Part shown: positions 1 to 58,481 of the stretch, in pieces
Position numbering within the stretch: position 1 is the stretch's first letter
Layout: every line of letters begins with the position of its first letter
Assembly (NCBI GenBank): GCA_029266945.1
Contig: JARIED010000037.1
Coordinates: forward strand, 1-58,481
DNA length: 58,481 nt
Origin: Slackia sp.
GTDB taxonomy: Bacteria > Actinomycetota > Coriobacteriia > Coriobacteriales > Eggerthellaceae
Direction: 5' to 3'
The notes under the pieces: generated by a model
Seen by the model: only the letters and a program-made list of their open reading frames with translations
Told to the model about the DNA's origin: nothing
Databases searched by the model: none
Program-made: the position numbers and the translations under genes

Positions 1-86
1 CTTTGGTCGTATCGAAGACGCGGTCGGTCTTTTCCATCTGCGGTTTCTCGGCAGCTCTTGTGCTGATGTTCGTCGCGGCGGTTTAG
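1..86 (+). CDS. 3' end of a membrane protein gene (partial)
   Basis: An open frame enters from the left edge and stops at TAG 84-86, two bases before the ATG of the next gene. About 28 codons are visible. The C-terminus is hydrophobic (SICGFSAALVLMFVAAV), like the last membrane helix of an integral protein. It lies directly upstream of a glutamyl-tRNA-reductase-like gene, and a CcsA/HemX-type cytochrome c assembly protein is a common partner of hemA, so that identity is plausible. This is inference from position; too little sequence is present to name the protein. Confidence 0.5.
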   Translation, partial: LVVSKTRSVFSICGFSAALVLMFVAAV

Positions 87-88
87 AG

Positions 89-1042
89 ATGGAACTCGTC
101 GTTGCGGGAATCGATTCCGCCCATGCATCCGATGACATGCGCGCGTCGGTCGAATGCGCGTGCCGGGAGAGCCTTCTTGCCGCGATGGCCGCGCTTCCCG
201 ACGCCGAGGAGGTTGCCGTCGCGGGGCAAGGCGAACGCTACGAGGCGTATGCGGTGCTTCGCGAGGGCTTCGACAGCTTCGGGGTCCTCGGCAATTTGTT
301 CTCGTCCCATTTGGACGTTTCGCCTTCTCGCATCGCGGGTTGCTTTTATGCCGCGGAAGGAATCGACGCCGCCATGCATGCGATGCATGTTGCATGCGGC
401 TCTGATTCGTTCGCGCGGGGCAGGGATGTTCCCGCGCCGCGCTTCATATGCGAATCCGTGCGCGATTCCGGCATGCCTGCCGAAGCGATCGAGCGTCTCT
501 TTTTCGAGGCGGGCGAGGCGGCTTTCTCGTTCGGCCTGCGCCGCGACGAGGACGCCCGGTCTCGCGCTGCGGCCGACATGGCGGTCGAACTCGCCCGATT
601 CGTCTTCGACGACCTGGGGAAATGTAGCGTCATGGTGCAATCTTCGAGTCCGCAGGCTTCTGTTTTTCAGGCGGCGTTTTCCGCTGCCGGGGCATCGGTC
701 TTCGACGCCCGCGAAGAAGGCGGGCTGATGGAGTCCATGGCGAAGGCCGACGTATCGCTCCTCTGGCGCGCGCAGGCGTTCGACGCCGCCGCTGCGAAGA
801 GGCTTCGACGTGTGCGCCGGGGACGCTTGAGCGTGGTGTTCGACCTTGCGGGCGAACCCGACGGACGCGGCCGCGTGGACGTTGACGACGTGTTCGTCTA
901 CGGGCGCCGCGATCTTCAGGAAGTTGCCGCCGCGTGCGAGCGCGAAAGCGTCGGCGATGCCGAGCGCGCGCGGGCGATCAGGGAGCGTGCGCGCGTTTAT
1001 ATGAGAGGGTTCGATAGCCGGGACGTTTCGGCTTCGGGATAG
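89..1042 (+). CDS. Degenerate glutamyl-tRNA reductase (HemA)-like protein
   Basis: 317 residues that align by eye along HemA domains I and II. The start MELVVAGIDSAHAS resembles the HemA start. The block HAMHVACGSDSFARG matches the conserved 'HLFRVACGLDSMVxGE' block. RRGRLSVVFDLAGEPD and VDDVFVYGRRDLQEV match the RKGRPLFMVDIAVPRD and DIDDLEGIV regions. The catalytic 'STCNRTEIY' segment reads AGQGERYEAY, so the active-site Cys is gone. The glycine-rich NADPH loop is also lost (VMVQSSSPQAS), and the C-terminal dimerisation domain is absent (usual length is over 400). It therefore looks like a pseudoenzyme or regulatory paralogue rather than a working reductase. It is translationally close to the upstream membrane gene and is followed by haem-related genes. 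Confidence 0.6.
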   Translation: MELVVAGIDSAHASDDMRASVECACRESLLAAMAALPDAEEVAVAGQGERYEAYAVLREGFDSFGVLGNLFSSHLDVSPSRIAGCFYAAEGIDAAMHAMHVACGSDSFARGRDVPAPRFICESVRDSGMPAEAIERLFFEAGEAAFSFGLRRDEDARSRAAADMAVELARFVFDDLGKCSVMVQSSSPQASVFQAAFSAAGASVFDAREEGGLMESMAKADVSLLWRAQAFDAAAAKRLRRVRRGRLSVVFDLAGEPDGRGRVDVDDVFVYGRRDLQEVAAACERESVGDAERARAIRERARVYMRGFDSRDVSASG

Positions 1043-1176
1043 AAGCACGCGTCGCGTCGGGTGTGCAAAGGCCGCTTCGACGTGCGACGCTTCGGTTTCC
1101 ATAGACATTCGAAAGAAAATCGAGAAGAAAGGCGATGGCGCGCCTATGGTTTCGCGCGCCGAAAAAGGGGGCAATC

Positions 1177-2193
1177 ATGATCGTGTCGTGGATGACGACG
1201 AATAAATGCAATTTGAAATGCGAGCACTGCTATCAGGATGCCGAAGAGGCTACGGACAAAGAGCTCGGCACCGACGAGGCGAAGAAGATGATCGACGCGA
1301 TCGCCCGTGCGGGCTTTAAAGTGATGATCTTCTCGGGCGGGGAGCCGTTGCTTCGCCCTGATATTTTCGACCTGGTCGCGCATGCCGCTTCGCGGGGGCT
1401 GCGTCCTGTTTTCGGCACGAACGGCACGCTGATCACGTATGAGACGGCTGCGCGTCTGAAGGAGTGCGGGGCTTGCGCCATGGGAATCTCGGTCGACAGC
1501 CTCGATCCTGCCAAGCACGATCGCTTCCGCGGGCTTGAAAACGCCTACGAACTCACCATGCAGGGCATCGAGGCGTGCAAGAAAGCGGGGCTGGCGTTCC
1601 AGCTTCATACCACCGTCGTCGACTGGAACCGAGACGAGGTCTGCGACATCGCTGACTTCGCCGAGCGGATCGGCGCCGTCGCGCACTACATCTTCTTCCT
1701 CATTCCCGTGGGCCGAGGGGAATTCATCAAGGAGACCGCGCTCGAGGTGAAGGAGAACGAAGATCTTCTGCGGGACATCATGATGAAATCGCAGCAGGTG
1801 TCCATCGACGTCAAGCCCACGTGCGCCCCGCAATTCACGCGCGTCGCCAAGCAGCTCGGCGTGGAGACGCGTTTTTCGCGCGGATGCCTTGCCGGATTGA
1901 CGTATTGCGTCATCGGCTCGGAAGGAATCGTTCGTCCGTGCGCGTATATGACGGAAGAGGCGGGCGATGTGCGCGCGACCCCGTTCGACGAGATTTGGAA
2001 ATCGAGCCCGGTGTTCGAGAAGCTGCGCATCGAGGCCTATTCAGGCGCCTGCGGCACGTGCGATTACCGCGACGGATGCGGCGGATGCCGAGCTCGTGCC
2101 GCGTATTACCACGACGGCGACATCCTCGCGCAGGACGATTATTGCGCGCACGGATTGAAGCTCGACGATGAAGGGGACGCTTCCCATGAATAA
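1177..2193 (+). CDS. ahbD: Radical SAM/SPASM protein, AhbD/NirJ2-type haem synthase-like
   Basis: 338 residues. The radical SAM cluster motif CNLKCEHC lies near the N-terminus in the context SWMTTNKCNLKCEHCYQDA, typical of the NirJ2/AhbD group. It is followed by the SAM-binding SGGEPLLR and GTNGTL segments. The C-terminus carries a Cys-rich SPASM-like set (CLAGLTYC, CAYM, CGTCDYRDGCGGC and a final C) for an auxiliary 4Fe-4S cluster. AhbD converts Fe-coproporphyrin III to haem b in the siroheme-dependent pathway. The ATG at 1177 is chosen because a strong GGGGG site precedes it; an ATG at 1135 in the same frame lacks one. The neighbours (HemA-like protein, haem/iron-type importer) support a tetrapyrrole role. 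AhbC or another SPASM peptide-modifying enzyme remains possible. Confidence 0.6.
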   Translation: MIVSWMTTNKCNLKCEHCYQDAEEATDKELGTDEAKKMIDAIARAGFKVMIFSGGEPLLRPDIFDLVAHAASRGLRPVFGTNGTLITYETAARLKECGACAMGISVDSLDPAKHDRFRGLENAYELTMQGIEACKKAGLAFQLHTTVVDWNRDEVCDIADFAERIGAVAHYIFFLIPVGRGEFIKETALEVKENEDLLRDIMMKSQQVSIDVKPTCAPQFTRVAKQLGVETRFSRGCLAGLTYCVIGSEGIVRPCAYMTEEAGDVRATPFDEIWKSSPVFEKLRIEAYSGACGTCDYRDGCGGCRARAAYYHDGDILAQDDYCAHGLKLDDEGDASHE

Positions 2194-2230
2194 GAACGGC
2201 CGTATGTTCTCTATGAAAGGATTTTCCGCC

Positions 2231-3268
2231 ATGTTCGATGAAACGTATCGCAGCCGCGCGTCCGTGCGAGCAGGCCTGCTTTCCGCTACGCTCGCGCTCG
2301 CGCTTTCGACATCGATGCTTGCAGGATGCACCGGCGGCGGCGCGTCTTCAGCAGAAGGAGAGGATTCTCCTGCTGTCGAGGCGGAGACCCCGCAGGCCTA
2401 CACCTTCACCGACGACATGGGCAACGAGGTCACGGTGGACAATCCCCAGCGCGTCGTGGCGTGCATGGGAAGCTTCGCGAACACGTGGGAGCTTGCTGGC
2501 GGCACCTTGGTCGGTGCTTCCGACGATGCTTTCACATTCGATGCGTTCGATATCGCATCTCCCGACGTCGCGAAAGTGGGCGATTTCTCGAGCATCAACC
2601 TCGAAGCGGTTATCGCTCTCGAACCCGATTTCGTAATCATGACCTGCGGCACGGGCGGCCGCGGAGGCGATTCGAGCCAGGCCGATTTCAAGGCGGCCCT
2701 CGATGCTTCGGGCATTCCCGTGGCGTATTTCGAGGTGACGGTGTTCGAGGACTACCTGCGCATGCTGCGCGTGTTCTGCGACATCACCGGTCGCGACGAT
2801 CTGTATAGCCGAAACGGCGAAGCAGTGCAGCAGGCGATTGAGCAGGCGGTCTCGGGCATGCCCGAGACGGGCGAGCCCCCCACGGCTCTGCTCATGACCA
2901 CGTATTCGCGCGGAACGCGCGTGCTGACGTCGTCGTCGATGGCGGGCGATGTGCTCGCCGATTTGGGCGTCGTCAATCTCGCCGACGAAAATCGCAGCCT
3001 CTTGTCCGATTTCAGCCTTGAATCGGTCATCGAGCTCGACCCCGACTACATCTTCGTGATCCCCATGGGCAACGATACCGAGGCCGCGATGCGCAACCTC
3101 GAGGCGCAGACTGCCGAAAACCCCGCTTGGGCGACGCTTTCGGCGGTGCAGGCGGGCCGCTACATCATGCTCGATCCCGATTTGTTCCTGTATAAGCCCA
3201 ATGCGAAGTGGGCGCAGAGCTACGAAACGCTTGCGGGTCACCTCGCAGCCGGGAAGAACGAGGCGTGA
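2231..3268 (+). CDS. ABC transporter substrate-binding lipoprotein, FecB/BtuF type
   Basis: About 345 residues. A hydrophobic signal ending in the lipobox LSTSMLAGC predicts a lipoprotein anchored outside the membrane. The mature part follows the class III periplasmic-binding pattern: YTFTDDMGNEVTV, then NPQRVVACMG, then a long linker helix and a second lobe ending YLDP-like (YIMLDPDLF). These proteins bind iron-siderophores, haem or cobalamin; the sequence does not tell which. ATG 2231 follows AAAGGA by nine bases. An in-frame ATG at 2186, overlapping the stop of the radical SAM gene and preceded by AAGGGG, is an equally plausible start that would lengthen the signal by 15 residues. The permease start overlaps its stop by one base (TGATG). 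Confidence 0.85.
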   Translation: MFDETYRSRASVRAGLLSATLALALSTSMLAGCTGGGASSAEGEDSPAVEAETPQAYTFTDDMGNEVTVDNPQRVVACMGSFANTWELAGGTLVGASDDAFTFDAFDIASPDVAKVGDFSSINLEAVIALEPDFVIMTCGTGGRGGDSSQADFKAALDASGIPVAYFEVTVFEDYLRMLRVFCDITGRDDLYSRNGEAVQQAIEQAVSGMPETGEPPTALLMTTYSRGTRVLTSSSMAGDVLADLGVVNLADENRSLLSDFSLESVIELDPDYIFVIPMGNDTEAAMRNLEAQTAENPAWATLSAVQAGRYIMLDPDLFLYKPNAKWAQSYETLAGHLAAGKNEA

Positions 3269-4296
3269 TGCGGCTCGCTCGTGAAGAATCGGGGCGAAGT
3301 GCCGCATGCGGGCGGCGGGCGGCGGCTTTCGCCATTGCCTGCGTGGCGCTTGCGGCATTGACTGTCGCTGCTTTTTTGAACGGAGCTTCGTCGGTGAGCC
3401 TCGGCGATTTTGCGGCATGGATCGGCGGGGCTGAGGTGAGCGATGCTGCGAAAAGCATTCTGGTAAACGTCAGGCTTCCGCGCGTCCTGGCCGCGCTGCT
3501 TGCGGGCGCGGCCCTTGCGGTTGCGGGAGCCGTCATTCAATCGGTGCTCGACAATCCGCTCGCGAGTCCGAATGTGATCGGCGTCAACTCGGGGGCGGGA
3601 TTGTTCGTGCTCGTTGCCGCGGCGCTGTTCCCCCATGCGCTTTGGGCCGCCCCCTTCGCGGCGTTCGTCGGCGCGCTGACGACGGCGGCCGTCATTTTCG
3701 GCATATCGCTGCATGCGGGCGCGTCGCGTTTGACGGTCGTGCTGTCGGGCATCGCGATCACCACCGTGTTCGGCGCGGGTATGAATACAGTCATGATCGT
3801 GGCGCCCGACGCCTATGTGGGCTCGTCGGTCTTTCTGGCGGGCGGTCTCTCGGGCGTGCTGCTGTCCGACCTTGCATGGCCTGCGGTTCTGATCGCGGCG
3901 GGCCTTGTGACGGCGATGTGCGGGGCGCACCGGCTCAACGTGGTCGCGCTCGGCGACGATATGGCGCATGCGCTCGGATTGAATGTGCGCGCCGTCAGGC
4001 TCGCCATGCTGGCCGTCGCGTCGCTGCTTGCCGGGGCGGCCGTGAGCTTCGCGGGCCTTCTGGGCTTCGTAGGGTTGATCGTTCCGCATATCGTGCGTTT
4101 CGCGGTCGGAAGCGACAACCGCGCGGTGATTCCTCTGTCCGCTGTGGTCGGGGCGGCGTTCGTGGTCGGCTGCGACCTCGTGGCACGTGTCGCGTTCGCG
4201 CCGTACGAGGTGCCTGTTGGCATTCTTATGGCGTTCGTGGGCGGCCCGTTTTTCATCTATCTGATCTTTAGGAACAGGAGGGGAGGCCTTGACTAG
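3268..4296 (+). CDS. FecCD-family ABC transporter permease
   Basis: 342 residues, almost entirely hydrophobic with about nine to ten predicted membrane spans. It carries the FecCD signatures LPRVLAALLAGAALAVAG with IQSVLDNPLASPNVIGVNSGA near the N-terminus, and FVGLIVPHIVRF in the loop that couples to the ATPase. It forms the membrane channel of an iron-siderophore, haem or B12 importer. The ATG at 3268 overlaps the stop of the binding-protein gene, and the ATPase start lies inside the 3' end of this gene, so the three form one transcription and translation unit. Confidence 0.9.
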   Translation: MRLAREESGRSAACGRRAAAFAIACVALAALTVAAFLNGASSVSLGDFAAWIGGAEVSDAAKSILVNVRLPRVLAALLAGAALAVAGAVIQSVLDNPLASPNVIGVNSGAGLFVLVAAALFPHALWAAPFAAFVGALTTAAVIFGISLHAGASRLTVVLSGIAITTVFGAGMNTVMIVAPDAYVGSSVFLAGGLSGVLLSDLAWPAVLIAAGLVTAMCGAHRLNVVALGDDMAHALGLNVRAVRLAMLAVASLLAGAAVSFAGLLGFVGLIVPHIVRFAVGSDNRAVIPLSAVVGAAFVVGCDLVARVAFAPYEVPVGILMAFVGGPFFIYLIFRNRRGGLD

Positions 4297-5140
4297 GACG
4301 GCCTGCGTATCCGAGCGTTCTGCCGGCGCCGGCGACCCATGCGCCGTGCGCGCTGGAGATTGCGATTTCGCGCTCGAGCTGCGCGACGTCTACTTTTCAT
4401 ACGACCGTTCTCGCCCTTTCATCGAAGGCGTTTCGCTCGGGCTCGAGCGCGGTGCGGTGACGAGCATCGTCGGACCGAACGGCTGCGGCAAATCGACCTT
4501 GCTGAAGGTGGCATGCGGCATCGTCAGGCCCCGCGGCGGCGAAGCCCTGCTCGACGGGCGAAGCGTGCATTCGTATGCCGCCCGCGAGCGCGCCCGCCGC
4601 GTCGCGCTGCTGGCGCAGGGGCCGCGCCCGCCCGCCATGACGGTCGAGTCGCTTGTCGCGTGTGGGCGCTTCCCGCATTCGTCGTCCCAGGGCCGCCTCT
4701 CGCGTGCCGACCGCGAGGCCGTCGAGCATGCGATGGAGCTCGCCGACGTGGCTCGCCTGCGCTCGTGCGACGTGCGCAGGCTTTCGGGCGGCCAGCGCCA
4801 GCGCGCGTTTGTGGCCATGACGCTGGCTCAAGACGCGGATATCGTCGTGCTCGACGAGCCGACGACGTATTTGGATATCGGAGCCTGCCATGACGTGATG
4901 AGACTCGTGCGCAGGTTGAACGAAGATTGCGGCAAGACGGTCGTTCTGGTCATTCACGACCTCGACCTGGCGTTGCGCTATTCCGACCGCGTGGCGGTGA
5001 TGGACGCGGGGTCGGTCGCGGCCTCGGGCTCGGTGGGCGAGGTCTATGCGTCGCGCGCGATCGACGATGCGTTCGGAATCGACCTTCGCCGCTGCGGCGT
5101 GGGCGAAGGCGAGGCGTATGTGGCCCTGCCGCGCGCCTAG
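4289..5140 (+). CDS. FecE-type ABC transporter ATP-binding protein
   Basis: 283 residues. Walker A GPNGCGKSTL, Q-loop LLAQGPRPP, ABC signature LSGGQRQRAF, Walker B IVVLDEPTTYLD and the switch histidine in LVIHDLDLALRYSDR are all present, so it should be an active ATPase powering the adjacent permease. The TTG at 4289 follows GGAGGGGAGG closely and overlaps the permease stop by eight bases, which suggests translational coupling. The family core begins about 30 residues in (ELRDVYFSYDRSR), so a later start cannot be excluded. It ends 18 bases from the convergent YigZ gene. Confidence 0.9.
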   Translation: MTRTACVSERSAGAGDPCAVRAGDCDFALELRDVYFSYDRSRPFIEGVSLGLERGAVTSIVGPNGCGKSTLLKVACGIVRPRGGEALLDGRSVHSYAARERARRVALLAQGPRPPAMTVESLVACGRFPHSSSQGRLSRADREAVEHAMELADVARLRSCDVRRLSGGQRQRAFVAMTLAQDADIVVLDEPTTYLDIGACHDVMRLVRRLNEDCGKTVVLVIHDLDLALRYSDRVAVMDAGSVAASGSVGEVYASRAIDDAFGIDLRRCGVGEGEAYVALPRA

Positions 5141-5158
5141 GCGGGTTTCCGGGCGGGT

Positions 5159-5794
5159 TTAGAACATGGCGTCGAAGGGGTCGGAAACCTCGACCTCTTC
5201 CTTGCCTCGGAACAGCTCGGTGAGCTTGGCGAGCAGCGGTTCCTGCGTGCCGTCGAGCATGCGCAGCACCATGGTGACGCGGTCGGTGTATTGCACGTCG
5301 ACCGTCTTGGCCTCGCAATCGTCGGCAAGGCGCACCATCTGGTCGTAGAGCGGGTAATCCATGCGCACGGATATATCGACGCACTGCGAGACCACCACGA
5401 GCTTGGCGGCCTCGATGCCCGCCTGCGCCGCCTGGGTATAGGCACGCACCAGCCCGCCCGTTCCCAGCAGCACGCCGCCGAAGTAGCGCGTGGTCACGAT
5501 CGCGATGTCGGTCAGGCCTGCATGCTGGATGACTTCGAGGGTGGGAAGCCCCGCCGTTTTCTGGGGCTCGCCGTCGTCGGAGTAGCGCACGCGCCCGTCG
5601 GCTCCCGCGCCGCCTTCGCGCAGGATGTAGGCGTAGACGTTGTGGCGGGCCATGCGGTTGGCCGCACGCACCTCTTCGAGGAAGGCGAGGGCCTCCTCTT
5701 CGGTTTCGACGTGGGCGATGCTTGCGATGAAGCGGCTTCTCTTCTCTTCGATTTCGGCCGTCGCGCGGCCTTCTATGGTGGTGTAGGAATTCAT
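5159..5794 (-). CDS. YigZ/IMPACT family protein
   Basis: 211 residues. The family marks EKRSRFIASIA, ARHNVYAYIL, YSDDGEPQKTAGLP and VTRYFGGVLLGTGGLVRAYTQA are all present, followed by the C-terminal DUF1949-like domain. Members are thought to act in translation or ribosome regulation by analogy with eukaryotic IMPACT; the reaction is not established. The start is placed at the Met of MNSYTTIEGRA, where homology begins; the open frame continues upstream without similarity. It is convergent with the ABC operon and divergent from trpS. A TATAGT motif lies only a few bases upstream of the start on this strand, so the message may be nearly leaderless. Confidence 0.9.
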   Translation of the reverse strand: MNSYTTIEGRATAEIEEKRSRFIASIAHVETEEEALAFLEEVRAANRMARHNVYAYILREGGAGADGRVRYSDDGEPQKTAGLPTLEVIQHAGLTDIAIVTTRYFGGVLLGTGGLVRAYTQAAQAGIEAAKLVVVSQCVDISVRMDYPLYDQMVRLADDCEAKTVDVQYTDRVTMVLRMLDGTQEPLLAKLTELFRGKEEVEVSDPFDAMF

Positions 5795-5927
5795 GCCGCC
5801 TACTATAGCACGCGCATCGCGAGACGGCCTTCGCGCGTCGGTCGTGTTACCATAGTCTGCCGACAACGCCGAACCTGCCGCATCCGCCGCATGCGGGCGG
5901 CATGACTATTCGAAGGAGCGCCCAACC

Positions 5928-6977
5928 ATGGCAAACGAAGGAAGCTTTGAGGCGAGCCAGAAGCGCAGCGACGAGATCCGCGCCGACCTGACGGCTCATC
6001 CTGAGAAATACACGATGCTGACGGGCGACCGCCCGACGGGCAGGCTGCACCTCGGCCACTACTTCGGCACGCTGAAAGGCCGCGTCGAACTTCAGAACAT
6101 GGGCGCGCGCACCAACGTGCTCATCGCCGACTACCAGGTGATCACCGACCGCGACACCACCGAGCATATCCAGGACAACGTGTACAACATGGTGATGGAT
6201 TATTTGGCGTGCGGCATCGACCCCGAGAAGACGATGATTTACACGCACTCCGCCGTTCCCGCCTGCAACCAGCTCATGCTGCCGTTCTTGAGCCTGGTCA
6301 CCGAAGCGGAGCTGCAGCGCAACCCCACCGTGAAGGCCGAGATGGAGGCGTCGGGCCACGAGCTCACGGGCCTTCTTCTGACCTATCCCGTGCATCAGGC
6401 GTGCGACATCCTGTTCTGCAAGGGCAATGTGGTTCCCGTCGGTCGCGACCAGCTGCCCCATATCGAGCTGACCCGCACGATCGCCCGCCGTTTCAACAAC
6501 CGCTACGGCCAGGTGTTCCCCGAGGTCGACGCGCTTCTGTCCGACACGCCGCTTCTTCCCGGCCTCGACGGCCGCAAGATGAGCAAGTCCTACGGCAACG
6601 CCATCAGCATTTCCATGACCGCGGAAGAAACCGCCAAGCGCATCAAGAAGAGCCAGACCGACTCCGAGCGCATGATTACGTTCGACCCCGAGAACCGTCC
6701 CGGCGTTTCGGGCCTCATCTCCACGGCCGCCATCTGCACCGGCCGCGACGAGGTTGAAATCGCCGAGGAAATCGGCATGGGCGGATCGGGCGCGCTGAAG
6801 AAGTACGTGACCGAGGCGGTCAACGAGTACTTCGCTCCCATTCGCGAGCGCCGCGCCGCCTTCGAGAAAGACCTCGACTACGTCAAGGACGTGCTGCACG
6901 AGGGCAACAAGCGCGCCAACGAAATCGCGAACCAGACGCTTGCCGAGGTGCAGGAAGCCATGGGAATGGTCTACTAG
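5928..6977 (+). CDS. trpS: Tryptophanyl-tRNA synthetase
   Basis: 349 residues, the usual bacterial length. It charges tRNA-Trp. Class I signatures are clear: GDRPTGRLHLGHYFG (HIGH region) and GRKMSKSYGNA (KMSKS). GAAGGAG lies nine bases upstream of the ATG. It is a single-gene unit with its own terminator at 7000-7030. No T-box stem or specifier-like structure was seen in the short upstream region. Confidence 0.97.
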   Translation: MANEGSFEASQKRSDEIRADLTAHPEKYTMLTGDRPTGRLHLGHYFGTLKGRVELQNMGARTNVLIADYQVITDRDTTEHIQDNVYNMVMDYLACGIDPEKTMIYTHSAVPACNQLMLPFLSLVTEAELQRNPTVKAEMEASGHELTGLLLTYPVHQACDILFCKGNVVPVGRDQLPHIELTRTIARRFNNRYGQVFPEVDALLSDTPLLPGLDGRKMSKSYGNAISISMTAEETAKRIKKSQTDSERMITFDPENRPGVSGLISTAAICTGRDEVEIAEEIGMGGSGALKKYVTEAVNEYFAPIRERRAAFEKDLDYVKDVLHEGNKRANEIANQTLAEVQEAMGMVY

Positions 6978-6991
6978 CGCGATTATCTATG

Positions 6992-7029
6992 CGATGCGGA
7001 AAACGCCGTCCGATCCCGGGCGGCGTTTT
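6992..7029 (+). repeat. 38-bp direct repeat, left copy (overlaps trpS terminator)
   Basis: This 38-bp segment recurs at 12204-12241 with 36 of 38 positions identical; the two differences are C/T at 6997 and 7015. It contains the complete trpS terminator hairpin and a few bases 5' of it. No third copy was noticed in the window. The pair brackets exactly the atypical helicase locus. Confidence 0.85.
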
Positions 7030-7030
7030 T
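7000..7030 (+). terminator. Rho-independent terminator of trpS
   Basis: AAAACGCCG pairs with CGGCGTTTT and is followed by a T run. It lies 22 bases after the trpS stop. The hairpin and its flanks are almost exactly repeated at 12204-12241, on the far side of the helicase gene. Confidence 0.85.
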
Positions 7031-7187
7031 TCGTTCTGCCCGACGCAGGCGGCGCGTTCGCGAATGGCGCGACGGGCGCGGGCCGCTCGTTTCGAATCCG
7101 ATCCGTCGCGCGTCGCCCGCGCCTGCGGCGTTTTCGGGTTCGGGCGCAGCAAGCTTCGGGTCGTCGGCATGGCCGTCGCAGGCGTGG

Positions 7188-7196
7188 TATTAAAAT
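7188..7196 (+). promoter_or_regulatory. Possible extended -10 promoter of the helicase gene
   Basis: TGGTATTAAAAT is the only AT-rich stretch between the trpS terminator and the helicase start, and fits an extended -10 (TGnTATTAA). No convincing -35 is visible. The remaining 7031-7187 stretch is GC-rich and shows no gene or structure I can support. Confidence 0.3.
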
Positions 7197-7260
7197 GGGT
7201 CCGACGAGATAGGCGACGGCATGTCCGGTTCGCTTTTGAAATTGCATGGAGGGGGTTGCC

Positions 7261-10041
7261 GTGGCAGTAAACGACGAGGGCAGGTTCAGGCGAGCGCTCG
7301 ACTACTGGAACCAAGTGGAGCTTCTTGGGCGAGAAGTGGCCTTGAACAAATTCAAGTCAGACAGCGGCAAAGACAGGTTTGCGGAAAAGGTCGCTGACGA
7401 TGACTTCGAGCACGGTGAATCCGTTTCCGCTTTGGCCGAAATGTACGTGAAGCAGAACAGGGGAACTTGGACTGGCCGGTCGGACGCGGACGATGACGAC
7501 AAGAGGTCCGTTCCGGGGTGGTATGCGCTTTACTTCGGCGAACTGCCCGTTTCTCTAATCGCCAAACGATTGATTGACGGGTCGTGGGGCGACAATACGG
7601 GCAACCCCGACGGCATTTCGGGCCTCAAGGCCGACGTGTTCCCTCTTTTCGAAATCGTGTGCAGCGGCGGCAAAATCGTGAAAGCGGGCCCGACGTTTTC
7701 AGCATGGCTCTGCGAGAGCTATCTCGATGCGTCATCCAAAGGCGCCCTTTCCACGGATGACTACGAAGCATGCTGTTCGAAGTATTTCGACACCCTGATT
7801 CGAAAGAAAGAGGGGGAACTGAATGTAAAGAAGGCCAAGGATTGGGCCAAAAAGTCGATCAGACAGTTTTTCGGGCGCGACGGCATGGGCGCATGGGAGA
7901 AGGAGGGGTGCTCTTTCGGTCCCGTACGTCTTTTCTTCTGCTCCACCAAGAAAGATGCGGTCGAATGGGGGCCTGCAAAGGACTCTTCCTTCAGGGGAGA
8001 TATCGTATGGGTCAAGAGACATATTGCCGCGGTCGAGCCCCGCATCGCCGGTCGAGAGGAGACGCAATCGTCGCATCATTTCTCGTTCGTGGGTAAATTC
8101 ATGGAACCCTTTAAATCTTTGCGGTCTTCCCTGTCGAGGCGTCCCGCCGAAGAGCAGCACGGAGCGCTCGACTTGGTGCGCCATTACATCGACGCCGGCT
8201 TCATGACCGAGGCCTGCCTCGACGCTCGAACGGATCTTCTCGACCGTTCTTCGGGTGAGGAGGAGCTGCGCGATTTCTATAGCAGGGCTCTTTTCGGCGG
8301 AAGGACTCCTGCGGGCAGATGGCCTTCGCGTTGGGATCTTTCCCTGATGCAACAGGTCGCGGTGAACCTCGTTGCGGGCGAATCGTTCAAGCAGCGCCGC
8401 GAAGGGTCGATAAGAAGCGAGGCCGCCGCTCTCGACGTAGCGGACATATTTTCCGTCAACGGCCCTCCGGGCACGGGTAAAACCATGCTGCTCAAAGACA
8501 TCGTCGCATCGTTCGTCGTCGAACGGGCGTACTGGCTTGCACGATACGACCGCCCGGATGACGCCTTCGAAGCGGAGCTATTCGACGATATCAAGTTTCA
8601 CCGTCTTAAGGACGACAAGATCAACGACTTCGGCATCCTCGTGTGCTCGTCGAATAACTCGGCTGTCGAGAATATCTCGAAAGAGCTGCCGCTTGTCGAC
8701 GGCATGGCAAAGGGCCTGCTCGGTTTCGAGGACGATTCCCCGCACAGGAAGGAGGACTTGAGGAGGGAGCGAGAGGTCGTCGAGGGTTTCGAGTACTTCA
8801 ACGAGGCCGCCCGAATCCAGTTCGGCATCGACGGCGGGTCCGGTCAGGGGGACATGCTTCTGCTCAGCGCGCGCCTGGGCAACTGGGAGAACAAATCGAG
8901 TTTTCTCAATGCCTTGAAGGAGGTCAACGGGACGATACGCGGGTCGGAAACGCGAGCGTTTTCGGAGAAGAGGGACTCCTTCAAAAGAAAATACGAAGAA
9001 GTCTGCGGCCTTTTGAACGAACACGAGCGCAGAGGGGCGGCTGAAAGCAGCGGCGCCGAATCTGCGACGGGACATTGCTGCGTGTCGCGCGATTTCGTCG
9101 ACGACCTTCTTGGGGGCGATTCGGATGCACGACGCCGCGTTCAAATGGAAAACCCTTCTTCCACCTGGGAAATCAACCGCAAGCGAGACGAGCTTTTCCT
9201 CATGGCTCTGGAGTTCATGAGAGAGTTCGTTCTGTCGTCGCAGGCTCTCAAGTCGAACTACCTTCACCTGTATGAGGGCCTTAACGGCGGATGCAGGGGT
9301 AACGATTACCGTGCGAAGGCCTTCAGGGAGCATTTCTGCAGTCTTATGCAGAGCCTTTTTCTTCTGACCCCGGTCGTCTCGTCGACGTTCTCGTCGGTCG
9401 GGCGCCTCTTCGAAGACGTGCGTCCTGAGGGCGACCTCGGCCAGAAGGCGCCGTTCGGCCTGCTCATCGTGGACGAAGCGGGTCAGGCTCCTCCCCATGT
9501 CGCCATCGGTGCGCTTGCCCGATGCAGGAGGGCGATCGTGGTCGGCGATCCGAAACAGGTCGAGCCCGTGGTCGAATCCTATCTCGATGTGCTGCAGAAC
9601 AAATGGTACGGGACGGTAGGCCCGGCGTTCGTGTGCGAGGGCGCTTCCGTGCAGATGTTCGCCGATAGGCAGAATAACTTCGGCAGCAGTCTCGGCGAGG
9701 CCGATGCGGGTTGGTACGGCTGTCCGCTGCTCGTGCATAGACGATGCGTGTCGCCTATGTTCGACATATCGAACATAGGTCTCTTACGGCGGATCGATGG
9801 TCCAGGGAACTCCCGACGAGAAGCTCGTATTGAACGAAAGCGGCGAGATGGTGTGCCGATACGGCCGCCCATCGTCGTGCTGGGTGAATGTGGCCGGCAA
9901 GGAAAAAGGGAAGAAGAACCATTACGTCGAGGAGCAGGGCGAATCGGCGTTCGCTTTGATGAAGGATTCTATTCTGAAATCGAAGGGCGCCCCGAGCCTT
10001 TTCGTCATTTCTCCGTTCAAAACGGTTGCCGACAGCTTTAG
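7261..10041 (+). CDS. N-terminal part of the split SF1 helicase
   Basis: The GTG at 7261 follows GGAGGGGG by five bases and is preferred over ATG 7246, which lies inside that site. The frame gives about 926 residues. Residues 1-400 contain no domain I can name. Walker A GPPGTGKT lies near residue 401 (8461-8484). FGILVCSSNNSAVENISKE follows as motif Ia, then LLLSARLGNWENKSSF. The DExx box LLIVDEAGQAPP is near residue 738, and motif III is IVVGDPKQVEPVV. This is the UPF1/Dna2-like SF1 pattern. The last roughly 87 residues after 9779 are out of frame with the family (GLLRRIDGPGNSRR onward) and are probably not native, so a product from this frame alone would lack helicase motifs IV to VI. Confidence 0.75.
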   Translation: MAVNDEGRFRRALDYWNQVELLGREVALNKFKSDSGKDRFAEKVADDDFEHGESVSALAEMYVKQNRGTWTGRSDADDDDKRSVPGWYALYFGELPVSLIAKRLIDGSWGDNTGNPDGISGLKADVFPLFEIVCSGGKIVKAGPTFSAWLCESYLDASSKGALSTDDYEACCSKYFDTLIRKKEGELNVKKAKDWAKKSIRQFFGRDGMGAWEKEGCSFGPVRLFFCSTKKDAVEWGPAKDSSFRGDIVWVKRHIAAVEPRIAGREETQSSHHFSFVGKFMEPFKSLRSSLSRRPAEEQHGALDLVRHYIDAGFMTEACLDARTDLLDRSSGEEELRDFYSRALFGGRTPAGRWPSRWDLSLMQQVAVNLVAGESFKQRREGSIRSEAAALDVADIFSVNGPPGTGKTMLLKDIVASFVVERAYWLARYDRPDDAFEAELFDDIKFHRLKDDKINDFGILVCSSNNSAVENISKELPLVDGMAKGLLGFEDDSPHRKEDLRREREVVEGFEYFNEAARIQFGIDGGSGQGDMLLLSARLGNWENKSSFLNALKEVNGTIRGSETRAFSEKRDSFKRKYEEVCGLLNEHERRGAAESSGAESATGHCCVSRDFVDDLLGGDSDARRRVQMENPSSTWEINRKRDELFLMALEFMREFVLSSQALKSNYLHLYEGLNGGCRGNDYRAKAFREHFCSLMQSLFLLTPVVSSTFSSVGRLFEDVRPEGDLGQKAPFGLLIVDEAGQAPPHVAIGALARCRRAIVVGDPKQVEPVVESYLDVLQNKWYGTVGPAFVCEGASVQMFADRQNNFGSSLGEADAGWYGCPLLVHRRCVSPMFDISNIGLLRRIDGPGNSRREARIERKRRDGVPIRPPIVVLGECGRQGKREEEPLRRGAGRIGVRFDEGFYSEIEGRPEPFRHFSVQNGCRQL
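9754..9779 (+). repeat. Perfect 11-bp inverted repeat at the frameshift site
   Basis: CCTATGTTCGA (9754-9764), loop CATA, then TCGAACATAGG (9769-9779) form a perfect 11-bp hairpin inside the helicase coding sequence. The final G of the right arm is the base whose removal rejoins the two reading frames. A perfect palindrome at this spot is what a quasipalindrome template-switch mutation leaves behind. Confidence 0.85.
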
Positions 10042-12139
10042 GAAAGATTTGAAGAAGTGGGTTCGCACCGACCCCGTTCTGAGGGATTGGCGCGAGCATT
10101 TGGGCGATAAATTCGAGGAGTACCTGCAAAGCAGCATCGGAACGGTCCATACGTTCCAGGGTAAGGAGGCCGACGAGGTCATTTTCATGTTGGGCTGCGA
10201 TTCGAGGTCGGCCGGCGCAGTGAGGTGGGTCGGACCGAACATCGTCGATGTCTCCGCCAGCCGCGCTAAAAAGCGCTTGTATGCCATCGGAGACATCGAG
10301 GTCTGGAAAATCAATCCCGAGGTCTCCGCCATGAAGGGCGTCATCGATTGCCAGTGGCTCGTCGAGTACGAAAAATTCGAGAAACTCGAGCGCGCGTTCA
10401 AGGAATCTCCTACGGATAAGCTTCGCAAACGCCTCATCGAGGCCCGGGCTCGCGTTATGGCCAGCATTCCGTCGGCATCGTCGCTTCCCATGAAGCGGAT
10501 CGACGCGCGCGGCCGCTTCGGTCTCGACGCTGGGGAAGACGGGCCGTCGGAGGAGTTCGCCGTCGATATGTCGAGTTATCTCGCGAACACTCGGGAAAAG
10601 CTGAACGGCATAGCATTGAGCGCGGACGCGAGCGATGGTTTGTGGGACGAACAGGCCGCGCGCGATCGCTTCCGCTCCATCCCTAAAGACGATTTGGAAA
10701 ATATCTGCTGCCTGGTGAAGCAGGGCTTTCTCATGCGCGGGGTTTACAGCCTGTTCGATATGGGGTCCGGCGACGAGCGAGGGCCTTCGGGCGATATGCC
10801 TATCTGCCTGCTGAGTTTTTGCAAAGCGGCCGAAATCTTGCTGCGCGGAGGGTATTTGGGATTGCTGAAGAAGGCGAATCCCGGATATCGATTCGATAGC
10901 AGGGATAGCAGGAAGGATCTCAAGAGCATGAGGACTTCCGATGCCACCTTGGGCGTGATGGCGCGGGTGGTGAAAGGGAACAGCGTTCTTCTGGGCGAAT
11001 TGACGAAGGCTGAGCGAGACGAGGAATGGTGGAGGAAGTTCGGTAATACGATTCTGAGCGTCTCGACGACTCGCAACAGCGCGTGCCATGGGTCTTCGGA
11101 CAAATTGATCGACGGGTCCTGTTACGACAAAGCGATGAAGGACTTCTTCGATGAAGGCGTCGAAAGAAAGGTCGGTTTGCTGGCGGAGGGCAAGGCCCTG
11201 TCTCTTCTGGAGGCTGCAGTGTCGGATTCTCAGAAGGTCGCTTGTGCTCGGGAGGCGTGGAAAGCGGCTTGCTCGCAGAAGGCCGGTCGAGAAGGCCGCT
11301 CGGAAGAGCCGTCTCACAAGGTCGTCGCGCCTGCAAAGGAGGTCGTCGGCGGGGATGCGAAGACGCGTTCTGCCGCCGAAAAGGCTGATGGAGGCGTAGG
11401 AGGGCGCCCTGCCGTCGAGGCGGTCGGCGGGAATGAAACAAGGTGCCCCGTCGCCGGAAAGGCTGGCGGTGAAGAGGTAAGGCGCTCTGCGACCGACGAG
11501 GTGTGGACTCCGCCCAGGGCGAAGAGGGAAGATACGCTGAGTCTTGGGAAAATTCTAGGGGCGCTGAAAGAAGAAGGGGTCTTCGAAGGCGGTGCGCCCG
11601 CATCGGCCGACGTCAACCTGGAGCTTAATGCGATGGGATACCTTTCCGGCGAGGCCGGAAACTGGACGCCGACTCGAAAGGGATGCGAGGAAATGGGAAT
11701 GGCCGCCGTCGACTACGGCGACAGCTATGGCATCGGCTATCTCGACCCTGAAAGGGCCAAGGCTGTTTTGCGCAGGATGTATGGCGCGGTCGATGCTGCG
11801 TTTGCGGGCGAGTGCGTTTTGATCAGGAAGGGCGACCCTCGTTACGGCCTTGCGAAGTCGATGAAGTCGATCGTCGGAGAATCCCCCGATATCGAAGCGG
11901 CTTTCGAGGGGAAGTTCGGCTGCAGGGCTACGACGCAGAAGATCAACGAAAAGCTTCTGGCTCCGAACGGTTACTTGACCGAAGAAAGGAAGCCTACGAG
12001 AAAAGGGGCCGAGCAGATGAGCATGGTCCTTCGCGAGTTCTCCAAGGGGGACGGCGAGCCGAAGGAATTCGCGGTGTATTACTTGGACGCCGAGAAGGTC
12101 AGGGGCGTATTGCTGGGCCTTATAGCGTCCTATCGATGA
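9797..12139 (+). CDS. C-terminal part of the split helicase: helicase lobe 2, HEPN and wHTH repeats
   Basis: The frame opens at about 9779 and its first ATG is 9797, with no Shine-Dalgarno site, so independent translation is doubtful. The second helicase lobe shows LFVISPFKTVADSFRKDL, GTVHTFQGKEADEVIFMLG (motif V) and VSASRAKKRLYAIGD (motif VI with its Arg finger). A helical domain follows with VSTTRNSACHGSSD at 11060-11100: RNSACH fits the HEPN ribonuclease pattern R-polar-x3-H. A low-complexity linker at about 11240-11510 repeats GG, R and A-rich units. Two related modules end the protein: NLELNAMGYLSG..PTRKGCEEMGM..YLDPERAKAVL, and KINEKLLAPNGYL..PTRKGAEQMSM..YLDAEKVRGVL. They look like winged-helix DNA- or protein-binding repeats. 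Confidence 0.7.
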   Translation: MVQGTPDEKLVLNESGEMVCRYGRPSSCWVNVAGKEKGKKNHYVEEQGESAFALMKDSILKSKGAPSLFVISPFKTVADSFRKDLKKWVRTDPVLRDWREHLGDKFEEYLQSSIGTVHTFQGKEADEVIFMLGCDSRSAGAVRWVGPNIVDVSASRAKKRLYAIGDIEVWKINPEVSAMKGVIDCQWLVEYEKFEKLERAFKESPTDKLRKRLIEARARVMASIPSASSLPMKRIDARGRFGLDAGEDGPSEEFAVDMSSYLANTREKLNGIALSADASDGLWDEQAARDRFRSIPKDDLENICCLVKQGFLMRGVYSLFDMGSGDERGPSGDMPICLLSFCKAAEILLRGGYLGLLKKANPGYRFDSRDSRKDLKSMRTSDATLGVMARVVKGNSVLLGELTKAERDEEWWRKFGNTILSVSTTRNSACHGSSDKLIDGSCYDKAMKDFFDEGVERKVGLLAEGKALSLLEAAVSDSQKVACAREAWKAACSQKAGREGRSEEPSHKVVAPAKEVVGGDAKTRSAAEKADGGVGGRPAVEAVGGNETRCPVAGKAGGEEVRRSATDEVWTPPRAKREDTLSLGKILGALKEEGVFEGGAPASADVNLELNAMGYLSGEAGNWTPTRKGCEEMGMAAVDYGDSYGIGYLDPERAKAVLRRMYGAVDAAFAGECVLIRKGDPRYGLAKSMKSIVGESPDIEAAFEGKFGCRATTQKINEKLLAPNGYLTEERKPTRKGAEQMSMVLREFSKGDGEPKEFAVYYLDAEKVRGVLLGLIASYR
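11230..11520 (+). repeat. Degenerate coding repeats in the linker of the helicase-HEPN protein
   Basis: The encoded segment repeats units such as EVVGGDAKTRSAAEKA, EAVGGNETRCPVAGKA and GGEEVRRSATDEV, a loose 'VGG-x-R-x-A-x-KA' pattern of about 15-16 residues. It separates the HEPN domain from the two C-terminal modules and is probably a flexible tether. Such repeats can vary in number between strains. Confidence 0.5.
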
Positions 12140-12203
12140 CGCGAGTCTTCCGTTAGCCGTCGATAGGCGATCGAGTCGTCGTTGTCTGGCGGGATCGTCG
12201 CGC

Positions 12204-12241
12204 CGATGTGGAAAACGCCGTCCGATTCCGGGCGGCGTTTT
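12204..12241 (+). repeat. 38-bp direct repeat, right copy
   Basis: This is a near-identical copy (36/38) of 6992-7029, 64 bases after the helicase stop codon. The hairpin is intact but the T run is shortened to TTTT then CC, so as a terminator it should be weaker than the trpS copy. The region 12140-12203 between the gene and this repeat holds nothing else I can recognise. Confidence 0.85.
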
Positions 12242-12294
12242 CCATGCGCGCGACCCGATCGATCGACGATTGTCGGGAGGTTGTGCAAAAAATC

Positions 12295-12321
12295 TGAACA
12301 ACGTTCATTAATTGCTATACT
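12295..12321 (+). promoter_or_regulatory. Promoter with palindromic operator-like site upstream of the DUF2871 gene
   Basis: An extended -10 (TGC then TATACT, 12316-12321) lies about 50 bases before the start codon. The expected -35 position is occupied by the perfect dyad TGAAC-AAC-GTTCA (12295-12307). A dyad there is well placed for a repressor. No particular regulator is recognisable. Confidence 0.5.
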
Positions 12322-12373
12322 GAGGGCGAAAGCGGCAGACGTGCAGGAGCGTCTGCGAAAGAAGGGGGTCCTT

Positions 12374-12796
12374 ATGAAGAAATATATGAATTGCGCGATC
12401 GTCTATGCCGTGCTGGCGCTTGCCGGCGGCGTGTTCTTCCGCGAGTTCACCAAGCTCAACGGCTTCGACGGCACCACGGCCCTCGGCGTCATCCATCCGC
12501 ACTACATGATCCTCGGCGTGCTGTTCTTCCTGGCGTTGACGATATTCACCCGCGTGTTCGGCGGCGAGAAGAAGGGCCTGAACAAGGTCCTCATCGGCTA
12601 TCAGGTCGGCCTGAATGCCGCCGTCGTCATGATGCTCGTGCGCGGCGTGTTCGAGGTTCTCGGAACGGCCCTGCCTTCCGGCGCCGACGCCGCTATCTCC
12701 GGCATCGCGGGTCTGAGCCACATCGTGCTCGGCGTGTGTTTGGTGTGGACGCTCGTCATTCTGAAGAAGTCCGTCGCCGCCGCCGACCAGGCGTAG
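12374..12796 (+). CDS. DUF2871 family membrane protein
   Basis: 140 residues and about four predicted membrane spans. The start MKKYMNCAIVYAVLALAGGV followed by FFREFTKLNGFDG and a His-containing helix HPHYMILGVLFFLAL is characteristic of DUF2871, small membrane proteins of unknown function. Conserved polar and His residues within the membrane suggest ligand or metal binding, but that is speculation. The start follows GAAGGGGG. It is monocistronic, between its own promoter and a strong bidirectional hairpin. Confidence 0.8.
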   Translation: MKKYMNCAIVYAVLALAGGVFFREFTKLNGFDGTTALGVIHPHYMILGVLFFLALTIFTRVFGGEKKGLNKVLIGYQVGLNAAVVMMLVRGVFEVLGTALPSGADAAISGIAGLSHIVLGVCLVWTLVILKKSVAAADQA

Positions 12797-12838
12797 CGTG
12801 ATTCGCTCGAGCTTGCGACGCAACGGCGCTCGAATCGA

Positions 12839-12872
12839 AAGAGGGGTGGAAGCCCGAGCTTCCACCCCTCTT
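12839..12872. terminator. Bidirectional terminator hairpin
   Basis: AAGAGGGGTGGAAGC (12839-12853), loop CCGA and the perfect complement (12858-12872) form a 15-bp stem between two convergent genes. It has short T/A runs at each foot rather than long ones. It probably serves both strands. Confidence 0.8.
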
Positions 12873-12877
12873 CGCGT

Positions 12878-13201
12878 TTACGGGGCTTCGACGGTGACGG
12901 CGGTGCCGCTTGCCGTGACCATCAGCATGTCGCCTTCGCCGAGCACTTCGTAATCGAGGTCGACTCCCACCACGGCGTGGGCTCCCATGCGGGCGGCGCG
13001 TTCCTCCATTTCGCGCAGGGCCTTGGTGCGCGCCTGTTCCAGCTCGTTTTCGTATCCGCTCGAACGGCCGCCGAACACGTTGCGCAGCCCGGCGCCGATG
13101 TCGCGCAGGAAGTTGACGCCGGTGACGACTTCGCCGAAGACGATGCCGTAGTAGCCGGTGATGCGGTATCCCTCGACGGATTGGGTGGTGGTGACGATCA
13201 T
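12878..13201 (-). CDS. YbjQ/UPF0145 family protein
   Basis: 107 residues, the family's usual size. The marks are [24 protein letters not shown] at the N-terminus, [14 protein letters not shown] in the middle, and [25 protein letters not shown]. These small proteins form oligomeric rings and are sometimes called putative heavy-metal-binding; no clear function is known. AAAGGAGC precedes the start. It shares the strand with the downstream-numbered DUF4230 gene, which ends 59 bases upstream, so the two may be cotranscribed. Confidence 0.88.
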
Positions 13202-13260
13202 GGATGCTCCTTTCCCACGGATGCGCCCGCGCGCTCAGGCGGCGGACGCATCGCTTTTTG

Positions 13261-13869
13261 CTATGCCGCGTCCGTCTGCTCGACCGGTTCGCGGAAGCTT
13301 ACTTCGACGGTGTAGTCGCCGTCTTCGGTGAAGGGCAGAAGCATGGTTTCGACAATCGTCTCGGCCTGCTTCTGCGCGTCGCCGATCATGGCCGTGCGGT
13401 CGACTTTCGCCTCGGCGTCGTCTTGCGCCATCTGGAGCGCCTTGGCGGTGTCGTCGCGGTCCTGCCAGTTCAGCAGCGCGTATCGCTGGTCGTAGAACTG
13501 TAGGGAATCGGGGTCGATCGCGATGCTTTGGACGGTGGCCGCGGGAAGCGACACCTTCACGGAAGAGCCTGCGACCTCGACTGTCGCCTGGGACAGGTCG
13601 ACGCCCGCGCGCACGTCGGCGTCGTAGATCATGGTGAAGGCTTTTTTCGTCAGAAGGGGAAGCTCGCCTTCCTCGTAGGTGACGAGTCCTCGGTACTCGA
13701 GCTTCATCGTCGCCAGCTCGCTGCATTCGACGAGCTGCTCGGCCACCGTGTCGGCGCTCATCGTGACCGAAGGTTCGGCAGCACGGTCGAGCAGCCTGGC
13801 TCCGAGGAAGCCGACGGCGACAAGGGCCGCGGCTCCGATGATTACGCCCCAGAAACGGATGCTTTTCAT
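13261..13869 (-). CDS. DUF4230 family membrane-anchored protein
   Basis: 202 residues. An N-terminal uncleaved signal or anchor (FWGVIIGAAALVAVGFLGARLL) is followed by an extracytoplasmic domain with VSMSADTV-like start, CSELATMKLEYRG, ADVRAGVDLSQATVEV and VSLPAATVQSIAIDPDSL, which match DUF4230. The function is unknown. GAGAGGAA precedes the ATG at 13869; the same open frame continues much further upstream in the antisense of nothing recognisable, so the longer version is rejected. The 13870-14039 gap shows no further gene. Confidence 0.8.
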   Translation of the reverse strand: MKSIRFWGVIIGAAALVAVGFLGARLLDRAAEPSVTMSADTVAEQLVECSELATMKLEYRGLVTYEEGELPLLTKKAFTMIYDADVRAGVDLSQATVEVAGSSVKVSLPAATVQSIAIDPDSLQFYDQRYALLNWQDRDDTAKALQMAQDDAEAKVDRTAMIGDAQKQAETIVETMLLPFTEDGDYTVEVSFREPVEQTDAA

Positions 13870-14039
13870 GGTATTCCTCTCGGGTGGGGGCCGGCGCCGG
13901 GCGGCGCGCGGGGAGGGCCTGCGCCTTCCGGGCGCCATCGTGACAGAACGGCGCGGCCGGGCGAAGAGTTTGTTTCCCTCCCGTTGCGCAGCGCGCCTAT
14001 TCGTTGCCGGCGCGTTATGAAACGCGCTGCTGGCCGGGC

Positions 14040-14486
14040 TTACAGGGTATCGGTGTCGAGCCAGATGGTGAAGGGGCCGTCGTTGACGAGTTCGACTTTC
14101 ATGTCGGCGCCGAACGATCCGGTGCCGACATGCTCCACGTCTTCGCGCGCGAGGCCGACGAAGTGCTCGTAGAGGCGGTTCGCCTCGTCGGGCGCGCCGG
14201 CGTTCGTGAACGACGGGCGGTTTCCGCGCTTGCAGTCGGCGTAGAGGGTGAATTGGCTGACCACCAGCACGTCGCCGCCGACGTCCGCCAGGCCGATGTT
14301 TGTCTTGCCGTTCTCGTCCTCGAAGATGCGCATCTTCGAGATCTTGGCCCACAGCTTGTCGGCCTGCTCTTCGCCGTCGTCGTGGCCGACGCCCAAGAGG
14401 ATGACGAATCCTTTGCCGATGCTCGAAACCGTTTCGCCGTCGATATCGACATGGGCGCAGGTCACGCGTTGCACCAAAGCTCTCAT
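14040..14486 (-). CDS. dtd: D-aminoacyl-tRNA deacylase
   Basis: 148 residues, the standard DTD length. It hydrolyses D-amino acids (and Gly) wrongly attached to tRNA. The signature [17 protein letters not shown], which holds the catalytic Thr, and the Gly-cisPro segment NDGPFT are present, along with the start [15 protein letters not shown] precedes the start codon. It is divergent from the phosphatase gene; the 120-bp gap between them must carry both promoters. Confidence 0.95.
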
Positions 14487-14605
14487 ATATGCTCCTTTTC
14501 CCGGCCGTCCGCGGCCTTTTTTCGCGTTGCACGCTTATGATACGCTAAAGTGCGAACGTCATATCCGGGTGCGTTTCGGGACCCGGTCTTCACGAAAGGT
14601 TTTCC

Positions 14606-15262
14606 ATGTCCGCTTTGCAAGCCGTTCTTTTCGACAACGACGGAACGCTCGTCGACACGCACGACCTGCTTCTCGATAGCTTCCGCCATGCCACCCGGTC
14701 CGTGCTCGGCGAGGTCATCCCCGACGCGCGCCTCATGGCGAAGGTCGGGCAGCCTCTCGCGGTGCAGATGTGGGACTTCACCGATGATGCCGACGTCCAC
14801 GACGGGTTGCTGCGCGTCTATCGCGCTTATAACGAAAGCGTCCACGACGACCGCATCTCGTTGTTTCCCGGCACGCGCGAGGCGCTCGAGCGGATGCGCG
14901 ATGCGGGCATGACGCTCGGCGTGGTCACGTCGAAGATGCATCGTTTGGCGGCGCACGGCCTGGACGTGCTGGGCATCGCTGAACTTTTCGATTGCGTGGT
15001 GGGTGCCGATGATTGCGAACGCCATAAGCCCGACCCCGATCCGGTGGCGCTCGGCGCTCGCCTGGTAGGCGCCGATCCCGCGCGTTGCGCCTACGTGGGC
15101 GACAGTCCTTTCGACATCCAGGCAGGCAATGCCGCAGGCATGTTGACGGCTGCGGTCACGTGGGGCATGTTCGACGAAGGCGTGCTGCGCGCCGAAAACC
15201 CCGGCCTGGTGTGCGGGGATTTCGGCGGATTGGCCCGTATTCTGATCGAAGGGGGCCGCTAG
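14606..15262 (+). CDS. HAD-superfamily phosphatase, PpaX/Gph type
   Basis: 218 residues. HAD motifs: FDNDGTLVDT (nucleophile Asp and acid Asp), VVTSKM (motif II), KPDPDPVALG (motif III Lys) and YVGDSPFDIQAGNAAGM (motif IV). The four-helix C1 cap falls between motifs I and II. PpaX in Firmicutes hydrolyses pyrophosphate and Gph is a phosphoglycolate phosphatase; sequence alone does not separate them. The ATG follows GAAAGG. Confidence 0.88.
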   Translation: MSALQAVLFDNDGTLVDTHDLLLDSFRHATRSVLGEVIPDARLMAKVGQPLAVQMWDFTDDADVHDGLLRVYRAYNESVHDDRISLFPGTREALERMRDAGMTLGVVTSKMHRLAAHGLDVLGIAELFDCVVGADDCERHKPDPDPVALGARLVGADPARCAYVGDSPFDIQAGNAAGMLTAAVTWGMFDEGVLRAENPGLVCGDFGGLARILIEGGR

Positions 15263-15329
15263 GTTCGTCGTTTGCGGCCGCGACGTTCGCATATATTCTG
15301 TATTCGAACGGTGAAGCGACGCCGCGCCC

Positions 15330-15359
15330 TTGCGCGCGTTCTGTCTGCTGTGGTATAAG
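15330..15359 (+). promoter_or_regulatory. Promoter of the rimP-nusA-infB operon
   Basis: TTGCGC (15330-15335), an 18-base spacer and TATAAG (15354-15359) sit about 130 bases before rimP. Transcription would begin around 15366, upstream of the hairpin-plus-T-run at 15418-15446. Confidence 0.55.
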
Positions 15360-15417
15360 GAATATCGTATTTGCACGATCGGCTCGTGCGATGCGCTAAA
15401 ACTTTTTCTGACGCATG

Positions 15418-15446
15418 AGAAAGTGGGCACGGCCCGCTTTCTTTTT
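15418..15446 (+). terminator. Leader terminator/attenuator upstream of rimP
   Basis: AGAAAGTGGG and CCCGCTTTCT pair (one G-T wobble) around a CACGG loop, followed by TTTTT. It lies between the promoter at 15330 and the rimP ribosome site, so it would have to be read through. That is consistent with attenuation or NusA autocontrol of this operon, which is known in other bacteria. It could alternatively end transcription from the phosphatase gene. Confidence 0.65.
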
Positions 15447-15486
15447 GTATAAGCACCTATTCAGGGTGTCTGGAAAGGAGGACGGG

Positions 15487-15966
15487 ATGCTTTCGTCCAA
15501 AGAGGCAAGCCTGCTTGCCGCCCTCGAGCCGCGCGCGGCCGATGAGGGAATCGAAATCGTGACGGTCGAAGTGGTCGGGTCCCGCAAGGCTCCCACCATC
15601 CGCGTGTATCTCGATACGCCCGAGGGCATCACGTTCGAAGAGATCACGACCGCCCAGGCGTGGGTGAACGAGGTCATGGACGAGCTCGATCCGTTTCCGG
15701 GCGCCTATACGCTCGAGGTGAGCTCTCCCGGCATCGACCGCCCGCTGCGCACCCCCGAGCATTTCGCCCGCTTCGCCGGCGACGAGGTCTACGTCATGAC
15801 GACGTCGCCCATCGACGGCCGCAGTCGATTCAATGCCCGCCTGTGCGGCTTCGACGAGGAGAAAGGCTGCGTCGAGCTTTCCATGGAAGACGGAGCGAAA
15901 ATCGACGTTCCTCTGGGCGATATCAAGAAGGCGCACGTCAAGGGCGTCATCGATTTTTCCCGATAA
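15487..15966 (+). CDS. rimP: Ribosome maturation factor RimP
   Basis: 159 residues. It acts in maturation of the 30S subunit. The core pattern is present: VEVVGSRKAPTIRVYLDTPEGITFEE, then VNEVMDELDPFPGAYTLEVSSPGIDRPL, then the C-terminal Sm-like domain ending KAHVKGVIDFSR. The ATG at 15487 follows AAAGGAGG and marks the start of homology. It is the first gene of a long operon and is followed 48 bases later by nusA, the classic arrangement. Confidence 0.95.
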   Translation: MLSSKEASLLAALEPRAADEGIEIVTVEVVGSRKAPTIRVYLDTPEGITFEEITTAQAWVNEVMDELDPFPGAYTLEVSSPGIDRPLRTPEHFARFAGDEVYVMTTSPIDGRSRFNARLCGFDEEKGCVELSMEDGAKIDVPLGDIKKAHVKGVIDFSR

Positions 15967-16014
15967 AGACCGAGCGAGCACGTACGATACGTACGTCGAC
16001 GAGGAAGGAATACC

Positions 16015-17217
16015 ATGGCATCCGAACTTATGGAGGCTTTGCAAGCCCTGGCGCACGAGAAGAAGATCGACGAGTTCTATCTGATCGAACGCCTCGAGGC
16101 ATCGCTTGCCAAGAGCTATCAGAACATTCTCGACCTGGAGTGGGATGCGCGCGTGACGATCGACCGTACCACGGGCCGCATCTACGTCTACGAGCTGGTT
16201 CCGGTGGGCGAGGTCGATGAGGAGACCGGCGAGTACAGCGAATTCGAAGAGCGCGACGTCACCCCGAACGACGTGAGCCGCATCGCCGCTCAGAACGCCA
16301 AGGGCGTCATCGCCGCCATGGTGCGCGAGGCCGGTCGCCAGAGCATCTACGAAGAGTTCAGCGACCGCGTGGGCGACATCGTGACGGGCACGGTCCTGCA
16401 GGTCACGCCCGACTTCACGATCGTCAAGATCCGCGACGGCGTCGAGGCGGAGCTGCCTCATTACGACCAGAAGCGCAACCCCGGCGAGCGCAACGAGCGC
16501 CCTGCGGGCGAGCACTACCGCCACAACCAGCGCATCAAGGTGCTGATCATCGACGTGCGCGACCCCAATGCGCTCGAGCCCCGCGTCCGCGGCGACCAGG
16601 CGCGTCCCGCCATCGTGGTCTCGCGCACCCATCCCGATCTGATCCGCCGTCTTTTCGAGCTCGAGGTCCCCGAGATCTACGACGGCATGGTCGAGGTCAA
16701 GTCCATCGCCCGCGAGCCCGGCGCCCGCTCCAAGGTCGCCGTCGCCAGCCGCGAAAGCAATCTCGACCCGGTGGGCGCCTGCGTCGGCCCGAAGGGCAGC
16801 CGCGTGCGCATGGTGGTCGAAGAGCTGCGCAACGAGCGCGTCGATGTGATCCAGTGGGACGAGGATCCCGCGAAATACGTCGCCCAGGCGCTCAGCCCCG
16901 CTCGCGTGACCCGCGTGAGCATCGACGAGGCCAACCACTACGCCACCGTGGTGGTTCCCGACGACCAGCTCTCCCTGGCCATCGGCAAGGAGGGCCAGAA
17001 CGCCCGTCTGGCAGCGCGTCTGACCGGATGGCACATCGACATCAAGTCCACGAGCTTCGGCATCGCGCCGGCGCCCGAAGTGAATATGCTCATCGACGAA
17101 GAGCCCGAGGAGGACGAGGCGGAATTCTGCGCCTTCGTTTCCGAGGACGGCGCGCATTGCCGCAATCATGCCCGTCCCGGCAGCCGCTTCTGCGGCATTC
17201 ACGCCGACGAGGAGTAG
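16015..17217 (+). CDS. nusA: Transcription factor NusA with C-terminal Cys/His tail
   Basis: 400 residues. NusA binds RNA polymerase and controls pausing, termination and antitermination. The N-terminal domain (residues 1-130), S1 domain ([20 protein letters not shown]), KH1 ([23 protein letters not shown]) and KH2 ([24 protein letters not shown]) are all present. After KH2 comes an acidic linker ([11 protein letters not shown]) and a C-x9-C-x10-C-x2-H cluster encoded at 17128-17202, which looks like a zinc knuckle and is not part of standard NusA. The gene usually found next, ylxR/rnpM, is missing; infB follows 34 bases later. AAGGAAT precedes the start. Confidence 0.95.
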
Positions 17218-17251
17218 TTCGAGAGAGTAGAGGATAGACGAGGAGTACCGT

Positions 17252-19999
<2,748 letters not shown>

Positions 20000-20025
20000 C
20001 GCACCCGGCGTTTTACCCGCCGTTC

Positions 20026-20059
20026 AGGCGTCCGGCTCCCTTCGGGGCGTCGGACGCCT
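20026..20059 (+). other. Hairpin in the infB-rbfA gap
   Basis: AGGCGTCCG and CGGACGCCT pair across a 16-base loop within the 208-bp gap between infB and rbfA. There is no T run, so it is not a typical terminator. It may be an RNA processing or stability element. The rest of the gap shows no gene. Confidence 0.4.
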
Positions 20060-20207
20060 CGCTTATCGCGATGGCGCGCATATGAGGCCATGCCGCGCAC
20101 CATCCCGTCGGCGAGAGTCGTCACGTCGCGTTTCCCGTATCGGGGTTTCGGCGTGACGCATCCTGCCGACGGTTTATGCATGAACCCTTCTGGAAGGAGG
20201 ATTCGTT

Positions 20208-20600
20208 ATGAAACAATCCAATGCGAATCGCAAAGTCAACGAACAGGCTCGCGAGATCCTCGCGAGCATTCTGCTATTCGAGGTGTCCGACCCCCGTCTG
20301 CGCCTCGTGACGATTACCGGCTGCGAAGTGAGCTTCGACCGCAGCGTGTGCAACGTGTTCTATACCACGGAGCCCGGCCGCTACGAGGATGCCGCCGCAG
20401 GTTTCGCGGCTGCGGCGGGCCGTATCCGTAGCCTGATGGGCAAGGGCCTGTCCTGGCGCGTCACCCCCGAGTTGCGTTTCATGCTCGACCCCTCGGTCGA
20501 CGAGGCTGAAAAGATCACCGACGCGTTGGCCCGCGACGCGGCGCGCAACGCCGAATCGGCCGAGAAGAGCCGATCCGAAGAGGACGCAGAGGAGGAATAG
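20208..20600 (+). CDS. rbfA: Ribosome-binding factor A
   Basis: 130 residues. RbfA helps 16S 5'-end processing and 30S maturation. The type II KH pattern is present: REILASILLFEVSDPRLRLVTITGCEVSFDRSVCNVFY, then RSLMGKGLSWRVTPELRFMLDPSVDEAEKI. The tail is acidic. GGAAGGAGG precedes the ATG. It is followed four bases later by nrnA. Confidence 0.95.
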   Translation: MKQSNANRKVNEQAREILASILLFEVSDPRLRLVTITGCEVSFDRSVCNVFYTTEPGRYEDAAAGFAAAAGRIRSLMGKGLSWRVTPELRFMLDPSVDEAEKITDALARDAARNAESAEKSRSEEDAEEE

Positions 20601-20604
20601 CGCC

Positions 20605-21612
20605 ATGGCGGTGACCCCTCAGACCAACACCACGCTCGAGGCGATGGCCGAGCGCATGAAGGGTTGCGACGATTTCGTGCTGTGCGGGCACGTGAATCCC
20701 GACGGCGACTGCCTGGGCTCTCAGCTCGCGCTCATGCATGCCTTGCATGCGATCGGAAAGCGCGCGACCTGCCTGTTGGTCGAGCGCGATTCGGTCGACC
20801 TGGGCCTTCGCTTCCTTCCTGGCACGGACGACATGGTTGCGGCGTGCGACTTCGACGGCCGAGCGGCGACGTTCGTGGCATGCGACGTTCCCACCGCCGC
20901 GCGCCTGGGCGCCGCGGCCGATATCCAGAGCCGCGCCCTGATGCGATTCACCGTGGACCACCATGCGGCCGACGTGTCGATGTCGGAATGCAATTACGTC
21001 GACCCCGACGCGCCTGCGTGCGGCATGATCGTATGGGAGCTCGTGAAACTGCTCACGGGGGACGACGTCCCCGCCGCATCCGCGATGTGCTGCTATACGG
21101 CTCTGATGACCGACACCGGTCGTTTCCAGTATCAGAACACCACGCCTGCCGCCTTGCGCGCGGCTTGCGAGATGGTCGAGGCGGGCGCCGAGCCCGCGCT
21201 TGTGTCGAGCGAGGTGTATCAGAGCCGCAGCTTCGCGTCGCTTATGCTCGAAAAGGCCATGCTCGAAAACGTCGCGGTGGCTGAAGACGGTCTGTGGGCG
21301 TTTTCCTATCTGTGCAAAAGCGACTTCGACCGACTCGGTGCGGTGAAAGCCGACGCCGAGCCCCTGGTCGACATCGTGCGCTCTCTTGCAGGCGTGCGCG
21401 TCGCGTGCATGCTGCGCGAGCAGCCCGACGGCGTGCGCGGCAGCCTGCGCGCGAAGGGCGATGAAATCGACGTCTCCGAACTCGCGCGTGCGATCGGCGG
21501 CGGCGGGCACCGTGCGGCGGCAGGCTTCACGTTCGAGGGTTCTCTCGACGAAGCGGTGGCTGCGCTGCCGGCGCATCTCGACGGGCTCGTCGACAAGGCG
21601 GGTCTGCGATGA
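20605..21612 (+). CDS. nrnA: DHH/DHHA1 phosphoesterase, NrnA-type
   Basis: 335 residues. It has the DHH domain motifs CGHVNPDGDCLGS, DVPTAARLG and VDHHAADVS, and the C-terminal DHHA1 substrate motif GGGGHRAAAGF. NrnA removes nucleotides from nano-RNA oligomers and dephosphorylates pAp; linear dinucleotide cleavage is another family activity. Its place between rbfA and truB is conserved in many Gram-positive bacteria. GAGGAAT lies upstream, and the stop overlaps the truB start by four bases (ATGA). Confidence 0.92.
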   Translation: MAVTPQTNTTLEAMAERMKGCDDFVLCGHVNPDGDCLGSQLALMHALHAIGKRATCLLVERDSVDLGLRFLPGTDDMVAACDFDGRAATFVACDVPTAARLGAAADIQSRALMRFTVDHHAADVSMSECNYVDPDAPACGMIVWELVKLLTGDDVPAASAMCCYTALMTDTGRFQYQNTTPAALRAACEMVEAGAEPALVSSEVYQSRSFASLMLEKAMLENVAVAEDGLWAFSYLCKSDFDRLGAVKADAEPLVDIVRSLAGVRVACMLREQPDGVRGSLRAKGDEIDVSELARAIGGGGHRAAAGFTFEGSLDEAVAALPAHLDGLVDKAGLR

Positions 21613-22619
21613 AGCGGGGGCAGAGCGGTATTTCGTGCATCGTCGGCGTCGACAAGCCGAGCGGCATGAGCTCGCATGATGTGGTGAACGCCTGTCGAAG
21701 GATATTCGGCGAGCGCCGTGTCGGGCATACCGGTACGCTCGACCCCCTGGCGACGGGCGCGCTGTGCATCTGCATCGGCCCGGCCGCCAGGCTCGACGCG
21801 TACATGACGAATCACGACAAGACCTATGAAGTGCGCATCGCTTTCGGTGTTGCCACCGATACCGACGATGCCGAAGGCGAGCCGATTCGCGTATGCGAGG
21901 TGCCGGCCGAGGTATGCGATCCCGATTTCGCCCGCGAGCGCGTGGCGGCGCTGGTCGGACGCCATAAGCAGCTTCCTCCCGCGTATTCGGCCATCAAGCG
22001 CGGCGGCGTGAAGGCGTGCGACGCGGCCCGTGCGGGCAAGGTCATCAAGCTCGAACCGCGCGATATCGAAATCTATGCCGCCGAGCTGCTCGGCCTCGAA
22101 CGCGATCACGACGCCGAGGTCCTGTACTGGGACGTGCGCCTGTCGGTGTCGAAGGGCACCTACATCCGCTCGGTCGCGCGCGACGTGGGCGCTTCTTTGG
22201 GCACGGCGGCCCATGTGCAGACGCTTCGCCGTTTGAAAGCGGGTGCGCTCGATGTGCAGGACTGCCTTTCGATCGAGGCCCTCGAAGGCCGCGGCCTCGA
22301 CGCCGCCATCGACCCGGTGTTCTTGCTGGGCTATCGCATGGCGTTTCTCGGCGACGAGCAGGCGGCGGCCGTGCGCAACGGAGCGTTTCTGTCCATTCCG
22401 TCGCTCGATCTTTTCGAGGCGCCGTGCCGTTTCGACGAGTCCGACTGCGGTCCGATGCGCGCGGCGAAGCGCAGCATGGCCGAGCTCGAAGACGGCGAGA
22501 CGGTGAGCCTGGTGGCGGGCAACGAGCTTCTTGCCCTGTACACCGCACGTCCCAAGCAGGGCCATCTGCGACCCTGCTGCGTTTTTTCCCAAGGAGTGAT
22601 TCGTGGCAAAGGTCTATAG
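21609..22619 (+). CDS. truB: tRNA pseudouridine-55 synthase
   Basis: 336 residues. TruB makes pseudouridine 55 in the tRNA T-loop. Motifs: GVDKPSGMSSHDVVN, and the catalytic-Asp segment GHTGTLDPLATGALCICIG. YEVRIAFGVATDTDD and SKGTYIRSVARDVG follow, with a PUA-like C-terminus. The start overlaps nrnA, and the ribF start lies inside its 3' end, so translation is likely coupled along this stretch. Confidence 0.95.
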   Translation: MKRGQSGISCIVGVDKPSGMSSHDVVNACRRIFGERRVGHTGTLDPLATGALCICIGPAARLDAYMTNHDKTYEVRIAFGVATDTDDAEGEPIRVCEVPAEVCDPDFARERVAALVGRHKQLPPAYSAIKRGGVKACDAARAGKVIKLEPRDIEIYAAELLGLERDHDAEVLYWDVRLSVSKGTYIRSVARDVGASLGTAAHVQTLRRLKAGALDVQDCLSIEALEGRGLDAAIDPVFLLGYRMAFLGDEQAAAVRNGAFLSIPSLDLFEAPCRFDESDCGPMRAAKRSMAELEDGETVSLVAGNELLALYTARPKQGHLRPCCVFSQGVIRGKGL

Positions 22620-23523
22620 CGTCGACGAGGCGTTCGATCACGACCTGCTTTCCGGGGCATCGTGCGCGTTCGGCGTGTTCGACGGCGTGCATCGCGGCCA
22701 TCGTTTTCTGATCGACGAGGCGAAGCGCACCGCCGCCGAGTTCGGAGGCCCTTCGGTCGCGCTGACGTTCGATATCGATCCCGACGAGCGCCTCCACGCC
22801 GACCGCCTCAAGAAGCTCATGACGAATGAGCAGCGCATCGAGGCGTTGGCGCAGACAGGCGTCGATATGGTTGCCGTGCTGCCGTTCACGCCGGCCTTTG
22901 CGGCGCAGGCGCCGCTCGACTTCTTGTCGGCGACGTTCGGCGAGTCCTTTCCCGCCGCTTTGCATGTCGGCTGCGATTTCCGCTTTGGAGCGAAGGCCGC
23001 AGGGCAGGTGAGCGATCTGCACGAATGGGCCGATACGCGCGGCGTGCGCATCTTCGCGCACGACCTGAAAAGCGCCTTCGACAAGCCGATCACGGCGACG
23101 CGCATCAGGCTCCTTCTGGCCGAAGGTCGCTGCGAGGATGCGGCCGAGCTGCTCGGCCATCCGTATTCGTTCGACGGCGTGGTGGCCGCAGGCCGCGGAG
23201 AGGGTTCGGATATGGGCTTTTGCACGGCCAATATCGAGCTTCCTCCCATGATGCAGACGCTCGGCGAAGGCGTGTACGCCGCATGGGCGACGGTCGGCGG
23301 CGTGCGTTACAGAGCCGCCATGAGCATGGGGGTCGCGCCCACGTTCGCCGACGCCGTCGCGACGAGCGAAGTGCATATCCTCGATTTCTCGGGGTCGATC
23401 TACGGCGAGACCGTCATGGTCGAGCCGGTGCATTACCTGCGTCCGATGATCAAGTTCGATTCCGTCGAAGACCTGATCGCCGAGGTGCGGGCGAATATCG
23501 CGTGGGTTCGCGCGAATCTGTAG
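22603..23523 (+). CDS. ribF: Bifunctional riboflavin kinase/FAD synthetase
   Basis: 306 residues. It makes FMN and then FAD. The N-terminal nucleotidyltransferase domain has FGVFDGVHRGHRFLI and the FGAK segment with CDFRFG. The C-terminal riboflavin kinase domain has HPYSFDGVVAAGRGEG, MGVAPTF and the Glu-containing YGETVMVEPVHYLRPMIKF. GTG 22603 after AAGGAGTG is the start, overlapping truB by 17 bases. Confidence 0.93.
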   Translation: MAKVYSVDEAFDHDLLSGASCAFGVFDGVHRGHRFLIDEAKRTAAEFGGPSVALTFDIDPDERLHADRLKKLMTNEQRIEALAQTGVDMVAVLPFTPAFAAQAPLDFLSATFGESFPAALHVGCDFRFGAKAAGQVSDLHEWADTRGVRIFAHDLKSAFDKPITATRIRLLLAEGRCEDAAELLGHPYSFDGVVAAGRGEGSDMGFCTANIELPPMMQTLGEGVYAAWATVGGVRYRAAMSMGVAPTFADAVATSEVHILDFSGSIYGETVMVEPVHYLRPMIKFDSVEDLIAEVRANIAWVRANL

Positions 23524-23586
23524 TAAGCAATGAGCCGTCGCAGGGCCGAAGCGCCGTAGGCGACGTCGTCGGAAAGCGGGGACGGT

Positions 23587-23763
23587 ATGAAGTCTGAATA
23601 CTACGCGTGGATCGCGGGCGTCGCATTCGCGCTCGCGGCGTTCGCGGTCGCGATCATGGCCGTGGGCTATCAGCCCCTGACCTTCGGCCGAGGCGCGACC
23701 GTCGCGGTGCTCGTCGTTGTCGGCACGGTTTCTCTGGCGCTGCGCCGCAAGGGGCGAAACTAG
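23587..23763 (+). CDS. Small membrane protein, 58 residues
   Basis: A short frame between ribF and dnaG, starting at an ATG preceded by a purine-rich GCGGGGAC and ending in TAG directly against the ATG of dnaG. It encodes MKSEYYAWIAGVAFALAAFA and a second hydrophobic stretch, then a basic end LALRRKGRN: two predicted membrane helices joined by a short loop. The exact abutment with dnaG suggests coupled translation. I do not recognise a family. Confidence 0.6.
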   Translation: MKSEYYAWIAGVAFALAAFAVAIMAVGYQPLTFGRGATVAVLVVVGTVSLALRRKGRN

Positions 23764-25626
23764 ATGGCGCCCGTGTCGGATGACGACATAAGGCGCGTTC
23801 GCGAGGCGAGCGACCTGGTGGCGATCGCGGGCGAACGTGTGGTGCTTCGGCAGCGCGGCCGTGATTTTTGGGGATGCTGTCCCTTCCATAGCGAGAAGTC
23901 CCCGTCGTTCAAGGTCGACCCGACCACGCAGCTGTGGCATTGCTTCGGCTGCGGCGAGGGCGGCGACGTGTTCAGCTTCGTCATGAAGCTCGACGACCTG
24001 GGATTCATCGACGCGGTGCGCGAACTCGCCCGTCGCGCGGGCATCCAGCTGGCTGAGGAGCCGGGGGCGGCTGCGGCGCGCGGTCGCAAGGCACGCCTCA
24101 AAGAGGTTTGCGAAGCGACCGCGGCGTTCTACCATCTCCAGCTCATGAGGCTGCGCGGTCCCGAGGCCGACGCCGCGCGCGCGTACCTGTCGTCACGCGA
24201 TCTTGGCGGCCGCGTCCCGAAGGATTGGAATCTGGGATACGCGCCCGGCAACCAGGCGCTCGTGCGCCATTTGAAGTCGATGGGCTTTTCGGCCGACGAC
24301 ATGGTGGAGGCCAACGTCGCCATGCCTTCGAAACAGGGCCGCGGCCTGCGCGATCGCTTCTTCGATCGCATCATGTTTCCGATTCGCGATGTCGAAGGCG
24401 ATACGATCGCGTTCGGCGGGCGCGTTGTGGGCAAGGGCGAGCCGAAATATCTGAATTCGCAGGAAACGCCCGTGTTTCATAAGTCGCAGGTGCTCTTCGG
24501 CCTCGACAAGGCGAAAGCCGCCATGGCGAGCACTGGCGTCGCGATCATCGTCGAGGGCTATACCGATGTGATCGTGATGCACGAGGCCGGCGTGAAAAAC
24601 GCGGTCGCGACGTTGGGCACGGCGCTGACCGTCCAGCATATCCGCACCATTTCGCGCCATGCGAAGCGACGCATCGTGTATCTGTTCGACGGCGACGAGG
24701 CCGGCCAGCGAGCGGCCGACCGCGCGGCACGCTTCGTCGACGAGAGCATGCTGCCCGAGGCGGGGCGTTCGAAGATCGATCTGTGCGCCGTCACGCTGCC
24801 CGACGACCTCGATCCGGCCGATTTCGTGCAGCAGCGCGGCGCCGAAGCCCTCGAGGGACTGATATCGCACGCGCAGCCGCTTCTTCGCTACGCGATCGAC
24901 CGCGCGTTCTCGAAATACGACCTGTCCGATTTCGGGCAGAAAAGCAGGGCCCTGGCTGACGGCCTTTCCTTGCTCGCGCCCATCAAGCATTCGGTGCTCG
25001 CGCAGGAATACGCGGGCTATATCGCCGACAGGCTGCACTACGACATCGCCATGGTGACCGAAAAGCTCGCAGGCGTCGCGGCTCCGCGGACGTACGACCA
25101 GGCATCGGCCGAAGCGGCTTCGGCGCCGCCCGCGCGACCCGCCGTGTCGCTTCCGCCGCGCGAGCGGGAGCGCCTGCGGATCGAGCGCGAATTCCTGGCT
25201 CTCTGCGCGCGCCATGCCGACCTGGGACTCGCTTACGCCGATACGCTCGTGCAGACGATCTGGCATCGCGACGCCCATCGCTGTGTTGCTCAGGCGCTGA
25301 TCGCCTATTTGGCCGAGCATCCCGAAGCGAGCTCGCCCGGGGAAGTGGTGCGCGGCGTGTCCTCGATGGTGGAAGGGGCCGCTTCGACGCTGACCGCGGC
25401 CTCGCTTTACGACGACATCGAGCCCGGGCAGCTTGCGCGGTTTCTCGCCGACGAGCTGGCGATTCGTGATATGGAGGATTCGATCGCGGCCGTCAACGCG
25501 CAGCTGAAGCACCCCGAGGCCATGGCGCCCGAGGAATACGAACAGGCCTATCAGGACGTGGTCATGCTCCAGCGGGAGCTGGTGGCCTTGCGAAGCGCGC
25601 ATCGCCCGCTCGGGTCGCATGATTAA
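23764..25626 (+). CDS. dnaG: DNA primase
   Basis: 620 residues. DnaG lays RNA primers for replication. The N-terminal zinc finger is CCPFHSEKSPSFKVDPTTQLWHCFGCGEGGD (Cys-His-Cys-Cys). The TOPRIM core has VEGYTDVIVMHEAGVKNAVATLGTAL and YLFDGDEAGQRAADRAA with the metal-binding Asp residues. The DnaB-binding C-terminal helical region follows. It starts right after the stop of the 58-residue gene. dnaG followed by rpoD is the classic macromolecular-synthesis order. Confidence 0.97.
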   Translation: MAPVSDDDIRRVREASDLVAIAGERVVLRQRGRDFWGCCPFHSEKSPSFKVDPTTQLWHCFGCGEGGDVFSFVMKLDDLGFIDAVRELARRAGIQLAEEPGAAAARGRKARLKEVCEATAAFYHLQLMRLRGPEADAARAYLSSRDLGGRVPKDWNLGYAPGNQALVRHLKSMGFSADDMVEANVAMPSKQGRGLRDRFFDRIMFPIRDVEGDTIAFGGRVVGKGEPKYLNSQETPVFHKSQVLFGLDKAKAAMASTGVAIIVEGYTDVIVMHEAGVKNAVATLGTALTVQHIRTISRHAKRRIVYLFDGDEAGQRAADRAARFVDESMLPEAGRSKIDLCAVTLPDDLDPADFVQQRGAEALEGLISHAQPLLRYAIDRAFSKYDLSDFGQKSRALADGLSLLAPIKHSVLAQEYAGYIADRLHYDIAMVTEKLAGVAAPRTYDQASAEAASAPPARPAVSLPPRERERLRIEREFLALCARHADLGLAYADTLVQTIWHRDAHRCVAQALIAYLAEHPEASSPGEVVRGVSSMVEGAASTLTAASLYDDIEPGQLARFLADELAIRDMEDSIAAVNAQLKHPEAMAPEEYEQAYQDVVMLQRELVALRSAHRPLGSHD

Positions 25627-25649
25627 GAAAAAACGACGATGACAAGAAA

Positions 25650-25677
25650 GGCCTGGTCAAGCTACATTGACCAGGCC
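25650..25677 (+). terminator. Hairpin after dnaG overlapping the rpoD -35
   Basis: GGCCTGGTCAA (25650-25660), a six-base loop and TTGACCAGGCC (25667-25677) make a perfect 11-bp stem just after dnaG. There is no clear T run. The first six bases of the right arm are the -35 hexamer of the rpoD promoter, so one element may both end the upstream operon and hold the -35. Confidence 0.6.
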
Positions 25678-25696
25678 GATGAATTCTTGGTACAAT
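25667..25696 (+). promoter_or_regulatory. rpoD promoter
   Basis: TTGACC (25667-25672), an 18-base spacer and TACAAT (25691-25696) form a near-consensus housekeeping promoter about 60 bases before the GTG start of rpoD. Confidence 0.75.
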
Positions 25697-25754
25697 TATA
25701 AACTGTATCTTTAGGGCCATTGTGCCCATTTTCTGCGGCGAAAGGATAGCATCT

Positions 25755-26933
25755 GTGTCTGCTGCCAAAGCGAAAACAACTGAAGATCCCAAGAAAAGCA
25801 AGGCAAAAGGAGAGGATGCCGCTCTTGCCGGCGACATGGCTCTCGAAGACGAGAAGATAGACTCTTCGCTGTCTGACGACGAAGACCTGCTCGAGGGCAT
25901 TCCCGAGGAAGAGCTCAAGGCCGCCGAAGACGCCGAAGTCAACCTGCCCAAGGTATCCACCCGCGCTTCGAAGGTGCGCCGTCGTTCGGCCGACACCTCC
26001 GTCACCATGCTCACGGGCGACCCCGTGCGCATGTATCTCAAAGAAATCGGCAAGGTCCCCCTGCTGACGGCCGCCGAGGAAATCGACCTCGCCATGAAAA
26101 TCGAAGCCGGCGTCGCCGCCACCGCCGAACTTGAGAAGGCCGAAGAAGAGGGCATCGAGCTCGAGCGCCGCGAGCGCCGCCGTCTGACGCGCGTCGAGCA
26201 GGTGGGCATCGATGCGAAGCAACAGCTTATCGAAGCGAACCTGCGTCTCGTCGTGTCAATCGCGAAGCGCTATGTCGGCCGCGGCATGCTGTTCCTCGAC
26301 CTCATCCAGGAAGGCAATCTCGGTCTCATCCGCGCCGTCGAGAAGTTCGACTACACCAAGGGCTTCAAGTTCTCCACGTACGCCACGTGGTGGATTCGTC
26401 AGGCCATTACGCGCGCCATCGCCGACCAGGCCCGCACTATCCGCATTCCCGTGCATATGGTCGAGACGATCAACAAGCTTGTGCGCATCCAGCGCCAGCT
26501 GCTTCAGGAACTCGGCCGCGATCCTTCGCCGGAGGAAATCGGCGAGAAGATGGGCCTGACCGCCGAGCGCGTCCGCGAGATCCAGAAGATCAGCCAGGAG
26601 CCTGTTTCCCTCGAGACGCCGATCGGCGAAGAGGAAGACAGCCAGCTGGGCGATTTCATCGAGGACGATGCAGCTATCGTTCCGCCCGACGCAGCGAGTT
26701 TCTCTATGCTGCAGGAGCAGTTGGGCAAGGTGCTCGACGGCCTGGCGGAGCGCGAGCGCAAGGTCATCAGTCTGCGTTTCGGCCTCGAAGACGGCCATCC
26801 GCACACCCTCGAGGAAGTGGGCCGCGAGTTCGGCGTCACCCGCGAGCGTATCCGTCAGATCGAGAGCAAGACGCTTGCGAAGCTGCGCCACCCCAGCCGT
26901 TCTTCCAAGCTGAAGGACTATCTGGAGGACTAA
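25755..26933 (+). CDS. rpoD: RNA polymerase primary sigma factor RpoD/SigA
   Basis: 392 residues. The acidic N-terminal part is poorly conserved. Region 1.2 starts at [16 protein letters not shown]. Region 2 holds [36 protein letters not shown] and the DNA-melting [20 protein letters not shown]. Regions 3 ([14 protein letters not shown]) and 4 ([19 protein letters not shown]) follow, the latter reading the -35. GTG 25755, eight bases after AAAGGA, is the likely start; an upstream frame extension overlaps the leader. It has its own promoter. Confidence 0.96.
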
Positions 26934-26976
26934 GGCGGCTCTGCTGCGCGAGGCGGAGGAAAATGAAGGCGCTTCG

Positions 26977-27004
26977 TTGCGATTCGCCTTGTTTGCGGTA
27001 CAAT
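26977..27004 (+). promoter_or_regulatory. Promoter of the CAU tRNA gene
   Basis: TTGCGA (26977-26982), a 16-base spacer and TACAAT (26999-27004) lie about 30 bases before the mature tRNA 5' end. Confidence 0.6.
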
Positions 27005-27036
27005 AGCCGAATGTTTCGTCGAGGGACGGAGCAAAC

Positions 27037-27111
27037 GGGCCTGTAGCTCAACGGTGGAGCAGGGGACTCATAATCCTTTGGTTCTCGGTTCGAATCCGGG
27101 CGGGCCCACCA
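27037..27111 (+). tRNA. tRNA with CAU anticodon: tRNA-Ile2 (lysidine type) or elongator tRNA-Met
   Basis: 75 bases with encoded CCA. The acceptor stem GGGCCTG/CGGGCCC pairs fully, the anticodon loop is CTCATAA (CAU) and the T arm has TTCGAAT. A fully paired acceptor rules out initiator tRNA. C4-G69 and C5-G68 pairs, which the lysidine synthase TilS uses as identity elements, are present, and the variable region (TTGGTT) resembles E. coli ileX. I therefore favour tRNA-Ile2 reading AUA, though automated tools will label it Met. Confidence 0.9.
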
Positions 27112-27120
27112 TGGAATATC

Positions 27121-27154
27121 AAAGGCCGGAAGCGGTGATGCTTCCGGCCTTTTT
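27121..27154 (+). terminator. Terminator after the CAU tRNA
   Basis: AAAGGCCGGAAGC and its perfect complement GCTTCCGGCCTTT pair around GGTGAT and are followed by more T residues. It lies between the tRNA and the convergent sulfatase gene and could serve both strands. Confidence 0.9.
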
Positions 27155-27235
27155 GCTGCCCGGCGTAGGGCGTCTTTCTTACGGGCGCCCGCCCGATGCC
27201 GCTTCGGGCCGCTTCGGGCGGGCATTACGTCCTTG

Positions 27236-29173
27236 TTATTCCTTCTCGAAAAGGTTCGCGTGCTCGACCATGGACAGCTGGCGATAGGCGTCCGTTCGCG
27301 CCGATGCGTCGCCGTGCCAATGCCATTCGCCCTGCGCATCCTGATAGCCGTTCAGGTTGATGGCGGGAATGTCGTCGCGCACGGCCAGCGTGAAGGCGAA
27401 GTATTCGTCGAGGGGCAGGCCCGCGGCGCGCAGGAGGATGGCCCCGAGATAGTTCAGGCTCGTGTCGGCGATGCGCGGCTCTTCAGAGACCTGGCGCAGC
27501 TCGGTATTGTTCGTCCAAATCATATAAGGCGTGACGTAGCGCTCCTGCACTAGGTCGATGCCCGTGGGCGCTTCGATGGCGGCTTCAGGGGCCTCTCCAT
27601 CTTCGGATTCCGCCCGCGAGCCGTCGCCGTAGGCCTCGTTCGAAAGCCATTCCACGAATCCCGGCTGATGGTCGCCGAAGAAGCATACGATGACGGGGCG
27701 TTCGAGCTCGCGCAGTTCGTCGAGAAACTCCACCAGTTCGACCTGGGAGCGCTCGATGCAGCTCAGGTATTCGTTCACGTCGTCGTATTCGACGCCGTCG
27801 AGAGGTGCGCGAACCATATCCTGCGCAGGGATGCTGCCCGTGTCGTAGCCGCCGTGGCTCGCGATGGTCACGTCGAAGATGAAGCGCGGCTCGTCGTCTT
27901 GGCACAGCAGGTCCAGGATCAGGTCGTAGGTCGAGGCGTCGCTGACCATGCCGCGAAACATTTCGGCGTCGGCGAAGCTGTCCTCGTCGTAGAATTCGTC
28001 GAATCCGAGCTGGCGGTAGACGCGGTCGCGACGCCAGTTTTCCTTCTGGGCGGGATGGATCGCACTGGTCTTATAGCCGATCGAGGAAAGGTAGCGCGCC
28101 AGATTGTCGGCGCCGCGCAGATCGTAGAGCATGTAAGGGTAGACGCCCGCGCCGAGCATGCCCATGGTCGAGCCCGTGAGGAATTCGAATTCGCTGTTGC
28201 AGGTGCCGCCGCCCATGGCGGACACGTAGCAGTCGCCTTTCACGAGCGCGTCGATCCTGTCGAACGCGACGGTTCCTGCGTAGGTCTGCGCCACATTGGG
28301 GTAGCGCGAGAGGTCGGAAAACGTCTCGTTCATAATCGCCACGACGGCAGGTCGTACATCGGGCGCCGTCGCGGGGGAATCTTCGACCGCTTCGGCGGCC
28401 AGGGCGATGGCGGCCTTTTCCGCCCTGATTGCGGCGGCTTCCTGCGGCGAATAGTCCTCGGGCGGGCGCGGCGCGATCAGCTGGCTGCGCTGCAGGAAGC
28501 ACAGAAGCGAGCCGTGCTGCTGGTAGGAATCGAGGCTGCTCCATACATCGACGGTGCATCCGTAGTCTTTCTCGATATCGGCCGCCGAGAACCACATGGA
28601 GAATGCGACCAGGATCGCGGCGCCTGCGCTCGCATTGATAGCGAGCGAACGCTTCGTCGGCTTCGAGGCGGGAAGCATCGCGATGATTCCGCCGAAAACG
28701 GCCAGGAGGGCGAAAGAGTCCAGCACGCTCTCGCCGAGCGCGTAGGTGTAGCCTCCGCTCACGGACGCGGCCGTCTGCAGCGCCATGACGTCAGAAGGCA
28801 GGATGGGCTGGCCCTTGAACGACGCCACGAAGTAGTTCGCCGTCCCTGCGGCGAAGCAGACGCATAGAAACGCTGCCATCGCCGCTTTCGAGCGCTGTCC
28901 GAGGAAGAATATGATGGCGAACAATGCGGCTGTCACGCCGAGCCCGGTCGCCACGAACGAGGCCTCCATCGAAAACGTCAGGGGGTTGTACGGCATCTCC
29001 ATCAGGAGGAATCCTGCGGGGACGCATGCGGCGGCGACTATGGGTTTCGCATGGGAAAGCGCGCGGCCGAAGCGCTCGGCCAGATGTTTGCGCCGTATGA
29101 TGGCGTATGAAAGGAAACAGAGGGCCGCGATCGCGCATGCGATGGCGATCGGACCGGCTTGGATTTCGATCAT
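27236..29173 (-). CDS. LtaS/MdoB-type membrane sulfatase (phosphoglycerol transferase-like)
   Basis: 645 residues. About five N-terminal membrane helices precede an extracellular alkaline-phosphatase/sulfatase domain. Its catalytic segment is SAMGGGTCNSEFEFLTGSTM, where the Thr would be the nucleophile, and metal-binding segments are AIMNETFSDLS, TIASHGGYD and VCFFGDHQPG. Relatives polymerise lipoteichoic acid or transfer phosphoglycerol/phosphoethanolamine to surface glycans; the substrate here is unknown. The ATG at 29173 follows AAGGA. It is divergent from polA. The frame stays open far upstream in antisense to polA, but that part is not coding. Confidence 0.85.
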   Translation of the reverse strand: MIEIQAGPIAIACAIAALCFLSYAIIRRKHLAERFGRALSHAKPIVAAACVPAGFLLMEMPYNPLTFSMEASFVATGLGVTAALFAIIFFLGQRSKAAMAAFLCVCFAAGTANYFVASFKGQPILPSDVMALQTAASVSGGYTYALGESVLDSFALLAVFGGIIAMLPASKPTKRSLAINASAGAAILVAFSMWFSAADIEKDYGCTVDVWSSLDSYQQHGSLLCFLQRSQLIAPRPPEDYSPQEAAAIRAEKAAIALAAEAVEDSPATAPDVRPAVVAIMNETFSDLSRYPNVAQTYAGTVAFDRIDALVKGDCYVSAMGGGTCNSEFEFLTGSTMGMLGAGVYPYMLYDLRGADNLARYLSSIGYKTSAIHPAQKENWRRDRVYRQLGFDEFYDEDSFADAEMFRGMVSDASTYDLILDLLCQDDEPRFIFDVTIASHGGYDTGSIPAQDMVRAPLDGVEYDDVNEYLSCIERSQVELVEFLDELRELERPVIVCFFGDHQPGFVEWLSNEAYGDGSRAESEDGEAPEAAIEAPTGIDLVQERYVTPYMIWTNNTELRQVSEEPRIADTSLNYLGAILLRAAGLPLDEYFAFTLAVRDDIPAINLNGYQDAQGEWHWHGDASARTDAYRQLSMVEHANLFEKE

Positions 29174-29254
29174 GAAACCGTCCTTGATAAACGGGCCTGC
29201 GCGGGGCGTTTCATGCCCGCGCCGGCGAGGGCGTAAGAAGGTAAAAGGAGCATT

Positions 29255-31900
29255 ATGCCAAATTCGCCGAAAAAAATAGCCGTCATCGACGGTAATTCGC
29301 TTATGCATCGCGCCTACCATGCGGTGCCGCCCACGATGAACGCTCCGGACGGCACGCCCACCAACGCCGTGTTCGGCTTTATGTCTATGTTCTTGAAGCT
29401 CTATGAAACCACGATGCCCGACGCGGTGGTCTGCGCGTTCGACGCCGGCAGGCCTGCGTTTCGCATGGAGGCGCTCGAGCAGTACAAGGCGACCCGCCCG
29501 CCCATGGACGATGCGCTGCGCGCGCAATTCCCCGTGATCGAGAGCCTGCTCGAGTCGATGAACGTGCCCGTGGTGCGTATCAAGGGCTGGGAGGGCGACG
29601 ACGTTCTCGGCAGCATTGCCGCCATGGACGAGGCGCTCGGCTACGAGACGCTGCTCGTGACGGGCGATAAGGACGCCTACCAACTGGTAAGCGAGCTGAC
29701 GCGCGTGGTCACCACTAAGAAGGGCATCAGCGACGTGGCCGTGTACGGCCCGGCCGAGGTCGAGGAGCGCTACGGCGTCACGCCCGCCCAGTTCCCCGAC
29801 TTCCTGGGCCTGAAGGGCGATTCGTCCGACAACATTCCGGGCGTTCCGGGCATCGGCGACAAGGGCGCGGCCAAGCTGCTGCAGAACTTCGGCAGCATCG
29901 ACGGCATCTACGAGAACCTCGACAAGCTCAAGGGCAAGCAGCTCCAGAACCTCGTCGAAAACAAAGAGGCGGCGTTCACGAGCCGCCGCGTCGCCACGAT
30001 CGCGCGCGACCTCGATATCGACATCGACCTCGAGGCGGCGGCGTTTCCCGCGTTCGAGGAGGAGAAGGTCGTCGAGGCGTTCCATACGTTGCGCTTCAAC
30101 GCCCATCTTTCCAAGGTACTCGCGCTGGCGGGCGCCGATGCGTCGCTTGCGGCCCCGGCGAAGCTCGAGCTGCCGAACGAGCCCGTCCTGGCGGGCGCCG
30201 AGGCCGAAGAGGCTCTCGACGCCGCGATCGCGGAAGGCGTCATGGTGGGCGTGGAATTCTACAGGCCCGCGCAGGAAAGCCTTTTCGGGCCGACCTCGAT
30301 GCTTTTCGTCGGGACGGGCGAGCGCGTCATGTCCTTCGAGGGCGACGATGCGCGCGAGGCATTCGCGCGCATCGTGCGCGACGGGGCGTTTTGCGCTCTC
30401 GACGTGAAGCGAGCCCTGCAGGAGGTCTATCCCGCCGACGGGTCGATTCCTGCGGCCGTCGAGCTTTCCGACGTGGCGGATGCCCGTTATTTCGACATCG
30501 GGCTCGCGGCGTATCTGCTCAATTCCAATATGAGTCGCTACGAATACGAGACGCTGTGCGACGCCTATCTCGGAGCGACGCTGCCCGAAGCCGCTTCGGC
30601 CGAAGCGGCCGCAGTCGCCCACGCATCGGTCGCGAGCATGTTGAGCGAGGCCCTGCGCGAGGCGCTGGACAAGGACGGAAGCCTTGCATGCTATGCCGAC
30701 ATCGATGCGCCGCTCGTCGCGACGCTTGCGGGCATGGAGCGCGTCGGCGCCGCGCTCGACAGCGCCACGCTCGCCGAAATGGGCAGCGTGACGAAGGGGG
30801 AAATCGACGCGCTGAGGCAGGAAATCGTCGACCTGGCGGGCGAGGAGTTCAACGTCGATTCGCCCAAGCAGCTCGGCCATATCCTCTTCGAAGTGCTCGG
30901 GCTGCCTGCGGGCAAGAAGACCCAGCGCGGTTTTTCCACCGACGCTAAGACGCTCAAGGGCCTCGAGGGCAAGCACCTCATCGCGAGCAAGGTGCTGCGC
31001 TATCGAGAGCTGTCGAAGATGCAGTCGACCTATATCGACGCGCTTCCGCGCATGTGCGCGGGCGACGGCCGCGTTCACACGAGCTTCAATCAGACGGTCA
31101 CCACTACGGGCCGCCTGTCTTCGAGCGAACCGAACCTGCAGAACATTCCCGTGCGCACCGAGTTCGGCCGCCGTATCCGCGAGTGCTTCGTGCCTTTGCG
31201 CGCAGACGACGTTTTCGTGTCGGCCGACTACTCGCAGATCGAGCTGCGCCTGCTCGCTCATCTATCGGGCGACGAGAGCCTGATCGATTCGTTCTGCGGC
31301 GGCGCCGACTTCCATGCGGCGACGGCGGCGCGCGTGTTCGGCATTCCCGTCGACGAGGTGACGCCTGAACTACGTAGCCGCGCGAAGGCGGTCAACTTCG
31401 GCATCGTGTACGGCCAACAGGCGTTCGGTCTGGCAAGTTCGCTCGGCATCGGCTTCAAAGAAGCCCAGGAGATGATCGACCGCTATTTCGAGGTGCACCC
31501 GCGCGTGCGCGAGTATCTCGACGAGACGGTGGCCGAGGCGAAAGAGGCTGGCTATGCCGTCACGATGTTCGGACGCAAGCGCCACATACCCGAGCTGCGT
31601 GCGGGCAACGCCGTGCAGCGCGGTTTCGGCGAGCGCACGGCCATGAACCACCCCATGCAGGGCAGCGCGGCAGACATTATCAAGCTCGCCATGAACGAGG
31701 TGGCGCGCCGCCTGGCCGCCGACGGCTTCGAGAGCAAGCTTATGCTGCAGGTCCATGACGAGTTGGACTTCAGCGTGCCGCGCGAGGAGCTCGAGGCGCT
31801 TTCCGCCATGGTAGAAGAGGTGATGAGCGGCGTCGTCGAGCTGAAGGTTCCGCTCGTGGTGGACGTGCAAGGCGGCGCGAACTGGGCGCAGGCGCATTAG
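29255..31900 (+). CDS. polA: DNA polymerase I
   Basis: 881 residues. It fills gaps and removes RNA primers. The N-terminal 5' nuclease is intact (KKIAVIDGNSLMHRAYHA, GWEGDDVLG, TGDKDAYQLV, GLKGDSSDNIPGVPGIG). The polymerase domain has VSADYSQIELRLLAHLSGD (motif A), RSRAKAVNFGIVYG (motif B) and LMLQVHDELDF (motif C). The middle 3'-5' exonuclease domain is degenerate: the Klenow 'FDTET' segment reads VGVEF, with the metal-binding Asp lost, so it probably cannot proofread. AAAGGAGC precedes the ATG. Confidence 0.96.
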   Translation: MPNSPKKIAVIDGNSLMHRAYHAVPPTMNAPDGTPTNAVFGFMSMFLKLYETTMPDAVVCAFDAGRPAFRMEALEQYKATRPPMDDALRAQFPVIESLLESMNVPVVRIKGWEGDDVLGSIAAMDEALGYETLLVTGDKDAYQLVSELTRVVTTKKGISDVAVYGPAEVEERYGVTPAQFPDFLGLKGDSSDNIPGVPGIGDKGAAKLLQNFGSIDGIYENLDKLKGKQLQNLVENKEAAFTSRRVATIARDLDIDIDLEAAAFPAFEEEKVVEAFHTLRFNAHLSKVLALAGADASLAAPAKLELPNEPVLAGAEAEEALDAAIAEGVMVGVEFYRPAQESLFGPTSMLFVGTGERVMSFEGDDAREAFARIVRDGAFCALDVKRALQEVYPADGSIPAAVELSDVADARYFDIGLAAYLLNSNMSRYEYETLCDAYLGATLPEAASAEAAAVAHASVASMLSEALREALDKDGSLACYADIDAPLVATLAGMERVGAALDSATLAEMGSVTKGEIDALRQEIVDLAGEEFNVDSPKQLGHILFEVLGLPAGKKTQRGFSTDAKTLKGLEGKHLIASKVLRYRELSKMQSTYIDALPRMCAGDGRVHTSFNQTVTTTGRLSSSEPNLQNIPVRTEFGRRIRECFVPLRADDVFVSADYSQIELRLLAHLSGDESLIDSFCGGADFHAATAARVFGIPVDEVTPELRSRAKAVNFGIVYGQQAFGLASSLGIGFKEAQEMIDRYFEVHPRVREYLDETVAEAKEAGYAVTMFGRKRHIPELRAGNAVQRGFGERTAMNHPMQGSAADIIKLAMNEVARRLAADGFESKLMLQVHDELDFSVPREELEALSAMVEEVMSGVVELKVPLVVDVQGGANWAQAH

Positions 31901-32121
31901 AGGCCTGCGGTCCCGCATGCGGCGCGGAGGAAGGGCACCTTTGCGCGCCTTTCATGCGCGGGGCCGAGTAGAGGCAGGCGGGCCTCAAAGGCAACTAAGC
32001 GAAACCATTGTGAAAATGGCAAAATCACGGCTAGGCGAACGGCTTTCGGTATGGTAAAGTCTTCGCTTGCCTCTGATGGCGTGTTTTCCTCTAAATATTG
32101 GGACTTAGCCCCCCAAATGTA

Positions 32122-32151
32122 TTGACGAGTGTGCATGGCGCGATGTATAAT
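32122..32151 (+). promoter_or_regulatory. rplU-rpmA promoter
   Basis: TTGACG (32122-32127), an 18-base spacer and a perfect TATAAT (32146-32151) lie 36 bases before the rplU start. The rest of the 287-bp polA-rplU gap (31901-32121) shows no gene or clear structure. Confidence 0.85.
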
Positions 32152-32187
32152 ATCGGCCTGCGTTTTAACACATTCAAGGAGAATTAC

Positions 32188-32484
32188 ATGTACGCAATCG
32201 TGAAAACCGGTGGTAAGCAGTATAAGGTCACTCCGGGCGAATACCTCTCCGTCGAGAAGCTCGACGCCGAGGTCGGCGAGAAGGTCGAGCTCGAGGCCAT
32301 CTGCGTTGTCGACGGCAGCAAGGTCGACCTCGATACCAAGGTCAAGGTCGTCGCTACCGTTCTTGACCAGTACAAGGACAAGAAGAAGCTCGTCTTCAAG
32401 TTCAAGAAGCGTAAGAACTATAAGAAGCTTCGCGGTCATCGTCAGAACCTCACTCGCATCCAGATTGAGAGCATCGGCGAATAA
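32188..32484 (+). CDS. rplU: 50S ribosomal protein L21
   Basis: 98 residues. MYAIVKTGGKQYKVTPGEYLSVEKL and the C-terminal block KRKNYKKLRGHRQNLTRIQIESI are diagnostic. AAGGAG precedes the ATG. It is followed 33 bases later by rpmA; the pair runs from one strong promoter to one terminator. Confidence 0.97.
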   Translation: MYAIVKTGGKQYKVTPGEYLSVEKLDAEVGEKVELEAICVVDGSKVDLDTKVKVVATVLDQYKDKKKLVFKFKKRKNYKKLRGHRQNLTRIQIESIGE

Positions 32485-32517
32485 CGGGCCGAAGAGAACA
32501 GAAGGCAGGTATAGAAA

Positions 32518-32775
32518 ATGGCACATAAAAAAGGTCTTGGTTCTACCCGTAATGGTCGTGACTCCCGCGCGCAGCGCCTCGGTGTGAAGCGTTATGGCGG
32601 CGAGCATGTCATCACCGGCAACATCATCGTTCGCCAGCGTGGCACCCACTTCCATCCCGGCCAGAACGTCGGTCGCGGCAAGGACGACACGCTGTTCGCT
32701 CTGTGCGAAGGCACCGTCGAGTTCACCAAGGGTGCTCGTCGTATGGTTCATGTTCGTCCCTTCGAGGCCGAATAA
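32518..32775 (+). CDS. rpmA: 50S ribosomal protein L27
   Basis: 85 residues. [28 protein letters not shown] and the [25 protein letters not shown] core identify L27. The N-terminus starts directly at MAHKKG, without the Firmicutes cleavage extension, so no Prp protease processing is expected. The obg gene, often next in this cluster, lies beyond an intervening minus-strand gene. Confidence 0.97.
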
Positions 32776-32797
32776 CAACCACGCATTCGATTGCGCT

Positions 32798-32825
32798 AAG
32801 ACCCGCTTCGGCGGGTCTTTTTTTT
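32798..32825 (+). terminator. Terminator of rplU-rpmA
   Basis: AAGACCCGC, the stable tetraloop TTCG and GCGGGTCTT are followed by a run of eight T residues. Confidence 0.95.
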
Positions 32826-32936
32826 CGTTTCAGGGCATGCGGGCTTGCGATGCCGCTCGCACGGCTTTCGGAGCGAAATGCCGCCTGGGCGCGGCGTCGT
32901 TCGACGGAATCCGCGACAAGCGGTCATAGCTGTTCG

Positions 32937-34364
32937 CTACAGCGGGAACGACTTCAGGAACATGCGGTAATCGGCTTCGTTCTGGTCGGCGTATGCGCGT
33001 GCGAATGCGACGATCGCGCGGTCGAAGACGTCGCCTTTGCCGAGATAGCCTGCGATCGCGAAGCGATTGCCCGTGCGCGCGTGCGCGTGCGCGAGCGTCC
33101 ATCCGAAGGCGCCCGCGAGCGCCTGCAGCGAATCGGCGTCGATCTCTTCCAGGTCGACGGATGCCTTTCCGTCCCAGAGCTGGCGCACGTAGAAGCTGCG
33201 GCTCGCTTTATCGGACTGCATATCGCTCCATCCGAGCAGGACGTCGCTGGCCGTCTGCATGGCTTTCTGGCCTCGCACGATGCGCAGGCCGGCGCTTTCG
33301 GCGGCATCTTTTCCCGCGTAGCGCTCGAGCACCGATTCGCGCGCTTCTTTAATCTGCAGCACCAGGTGGTCGTCGGGCGTGGCGCCCTCCATGACGACAA
33401 TCCAGGCCTGCAGACCGACGCTTCCCACGCCGACCACCTTGCGTGCGATGTCGACGCCGCGGTACTGCTCGACTAGCAGGCGCCTGTCGTCGGGGAGGTT
33501 TTTGCGGTAGCGGGAAAGCAGCATCGCGATGATGCGCTCGCGCTCGCGCATGTCGGGATCGGGGATGTCGAGGCCCGTGCGTCGGCTGACCGGTTCGCGC
33601 AGCGGCACGATCAGGGGCGGGTCGTTCACGATGCGCAGCTCTCCGCCGACCACCTCGGTCAGCTTCGATACGGCGCGGGCGCTGTTTTTCGAGCGCGCCT
33701 TGTCGAAGAGCTCTTCCGTTTCGCGGCGCTCGCGTTTGGTCGCGGCGCGCGCCATGCGTTCGTAGAGGTCTTCGGCATCCATGTGGGCGTACCATACGTC
33801 CATCGATCCCATGCGTGTGAAATCGCGCATGGCTTCCCGATAGCATTTTACGGCTTCGAGCGTCGCCGCCTTGCGCTCTTTTTCGGAAAAGCCGCGTTCG
33901 CGCCCGCAGATCTCGATGCTGGCAGCCAGGCGTTTCACGTCCCACTCCCACGGGGCCTGGGCGGTTTCGTCGAGGTCGTTGATGTCGAAGACGAGACGAC
34001 GTTCGGGGGAGTGGAACAGCCCGAAATTGGTCACATGGGCGTCGCCGCACGCCTGGACCCTGATGCCGGTGGACGGCGTGCGGGACAGGTCTGCCGCCAT
34101 GATGGCCGCCGATCCCCTGAAAAACGCGAAGGGCGATGCCGCCATGCGTTCCCGTCGTATGGGGACGAGCTCCTGGACGCGCGTTTCGTCCTGTTCGCGC
34201 AGGATCGCAACGGCGCTTTCGCGCTCGCTCTCGACCTGCCAGGCTCCGTGGCATTCGCGCGGCGTCGTCGTGCGAAGCTCCTTTCCGCGCGCTTTGCTGC
34301 TTTTGGCAGAGACTTGCGCTTTGCGGATGTCTTTGCGCACGCGCTCTTTATCGTCGATGGGCAT
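32937..34364 (-). CDS. DUF2252 family protein
   Basis: 475 residues, the usual family length. Marks: MAASPFAFFRGSAAIMAADL, CGDAHVTNFGLFHSPERRLVFDINDLDET, PWEWDVKRLAASI, YRGVDIARKVVGVGSVGLQ and AHAHARTG. The fold is thought to be protein-kinase/aminoglycoside-phosphotransferase-like, with the GDAHVTNFG and FDINDLDE segments as the catalytic-like loops; no substrate is established. GGAGGAAT precedes the start. It is inserted between rpmA and obg, divergent from obg. Confidence 0.88.
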   Translation of the reverse strand: MPIDDKERVRKDIRKAQVSAKSSKARGKELRTTTPRECHGAWQVESERESAVAILREQDETRVQELVPIRRERMAASPFAFFRGSAAIMAADLSRTPSTGIRVQACGDAHVTNFGLFHSPERRLVFDINDLDETAQAPWEWDVKRLAASIEICGRERGFSEKERKAATLEAVKCYREAMRDFTRMGSMDVWYAHMDAEDLYERMARAATKRERRETEELFDKARSKNSARAVSKLTEVVGGELRIVNDPPLIVPLREPVSRRTGLDIPDPDMRERERIIAMLLSRYRKNLPDDRRLLVEQYRGVDIARKVVGVGSVGLQAWIVVMEGATPDDHLVLQIKEARESVLERYAGKDAAESAGLRIVRGQKAMQTASDVLLGWSDMQSDKASRSFYVRQLWDGKASVDLEEIDADSLQALAGAFGWTLAHAHARTGNRFAIAGYLGKGDVFDRAIVAFARAYADQNEADYRMFLKSFPL

Positions 34365-34593
34365 GATTCCTCCTTCGGCGGCTCGATGCCGCGGCTTGCA
34401 TGCATGCCGGCCCAGTATGGCACAGCTTGCGGGCGCGGCGCCCGTCGCTTCCGGGAGGTTTCCGTGCCGTCGATCGCGCGCGAGGACAGGAGTCTCGGTG
34501 CGGCGACCAGTGTCACCTGTGGGTTTTCAGCGATGGGGCGCGGCAATCGCGCGCTCGCCCGCGAAACACCCTCGTGCAGCGCCCGGTATCTCG

Positions 34594-36028
<1,435 letters not shown>

Positions 36029-36029
<1 letters not shown>

Positions 36030-37108
36030 TGACGCATGCAGCACGGCCGCGCACGGCGGTCATCAAAATCGGGTCGTCGACGCTGACCGACGCCGAAGGC
36101 AAAGTCGACCGCGCCTACCTCGCCGATCTTGCGCACCAGGTGAACCGCGTGCGCAAAGCGGGCTGGAACGTGATCATCGTCAGCTCGGGGTCCATCCCGT
36201 GCGGCTTGGAATCGCTCGGGCTGCCGCTGAAGCGCCCGAAGGACATGCCGACGGTCCAGGCGGCGTCGAGCGTGGGCCAGCGTGCGCTCATCGCGGCGTA
36301 TGACCAGGTGTTCTCGCCGTACGGCATGCTCACCTCGCTTGTGCTTCTCACGCGCCGCGACACGGCCGACCGCAACGCCTACCTGCATGCGCGCGACACG
36401 TTCGCTCGCCTGCTCGAGCTGGGCGCGGTGCCGATCGTCAACGAGAATGACACCGTCTCGGTCGAACAGATCAAATTCGGCGACAACGACACGCTTGCGG
36501 CCCTGGTCGCGTGCCTGTCCGATGCCGACCGTGTGGTCATCCTGAGCGACATCGACGGCCTGTATACGGCGAATCCGCAGATCGACCCGAACGCGACGCT
36601 CATCCGCCGCGTCGATCGCCTGACGCCTGAAATCATGGCGGGCGCCACGGGCGCGGGAAGCGCGGTGGGCAGCGGCGGCATGATCACCAAGCTTACGTCG
36701 GCGCGCGTTCTCGGCGCCGCCGGCATCCCGCTGGTGATCTGCCACGGTCGCGCGGAAGATGCGGTGGTCCGCTCGCTTGCCGACGAACCGATCGGAACCT
36801 TGTTCACGGCGCGCGAGCGCAGGCATGAAATCACGCCGCGCAAGCTTTGGATCGCATTGGGCGATTCGGTCAAGGGCCGTCTCGTGGTCGATGCGGGCGC
36901 CGCGTGCGCCCTGGTCGAACACGGATCGTCGCTTCTTTCGGTCGGCATAAGGAGAATCGAGGGGCCCTTCGAGGCGGGCGATGTCGTCGACGTGCTCGAC
37001 GAGTCCGGCTACGTGATCGCGCGCGGCCTCGCGCGCTGTGACGCCCAAGCCGCTCGCGATGAGGCCGGAACGGTGATCCATCGCGACGAGATGGTCGTGT
37101 TCGAATAA
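36029..37108 (+). CDS. proB: Glutamate 5-kinase
   Basis: 359 residues. First step of proline synthesis. The amino-acid kinase domain has VIKIGSSTLT, VSSGSIPCGLESLG, VNENDTVSV, FGDNDTLAA and GSGGMITKLTSARV. A C-terminal PUA domain begins near GTLFTARE (residue 250). It overlaps obg by one base and is followed by proA after 50 bases, so the two proline genes are cotranscribed. Confidence 0.95.
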
Positions 37109-37158
37109 CGATTCCCACGGGCGCGCATGCCGCGCCCGCGTTTTCGGAGGGAGGCGCC

Positions 37159-38445
37159 ATGGAGCGCGAATTGGAAACCTACGTGCGCGATACGGCCCTT
37201 GCTGCCCGCGCCGCCTCGCGCGTGCTCGCTCGCGCGTCCGAGCAGCAGCGAAACGAGGCCCTCGCCGCCATGGCGAAGGCGCTGCGCCTTCGGGCCGCCG
37301 ACATCATCGAGGCCAATGCGCACGATATGGAGCAGGGGGCCGCATCAGGCATGAGCGAAGGCCTGCTCGACCGCCTCATGCTCGATGAAGCCCGCCTGGA
37401 GGGCATGGCTTCGGCGCTCGAGGCCTTGGCGGACCTGCCCGACCCGTTGAACCGCACGGTCGAGCAGCGCGTTATCGAAGGCGGCATGGACCTGCGTCGC
37501 GTCACCACTCCTTTGGGCGTGGTCGCCATGGTGTACGAGGCGCGTCCGAACGTGACGGCCGACGCGGCGGGCATCTGCCTGAAGTCGGGCAACGCCTGCG
37601 TCCTGCGCGGCGGCTCCCAGGCGTTTCATTCGAACATCGCGCTTACGCGCGTATTGCGCGAAGCCGTCGAAACTGTCGGCCTTCCCGCCGATTGCATCTG
37701 CTCGATCGAGACGGTCGACCGCGCGGCGACCGATGCGCTGATGGGCCTGCACGGCATCGTCGACGTGCTCATTCCTCGCGGCGGCGCGGGGCTTATCCGC
37801 CATTGCGTCGAGCATTCCAAGGTGCCCGTCATCGAAACGGGCACGGGCAACTGCCACGTGTACGTGCACGAGACGGCCGACTTCTCCATGGCGCGCGCCA
37901 TCGTGATGAACGCGAAAACGCAGCGAACGGGCGTGTGCAACGCGTGCGAGAGCCTGCTTGTCGACCGCGCGGCGGCCGAGGGCTTCCTTCCCGCCATGCT
38001 CGATGAGCTGGCGGGCGCGGGCGTCACGGTGCACGGCGACGAGCGCGTTCGCGCCTGCGCGCCTGAGGCCCTTGCGTTCGTCGACGCCGCCGAGGAGGAT
38101 TGGGGTCGCGAGTATCTCGCGCTCGAAATCAGCGTGAAGACGGTCGACGGCGTTTTCGAGGCGATCGACCATATCAACCGCTACGGCACGGGGCATTCCG
38201 AATGCATCGTCGCCGACGAGGCGACGTCCGCAGGCGCAGAAGCCGTCGACGAGTTCCTTGCGGGCGTCGACGCCGCGGCGGTCTATGCCAATGCCTCGAC
38301 GCGTTTCACGGACGGAGGGTGCTTCGGCCTTGGCGCCGAAATCGGCATTTCCACGCAGAAGCTGCATGTGCGCGGACCCTTCGCCCTCGAGGCGCTGACG
38401 TCGTACAAGTACGTCGTGCGCGGGACCGGGCAGGTGCGCGGCTAG
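37159..38445 (+). CDS. proA: Glutamate-5-semialdehyde dehydrogenase (gamma-glutamyl phosphate reductase)
   Basis: 428 residues. Second step of proline synthesis. The aldehyde-dehydrogenase fold carries TPLGVVAMVYEARPNVTADA, KSGNACVLRGGSQAFHSN, VPVIETGTGNCHVYV and the catalytic-Cys segment KTQRTGVCNACESLL. The end TSYKYVVRGTGQVRG is typical of ProA. CGGAGGGAGG precedes the ATG. The nadD GTG overlaps its stop by one base. Confidence 0.96.
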   Translation: MERELETYVRDTALAARAASRVLARASEQQRNEALAAMAKALRLRAADIIEANAHDMEQGAASGMSEGLLDRLMLDEARLEGMASALEALADLPDPLNRTVEQRVIEGGMDLRRVTTPLGVVAMVYEARPNVTADAAGICLKSGNACVLRGGSQAFHSNIALTRVLREAVETVGLPADCICSIETVDRAATDALMGLHGIVDVLIPRGGAGLIRHCVEHSKVPVIETGTGNCHVYVHETADFSMARAIVMNAKTQRTGVCNACESLLVDRAAAEGFLPAMLDELAGAGVTVHGDERVRACAPEALAFVDAAEEDWGREYLALEISVKTVDGVFEAIDHINRYGTGHSECIVADEATSAGAEAVDEFLAGVDAAAVYANASTRFTDGGCFGLGAEIGISTQKLHVRGPFALEALTSYKYVVRGTGQVRG

Positions 38446-39152
38446 TGGACGTGCTCGCCGGATTCGCTCCCGCGGCGTTTGAGGAGGGCGCGTCCCCCGT
38501 CGTGTGCGAGCGCTTCGACGCGCTGGGTTCCGACGGCCGCCGCGCCCGCCTCGGCATCATGGGCGGCACGTTCGATCCGATTCATGTGGGCCATCTCGCG
38601 TGCGCCGAGCAGGTGCGCGACGTGTTCGAGCTCGACGGGGTGGTGTTCATGCCCGCGGGCGACCCGTGGATGAAGCGCGGCCGCAGCATCAGCGCCGCCG
38701 AAGACCGCTTCGCCATGGTGAAGGCCGCCGTGGAGGACAACCCCTTCTTCGATGCGAGCCGCCTTGAAATCGACCGCGCGGGCGAAACCTACACCGTCGA
38801 CACGCTGCGGGCTTTGCGTGCGCATTATCCCGACAACGTCGAGCTGTATTTCATCTCGGGCGCCGACGCCATGCATCGGATCCTGGAATGGCGCGATGCG
38901 ACGGAGCTCGCGCGCATGGCGCGCCTCGTCGCGGTCTCGCGCCCTGGATACGAAATCGACGACGCGCGCCGCCGCTACATGCTCACGCATGCGGCTATCC
39001 GCCACGTGTCCGTCATCGAAGCCACGGCGCTTGCCGTTTCTTCCACTGATTTGAGGGAGAAAGTGCGATCGGGGCGCTCGATACGCTATCTGGTGCCGCA
39101 GGTTGTGGCAGACTACGTCGAAAACCACGGATTGTACCGGGGCCGCGCATAG
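38445..39152 (+). CDS. nadD: Nicotinate-nucleotide adenylyltransferase
   Basis: 235 residues from GTG 38445. It makes deamido-NAD. The core begins about 36 residues in with LGIMGGTFDPIHVGHLACAEQV, then FMPAGDPWMK, AAEDRFAMVKAAV, YFISGADAMHRILEW and SSTDLREKVRSGRSIRYLVP, all standard NadD motifs. The 36-residue N-terminal extension is unconserved and no strong ribosome site precedes the GTG, so an internal start is possible. Upstream frame extension into proA is rejected. Confidence 0.9.
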   Translation: MDVLAGFAPAAFEEGASPVVCERFDALGSDGRRARLGIMGGTFDPIHVGHLACAEQVRDVFELDGVVFMPAGDPWMKRGRSISAAEDRFAMVKAAVEDNPFFDASRLEIDRAGETYTVDTLRALRAHYPDNVELYFISGADAMHRILEWRDATELARMARLVAVSRPGYEIDDARRRYMLTHAAIRHVSVIEATALAVSSTDLREKVRSGRSIRYLVPQVVADYVENHGLYRGRA

Positions 39153-39238
39153 CGCCCCGTTTCCGCCGGCTTCGCGCTTTCACGGGCATCGCTCGCCGTG
39201 CGCGGCCGGCGCGTCATTGCAAGGGAAGGAAGCGGTCG

Positions 39239-39910
39239 ATGATCGATCCCGATAGATTCGAAGAGATGCGCAGGCGTCTCGAGGGGCGCGTGAAGCCGGC
39301 GCGCTACCTGCATTCCATGGGAGTTTCCCAGACGGCCGAACAGCTCGCCCGCATTTACGGAGCGGACGAGAGCGACGCCGCCGTCGCGGGCCTTCTGCAC
39401 GATTGGGACAAGGCGCTCTCGTTCAAGGAGCTCAAGCGCTTGGCGAAAAAGCACAAGCTCGCCCCGAAGGCCGTGCGCAAGCAGATGCCGGGCGTGCTCC
39501 ATGCGCTGACCGCGCCGTATTCGCTGCATGAGGAGTTTCCCGAGCTTTCGGCCGAGGTCCTGCAGGCGATCGGCCGCCATACATGCGGCGCGACCGACAT
39601 GACCGACCTCGACAAGATCGTCTTCATCGCCGACATCATCGAGCCGGGCCGCACCTTCGGCGACGTCGCTCCTTTGCGCGAGGCAGTGGGCGAGGTGTCG
39701 CTCGACGAGCTGTTCTTCATGACGTACGGATCGACGCTCGTCTATCTTATCGAAGCGGGGCTGCCGGTGCATCCCGACTCCCTCGACGTCTGGAACGTCT
39801 TGGTGGCCGAGCGCGCGCAGCGTCTCGAGCCCCAGGCCGACGCATGCGCTTCTCAGGCAGCGCCCGACGCGCCCCGTTCCCGCGGCCCGCGCGTCATCGT
39901 CATAGAGTAA
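39239..39910 (+). CDS. yqeK: HD-domain bis(5'-nucleosyl)-tetraphosphatase, YqeK family
   Basis: 223 residues. HD marks: RYLHSMGVSQTAEQLA, AGLLHDWDKALS, VLHALTAPYSLHEEF, AIGRHTCGATDMTDLDKIVFIADIIEPGR. The YqeK family hydrolyses Ap4A symmetrically to ADP. The nadD-yqeK-rsfS order is conserved across Gram-positive bacteria, which supports the call. AAGGGAAGGAAG precedes the start. The last 35 residues are a Pro/Ala-rich unconserved tail. Confidence 0.92.
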   Translation: MIDPDRFEEMRRRLEGRVKPARYLHSMGVSQTAEQLARIYGADESDAAVAGLLHDWDKALSFKELKRLAKKHKLAPKAVRKQMPGVLHALTAPYSLHEEFPELSAEVLQAIGRHTCGATDMTDLDKIVFIADIIEPGRTFGDVAPLREAVGEVSLDELFFMTYGSTLVYLIEAGLPVHPDSLDVWNVLVAERAQRLEPQADACASQAAPDAPRSRGPRVIVIE

Positions 39911-39965
39911 AAGGCATGCGGGCGTTCGATCCCGCATTCGAAAAAACGAAAGGACCATTAGCTAC

Positions 39966-40355
39966 ATGGCACAGGACAAAGGACTCTCCTCGGTCGAGAA
40001 GGCTCTGATCGCGGCCCGTGCGGCCGATTCCAAGAAGGCCACCGACATCATGATCCAGGACGTGCGCGGGCTGTCGAGCGTCACCGACTTCTTCGTCATC
40101 GTGACCGCCCAGAACAACCGCCAGATCGACGCCGTGCTCGACGCGATCGAAGAGGCCGAGATCAAAGAAGCGGGCGTGAAGCCCTACAGCGTCGAAGGCG
40201 CGCAGGAGGGCTTCTGGGCCCTGCAGGACTACGGTGATTTCGTGGTCCACGTGTTCCAGCCCGAGGGCCGCGACTATTATCGTCTCGAAGAGATCTGGAA
40301 CGACGCTCCGCTCGTCGAATTCGTCTCCGAGGCCGATGCCGCCCAGGAGGAGTAG
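39966..40355 (+). CDS. rsfS: Ribosomal silencing factor RsfS
   Basis: 129 residues. RsfS binds L14 and blocks subunit joining when nutrients are scarce. The family core is AADSKKATDIMIQDVRGLSSVTDFFVIVTAQNNRQIDAVLDAI and WALQDYGDFVVHVFQPEGRDYYRLEEIW. It directly follows yqeK and is three bases from the nucleosidase gene. Confidence 0.95.
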   Translation: MAQDKGLSSVEKALIAARAADSKKATDIMIQDVRGLSSVTDFFVIVTAQNNRQIDAVLDAIEEAEIKEAGVKPYSVEGAQEGFWALQDYGDFVVHVFQPEGRDYYRLEEIWNDAPLVEFVSEADAAQEE

Positions 40356-40358
40356 GCG

Positions 40359-41051
40359 ATGGCTCTCGGAATCATCTGCGCCACGAAGACCGAGGCGACG
40401 CCTTTCATCGAGAAGCTCGGCGCGAAAAAGACCGGGCATGCGGCTCTGATCGACGTCCATGAGGGCGAATTCGCCGGTGTGCCGGTCGTGCTGGCGTGCT
40501 GCGGCGTGGGCAAGACCAACGCCGCCATGGTTGCCCAGATGCTCATCGATCGCTACGGGGTCGACACCCTGGTGAACGCGGGCACGGCGGGCGGCATGGA
40601 TTCGTCCCTCGACCTGTTCGATATCGTCGTCGGCGCCACGTTCTGCCATCACGACGTCGATGCCCAGATGGTGCTCGTCGATTCGTACCCGTACTATCCG
40701 GGCGGCGTCTTCGAGGCCGACCCCGTCCTTTTGGACGCGGCCTGCGACACGGCCGACGGCTTCGAGGCCCCCGTGCGTTTCGGCGCCATGGTCTCGGGCG
40801 AGCAGTTCATCGACGACGAGTGCCGTGGCGACGTGATTGCGCGTCACGACCCTCTGGCGGTGGATATGGAAAGCGCCGCCATGGCTCAGGCGTGTTTCGC
40901 AAACGGCGTGGCGTTCGTGTCTGTGCGCGGCATCACCGACACGGCGGAGCACGACGGTTTCGGCAATTACGAGATCAACAGCGCCAAGGCCTCGGCGATC
41001 GCCTGCGATTTCACCGAATCTCTCGTGAAGGCGCTCGCGAATCGCGGTTAG
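40359..41051 (+). CDS. mtnN: 5'-methylthioadenosine/S-adenosylhomocysteine nucleosidase
   Basis: 230 residues. It cleaves MTA and SAH to adenine plus the thioribose, in methyl-cycle salvage. The start MALGIICATKTEATPFIEKL, CCGVGKTNAAMVAQ, VNAGTAGGMD, VDMESAAMAQ and SVRGITDTA (catalytic Asp) match MtnN. GGAGGAG lies in the end of rsfS. A stem-loop at 41092-41121 closes the operon. Confidence 0.92.
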   Translation: MALGIICATKTEATPFIEKLGAKKTGHAALIDVHEGEFAGVPVVLACCGVGKTNAAMVAQMLIDRYGVDTLVNAGTAGGMDSSLDLFDIVVGATFCHHDVDAQMVLVDSYPYYPGGVFEADPVLLDAACDTADGFEAPVRFGAMVSGEQFIDDECRGDVIARHDPLAVDMESAAMAQACFANGVAFVSVRGITDTAEHDGFGNYEINSAKASAIACDFTESLVKALANRG

Positions 41052-41091
41052 CGAACCGGCACCTCGGCGGCTGAAAGAACGAATGCGCATG

Positions 41092-41121
41092 CGAAGGCGC
41101 GGCATCCAGGCCGCGCCTTCG
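41092..41121 (+). terminator. Stem-loop after mtnN
   Basis: CGAAGGCGCGGC and GCCGCGCCTTCG form a perfect 12-bp stem with a six-base loop. No long T run follows, so termination efficiency is uncertain. Confidence 0.6.
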
Positions 41122-41191
41122 TCGTGTCGGGGCAGGTTTCGGAAAAACGTCGCGCATCGTTTCGCGCAGAAAGAATCGAGCGGGCTCGCCG

Positions 41192-41197
41192 TATAAT
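41192..41197 (+). promoter_or_regulatory. Probable -10 of the lipid kinase gene
   Basis: A perfect TATAAT lies 42 bases before the GTG at 41240 and after the mtnN stem-loop. No good -35 was found at the right distance. Confidence 0.45.
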
Positions 41198-41239
41198 GCA
41201 ACGGATACGCAGTGAGAAGGAAAGGGAAGGGGTCGTTTC

Positions 41240-42169
41240 GTGCATCGTCTCGGAAACGCATTGGCAATCGTGAACCCTGCCGCCCAGAACGGCAACGGCG
41301 CCCGAGGCGCGGCGTTTCTCAGATACGCGGCGGCATCCGATGCCTCGCCGTTCAGGTCGCTTTCCATCGAGACGACCCGCGAGCCCGGCCATGCCCGCGC
41401 GCTCGCGGCCGCAGCCGGCGCCTACGACACGGTCGTCGTCGTGGGCGGCGATGGCGTGGTGCACGAGACGGTGGCGGGCCTTCTTGAAATCCCGCGCGCC
41501 CAGCGTCCTGTTCTCGGGCTCGTCCCATGCGGCAACGGCAACGATTACGCGCGCACGCTCGGCATGCCGTTCGACCTCGACGCCGCCTTCGCGGCGTTGT
41601 CGAAGGCGGTGCCGCGCGCGGTCGACGTGGGAATGGTGAACGGCACGCCTTTCATGCAGACGCTCTCGTTCGGCCTCGATGCGGCTATCGCGCTCGGCAC
41701 GCACGCACGCAGGGTCAAGACCGGCCATACGGGAACGCGGCTGTTTCTCGAAGAGGGCGTCGAGCAACTCGTGTTCCATCGCGACGAATATCCGTACGAG
41801 CTGTCGATCGACGGCTCGGCGCCCGAGCGCTCGTCGATGTTTCTGTTCGCGGTGCAGGTCGGCCCCACCTACGGCGGCGGTTTCATGATCTGCCCCGAGG
41901 CCGACCCGTCTGACGGCGCGTTCGATTGCTGCATCGCGCATCCGCCGATCGGGTTCGCCCGCGCGGCGCGGCTTTTCCTCAAGGCGAAGGACGGAAAACA
42001 TATGGGAAACACCGACGTGCTTTCGTTCTATCACGCCCAGCGGCTGTCGGTCTCTTTCGCATCGCCTCCGCCCGTGCAGGTCGACGGCGAGCGCATCGTC
42101 GGAGACCGTTTCGACATCTCGATCCTTCCGCGCGAAATCGACGTTCTTTTCCTCGACCGAAGGGCCTGA
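41240..42169 (+). CDS. Diacylglycerol/sphingosine kinase family lipid kinase (YegS/DagK type)
   Basis: 309 residues. The DAGKc domain has LAIVNPAAQNGNGARG, VVVVGGDGVVHETVAGLLE and LGLVPCGNGNDYARTLGMP, and the C-terminal domain shows VQVGPTYGGGFMICPEADPSDGAFD. The catalytic GGDGT signature reads GGDGV; the following His-Glu and GNGNDYA are intact, so activity is likely. The substrate may be diacylglycerol or undecaprenol-like lipid. The GTG follows AAGGAAGGGG. The antiporter gene begins three bases after the stop. Confidence 0.88.
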   Translation: MHRLGNALAIVNPAAQNGNGARGAAFLRYAAASDASPFRSLSIETTREPGHARALAAAAGAYDTVVVVGGDGVVHETVAGLLEIPRAQRPVLGLVPCGNGNDYARTLGMPFDLDAAFAALSKAVPRAVDVGMVNGTPFMQTLSFGLDAAIALGTHARRVKTGHTGTRLFLEEGVEQLVFHRDEYPYELSIDGSAPERSSMFLFAVQVGPTYGGGFMICPEADPSDGAFDCCIAHPPIGFARAARLFLKAKDGKHMGNTDVLSFYHAQRLSVSFASPPPVQVDGERIVGDRFDISILPREIDVLFLDRRA

Positions 42170-42172
42170 CGC

Positions 42173-44254
42173 ATGACGACGTTCAGCTTCATCCTCATTC
42201 TCGCCGTGGCCGTGGTCGTCTCTGCGGTCATCAACCAGCTCGTGCGAGGGGTATCGACGCCTCTTATCCAGATCGCCCTCGGCGCGGTCATAGCCCTATG
42301 GGGCTTCACGACATCGAATTTCACCATCGATCCCGATCTGTTCCTGGTTCTGTTCATCGCGCCGCTGCTCTATGACGAGGCGCGTCAGGTGGACAAGGTG
42401 TCCCTCTGGTCGAACCGCACCGTCATCGTCTCGCTTGCCGTGGGCCTCGTGGTGGTTGCGATGCTCGTGGTGGGCTTCGTGCTCAATTTCGTGCAGCCCA
42501 GCATCCCGCTCGCGGCCGCATTCGCCCTCGGCGCCGCACTCGGCCCGACCGATGCGGTCGCCGTGGCGTCGCTGTCGCAGCGCGCGTCGTTGAACAAACG
42601 TCAAGAGGTGCTGCTTTCGGGCGAATCGCTGATCAACGACGCGTCGGGCGTCGTGTCGTTCCAGTTCGCCGTGGCGGCGCTGACCACCGGGACCTTCTCG
42701 CTGCTCGACGCCACCGCGACGTTTTTCGTGAGCTTCTTCGGCGGCATCGGCATCGGATTGGTATGCGCCGCGGTGCTCGCCTTCATTGCGTCGCGCGTGC
42801 GCGACTTTGGCCTGGAGGATACGACGTTCCACGTGCTGTTCGAGGTGCTGACGCCGTTTCTGGTGTTTCTCGTCGCCGAGGAGCTGCACGTCTCCGGCAT
42901 CCTCGCCGTCGTGGCGGCGGGCCTTTCCGGCTCCATGTTCAGGAACCGCAGCATCGGGCCCAACATCGCCCGCATGAAGATCGTCTCCGCCAGCGTGTGG
43001 AAGGTGTTCGGCTTTGTGCTCAATGGCATCGTGTTCGTGCTGCTCGGCGTGCAGCTTCCGCATGCCATGTCCGATACGTGGGAGGACCGTGCGGTCAGCA
43101 ATCCCGAGCTCATCGCGCTCGTGCTGCTGCTTGCGGCCGTTGTGATCGGCGTGCGCGTGGCGTGGTTTCTTGCGCTCAGCTATATCGGCCGCAAGCAGAC
43201 GGCGCGCAGCGAGCAGCGCAACAGCGGCGGAACGCCCGAGCAGGTGAAAAGCGTCATGCGCTCGGTGCATCCGGTGACGAAGGATTCGCTGGTCGAGTCG
43301 TGCGCCTTGGCCTTGGCGGGCCCGAAAGGCGCCGTCACGCTGTCGATCATGTTCACGCTGCCGTATTCGATCGACGCGGCGGGCGGCGCTTTCTCGCAGC
43401 GTGATTTCTTGATCTTTCTCGCAAGCGGCGTGATCTTGGTCACGTTGCTTCTGGCGAATTTCGTGTTGCCGCTCCTGCTGCCCGATAAGGACGAGGCGCG
43501 CGTCTACGAGACCGACATCCAGGCTTCGATCGAGGTGCTGCGTCTTGTGATCGAAGACCTCGCCGCGCGCCAGAATCGCGAGAACCGCCGCGCGACGCAG
43601 GTGGTCATGAAACAGTACAACGACCGCATCGACCGCATCAAGCAAGGCACGGGATACGAGGATGACGATTCGTGCCTGCGTATGCAGGCGCTCGAATGGG
43701 AGCAGGATTTCATCCTCAAAGCGCTTGACGAGGACACGGTGTCGCCCGTGGCCGGCTACCGTCTTCTGCGCCGCGTGCGCCAGGAGATGGACCTCGTGTG
43801 CCACGAACGCAACGTGTGGTGGCTGATCGGCATCGCGCGCAGCAGGCTCGACCTGGTGGTGCGTTCGGTCAAGCGCGCGCTGCACGATAAGAACCTGCTG
43901 AAGACGTCGTCGCAAGAAGAGGTCGAGACGCGTGAATTCCAGGCGAAGGCCTTCGAATACGTGCTCTCCAGGCTGCGCGTGCGTCTGGACGATCCAGCGT
44001 ACAGGACCGAGCACGTCAGCGCGCTCATGGTCGAGGTGCAGCGCGATCTGCGTCGCGTCAGGCGCGCGGGGCGCGGCGTGGCGGCGGCCGCGCGGGCCGA
44101 GGACAAGGCCACCGAGATGCGGCGTTTGGCGTGCGCTCTCGAGCTCGACCATATCCAGGACATGTACGAGGCGGGGCGTATCAACCGCGGCACTGCGAAG
44201 ATGATGCGCGAGAACGTGCATCTCATGCAGCTCGACCTGGAAGACAAGGTCTAG
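42173..44254 (+). CDS. Na+/H+ antiporter, CPA1 family
   Basis: 693 residues. About 12 N-terminal membrane helices include the family's ion-site segments FALGAALGPTDAVAVASL and LLSGESLINDASGVVSFQFAVA. LAGPKGAVTLSIMFTLPYS lies in a later helix. From residue about 440 to the end there is a 250-residue cytoplasmic tail rich in Arg, Glu and helices (QASIEVLRLVIEDLAARQNRENRR onward), probably regulatory. It is likely translated with the upstream lipid kinase. Confidence 0.92.
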   Translation: MTTFSFILILAVAVVVSAVINQLVRGVSTPLIQIALGAVIALWGFTTSNFTIDPDLFLVLFIAPLLYDEARQVDKVSLWSNRTVIVSLAVGLVVVAMLVVGFVLNFVQPSIPLAAAFALGAALGPTDAVAVASLSQRASLNKRQEVLLSGESLINDASGVVSFQFAVAALTTGTFSLLDATATFFVSFFGGIGIGLVCAAVLAFIASRVRDFGLEDTTFHVLFEVLTPFLVFLVAEELHVSGILAVVAAGLSGSMFRNRSIGPNIARMKIVSASVWKVFGFVLNGIVFVLLGVQLPHAMSDTWEDRAVSNPELIALVLLLAAVVIGVRVAWFLALSYIGRKQTARSEQRNSGGTPEQVKSVMRSVHPVTKDSLVESCALALAGPKGAVTLSIMFTLPYSIDAAGGAFSQRDFLIFLASGVILVTLLLANFVLPLLLPDKDEARVYETDIQASIEVLRLVIEDLAARQNRENRRATQVVMKQYNDRIDRIKQGTGYEDDDSCLRMQALEWEQDFILKALDEDTVSPVAGYRLLRRVRQEMDLVCHERNVWWLIGIARSRLDLVVRSVKRALHDKNLLKTSSQEEVETREFQAKAFEYVLSRLRVRLDDPAYRTEHVSALMVEVQRDLRRVRRAGRGVAAAARAEDKATEMRRLACALELDHIQDMYEAGRINRGTAKMMRENVHLMQLDLEDKV

Positions 44255-44383
44255 GGCGGCCGCCTCGGCGGCTTCGGCCGGGAATCGGCCATGTATGCTG
44301 TGGAATCGGGTCTGCTTCTCCACTAAAGCGGCTGTTTTTGCTATCATGTACTGTTGCGTGTCCTGAAAGGGGACGCAATGAGT

Positions 44384-44469
44384 GCGGGCGTGGCGGAATT
44401 GGCAGACGCGCCAGATTTAGGTTCTGGTGGGCAACCCCCGTGAAGGTTCAAGTCCTTTCGCCCGCACCA
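44384..44469 (+). tRNA. tRNA-Leu (UAG anticodon)
   Basis: 86 bases including an encoded CCA. Acceptor stem GCGGGCG/CGCCCGC, anticodon arm CCAGA-TTTAGGT-TCTGG (anticodon UAG), a long class II variable arm (TGGGCAACCCCCGT) and the T loop TTCAAGT. It reads CUN leucine codons. An extended -10 (TGC-TATCAT at 44339-44347) lies about 37 bases upstream. Confidence 0.96.
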
Positions 44470-44551
44470 TCCGCGCTTACGCGACGGCGTTTGCCATAGG
44501 TAACCTGTTCGTCTTCGGACGGACTGAGCAAGACTCAGATGGAGGATAGAG

Positions 44552-45970
44552 TTGAAAACGAAGGTAGAGGTTCTCGAGTCCGGTGCCACCAAGCTCACGG
44601 TGACCATCGAGGCTGCCGAGATCGACGCTCGCATCAAGAAGACCTACAAGGATTTCGGCGCTAAGTACCGTTTCCCCGGATTCCGTCCCGGCCATGTGCC
44701 GCGCCCCGTCATCGACAGCAACCTGGGCAAGGACGCCGTCCGCTCCACCGTCACCGACGAGCTGCTCAATGAGAGCTTCCCCCTCGCCGTCGACGAGAAC
44801 GACCTGAACATGATCTCCCAGCCGAAGTTCGGCGACGTCGAGGGCCTGGTCGAAGAGGGCAAGGACTTCACGTTCTCCGCGGAGTTCGAGGTCAAGCCGG
44901 TGCTCGAGCTTTCCGATTATTCCCCCGTGCACATCGAGATCCCGTTCAAGAAGGCCTCCGAGGCTGAAATCGACGAGCAGATCGAGGCTCTGGGCAATTA
45001 CTACTACGACTACAAGAACGCTCCTGCCAACACCAAGGTGAAGCTGGAGAACAGCGTCGAGATCACCCTGGTCGTCAAGGACGACAAGGGCGAGGTCATG
45101 GAGTCCCTGGGCGCCGAGGACCGTCTCTACGAGCTGGGTCAGGGCCTGTTCCCCGCCGCCTTCGACGATGCTCTGCTGGGCATGAAGAAGGGCGAGACCA
45201 AGAGCATCACGCTCAACGTCGCCGAGAACCCCTGCATGATGACGTCCATCCTCAAGGACAAGACCGAGGAAGTCACCTTCGAGGTCGAGGTCAAGGCCGT
45301 CAAGAAGAAGATCGCTCCCGAGGTCACCGACGAGTGGGTCAAGGAGACCCTGGGCTTCGCCGACGTCGCCGAGCTGCGCATCCGCATGGGCGAGTCCATC
45401 GAGCAGCAGAAGGGCGACATCATCCCCCGCATCATGGAGAACAACGCCCTGTTCGCTCTGCAGGAGCGCCTGATCGGCGAGGTTCCCGCGGTCATGGCCG
45501 AAGAGGCCGAGCGCGACCTGCTGCAGAACTTCTTCACGCAGCTGCAGAACCAGGGTGCCACGCTCGACGCCTATCTGAAGGCTCAGGACATCACGGCCGA
45601 TAAGTTCAAGGAAGACGTCAAGCTCCAGGCCGTCGACACCGTCAAGCAGAACCTGGCTCTCGACGCTTGGGCCCGCCATGCCGGTATCGAGGTTTCCGAC
45701 GAGGAAATCGTCGAGGAGTTCAAGAACAGCGGCGCCCAGGATCCCGACGCTCTCTATGACGAGTGGAAGGCCCAGGGCCGTCTGCACATCGTCCGCGAGG
45801 GTGTCATGCGCGGCAAGGCTCTCGAGGCCCTGCTTGCCGAGGCTGACGTCGAAGAGGTCGAGACTCCCGCTGCCGAGGAGAAAGAGGAGAAGTCTGCGAA
45901 GAAGGCTTCCGCTAAGAAGACCTCCAAGAAGGCCGCTGCCTCCGACGAAGAGGCTCCCGCTGCCGAATAA
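44552..45970 (+). CDS. tig: Trigger factor
   Basis: 472 residues. It is a ribosome-bound chaperone. The ribosome-binding domain has the signature GFRPGHVPRPVI (GFRxGxxP). The middle PPIase-like domain (NSVEITLVVKDDKGEVM, LFPAAFDDALLGMKKGETKSI) and helical C-terminal domain follow. The last roughly 40 residues are a Lys/Ala/Glu-rich low-complexity tail. TTG 44552 after GGAGGA is the start, giving MKTKVEVLESGATKLTV, the normal N-terminus. It precedes clpP-clpX, a widely conserved order. Confidence 0.96.
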   Translation: MKTKVEVLESGATKLTVTIEAAEIDARIKKTYKDFGAKYRFPGFRPGHVPRPVIDSNLGKDAVRSTVTDELLNESFPLAVDENDLNMISQPKFGDVEGLVEEGKDFTFSAEFEVKPVLELSDYSPVHIEIPFKKASEAEIDEQIEALGNYYYDYKNAPANTKVKLENSVEITLVVKDDKGEVMESLGAEDRLYELGQGLFPAAFDDALLGMKKGETKSITLNVAENPCMMTSILKDKTEEVTFEVEVKAVKKKIAPEVTDEWVKETLGFADVAELRIRMGESIEQQKGDIIPRIMENNALFALQERLIGEVPAVMAEEAERDLLQNFFTQLQNQGATLDAYLKAQDITADKFKEDVKLQAVDTVKQNLALDAWARHAGIEVSDEEIVEEFKNSGAQDPDALYDEWKAQGRLHIVREGVMRGKALEALLAEADVEEVETPAAEEKEEKSAKKASAKKTSKKAAASDEEAPAAE

Positions 45971-46058
45971 CGCATAAGGCGTCGCCTTCTGCTTCTATGG
46001 ATGTACGGTAAGCCTGCGGTGCCTTTGAAGCTCGTGTTCGTTATATCGTGCTACATTG

Positions 46059-46098
46059 ACCTTGGCTCGTCACCTTTCCGAAGGAGGCGAGCCAAGGT
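46059..46098 (+). promoter_or_regulatory. Stem-loop in the clpP leader
   Basis: ACCTTGGCTCG (46059-46069) and CGAGCCAAGGT (46088-46098) form a perfect 11-bp stem; the loop holds a small hairpin CCTT-TCCG-AAGG. It lies 23 bases before the clpP start codon. It has no following T run, so it may be a 5' UTR regulatory or stability structure rather than the tig terminator. Confidence 0.6.
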
Positions 46099-46121
46099 TG
46101 TATTACCGGAAAGGGAATATT

Positions 46122-46745
46122 ATGGATATACGTAACGGCTACACCATCCCTTACGTCATCGAGCAGTCGCCCCGCGGCGAGCGCTCTTACGACATCTATT
46201 CGCGCCTGCTTAACGACCGCATCGTCTTTCTGGGCAGCGCCATCGACGACGACGTGGCGAATATCGTCGTCGCGCAGCTTCTGCACCTCGAGAGCGCCGA
46301 TCCCGAGAAGGACATCTCCCTCTACATCAATTCCCCGGGAGGCAGCGTTTCCGCGGGCCTCGCGATCTATGACGCCATGCAGTTCATCCGTTGCGACGTT
46401 TCCACCGTATGCATGGGCATGGCTGCTTCCATGGGTTCGGTCTTGACCACTGCCGGCGCCCCCGGCAAGCGTTTCATCACGCCGAATTCCCAGATTATGA
46501 TTCATCAGCCCATGGGAGGCGCGGAATCCCGCACCCAGCAGACCGATTTCGAGATCGCCGCGGCCGAGATGCGCAAGTGCCGCGATCGCCTCGAGGGCAT
46601 CCTGGCGAAGCATACGGGCCAGTCCATCGAGACCATCCATGCCGACTCCGAGCGCGATCACTGGCTGACCGCCGAAGAGGCGAAGGCGTACGGCCTGGTC
46701 GACGAAATCATCACCTCGCGCTCCGTCGCGAAGAAGGAAGCCTAG
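46122..46745 (+). CDS. clpP: ATP-dependent Clp protease proteolytic subunit
   Basis: 207 residues. Catalytic triad segments: [14 protein letters not shown] (Ser), [10 protein letters not shown] (His) and the Asp in the C-terminal handle region. The start [35 protein letters not shown] is typical. ATG 46122 follows GGAAAGGG; a longer reading from an upstream TTG is rejected because it would encode the leader stem-loop. clpX follows three bases after the stop, so the two subunits are made together. Confidence 0.97.
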
Positions 46746-46748
46746 CCG

Positions 46749-48122
46749 ATGCGAATCAACGACAACGACCCGCAAAGCGTCGATCCCAAAGACGCTCGCT
46801 GCATCTTCTGCGGCAAGTCTGCCGACCAGGTGGGCGGCATGATCCAGAGCCCGGACGGCGTGTGCATCTGCGACGAATGCATCTCGGTCTGTTCCGACGT
46901 GCTTTCTCAGGGCGGCTACATGCGCGAAGACGGCGACTGCTCCGATGAGCAGGCGTCCGAGCAGGGCGAGGAGCAGCAGGCCGTTCCGAGCGCCGAACAG
47001 GTGCTCGCTTCGCTGCCGACCCCGCATGAGCTCTACGACCGTCTGAGCCAGCACGTCGTCGGCCAGGACGCGGCGAAACGCGCCCTTTCCGTGGCTGTCT
47101 ACAACCACTACAAGCGCATCAGCCTCGGCCAGGAGGCGGGCGAGGGCGACGTCGAGCTCGCGAAGAGCAACATCATGCTGCTCGGCCCGACCGGTTCCGG
47201 CAAGACGCTGCTCGCGCAGACTCTGGCGCGCACGCTCCAGGTTCCGTTCGCCATCGCCGACGCCACCACGCTGACCGAGGCGGGCTACGTTGGCGAAGAC
47301 GTCGAGAACATCCTCTTGAAGCTGATCACGGCGGCCGACTTCGATATCGACCGCGCCCAGATCGGCATCATCTACATCGACGAAATCGACAAGATCGCCC
47401 GCAAGGCCGAGAACCTCTCCATCACGCGCGACGTGTCGGGCGAGGGCGTGCAGCAGGCGCTGCTCAAGATCGTCGAGGGCACCGAGGCTGCGGTTCCTCC
47501 GCAGGGCGGACGCAAGCACCCCCAGCAGGAGCTCATCCATATCGACACGAAGAACATCCTGTTCATTCTGGGCGGAGCTTTCGTGGGCCTGGCCGACATC
47601 ATCGGTTCGCGCGTCGGAACGACCGGCATCGGCTTCACCAGCGATATGCCCGAAAGCAGGAAGCACGCCGAGGCCGAGCTGCTTTCCAAGGTACTGCCCG
47701 AGGACTTGAACAAGTTCGGCATGATCCCCGAATTCGTGGGCCGCATCCCGGTGATCTGCTCGCTCGACGAGCTGACCGAAGACGACCTCGTCCATATTCT
47801 CACCGATCCCAAGAATGCGCTGGTCAAGCAGTACACGCGCATGTTCGAGTTCGAGGATTCCCAGCTCGTGTTTTCCGACGAGGCCCTGCGCGCCATCGCG
47901 CATGAGGCCGTCGAGCACGGAACGGGCGCCCGCGGCCTGCGTTCGATTTGCGAACGCGTCCTGCAGGATGTCATGTTCGATTTGCCTGAGCACGAGCCCG
48001 GCACGCGCGTGGTCGTTCGCGCGACCGACATCGAAGGTTCGACGAAGCCGCAGATCGAGACTGCCGAGGAGCTCGAAGACGCTTCCGACCAGGCCGACCA
48101 GGCCGAAGAGATTCAGGAGTAG
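46749..48122 (+). CDS. clpX: Clp protease ATP-binding subunit ClpX
   Basis: 457 residues. The N-terminal zinc-binding domain has [15 protein letters not shown] and CICDECI. An acidic linker ([12 protein letters not shown]) leads to the AAA+ core: [15 protein letters not shown] (Walker A), the pore loop [26 protein letters not shown] (Walker B) and TTGIGFTSD, the IGF-type loop that docks on ClpP. The sensor 2 segment is [10 protein letters not shown]. It unfolds substrates for ClpP. Confidence 0.97.
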
Positions 48123-48127
48123 AATCA

Positions 48128-50800
48128 ATGGAAGAGCTTTCCAAGAATTACGACCCCGCATCCATCGAGCAGGCGATGCTCGACAAGTGGCTCGCGGGCG
48201 ATTACTACAAGCGCACCAAGGGCGTGGGCGACTGCACCGTCACGATCCCGCCCCCCAACGTCACGGGCAAGCTGCACATGGGCCATGCGATGGACGACAC
48301 CATTCAGGACACCTTCGTGCGCTTCATGCGCATGCGCGGCCGCTCGACGCGTTGGATCCTGGGCACCGACCATGCGGGCATCGCCACGCAGACGAAGGTC
48401 GACAAGAAGCTCGCCGCCGAGGGCATTTCGCGTCGCGAAATCGGCCGCGAGAAGTTCATCGATGCCTGCTGGGATTGGACGCATGAATACGGGGGACACA
48501 TCGTCGAGCAGGTCAAGCGCATGGGCTGCTCGGTCGATTTCTCCGACCCGCACTTCACCATGGACGAGGATTACGCCAAGGCCGTTCGCAAGACCTTCGT
48601 GGACTGGTATCACGATGACCTGATCTATCGCGGTAAGCGTATCGTCAACTGGTGCCCGCACTGCCGTACCGCCATTTCCGACGACGAGGCGGAGTACAAG
48701 GAGGAGGACGGCCATCTGTGGCACCTCCGCTACCCGCTGACCGAGCCTGTCGACGGCCAGGAATACATCGTGGTCGCCACCACGCGTCCCGAGACCATGC
48801 TCGGCGACACCGGCGTCGCGGTTTCTCCGAAAGACCATGACAAGGATAAGTTCGTCGGCAAGACCGTCATACTTCCGATCGTGGACAGGGAAATCCCGAT
48901 TTTCAGCGACTTCTACGTCGACGCCGACTTCGGCTCCGGCTTCGTGAAGGTCACGCCCGCGCACGACCCCAACGACTTCGCGATGGGCGAGCGCAACGGC
49001 CTCGAGAAGATCAACATCTTCGACGAGACTGCGCACGTGGTCGACGGCTACGGCGAATTCTCCGGCATGAGCCGCGAAGAGTGCCGTGAGGCCGTGGTGG
49101 CGTGGTTCGAGGAGCACGGCCTGCTCGACCATGTCGAAGACCACCACCATTCCGTCATGCACTGCTACCGCTGCCCGTCCGCCCTCGAGCCGTGGCTGTC
49201 CGAGCAGTGGTTCGTCGCGGTCGATAGGCTGAAAGGCCCCGCGACCGAGGCTGTGACGAGCGGCAAGGTGAAATTCCACCCCGAGCGCTGGACGCAGAGC
49301 TATCTCACGTGGATGGAAAACCTCAAAGACTGGTGCATCTCGCGTCAGCTGTGGTGGGGCCATCGCATCCCCGTGTTCTACTGCGACGAGTGCGGCTGGA
49401 TGGACGCCTCCATGGAAGACGTGCATGTCTGCCCCCATTGCGGCGCCGCGACGCGTCAGGACGAAGACGTGCTCGACACGTGGTTCTCGAGCCAGCTGTG
49501 GACGTTCGCCACGCAGGGTTGGCCCGACAAGCCCGAGCTCATGGAAGGCCATCATCCCACGACGGCGCTCGTCACGGCGCGCGACATCATCGCGCTGTGG
49601 GTCGCCCGCATGATCATGGCGTCCACGTACTTCCTCGACGAGATCCCGTTTCACGACGTGGTCATCTACGCGACTATCCTGGCCAAGGACGGCACGCGCA
49701 TGTCCAAGTCGAAGGGCAACGGCGTCAATCCGATGGACCTCATCGAGAAATACGGCGCCGACGCGATGCGCTTCAACCTGCTCACGCTGGTCACCAACAA
49801 CCAGGACGTGCGCTTCGATGCCAACCTGGATAAAGATACCAAGGAGCTCATCGATTCGCCGCGCACCGAGGCCGCCCGTTCGTTCGTGAACAAGGTCTGG
49901 AACGCGAGTCGTTTCGTGCTCTCGAACCTCGAAGGCTTCACGCCGGGCGAGCCTCGCGTGACCGGTCCCGCCGATGCTTGGATCTTCTCGCGCCTCGCGC
50001 AGCTTTCCGAGCGTGTCACCGCGGGCATCGAGGCGTACCAGTTCGGCGAGGTCGCGCGCGAGCTGCACGGCTTCTTCTGGAATGAGTTCTGCGACTGGTA
50101 CATCGAGTTCACCAAGTCCGCGCTGCAGCAGGAGGGCGAGGCCCGTCTGCAGACCCAGCGCAACCTGGTTTACGTGCTCGACAACGCGCTTCGCCTGCTG
50201 CATCCCGCGATGCCCTTCGTGACCGAGGCCATCTGGGAGAAGCTCCCGCATGGCGACGAGGCTCCCGCGCTCATGATGGCCGCATGGCCCGAGCCCGAGA
50301 CGCTGGCGTGCTGGAAGAACGAAGAGGCCGAGCGCGCCATCGACCTGGTTTGCGGCATCGTGTCCGCCGTCCGTTCGGTCCGCGCCCGTTACGGCATCTC
50401 GCCGAAGCAGGCGCTCGACGTGGCCGTGAAGGCCGCGAGCGAGCAGGACGCCGCTTTGGTCGATGAGCAGCGCGCGCTGATCGAGGGCCTGGCCCGCACG
50501 GCGTCGCTGGCCGTGGCCGCCGACCTCGACAAGCCCGCCGAAAGCGCCGCGACGCTCGTGTCCGGCTGCGAGGTGTACTGCGTCCTTTCCGGCTTGGTCG
50601 ATTTCGCCGCCGAGCGCGATCGTCTGGTCAAGGAGCACGAGAAGTTCCAGAAGGAAAGCGCCAAGGTTGAGAAGAAGCTCTCCAACCCCGGCTACCTCGC
50701 CAAGGCGAAGCCCGAAATCGTGGAGAAGGACAAGGCCAAACACGCCGAGCTTGTCGCGAAGATCGACCTGGTGGTCGCTCAGATCGCCGAGCTGGGTTAA
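48128..50800 (+). CDS. valS: Valyl-tRNA synthetase
   Basis: 890 residues, the normal length. Class I motifs: PPPNVTGKLHMGHAMDD (HIGH region) and GTRMSKSKGNGVNPMDLI (KMSKS). The editing CP1 domain has ATTRPETMLGDTGVAVSP and TPAHDPNDFAMG. A zinc-ribbon-like CDECGWMD..CPHCG lies in the catalytic insert. The C-terminal coiled coil ends EIVEKDKAKHAELVAKIDLVVAQIAELG. It starts five bases after clpX. No T-box leader is possible here because the gap is so short. Confidence 0.97.
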   Translation: MEELSKNYDPASIEQAMLDKWLAGDYYKRTKGVGDCTVTIPPPNVTGKLHMGHAMDDTIQDTFVRFMRMRGRSTRWILGTDHAGIATQTKVDKKLAAEGISRREIGREKFIDACWDWTHEYGGHIVEQVKRMGCSVDFSDPHFTMDEDYAKAVRKTFVDWYHDDLIYRGKRIVNWCPHCRTAISDDEAEYKEEDGHLWHLRYPLTEPVDGQEYIVVATTRPETMLGDTGVAVSPKDHDKDKFVGKTVILPIVDREIPIFSDFYVDADFGSGFVKVTPAHDPNDFAMGERNGLEKINIFDETAHVVDGYGEFSGMSREECREAVVAWFEEHGLLDHVEDHHHSVMHCYRCPSALEPWLSEQWFVAVDRLKGPATEAVTSGKVKFHPERWTQSYLTWMENLKDWCISRQLWWGHRIPVFYCDECGWMDASMEDVHVCPHCGAATRQDEDVLDTWFSSQLWTFATQGWPDKPELMEGHHPTTALVTARDIIALWVARMIMASTYFLDEIPFHDVVIYATILAKDGTRMSKSKGNGVNPMDLIEKYGADAMRFNLLTLVTNNQDVRFDANLDKDTKELIDSPRTEAARSFVNKVWNASRFVLSNLEGFTPGEPRVTGPADAWIFSRLAQLSERVTAGIEAYQFGEVARELHGFFWNEFCDWYIEFTKSALQQEGEARLQTQRNLVYVLDNALRLLHPAMPFVTEAIWEKLPHGDEAPALMMAAWPEPETLACWKNEEAERAIDLVCGIVSAVRSVRARYGISPKQALDVAVKAASEQDAALVDEQRALIEGLARTASLAVAADLDKPAESAATLVSGCEVYCVLSGLVDFAAERDRLVKEHEKFQKESAKVEKKLSNPGYLAKAKPEIVEKDKAKHAELVAKIDLVVAQIAELG

Positions 50801-50828
50801 CGCGGAGCCGCTTCGTCGGCGACGCTCT

Positions 50829-50864
50829 GAAGCCGCCCGTGGAGCGTATGCCGCGGGCGGCTTC
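50829..50864 (+). terminator. Terminator of clpP-clpX-valS
   Basis: GAAGCCGCCCG (50829-50839) and CGGGCGGCTTC (50854-50864) form an 11-bp GC-rich stem, followed by a short T-rich segment. The remaining gap to 51067 holds a possible TACAAT -10 at 50993-50998 for the next gene. Confidence 0.7.
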
Positions 50865-51067
50865 TTCCGTTTCCGGAGCCGGATGCGCCGCATGCGCGCG
50901 GGCGGGGGAGGGCCGGATGCCGTCTTCGCCCGCGCGAATGTGTTGAGCGCGCGTTCCCGCGCCCGTTTCGAAGCGTGGCGGCGAGAATCCGGTACAATGC
51001 TTTGCGTTTATTGCGTAGAAACCGATCCGCGGGGTTAACGGCCGCGCGGCCTGAAAAGGAAGCGAAC

Positions 51068-51613
51068 ATGAGCGAGATTCTCTCTCAGCTGTGGACCCCC
51101 GAACTCCAGATGGCGGTGACCGCCGTCATCGTCTTGCTGGTGGCTCTGTACGTGCTTTCCGTCATCTGGGTGGTACGCGACGCGTACCAGCGCGGCACGC
51201 TGTGGTACGCCTGGGCGATCGTCGCCCTCATCCCTGTGCTCGGTGTGATCGCCTATAGCCTGCTTCGCCCGCCGCTGCTGCAAATCGACCGCGACGAGCA
51301 GGAGCTCGAAATCGCCCTGAAGCAGCGTCAACTGATGCATTACGGCGAATGCGGCAACTGTGGCTATCCCGTGGAAGCCGATTACGTCTTGTGTCCGCAG
51401 TGCCATCAGCGTCTGAAGAACCAATGCGCCAAGTGCGGCCATGCCCTCGATCCCTCGTGGACCATCTGTCCGTATTGCGCCACGCCGCTTCCGGGCGTTG
51501 CCGCGCGCCGTAGCGCACGAACTACCGACGCCTCGCGACAGCAGGCGGCACATCAGGCGAATCAGGCAGGTCAGCACCAGCAGGGCGCATCGCGTTCCCG
51601 TCATGAGCGATAG
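51068..51613 (+). CDS. Membrane protein with double zinc ribbon
   Basis: 181 residues. Two predicted N-terminal membrane helices (MAVTAVIVLLVALYVLSVIW and WYAWAIVALIPVLGVIAYSLL) are followed by a short charged helix and four CxxC pairs: CGNCGYPV, CPQCHQRL, CAKCGHAL and CPYCATPL. These form two zinc ribbons facing the cytoplasm. The end is a Gln/His/Ser/Arg-rich tail. The ATG follows AAAAGGAAG. Such proteins are common, but their function is unknown; the position between valS and thrS may be incidental. Confidence 0.85.
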   Translation: MSEILSQLWTPELQMAVTAVIVLLVALYVLSVIWVVRDAYQRGTLWYAWAIVALIPVLGVIAYSLLRPPLLQIDRDEQELEIALKQRQLMHYGECGNCGYPVEADYVLCPQCHQRLKNQCAKCGHALDPSWTICPYCATPLPGVAARRSARTTDASRQQAAHQANQAGQHQQGASRSRHER

Positions 51614-51630
51614 CTTCGGTTCGAGCTTCG

Positions 51631-51657
51631 AAAGCCGTCTCGTTCGAGGCGGCTTTT
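51631..51657 (+). terminator. Terminator after the zinc-ribbon membrane protein
   Basis: AAAGCCGTCTC and GAGGCGGCTTT pair (one G-T wobble) around GTTC and are followed by a short T run. Confidence 0.8.
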
Positions 51658-51781
51658 CTTGTGAGCGTCCGCGTCGTCGCATGAGGCGACCGAAAGACGC
51701 CTTCGCCGGCGGGTATCTATAAGCCAGCATCCATTTCGTTTCACCATGCGTAACTCGCATCGTTCGAGAGGAGACATTCCC

Positions 51782-53542
51782 ATGAAGGCCCTGTATAACG
51801 ACGGCTCCGTGGCCGAGGTTTCGCCGGAGGAATCCACCCACGTCATCCGCCATTCCGCGGCGCACATCATGGCCCAGGCCATCAAGCGCCTCTATCCCGA
51901 GGCCGATTTCGCGTACGGCCCCGCGACCGATAACGGCTTCTACTACGATGTCGACCTGGGCGACAAGAGGTTGTCCGAGGACGACCTTCCCGCTATCGAG
52001 GCCGAGATGAAGAAGATCGTCAAGGAGAACCTCAAGTTCAGTGCGTTCGAGCTTCCCCGCGAAGAGGCCATCGCGCTGATGGAAGAGCGCGGCGAGAAGT
52101 ACAAAGTCGAGCATATCGGCGACCTGCCCGAAGACGCCCGCATCACCTTCTATCAGCAGGGCGACTACATCGACATGTGCGTCGGCCCGCACCTGACCTA
52201 CACCAAGGCTCTGAAAGCGTTCAAGCTCACGGGCGTCTCCGGCGCCTACTGGAAGGCCGACTCCAGCAACAAGATGCTCACCCGCATCAACGGCACCGCT
52301 TTTGCCACCAAAGAAGAGCTCGACGCGCATCTTACGATGATCGAAGAGGCCAAGAAGCGCGACCATCGCAAGATCGGCCGCGAAATGGACCTGTTCATGA
52401 TGCGCGACGAGGCTCCCGGCTTCCCGTTCTTCCTGCCGAACGGCATGATTCTCAAGAACACCCTGCTCGACTACTGGCGCGAGATCCATCACGCCGCAGG
52501 CTATGTGGAAATCTCCACGCCTCAGATCATGAACCGTCACCTCTGGGAGACTTCCGGCCACTGGGACCACTACAAGGACAACATGTACTCCACGACGATC
52601 GACGAAGAGGAGTACTGCATCAAGCCGATGAACTGCCCCGGCGGCGTGCTGGTCTACGCATCTAAGCCGCATAGCTACCGCGAGCTGCCGATTCGCGCGG
52701 GCGAAATCGGCCTGGTCCATCGTCACGAGCTCAAGGGCGCCCTGCATGGCCTGTTCCGCGTCCGCTGCTTCAACCAGGATGACGCGCATCTGTTCGTGCG
52801 CCCCGACCAGCTGACCGAGGAAATCGTCGGCGTGGCCAACCTGATCACGTCCGTCTACGACAAGTTCGGCTTCACCTATCACGTCGAGCTGTCCACGCGC
52901 CCCGAGGACTCCATGGGCTCCGACGAGGACTGGGCGGCCGCCGAAGGCGGTCTGAAGACCGCGCTCGACAAGCTCGGCATGGACTACGTGGTCAACGAGG
53001 GTGACGGCGCCTTCTACGGTCCTAAGATCGACTTCCATCTGGACGACTCGCTGGGTCGCACGTGGCAGTGCGGCACGGTGCAGCTCGACTTCCAGATGCC
53101 CCTGAACTTCGACCTCGAGTACACCGACGCCGATGGCGAGAAGAAGCGCCCGATCATGCTGCATCGCGTGTGCTTCGGCTCCATCGAGCGCTTCATCGGC
53201 ATCCTGATCGAGCATTTTGCCGGCAAGTTCCCCACGTGGCTTGCGCCTATGCAGGTGAAGGTCCTTCCGGTTTCCGAGAAGAGCCGCGCCTACGCCCACA
53301 CCGTCGCCGACAAGCTCGAGGCGGCCGGCGTGCGTGTGGTCGTCGACGAGCGCGACGAGAAGATCGGTTACAAGATTCGCGAGGCCCGCAGCATCGACCG
53401 CGTGCCGTACATGCTCATCCTCGGCGAGAAAGAGGCCGAAGAGGGCAACATCTCCGTGCGCGACCGTTCCAACGAGACGGTGCAGAAGTCGGTGGACGAG
53501 TTCATCGCCGAAATCACCGAAGAAATCCGCACGCGCGCATAA
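51782..53542 (+). CDS. thrS: Threonyl-tRNA synthetase (no TGS domain)
   Basis: 586 residues, shorter than the usual 640. The editing N2 domain is present (HVIRHSAAHIMAQA and YIDMCVGPHLTYT), and the class II core has PMNCPGG, HRHELKGALHGLFRVRCFNQDDAHLF and the motif 3 region HRVCFGSIERFIGIL. The anticodon-binding domain starts at WLAPMQVKVLPVSEKS. The N-terminal TGS (N1) domain is missing; the protein begins MKALYNDGSVAEV. GAGAGGAG precedes the ATG at 51782, and the short frame upstream does not encode a TGS domain. No T-box was seen. Confidence 0.95.
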   Translation: MKALYNDGSVAEVSPEESTHVIRHSAAHIMAQAIKRLYPEADFAYGPATDNGFYYDVDLGDKRLSEDDLPAIEAEMKKIVKENLKFSAFELPREEAIALMEERGEKYKVEHIGDLPEDARITFYQQGDYIDMCVGPHLTYTKALKAFKLTGVSGAYWKADSSNKMLTRINGTAFATKEELDAHLTMIEEAKKRDHRKIGREMDLFMMRDEAPGFPFFLPNGMILKNTLLDYWREIHHAAGYVEISTPQIMNRHLWETSGHWDHYKDNMYSTTIDEEEYCIKPMNCPGGVLVYASKPHSYRELPIRAGEIGLVHRHELKGALHGLFRVRCFNQDDAHLFVRPDQLTEEIVGVANLITSVYDKFGFTYHVELSTRPEDSMGSDEDWAAAEGGLKTALDKLGMDYVVNEGDGAFYGPKIDFHLDDSLGRTWQCGTVQLDFQMPLNFDLEYTDADGEKKRPIMLHRVCFGSIERFIGILIEHFAGKFPTWLAPMQVKVLPVSEKSRAYAHTVADKLEAAGVRVVVDERDEKIGYKIREARSIDRVPYMLILGEKEAEEGNISVRDRSNETVQKSVDEFIAEITEEIRTRA

Positions 53543-53684
53543 ACGCACGCGACGTTTCATCAGAAGCGACCGAAAGAAAGCGGCGGGGCCGGAGGGGCTC
53601 GCCGCTTTCGGCTTATCGGGGCCTCGTGCCCCGTCTGTCTGTTCGAAGGGCGGCCGGAGCCGCCGGGCATGAAGGGAGGGAGGC

Positions 53685-54464
53685 ATGGCTTCCGGAACAT
53701 ACGACCTACATGCGCTGGTCCTGCGCAAGACCAAGCTCGGGGAATCCGACCTTATCGTGACGCTTCTCGCCGAAGACGGCAGGGAAGTGCGCGCCGTCGT
53801 GAAAGGCGGACGTAAGCCCTCATCGCCCTTTTCCTCGCGGCTCGATATCTTTTGCGAAGTCGATCTGCTCATGGTCCGAGGTAAAAGCCTCGACATCGTC
53901 AAGGAGGCGCGCCTGCTCGATGCGCACCGGGGGCTGACGACGGATATGGAGCACGCCGCCGCTGCTGCGCCGATGGCCGATCTGGCGTCGCGCCTGTGCC
54001 AGCCGGGCCTGGAGTCTCCGAAGCTGTTCGCGCTTTCGTCATCGGCGTTCTCCCATGCCGAACGGGCCTGCGCTCCGGCCGTGGTGGCCGTGTGCGCGGC
54101 TTATATGTTGAAGGCCTTCTCGTTCGCGGGGTTTCGCCCCAGCCTGCATCATTGCGTCGCGTGCGGCGCCCCGCTCGCCTTCGATGCTCCCTCCCAAGAC
54201 CGTACCCAGGTCACGTTCTCGGTGGCGGAAGGGGGAGCGGTGTGCGGGTCGTGTCTCGTTTTCTCCGATACCGAGCGCATTCCCGTCGAGGTGCTTTCGT
54301 GGGCTGATTTCCTGCTTATGTCGACTTTCGACGCCGTCGTCGAGAGCAATCCTCCCGTGCGCGTTTCCTTCGAAGTGCTCCATCTGTGCCAGTCGTGGGC
54401 GCGCGAGCATGTGGGCTCGCGGCTCAAGTCGCTGGAATTCCTGTTCGTCTCGGGTATATTCTGA
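53685..54464 (+). CDS. recO: DNA repair protein RecO
   Basis: 259 residues. RecO loads RecA with RecR at gaps. The N-terminal OB fold reads YDLHALVLRKTKLGESDLIVTLLAEDGREVRAVVKGGRKPSSPF, and the zinc site is CVACGAPL with CGSC. The end KSLEFLFVSGIF is typical. GGGAGGGAGG precedes the ATG. Confidence 0.92.
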   Translation: MASGTYDLHALVLRKTKLGESDLIVTLLAEDGREVRAVVKGGRKPSSPFSSRLDIFCEVDLLMVRGKSLDIVKEARLLDAHRGLTTDMEHAAAAAPMADLASRLCQPGLESPKLFALSSSAFSHAERACAPAVVAVCAAYMLKAFSFAGFRPSLHHCVACGAPLAFDAPSQDRTQVTFSVAEGGAVCGSCLVFSDTERIPVEVLSWADFLLMSTFDAVVESNPPVRVSFEVLHLCQSWAREHVGSRLKSLEFLFVSGIF

Positions 54465-54575
54465 CGGGTCCCGACCGCATTGCGCCATGACGTAGCGGCT
54501 GTGCTCCTCTGCGTTTTTCATGCCGAACGCCCGATCGCCTCGCGTCTTTCGCGCTTGCGACGCTAGGATAGAGGC

Positions 54576-55166
54576 ATGGAAAAAATAGCAATCATCTGCG
54601 TCGGAAACCGTCTTATGCTCGATGACGGAATCGGTCCCGCCGTTTTCGACGAACTCACCGAAAAGCATTCGTTTCCCGAACACGTGTCGCTCTTCGACGC
54701 CGGGTGCATGACGATGGACTTGCTGCCCGTCGTGCGCGACCACGATTTCTTGATCGTGGTCGATGCGGTCGACGGAACGGGCGAGAAGCCCGGGACGGTC
54801 TTTCGTTTCGCCCCGGAAGACATCGCCGATCATCCGGTCATGCAGTCGCTGCACGACCTGCGCGTCATCGATCTTTTGAACGCGGCGTCGCTTCTGGGCT
54901 ATGAGGCCCGGGGCATCTGCTTCGGCATCCAGGTCGAGAACATGACGCCCGCCACGATCATCGAGGGGCTGACGCCCGACGTCTACGATGCGCTGCCGCT
55001 CGTGGTCGATTCCGTGCTTGCCGAGCTCGTCCGTCGCGGCGTGGGCTTTTCGAATGCGGACGGCACGCCGTTCGTTCCGCCGATGCGGCGCGCCGGGCTT
55101 GCGAGCGTTCCGTGCGCCGCACGCTCCGTCGACGAAGTCGATTTTTCCGTGCGCACGAACGAATAG
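54576..55166 (+). CDS. Hydrogenase maturation protease (HyaD/HycI family)
   Basis: 196 residues. These endopeptidases clip the C-terminus of NiFe-hydrogenase large subunits after nickel insertion. The metal-site segments are visible: ICVGNRLMLDDGIGPAV (usually DEG; here DDG), IVVDAVDGTGEKPG and MQSLHDLRVIDLL with the conserved His. The C-terminal 40 residues go beyond the family core. No hydrogenase structural gene is in the window, so its partner is encoded elsewhere. The Shine-Dalgarno site is weak. Confidence 0.85.
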   Translation: MEKIAIICVGNRLMLDDGIGPAVFDELTEKHSFPEHVSLFDAGCMTMDLLPVVRDHDFLIVVDAVDGTGEKPGTVFRFAPEDIADHPVMQSLHDLRVIDLLNAASLLGYEARGICFGIQVENMTPATIIEGLTPDVYDALPLVVDSVLAELVRRGVGFSNADGTPFVPPMRRAGLASVPCAARSVDEVDFSVRTNE

Positions 55167-55285
55167 GCGTCGCGCAGCGCGCGCGGGCGGGCGGTATGCG
55201 CCCGCGGTTCTCGACAGACATCCATCGCCCCGGTTTCCGCACAGCGCGGTGCACGGGGCTTTTTCTACCGATAAGGACCATGTCT

Positions 55286-55753
55286 ATGAGTAAGAAACAG
55301 ACGAAGAAGGAGGCGGCCGCCCGCGCCGACGAAGAACGCGAGTGCATGAAACGAGAACTCATGGAGGGGGTGCCGCGTTTGAACATCGGCGCGCTGTTCC
55401 TGCCCCCGATCTGGGGTCCTGCGCACGGCCTGTGGGTGGCGATCGTGTTCTATCCGCTGTGGCTCGTCTCCGATACGTGCTTCGTGAACGCATTCGCCGA
55501 ACGCACGCCGCTCGCCGTGACGCTCGGCGCGATCGTGTTCGTCGCCTTGACTGCGGTCACCTTCGCCTTTGCCGTCGCGACGCAGAAATATGCCTTGCTC
55601 CACGCGCTTTCCATGGGGGTTTCCAAAGAGACCTACCTGAAGCGCCAGCGCATTTGGGCGGTCGTGTCCGTCGTCATCGGCCTGATCATGATCGCCGCGG
55701 CCACGTATTACAATGTGTTCCTCAATCCGCGCCTCGCGGGCGTGTTCGTCTAG
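55286..55753 (+). CDS. Small membrane protein, unknown function
   Basis: 155 residues. A charged N-terminus (MSKKQTKKEAAARADEEREC) precedes VPRLNIGALFLPPIWGPAHGLW and about three membrane helices, ending with a hydrophobic C-terminus. The 'N-x-GAxxLPPIWGPxHG' pattern resembles small membrane proteins of the DUF2628 sort, but I cannot assign it firmly. AAGGA lies eight bases before ATG 55286; ATG 55280 is too close to it. Confidence 0.7.
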   Translation: MSKKQTKKEAAARADEERECMKRELMEGVPRLNIGALFLPPIWGPAHGLWVAIVFYPLWLVSDTCFVNAFAERTPLAVTLGAIVFVALTAVTFAFAVATQKYALLHALSMGVSKETYLKRQRIWAVVSVVIGLIMIAAATYYNVFLNPRLAGVFV

Positions 55754-55804
55754 GGAGCCGCCGTGCGGCGTCGATGCGCGAAACCTGCGGCCCCGATGCG
55801 AAAA

Positions 55805-55848
55805 AAGGCCCCGCTTCCGAACGGAAAACCGTCTGGAAGCGGGGCCTT
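55805..55848 (-). terminator. Terminator of the CmpB-type permease gene (also serves plus strand)
   Basis: AAGGCCCCGCTTCC (55805-55818) pairs perfectly with GGAAGCGGGGCCTT (55835-55848), with a small inner ACGG/CCGT stem. On the minus strand it is followed by six T residues (AAAAAA at 55801-55806 on the plus strand), so it mainly ends the minus-strand gene. Confidence 0.85.
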
Positions 55849-55861
55849 CGCACGCTCGGCG

Positions 55862-57049
55862 CTAGTGGGCGCGGGTCGCGTTGTCGGGATTGATGGACAT
55901 GGTCTGGAAGCGTTCTTTCATGAATTCGTCGTCGTAGTGCCTGGCGCAGAACTGCTCGATGGCGTTATGCGGCGTCTGGCCCGCTTCACGCTGGTACCAG
56001 GAGTCGAGGGCGAACAGAGTAAGGGCTCCGTTGACGATCATGAGCGCCGCGCAGATCGAGGTGACGGCATAGCGCCAGTTCCAGGGGATGATGTTGACGA
56101 ACTTCAGCAGATGCGGCAGCAAGAGTTTGATCCAGACGCATCCGAGCACGCCCCACATGCACATGAACACGAAGTTGGTGCGGCCGTCGATGGACATGAA
56201 CGAACCCGTGTAGTCCCAAGCGACGATGCCGAAGGCGAACTGCATGAACCAGCTGGTCAGGTACTCGAACGCGCCGCCGATCACGGCGCTCACCAAAAAG
56301 ATGAGGGGAAGCGGCTTGTCGTGGAAGCGGTTGAGCGCGATGGTCATGAGGACTGCGCCGAAGCCGTAGATGGGCGAGAACGGGCCGTAGAGGACGCCTG
56401 CGCGGTCTTGGTATCCGCCGAACATCACGAAGTGGTAGACGGTCTCGATTAGCAGACCGAGCACGCAGCACACCATGAAGATCCAGAAAAGGTTGAAGAA
56501 GTCCAGGCGGATGTAGCCCTTGCCGCTCTCGTCGCGGCCGAGCGTGCCGTCTTCGGCGCGTTCGCGCAGCTCCAAATCACGCAGCTTGCGTCGCAGTTCG
56601 CGCTCTTCGGACAGAGACGGGTCGATGTAGACCATCAGGGCGATGGCTGCCACGAGGCGCACGAGGCCGGAGACGATGCCGCCCAGCTCGATGCCGAGCA
56701 CCATCATCTCGCACAGAAGCTGGGCGATATCGAGGACGATCAGCGTTTCGAGCGCGGTTCGCGCGTGGCGGCGATTGCTGCGCAGCAGATAGATGCCGAG
56801 GGCGATGTAGAGGGCGCCGGTGGCGACGAGCAAGGCGATCTGCACGCCGAAGATGACGAGCGTCGTGGTGCCGTATTCCGCGAGGGATTTCTCGAAGCCT
56901 TCCGACATGCTGAAGGCCGCGCCGAAGATGGCGGGCAGCGACAGCGCGCCGATGACGATGAGGACGATGCCGAAGACTTTCAGCGGCAGGGGGAGTTTCT
57001 TCTTCGACGGCTGGGCGAGCGATTGGTCTTGCAGGGCGATATCGGTCAC
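55862..57049 (-). CDS. Putative ABC transporter permease (CmpB, PF06541-type)
   Basis: 395 residues. Four N-terminal membrane helices precede a cytoplasmic segment, then a C-terminal membrane domain with the family features FFNLFWIFMVCCVLGLLIETVYHF, LYGPFSPIYGFGAVLM, GGAFEYLTSWFMQ and WDYTGSFMSIDGRTNFVF. The family is annotated as putative ABC permease, but no ATPase partner lies nearby and the function is unproven. GTG 57049 after AAGGAG is the start; the frame runs on upstream without a better site. Confidence 0.8.
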   Translation of the reverse strand: MTDIALQDQSLAQPSKKKLPLPLKVFGIVLIVIGALSLPAIFGAAFSMSEGFEKSLAEYGTTTLVIFGVQIALLVATGALYIALGIYLLRSNRRHARTALETLIVLDIAQLLCEMMVLGIELGGIVSGLVRLVAAIALMVYIDPSLSEERELRRKLRDLELRERAEDGTLGRDESGKGYIRLDFFNLFWIFMVCCVLGLLIETVYHFVMFGGYQDRAGVLYGPFSPIYGFGAVLMTIALNRFHDKPLPLIFLVSAVIGGAFEYLTSWFMQFAFGIVAWDYTGSFMSIDGRTNFVFMCMWGVLGCVWIKLLLPHLLKFVNIIPWNWRYAVTSICAALMIVNGALTLFALDSWYQREAGQTPHNAIEQFCARHYDDEFMKERFQTMSINPDNATRAH

Positions 57050-57245
57050 GGTGCTCCTTCGGTCGTTCGGTCGTTGCGCGCGTTTTTCGTCTGGTTCGTC
57101 GCGCGTCGTTTCGAGTGTAGTTCCTCGGCGGCGCGTAAGAAATAACGCTTCGGTGACGAATCGGGAGAAATAGCTTCTGGATGGAGCGTGATGGATGAAT
57201 GCGCTCTTTTTATGCATGAAATTGCATCTTTGAAAGAAAAGGGGG

Positions 57246-57273
57246 TTACATGCGCTTTCATTCGCGCTATACT
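57246..57273 (+). promoter_or_regulatory. pyr operon promoter
   Basis: TTACAT (57246-57251), a 16-base spacer and TATACT (57268-57273). It starts the transcript at the PyrR leader. Confidence 0.6.
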
Positions 57274-58046
<773 letters not shown>

Positions 58047-58050
58047 GGCG

Positions 58051-58481
58051 ATGGCCTTCAATCATAAGCATCTTATCGACATCACGGAGTATTCCGACTC
58101 CGACATCATGACCATTCTGGAAACCGCTAAAGCGTTTTCCGAGGTCAACCAGCGTGCGATCAAGAAGGTCCCCACGCTGAAGGGCAAGACGATCGTCAAC
58201 ATGTTCAACGAGCCTTCCACGCGCACGCGCAGCTCCTTCGAGCTGGCCGAGAAGCGCCTTTCCGCCGACAGCCTGAACTTCGGGGGCTCCTCGACGGCAA
58301 CGGTGAAGGGCGAAAGCCTCATCGACACGGTCGCGACGCTCAACTCGTACAAGATCGACATGGTGGTCGTGCGCGACAAGCACGCGGGCGCTCCCCATAT
58401 CATCTCCCAGCACACTCCCGCATGCGTCATCGATGCGGGCGACGGCAAGCACCAGCATCCCACCCAGGCCCTGCTCGACCT
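58051..58481 (+). CDS. pyrB: Aspartate carbamoyltransferase catalytic subunit (5' part)
   Basis: 143 residues are visible before the window ends. It makes carbamoyl-aspartate in pyrimidine synthesis. The start HKHLIDITEYSDSDIMTILETA, the carbamoyl-phosphate site NEPSTRTRSSFELAEKRL and DGKHQHPTQALLD are standard PyrB. TTGGAGG lies in the end of pyrR. The rest of the pyr operon presumably continues to the right. Confidence 0.95.
   Translation, partial: MAFNHKHLIDITEYSDSDIMTILETAKAFSEVNQRAIKKVPTLKGKTIVNMFNEPSTRTRSSFELAEKRLSADSLNFGGSSTATVKGESLIDTVATLNSYKIDMVVVRDKHAGAPHIISQHTPACVIDAGDGKHQHPTQALLD

Follow-up and report, generated by a model that had tools for sequence, protein, structure and literature searches.

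The arrangement in which a helicase acts as the sensor and a nuclease as the effector is already known from defence systems. In Hachiman, the nuclease is controlled by a helicase sensor (PMC12278908), in CoCoNuT the partners of a UPF1-like helicase are HEPN effectors (PMC11090510), and a PLD-like domain is listed for both Mokosh I and Mokosh II (PMC10952713). HEPN fusions to SF-I helicases were reported, with a predicted role in defence, by Anantharaman et al. in 2013 (PMC3710099). The gene analyzed here joins a UPF1-like SF1 helicase to a HEPN-like domain, and known defence systems include both kinds of component. For this reason, and because fusions of HEPN with SF-I helicases have been noted since 2013, we regard its family as a variant of the known plan. 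In the literature searched, no description of a stand-alone MkoC-like helicase with a HEPN domain of its own was found.

Mokosh type II is similar in having a single large UPF1-like SF1 helicase, and its MkoC protein is the best PADLOC match of the present family (E 1e-36 to 1e-66); however, the PLD-like domain of Mokosh, a C-terminal PLD nuclease, was not found here and a HEPN-like domain stands in its place. CoCoNuT types II and III-A (helicase CnuH, effector CnuE) share the UPF1-like helicase, the long insertion after Walker A and a coupled HEPN effector with RxxxxH, but the HEPN domain is carried by a separate wHTH protein, whereas here helicase and HEPN form one chain. In addition, the CoCoNuT operon includes McrB and McrC homologues, whereas the neighbours in our window are trpS and a DUF2871-like gene, and partners do not recur. 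The fusion reported in 2013 also joins HEPN to an SF-I helicase, but the example given is giant and also bears Vsr nuclease, transglutaminase-like and wHTH domains; neither Vsr nor transglutaminase was seen here. HEPN-MNT toxins and Csm6 share the R-x4-H motif with our C-terminal domain and probably also its fold, but the MNT or CARF partner is absent, and control, if any, would be exerted by the fused helicase.

The window, which is the whole stretch of 58,481 nucleotides analyzed (Slackia sp., contig JARIED010000037.1), carries the gene as two overlapping open reading frames:

7246..10041, plus strand: ORF1 (931 aa), helicase N-terminal region and RecA1 with a long insertion; after about 9780 its frame differs from that of the remainder
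8461..8484, plus strand: motif I (Walker A), GPPGTGKT
9469..9486, plus strand: motif II, VDEAGQ
9544..9558, plus strand: motif III, GDPKQ
9775..9785, plus strand: frame-change site, directly after MFDISN; unbroken in most relatives
9797..12139, plus strand: ORF2 (780 aa), RecA2, HEPN-like domain, linker and tandem C-terminal modules
10139..10168, plus strand: motif V, GTVHTFQGKE
10250..10270, plus strand: motif VI, VSASRAK

SF1 motifs I, Ia, II, III, IV, V and VI are present in order, with motifs I to III in ORF1 (GPPGTGKT, SSNN, VDEAGQ and GDPKQ) and motifs IV to VI in ORF2 (ISPF, GTVHTFQGKE and VSASRAK); the set is spread over two frames in the window and is whole in the relatives. Pfam domains are divided in the same manner, AAA_11 being found in ORF1 (E 1.6e-15) and AAA_12 in ORF2 (E 1.3e-6). 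The G+C content by codon position switches frame between approximately 9680 and 9800, and most relatives cross the break site in one frame. These observations indicate that 7246-12139 holds a single gene for a UPF1-like SF1 helicase, which one frame break at about 9775-9785 divides into two ORFs. Programmed frameshifting was considered and rejected, because no stop codon lies near the frame change, no known shift signal was seen, and most relatives need no shift. As assembled, the window copy is unable to yield the fused protein and, if the assembly is right, it is broken; intact copies of the fused gene are present in relatives.

The RecA2 part matched UPF1 and SEN1 by sequence profile and UPF1, SETX and IGHMBP2 by fold, and helicases dominated the Foldseek matches of the whole-ORF2 model. 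Between Walker A and motif II, where CoCoNuT helicases have a coiled-coil insertion, the window has 336 residues and several relatives have about 560. Among the PADLOC profiles, MkoC (Mokosh type II) was the best for ORF1 (E 1.5e-36) and matched the relatives at E 1e-56 to 1e-66, and model positions beyond 972 of 1136 were never matched. No PLD family was found in Pfam scans of the ORFs and relatives. A preliminary description, made from the letters alone, had proposed a single protein after frame repair, carrying a UPF1/Dna2-like SF1 helicase, and both points are borne out by the motif set, complete across the two ORFs, by the profile and fold matches, and by the relatives, which are mostly single-frame at this site.

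The remainder of ORF2 contains the following features:

10541..11176, plus strand: HEPN-like helical domain, supported by a 33-row alignment, AlphaFold and structural matches
11072..11089, plus strand: RNSACH (R-N-x3-H), ORF2 residues 426-431, at the C-terminal end of a long helix
11303..11608, plus strand: low-complexity linker, predicted disordered (pLDDT 26-46)
11540..11770, plus strand: C-terminal module 1, related to module 2
11858..12112, plus strand: C-terminal module 2, related to module 1

The signature of the HEPN superfamily is R-x4-6-H with a polar residue behind the R. R426, N427 and H431 are invariant in all 33 aligned relatives, as are further residues of the domain (D, C, E, G and W), and R-N-x3-H, mostly in the form RNxCCH, occurs in every relative with a whole domain. 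Because R and H remain invariant while the mean column identity of the alignment is 35%, a catalytic role is argued for these two residues. The domain alone was modelled by AlphaFold as helical (pLDDT 79, pTM 0.75), with helix 161-183 carrying R178 and H183 at its end. In the VIA comparison, the top seven rows were all HEPN proteins, at Z of 5.2-6.8, which is weak for helical folds and below the safe level; these are the HEPN-MNT toxin chains 7ae9, 7ae6, 7ae8 and 8xeh, YutE (1ylm), which we take to be a HEPN (DUF86) protein, and two Csm6 chains, and AbiF appeared at rank 12. The earlier recognition of RNSACH as a HEPN motif accordingly holds in full-length relatives, in which R, N and H do not vary; the structural comparison that it called for agreed in the helical model and in the identity of the best matches, and fell short in the modest Z values and in Foldseek, which returned no significant match.

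For the region beyond the HEPN-like domain, the same description had named a repetitive linker and two related winged-helix-like modules. The linker was confirmed and the two modules are related to each other (local score of 83 versus a best of 48 among 500 shuffles), but the AlphaFold model is too poor there (pLDDT of about 30-66) to confirm a winged-helix nature. In L026, a helicase-only protein from another family of the order, residues 1091-1201 are weakly like module 1 (2 of 500 shuffles scored as well). By eye, further members of the helicase family (L084, L089, L102, L154 and L082, and also L053, L059 and L078) terminate in topoisomerase-like zinc ribbons or bear zinc-ribbon-like ends behind HEPN. 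The C-terminus of this helicase family appears to be a site of module swapping.

The gene lies in an insert whose borders are as follows:

5928..6977, plus strand: trpS, left flank, 77-100% identical in 10 of the 11 other congeneric genomes
7000..7029, no strand assigned: left terminator-like hairpin, bordering the insert
12212..12241, no strand assigned: right terminator-like hairpin, bordering the insert
12374..12796, plus strand: gene of a membrane protein that we take to be DUF2871-like, right flank, 173-213 bp from trpS in four congeners

In the congeners G007, G001, G003 and G006, trpS and the DUF2871-like gene are adjacent, 173-213 bp apart, and this empty site is opened to about 5.4 kb in the window, where the helicase-HEPN gene is the sole cargo of a 5.2-kb insert. 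The 30-nt hairpin (up to 3 mismatches) has two copies in the whole 1.52-Mb genome, both at the edges of the insert, with an expected number of 0 in the window, and the close relative G007 has a single hairpin where the window carries two. The insert is lower in G+C content (58% vs 64%) and in GC3 (71% vs 87% in trpS), and the helicase-HEPN gene was absent from all 11 congeners searched. It is a horizontally transferred accessory gene of patchy distribution. The genome of the window has a diverged second DUF2871-like gene with 35% identity (locus L147, G000:C2:40622-41008).

Single-sequence ORF1 scans of genome contigs and viral contigs gave zero matches, and the relatives were obtained with a four-row alignment as query, which found 410 in 84,980 species genomes; 80 of them were retrieved. 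They are rare and stand-alone, and occur across Bacillota classes and into Eggerthellaceae, the family of the window's host, to which Rubneribacter (G296, L067) and Gordonibacter (G305, L063) also belong. Approximately half have the extra domain and are mostly 1400-1540 aa long, and the others stop soon past motif VI or end differently. Of 396 Coriobacteriia genomes, 4 carry the HEPN domain, always in the frame of the fused helicase gene; of 397 genomes from the Schaedlerella family, 6 do, with a weak match in one case. Protein identities of 63% between Neobacillus and Schaedlerella and 77% between Desulfocucumis and Lacrimispora indicate transfer between classes.

MkoC-like helicases that have no HEPN and end soon past motif VI were also seen in L152 (CP024517.1, 2666-6007) and L153 (3062-6418), located in the transfer region of Klebsiella IncFIB/MOBH conjugative plasmids, where traG and a gene for a lytic transglycosylase flank them; of 582 plasmid records with a match, 506 are from Klebsiella. 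In the phage collection, helicase relatives occur in three records, L155 (4001-6502, Klebsiella phage Kp4866-6), H22 and H23.

On the helicase-core tree, the HEPN label requires 11 changes, at least eight of which are forced by well-supported branches, and a single origin of the HEPN fusion was rejected on this basis, although part of the 11 changes is attributed to broken copies. L070 is 81% identical to L037 yet has lost the HEPN end (position 4232), and stops, frame breaks and deletions of independent origin affect this end, or the sequence ahead of it, in L032 (5733-6173), L064 (8485-8772) and L072 (6573-7865). From these cases HEPN is the part that decays, and its repeated breakage and loss fits a costly effector. 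In many close relatives the helicase lacks HEPN and no HEPN gene lies within 6 kb, and the helicase may therefore have a function of its own. A separate downstream HEPN gene beside HEPN-less helicases was likewise rejected, none being found within 6 kb, and the matches at L032 and L064 belong to fused genes that are broken.

Enrichment near known defence genes, which the preliminary description had named as a check of its immune interpretation, was not observed. When the six nearest genes of 22 relatives were compared with controls, PADLOC matches were similarly few in 129 neighbour genes and 129 control genes, a rough comparison in which gene calling followed a simple longest-ORF rule and the controls came from Coriobacteriia whereas the relatives are mostly Bacillota. 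Inspection by eye found the flanks to be mostly housekeeping, and, common genes aside, no partner family recurs beside the relatives. Also by eye, an AbiH-like protein lies near L081 (12849-14105) and a pair of DUF262-like proteins near L031 (3140-6226). Since the neighbours show no defence enrichment, we infer the immune role rather than read it from the gene context.

Taken together, we consider, with a probability of roughly 0.6, that the window holds a broken copy of a single-gene accessory system that combines a helicase sensor with a HEPN effector and is directed against phages in its intact members. The fit to defence comes from MkoC as the nearest known helicase profile, from the stand-alone accessory nature of the gene, from the empty site and from the transfer across classes. 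By analogy with Hachiman and CoCoNuT, the helicase would be both sensor and motor, loading on nucleic acid that is foreign or aberrant (RNA of a phage, or single-stranded DNA); its ATP-driven movement would release or pair the HEPN domains, and the R...H pair would then cut RNA, as expected of HEPN RNases, which are metal-independent and have a dimeric site, and in this way the infected cell would be stopped. RNA cleavage, its trigger, dimerisation of HEPN and the anti-phage role are, in our judgement, most likely of this kind.

This reading presupposes that the domain is HEPN, and the alternative is an unrelated helical C-terminal domain in which RNxCCH arose by chance and is perhaps structural. 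Apart from the weak VIA Z values, Foldseek with the HEPN model gave nothing significant (best HEPN match at E 2.3), and a Pfam HEPN match below E 0.001 was obtained in one of 33 members (HEPN_RiboL-PSP, E 3.2e-5). With hhalign, the domain aligned at the motif with nine RiboL-PSP HEPN members at a level below significance, and a PDB sequence search with the HEPN profile gave zero matches. However, the motif arginines are placed alike in the aligned range, R178 of the model being 26 residues from its end and R102 of the HEPN toxin 28, R, N and H are invariant, and the top seven VIA rows are HEPN proteins throughout. The assignment, which is based on the agreement of matched family, motif position and invariance and not on single Z values, is very probably correct, and a chance resemblance is improbable. 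As for the frame break, it may be an error of sequencing or assembly in a gene that is intact in the organism, which would be compatible with the defence explanation. It is a single break in a draft genome of 39 contigs, and both ORFs, 2.3 kb each, are open elsewhere; on the other hand, there is no long homopolymer at the site and breaks occur also in L032, L064 and L072, so that an error is a serious possibility that we nevertheless lean against.

The function could also be other than defence. An accessory helicase for RNA surveillance or repair, with a HEPN-like domain for binding or trimming the cell's RNA during stress or RNA decay, would agree with the UPF1-like fold, with the housekeeping-like neighbours lacking defence enrichment, and with the retention of the helicase without HEPN in many lineages. 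Against this, the distribution is very patchy, with movement from class to class and single-gene insertion at sites that are empty in congeners, and among known helicase models the nearest is that of a defence protein; we consider such a role unlikely. Still less probable is a self-contained toxin or selfish addiction module with HEPN as the toxin restrained by the helicase part. Its best fold matches are indeed HEPN toxins, and the HEPN end often decays while the helicase part stays open, but a recurring partner gene is absent nearby, and classical post-segregational killing is impossible when toxin and restraint are in one chain.

Extending the preferred reading of a helicase sensor with a HEPN effector to the whole family is more tentative, at slightly less than even odds in our estimation. 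The relatives may constitute a distinct and so far undescribed defence family of one protein, in which a Mokosh-like helicase bears a HEPN RNase of its own, and which lies outside defence islands, spreads among Bacillota classes and Eggerthellaceae, and has repeatedly lost the effector end while keeping the helicase, with C-terminal modules (HEPN, PLD, zinc ribbon, wHTH-like) swapped on one sensor chassis. If this is true, sensing and killing would be combined in one chain of about 1500 residues, in a defence candidate of the kind that defence-island association misses. The family would then provide, as a natural series, one helicase in forms that bear the effector and forms that lack it, and a simple case for studying how an RNase is switched on by a UPF1-like helicase, which Mokosh and CoCoNuT leave open.
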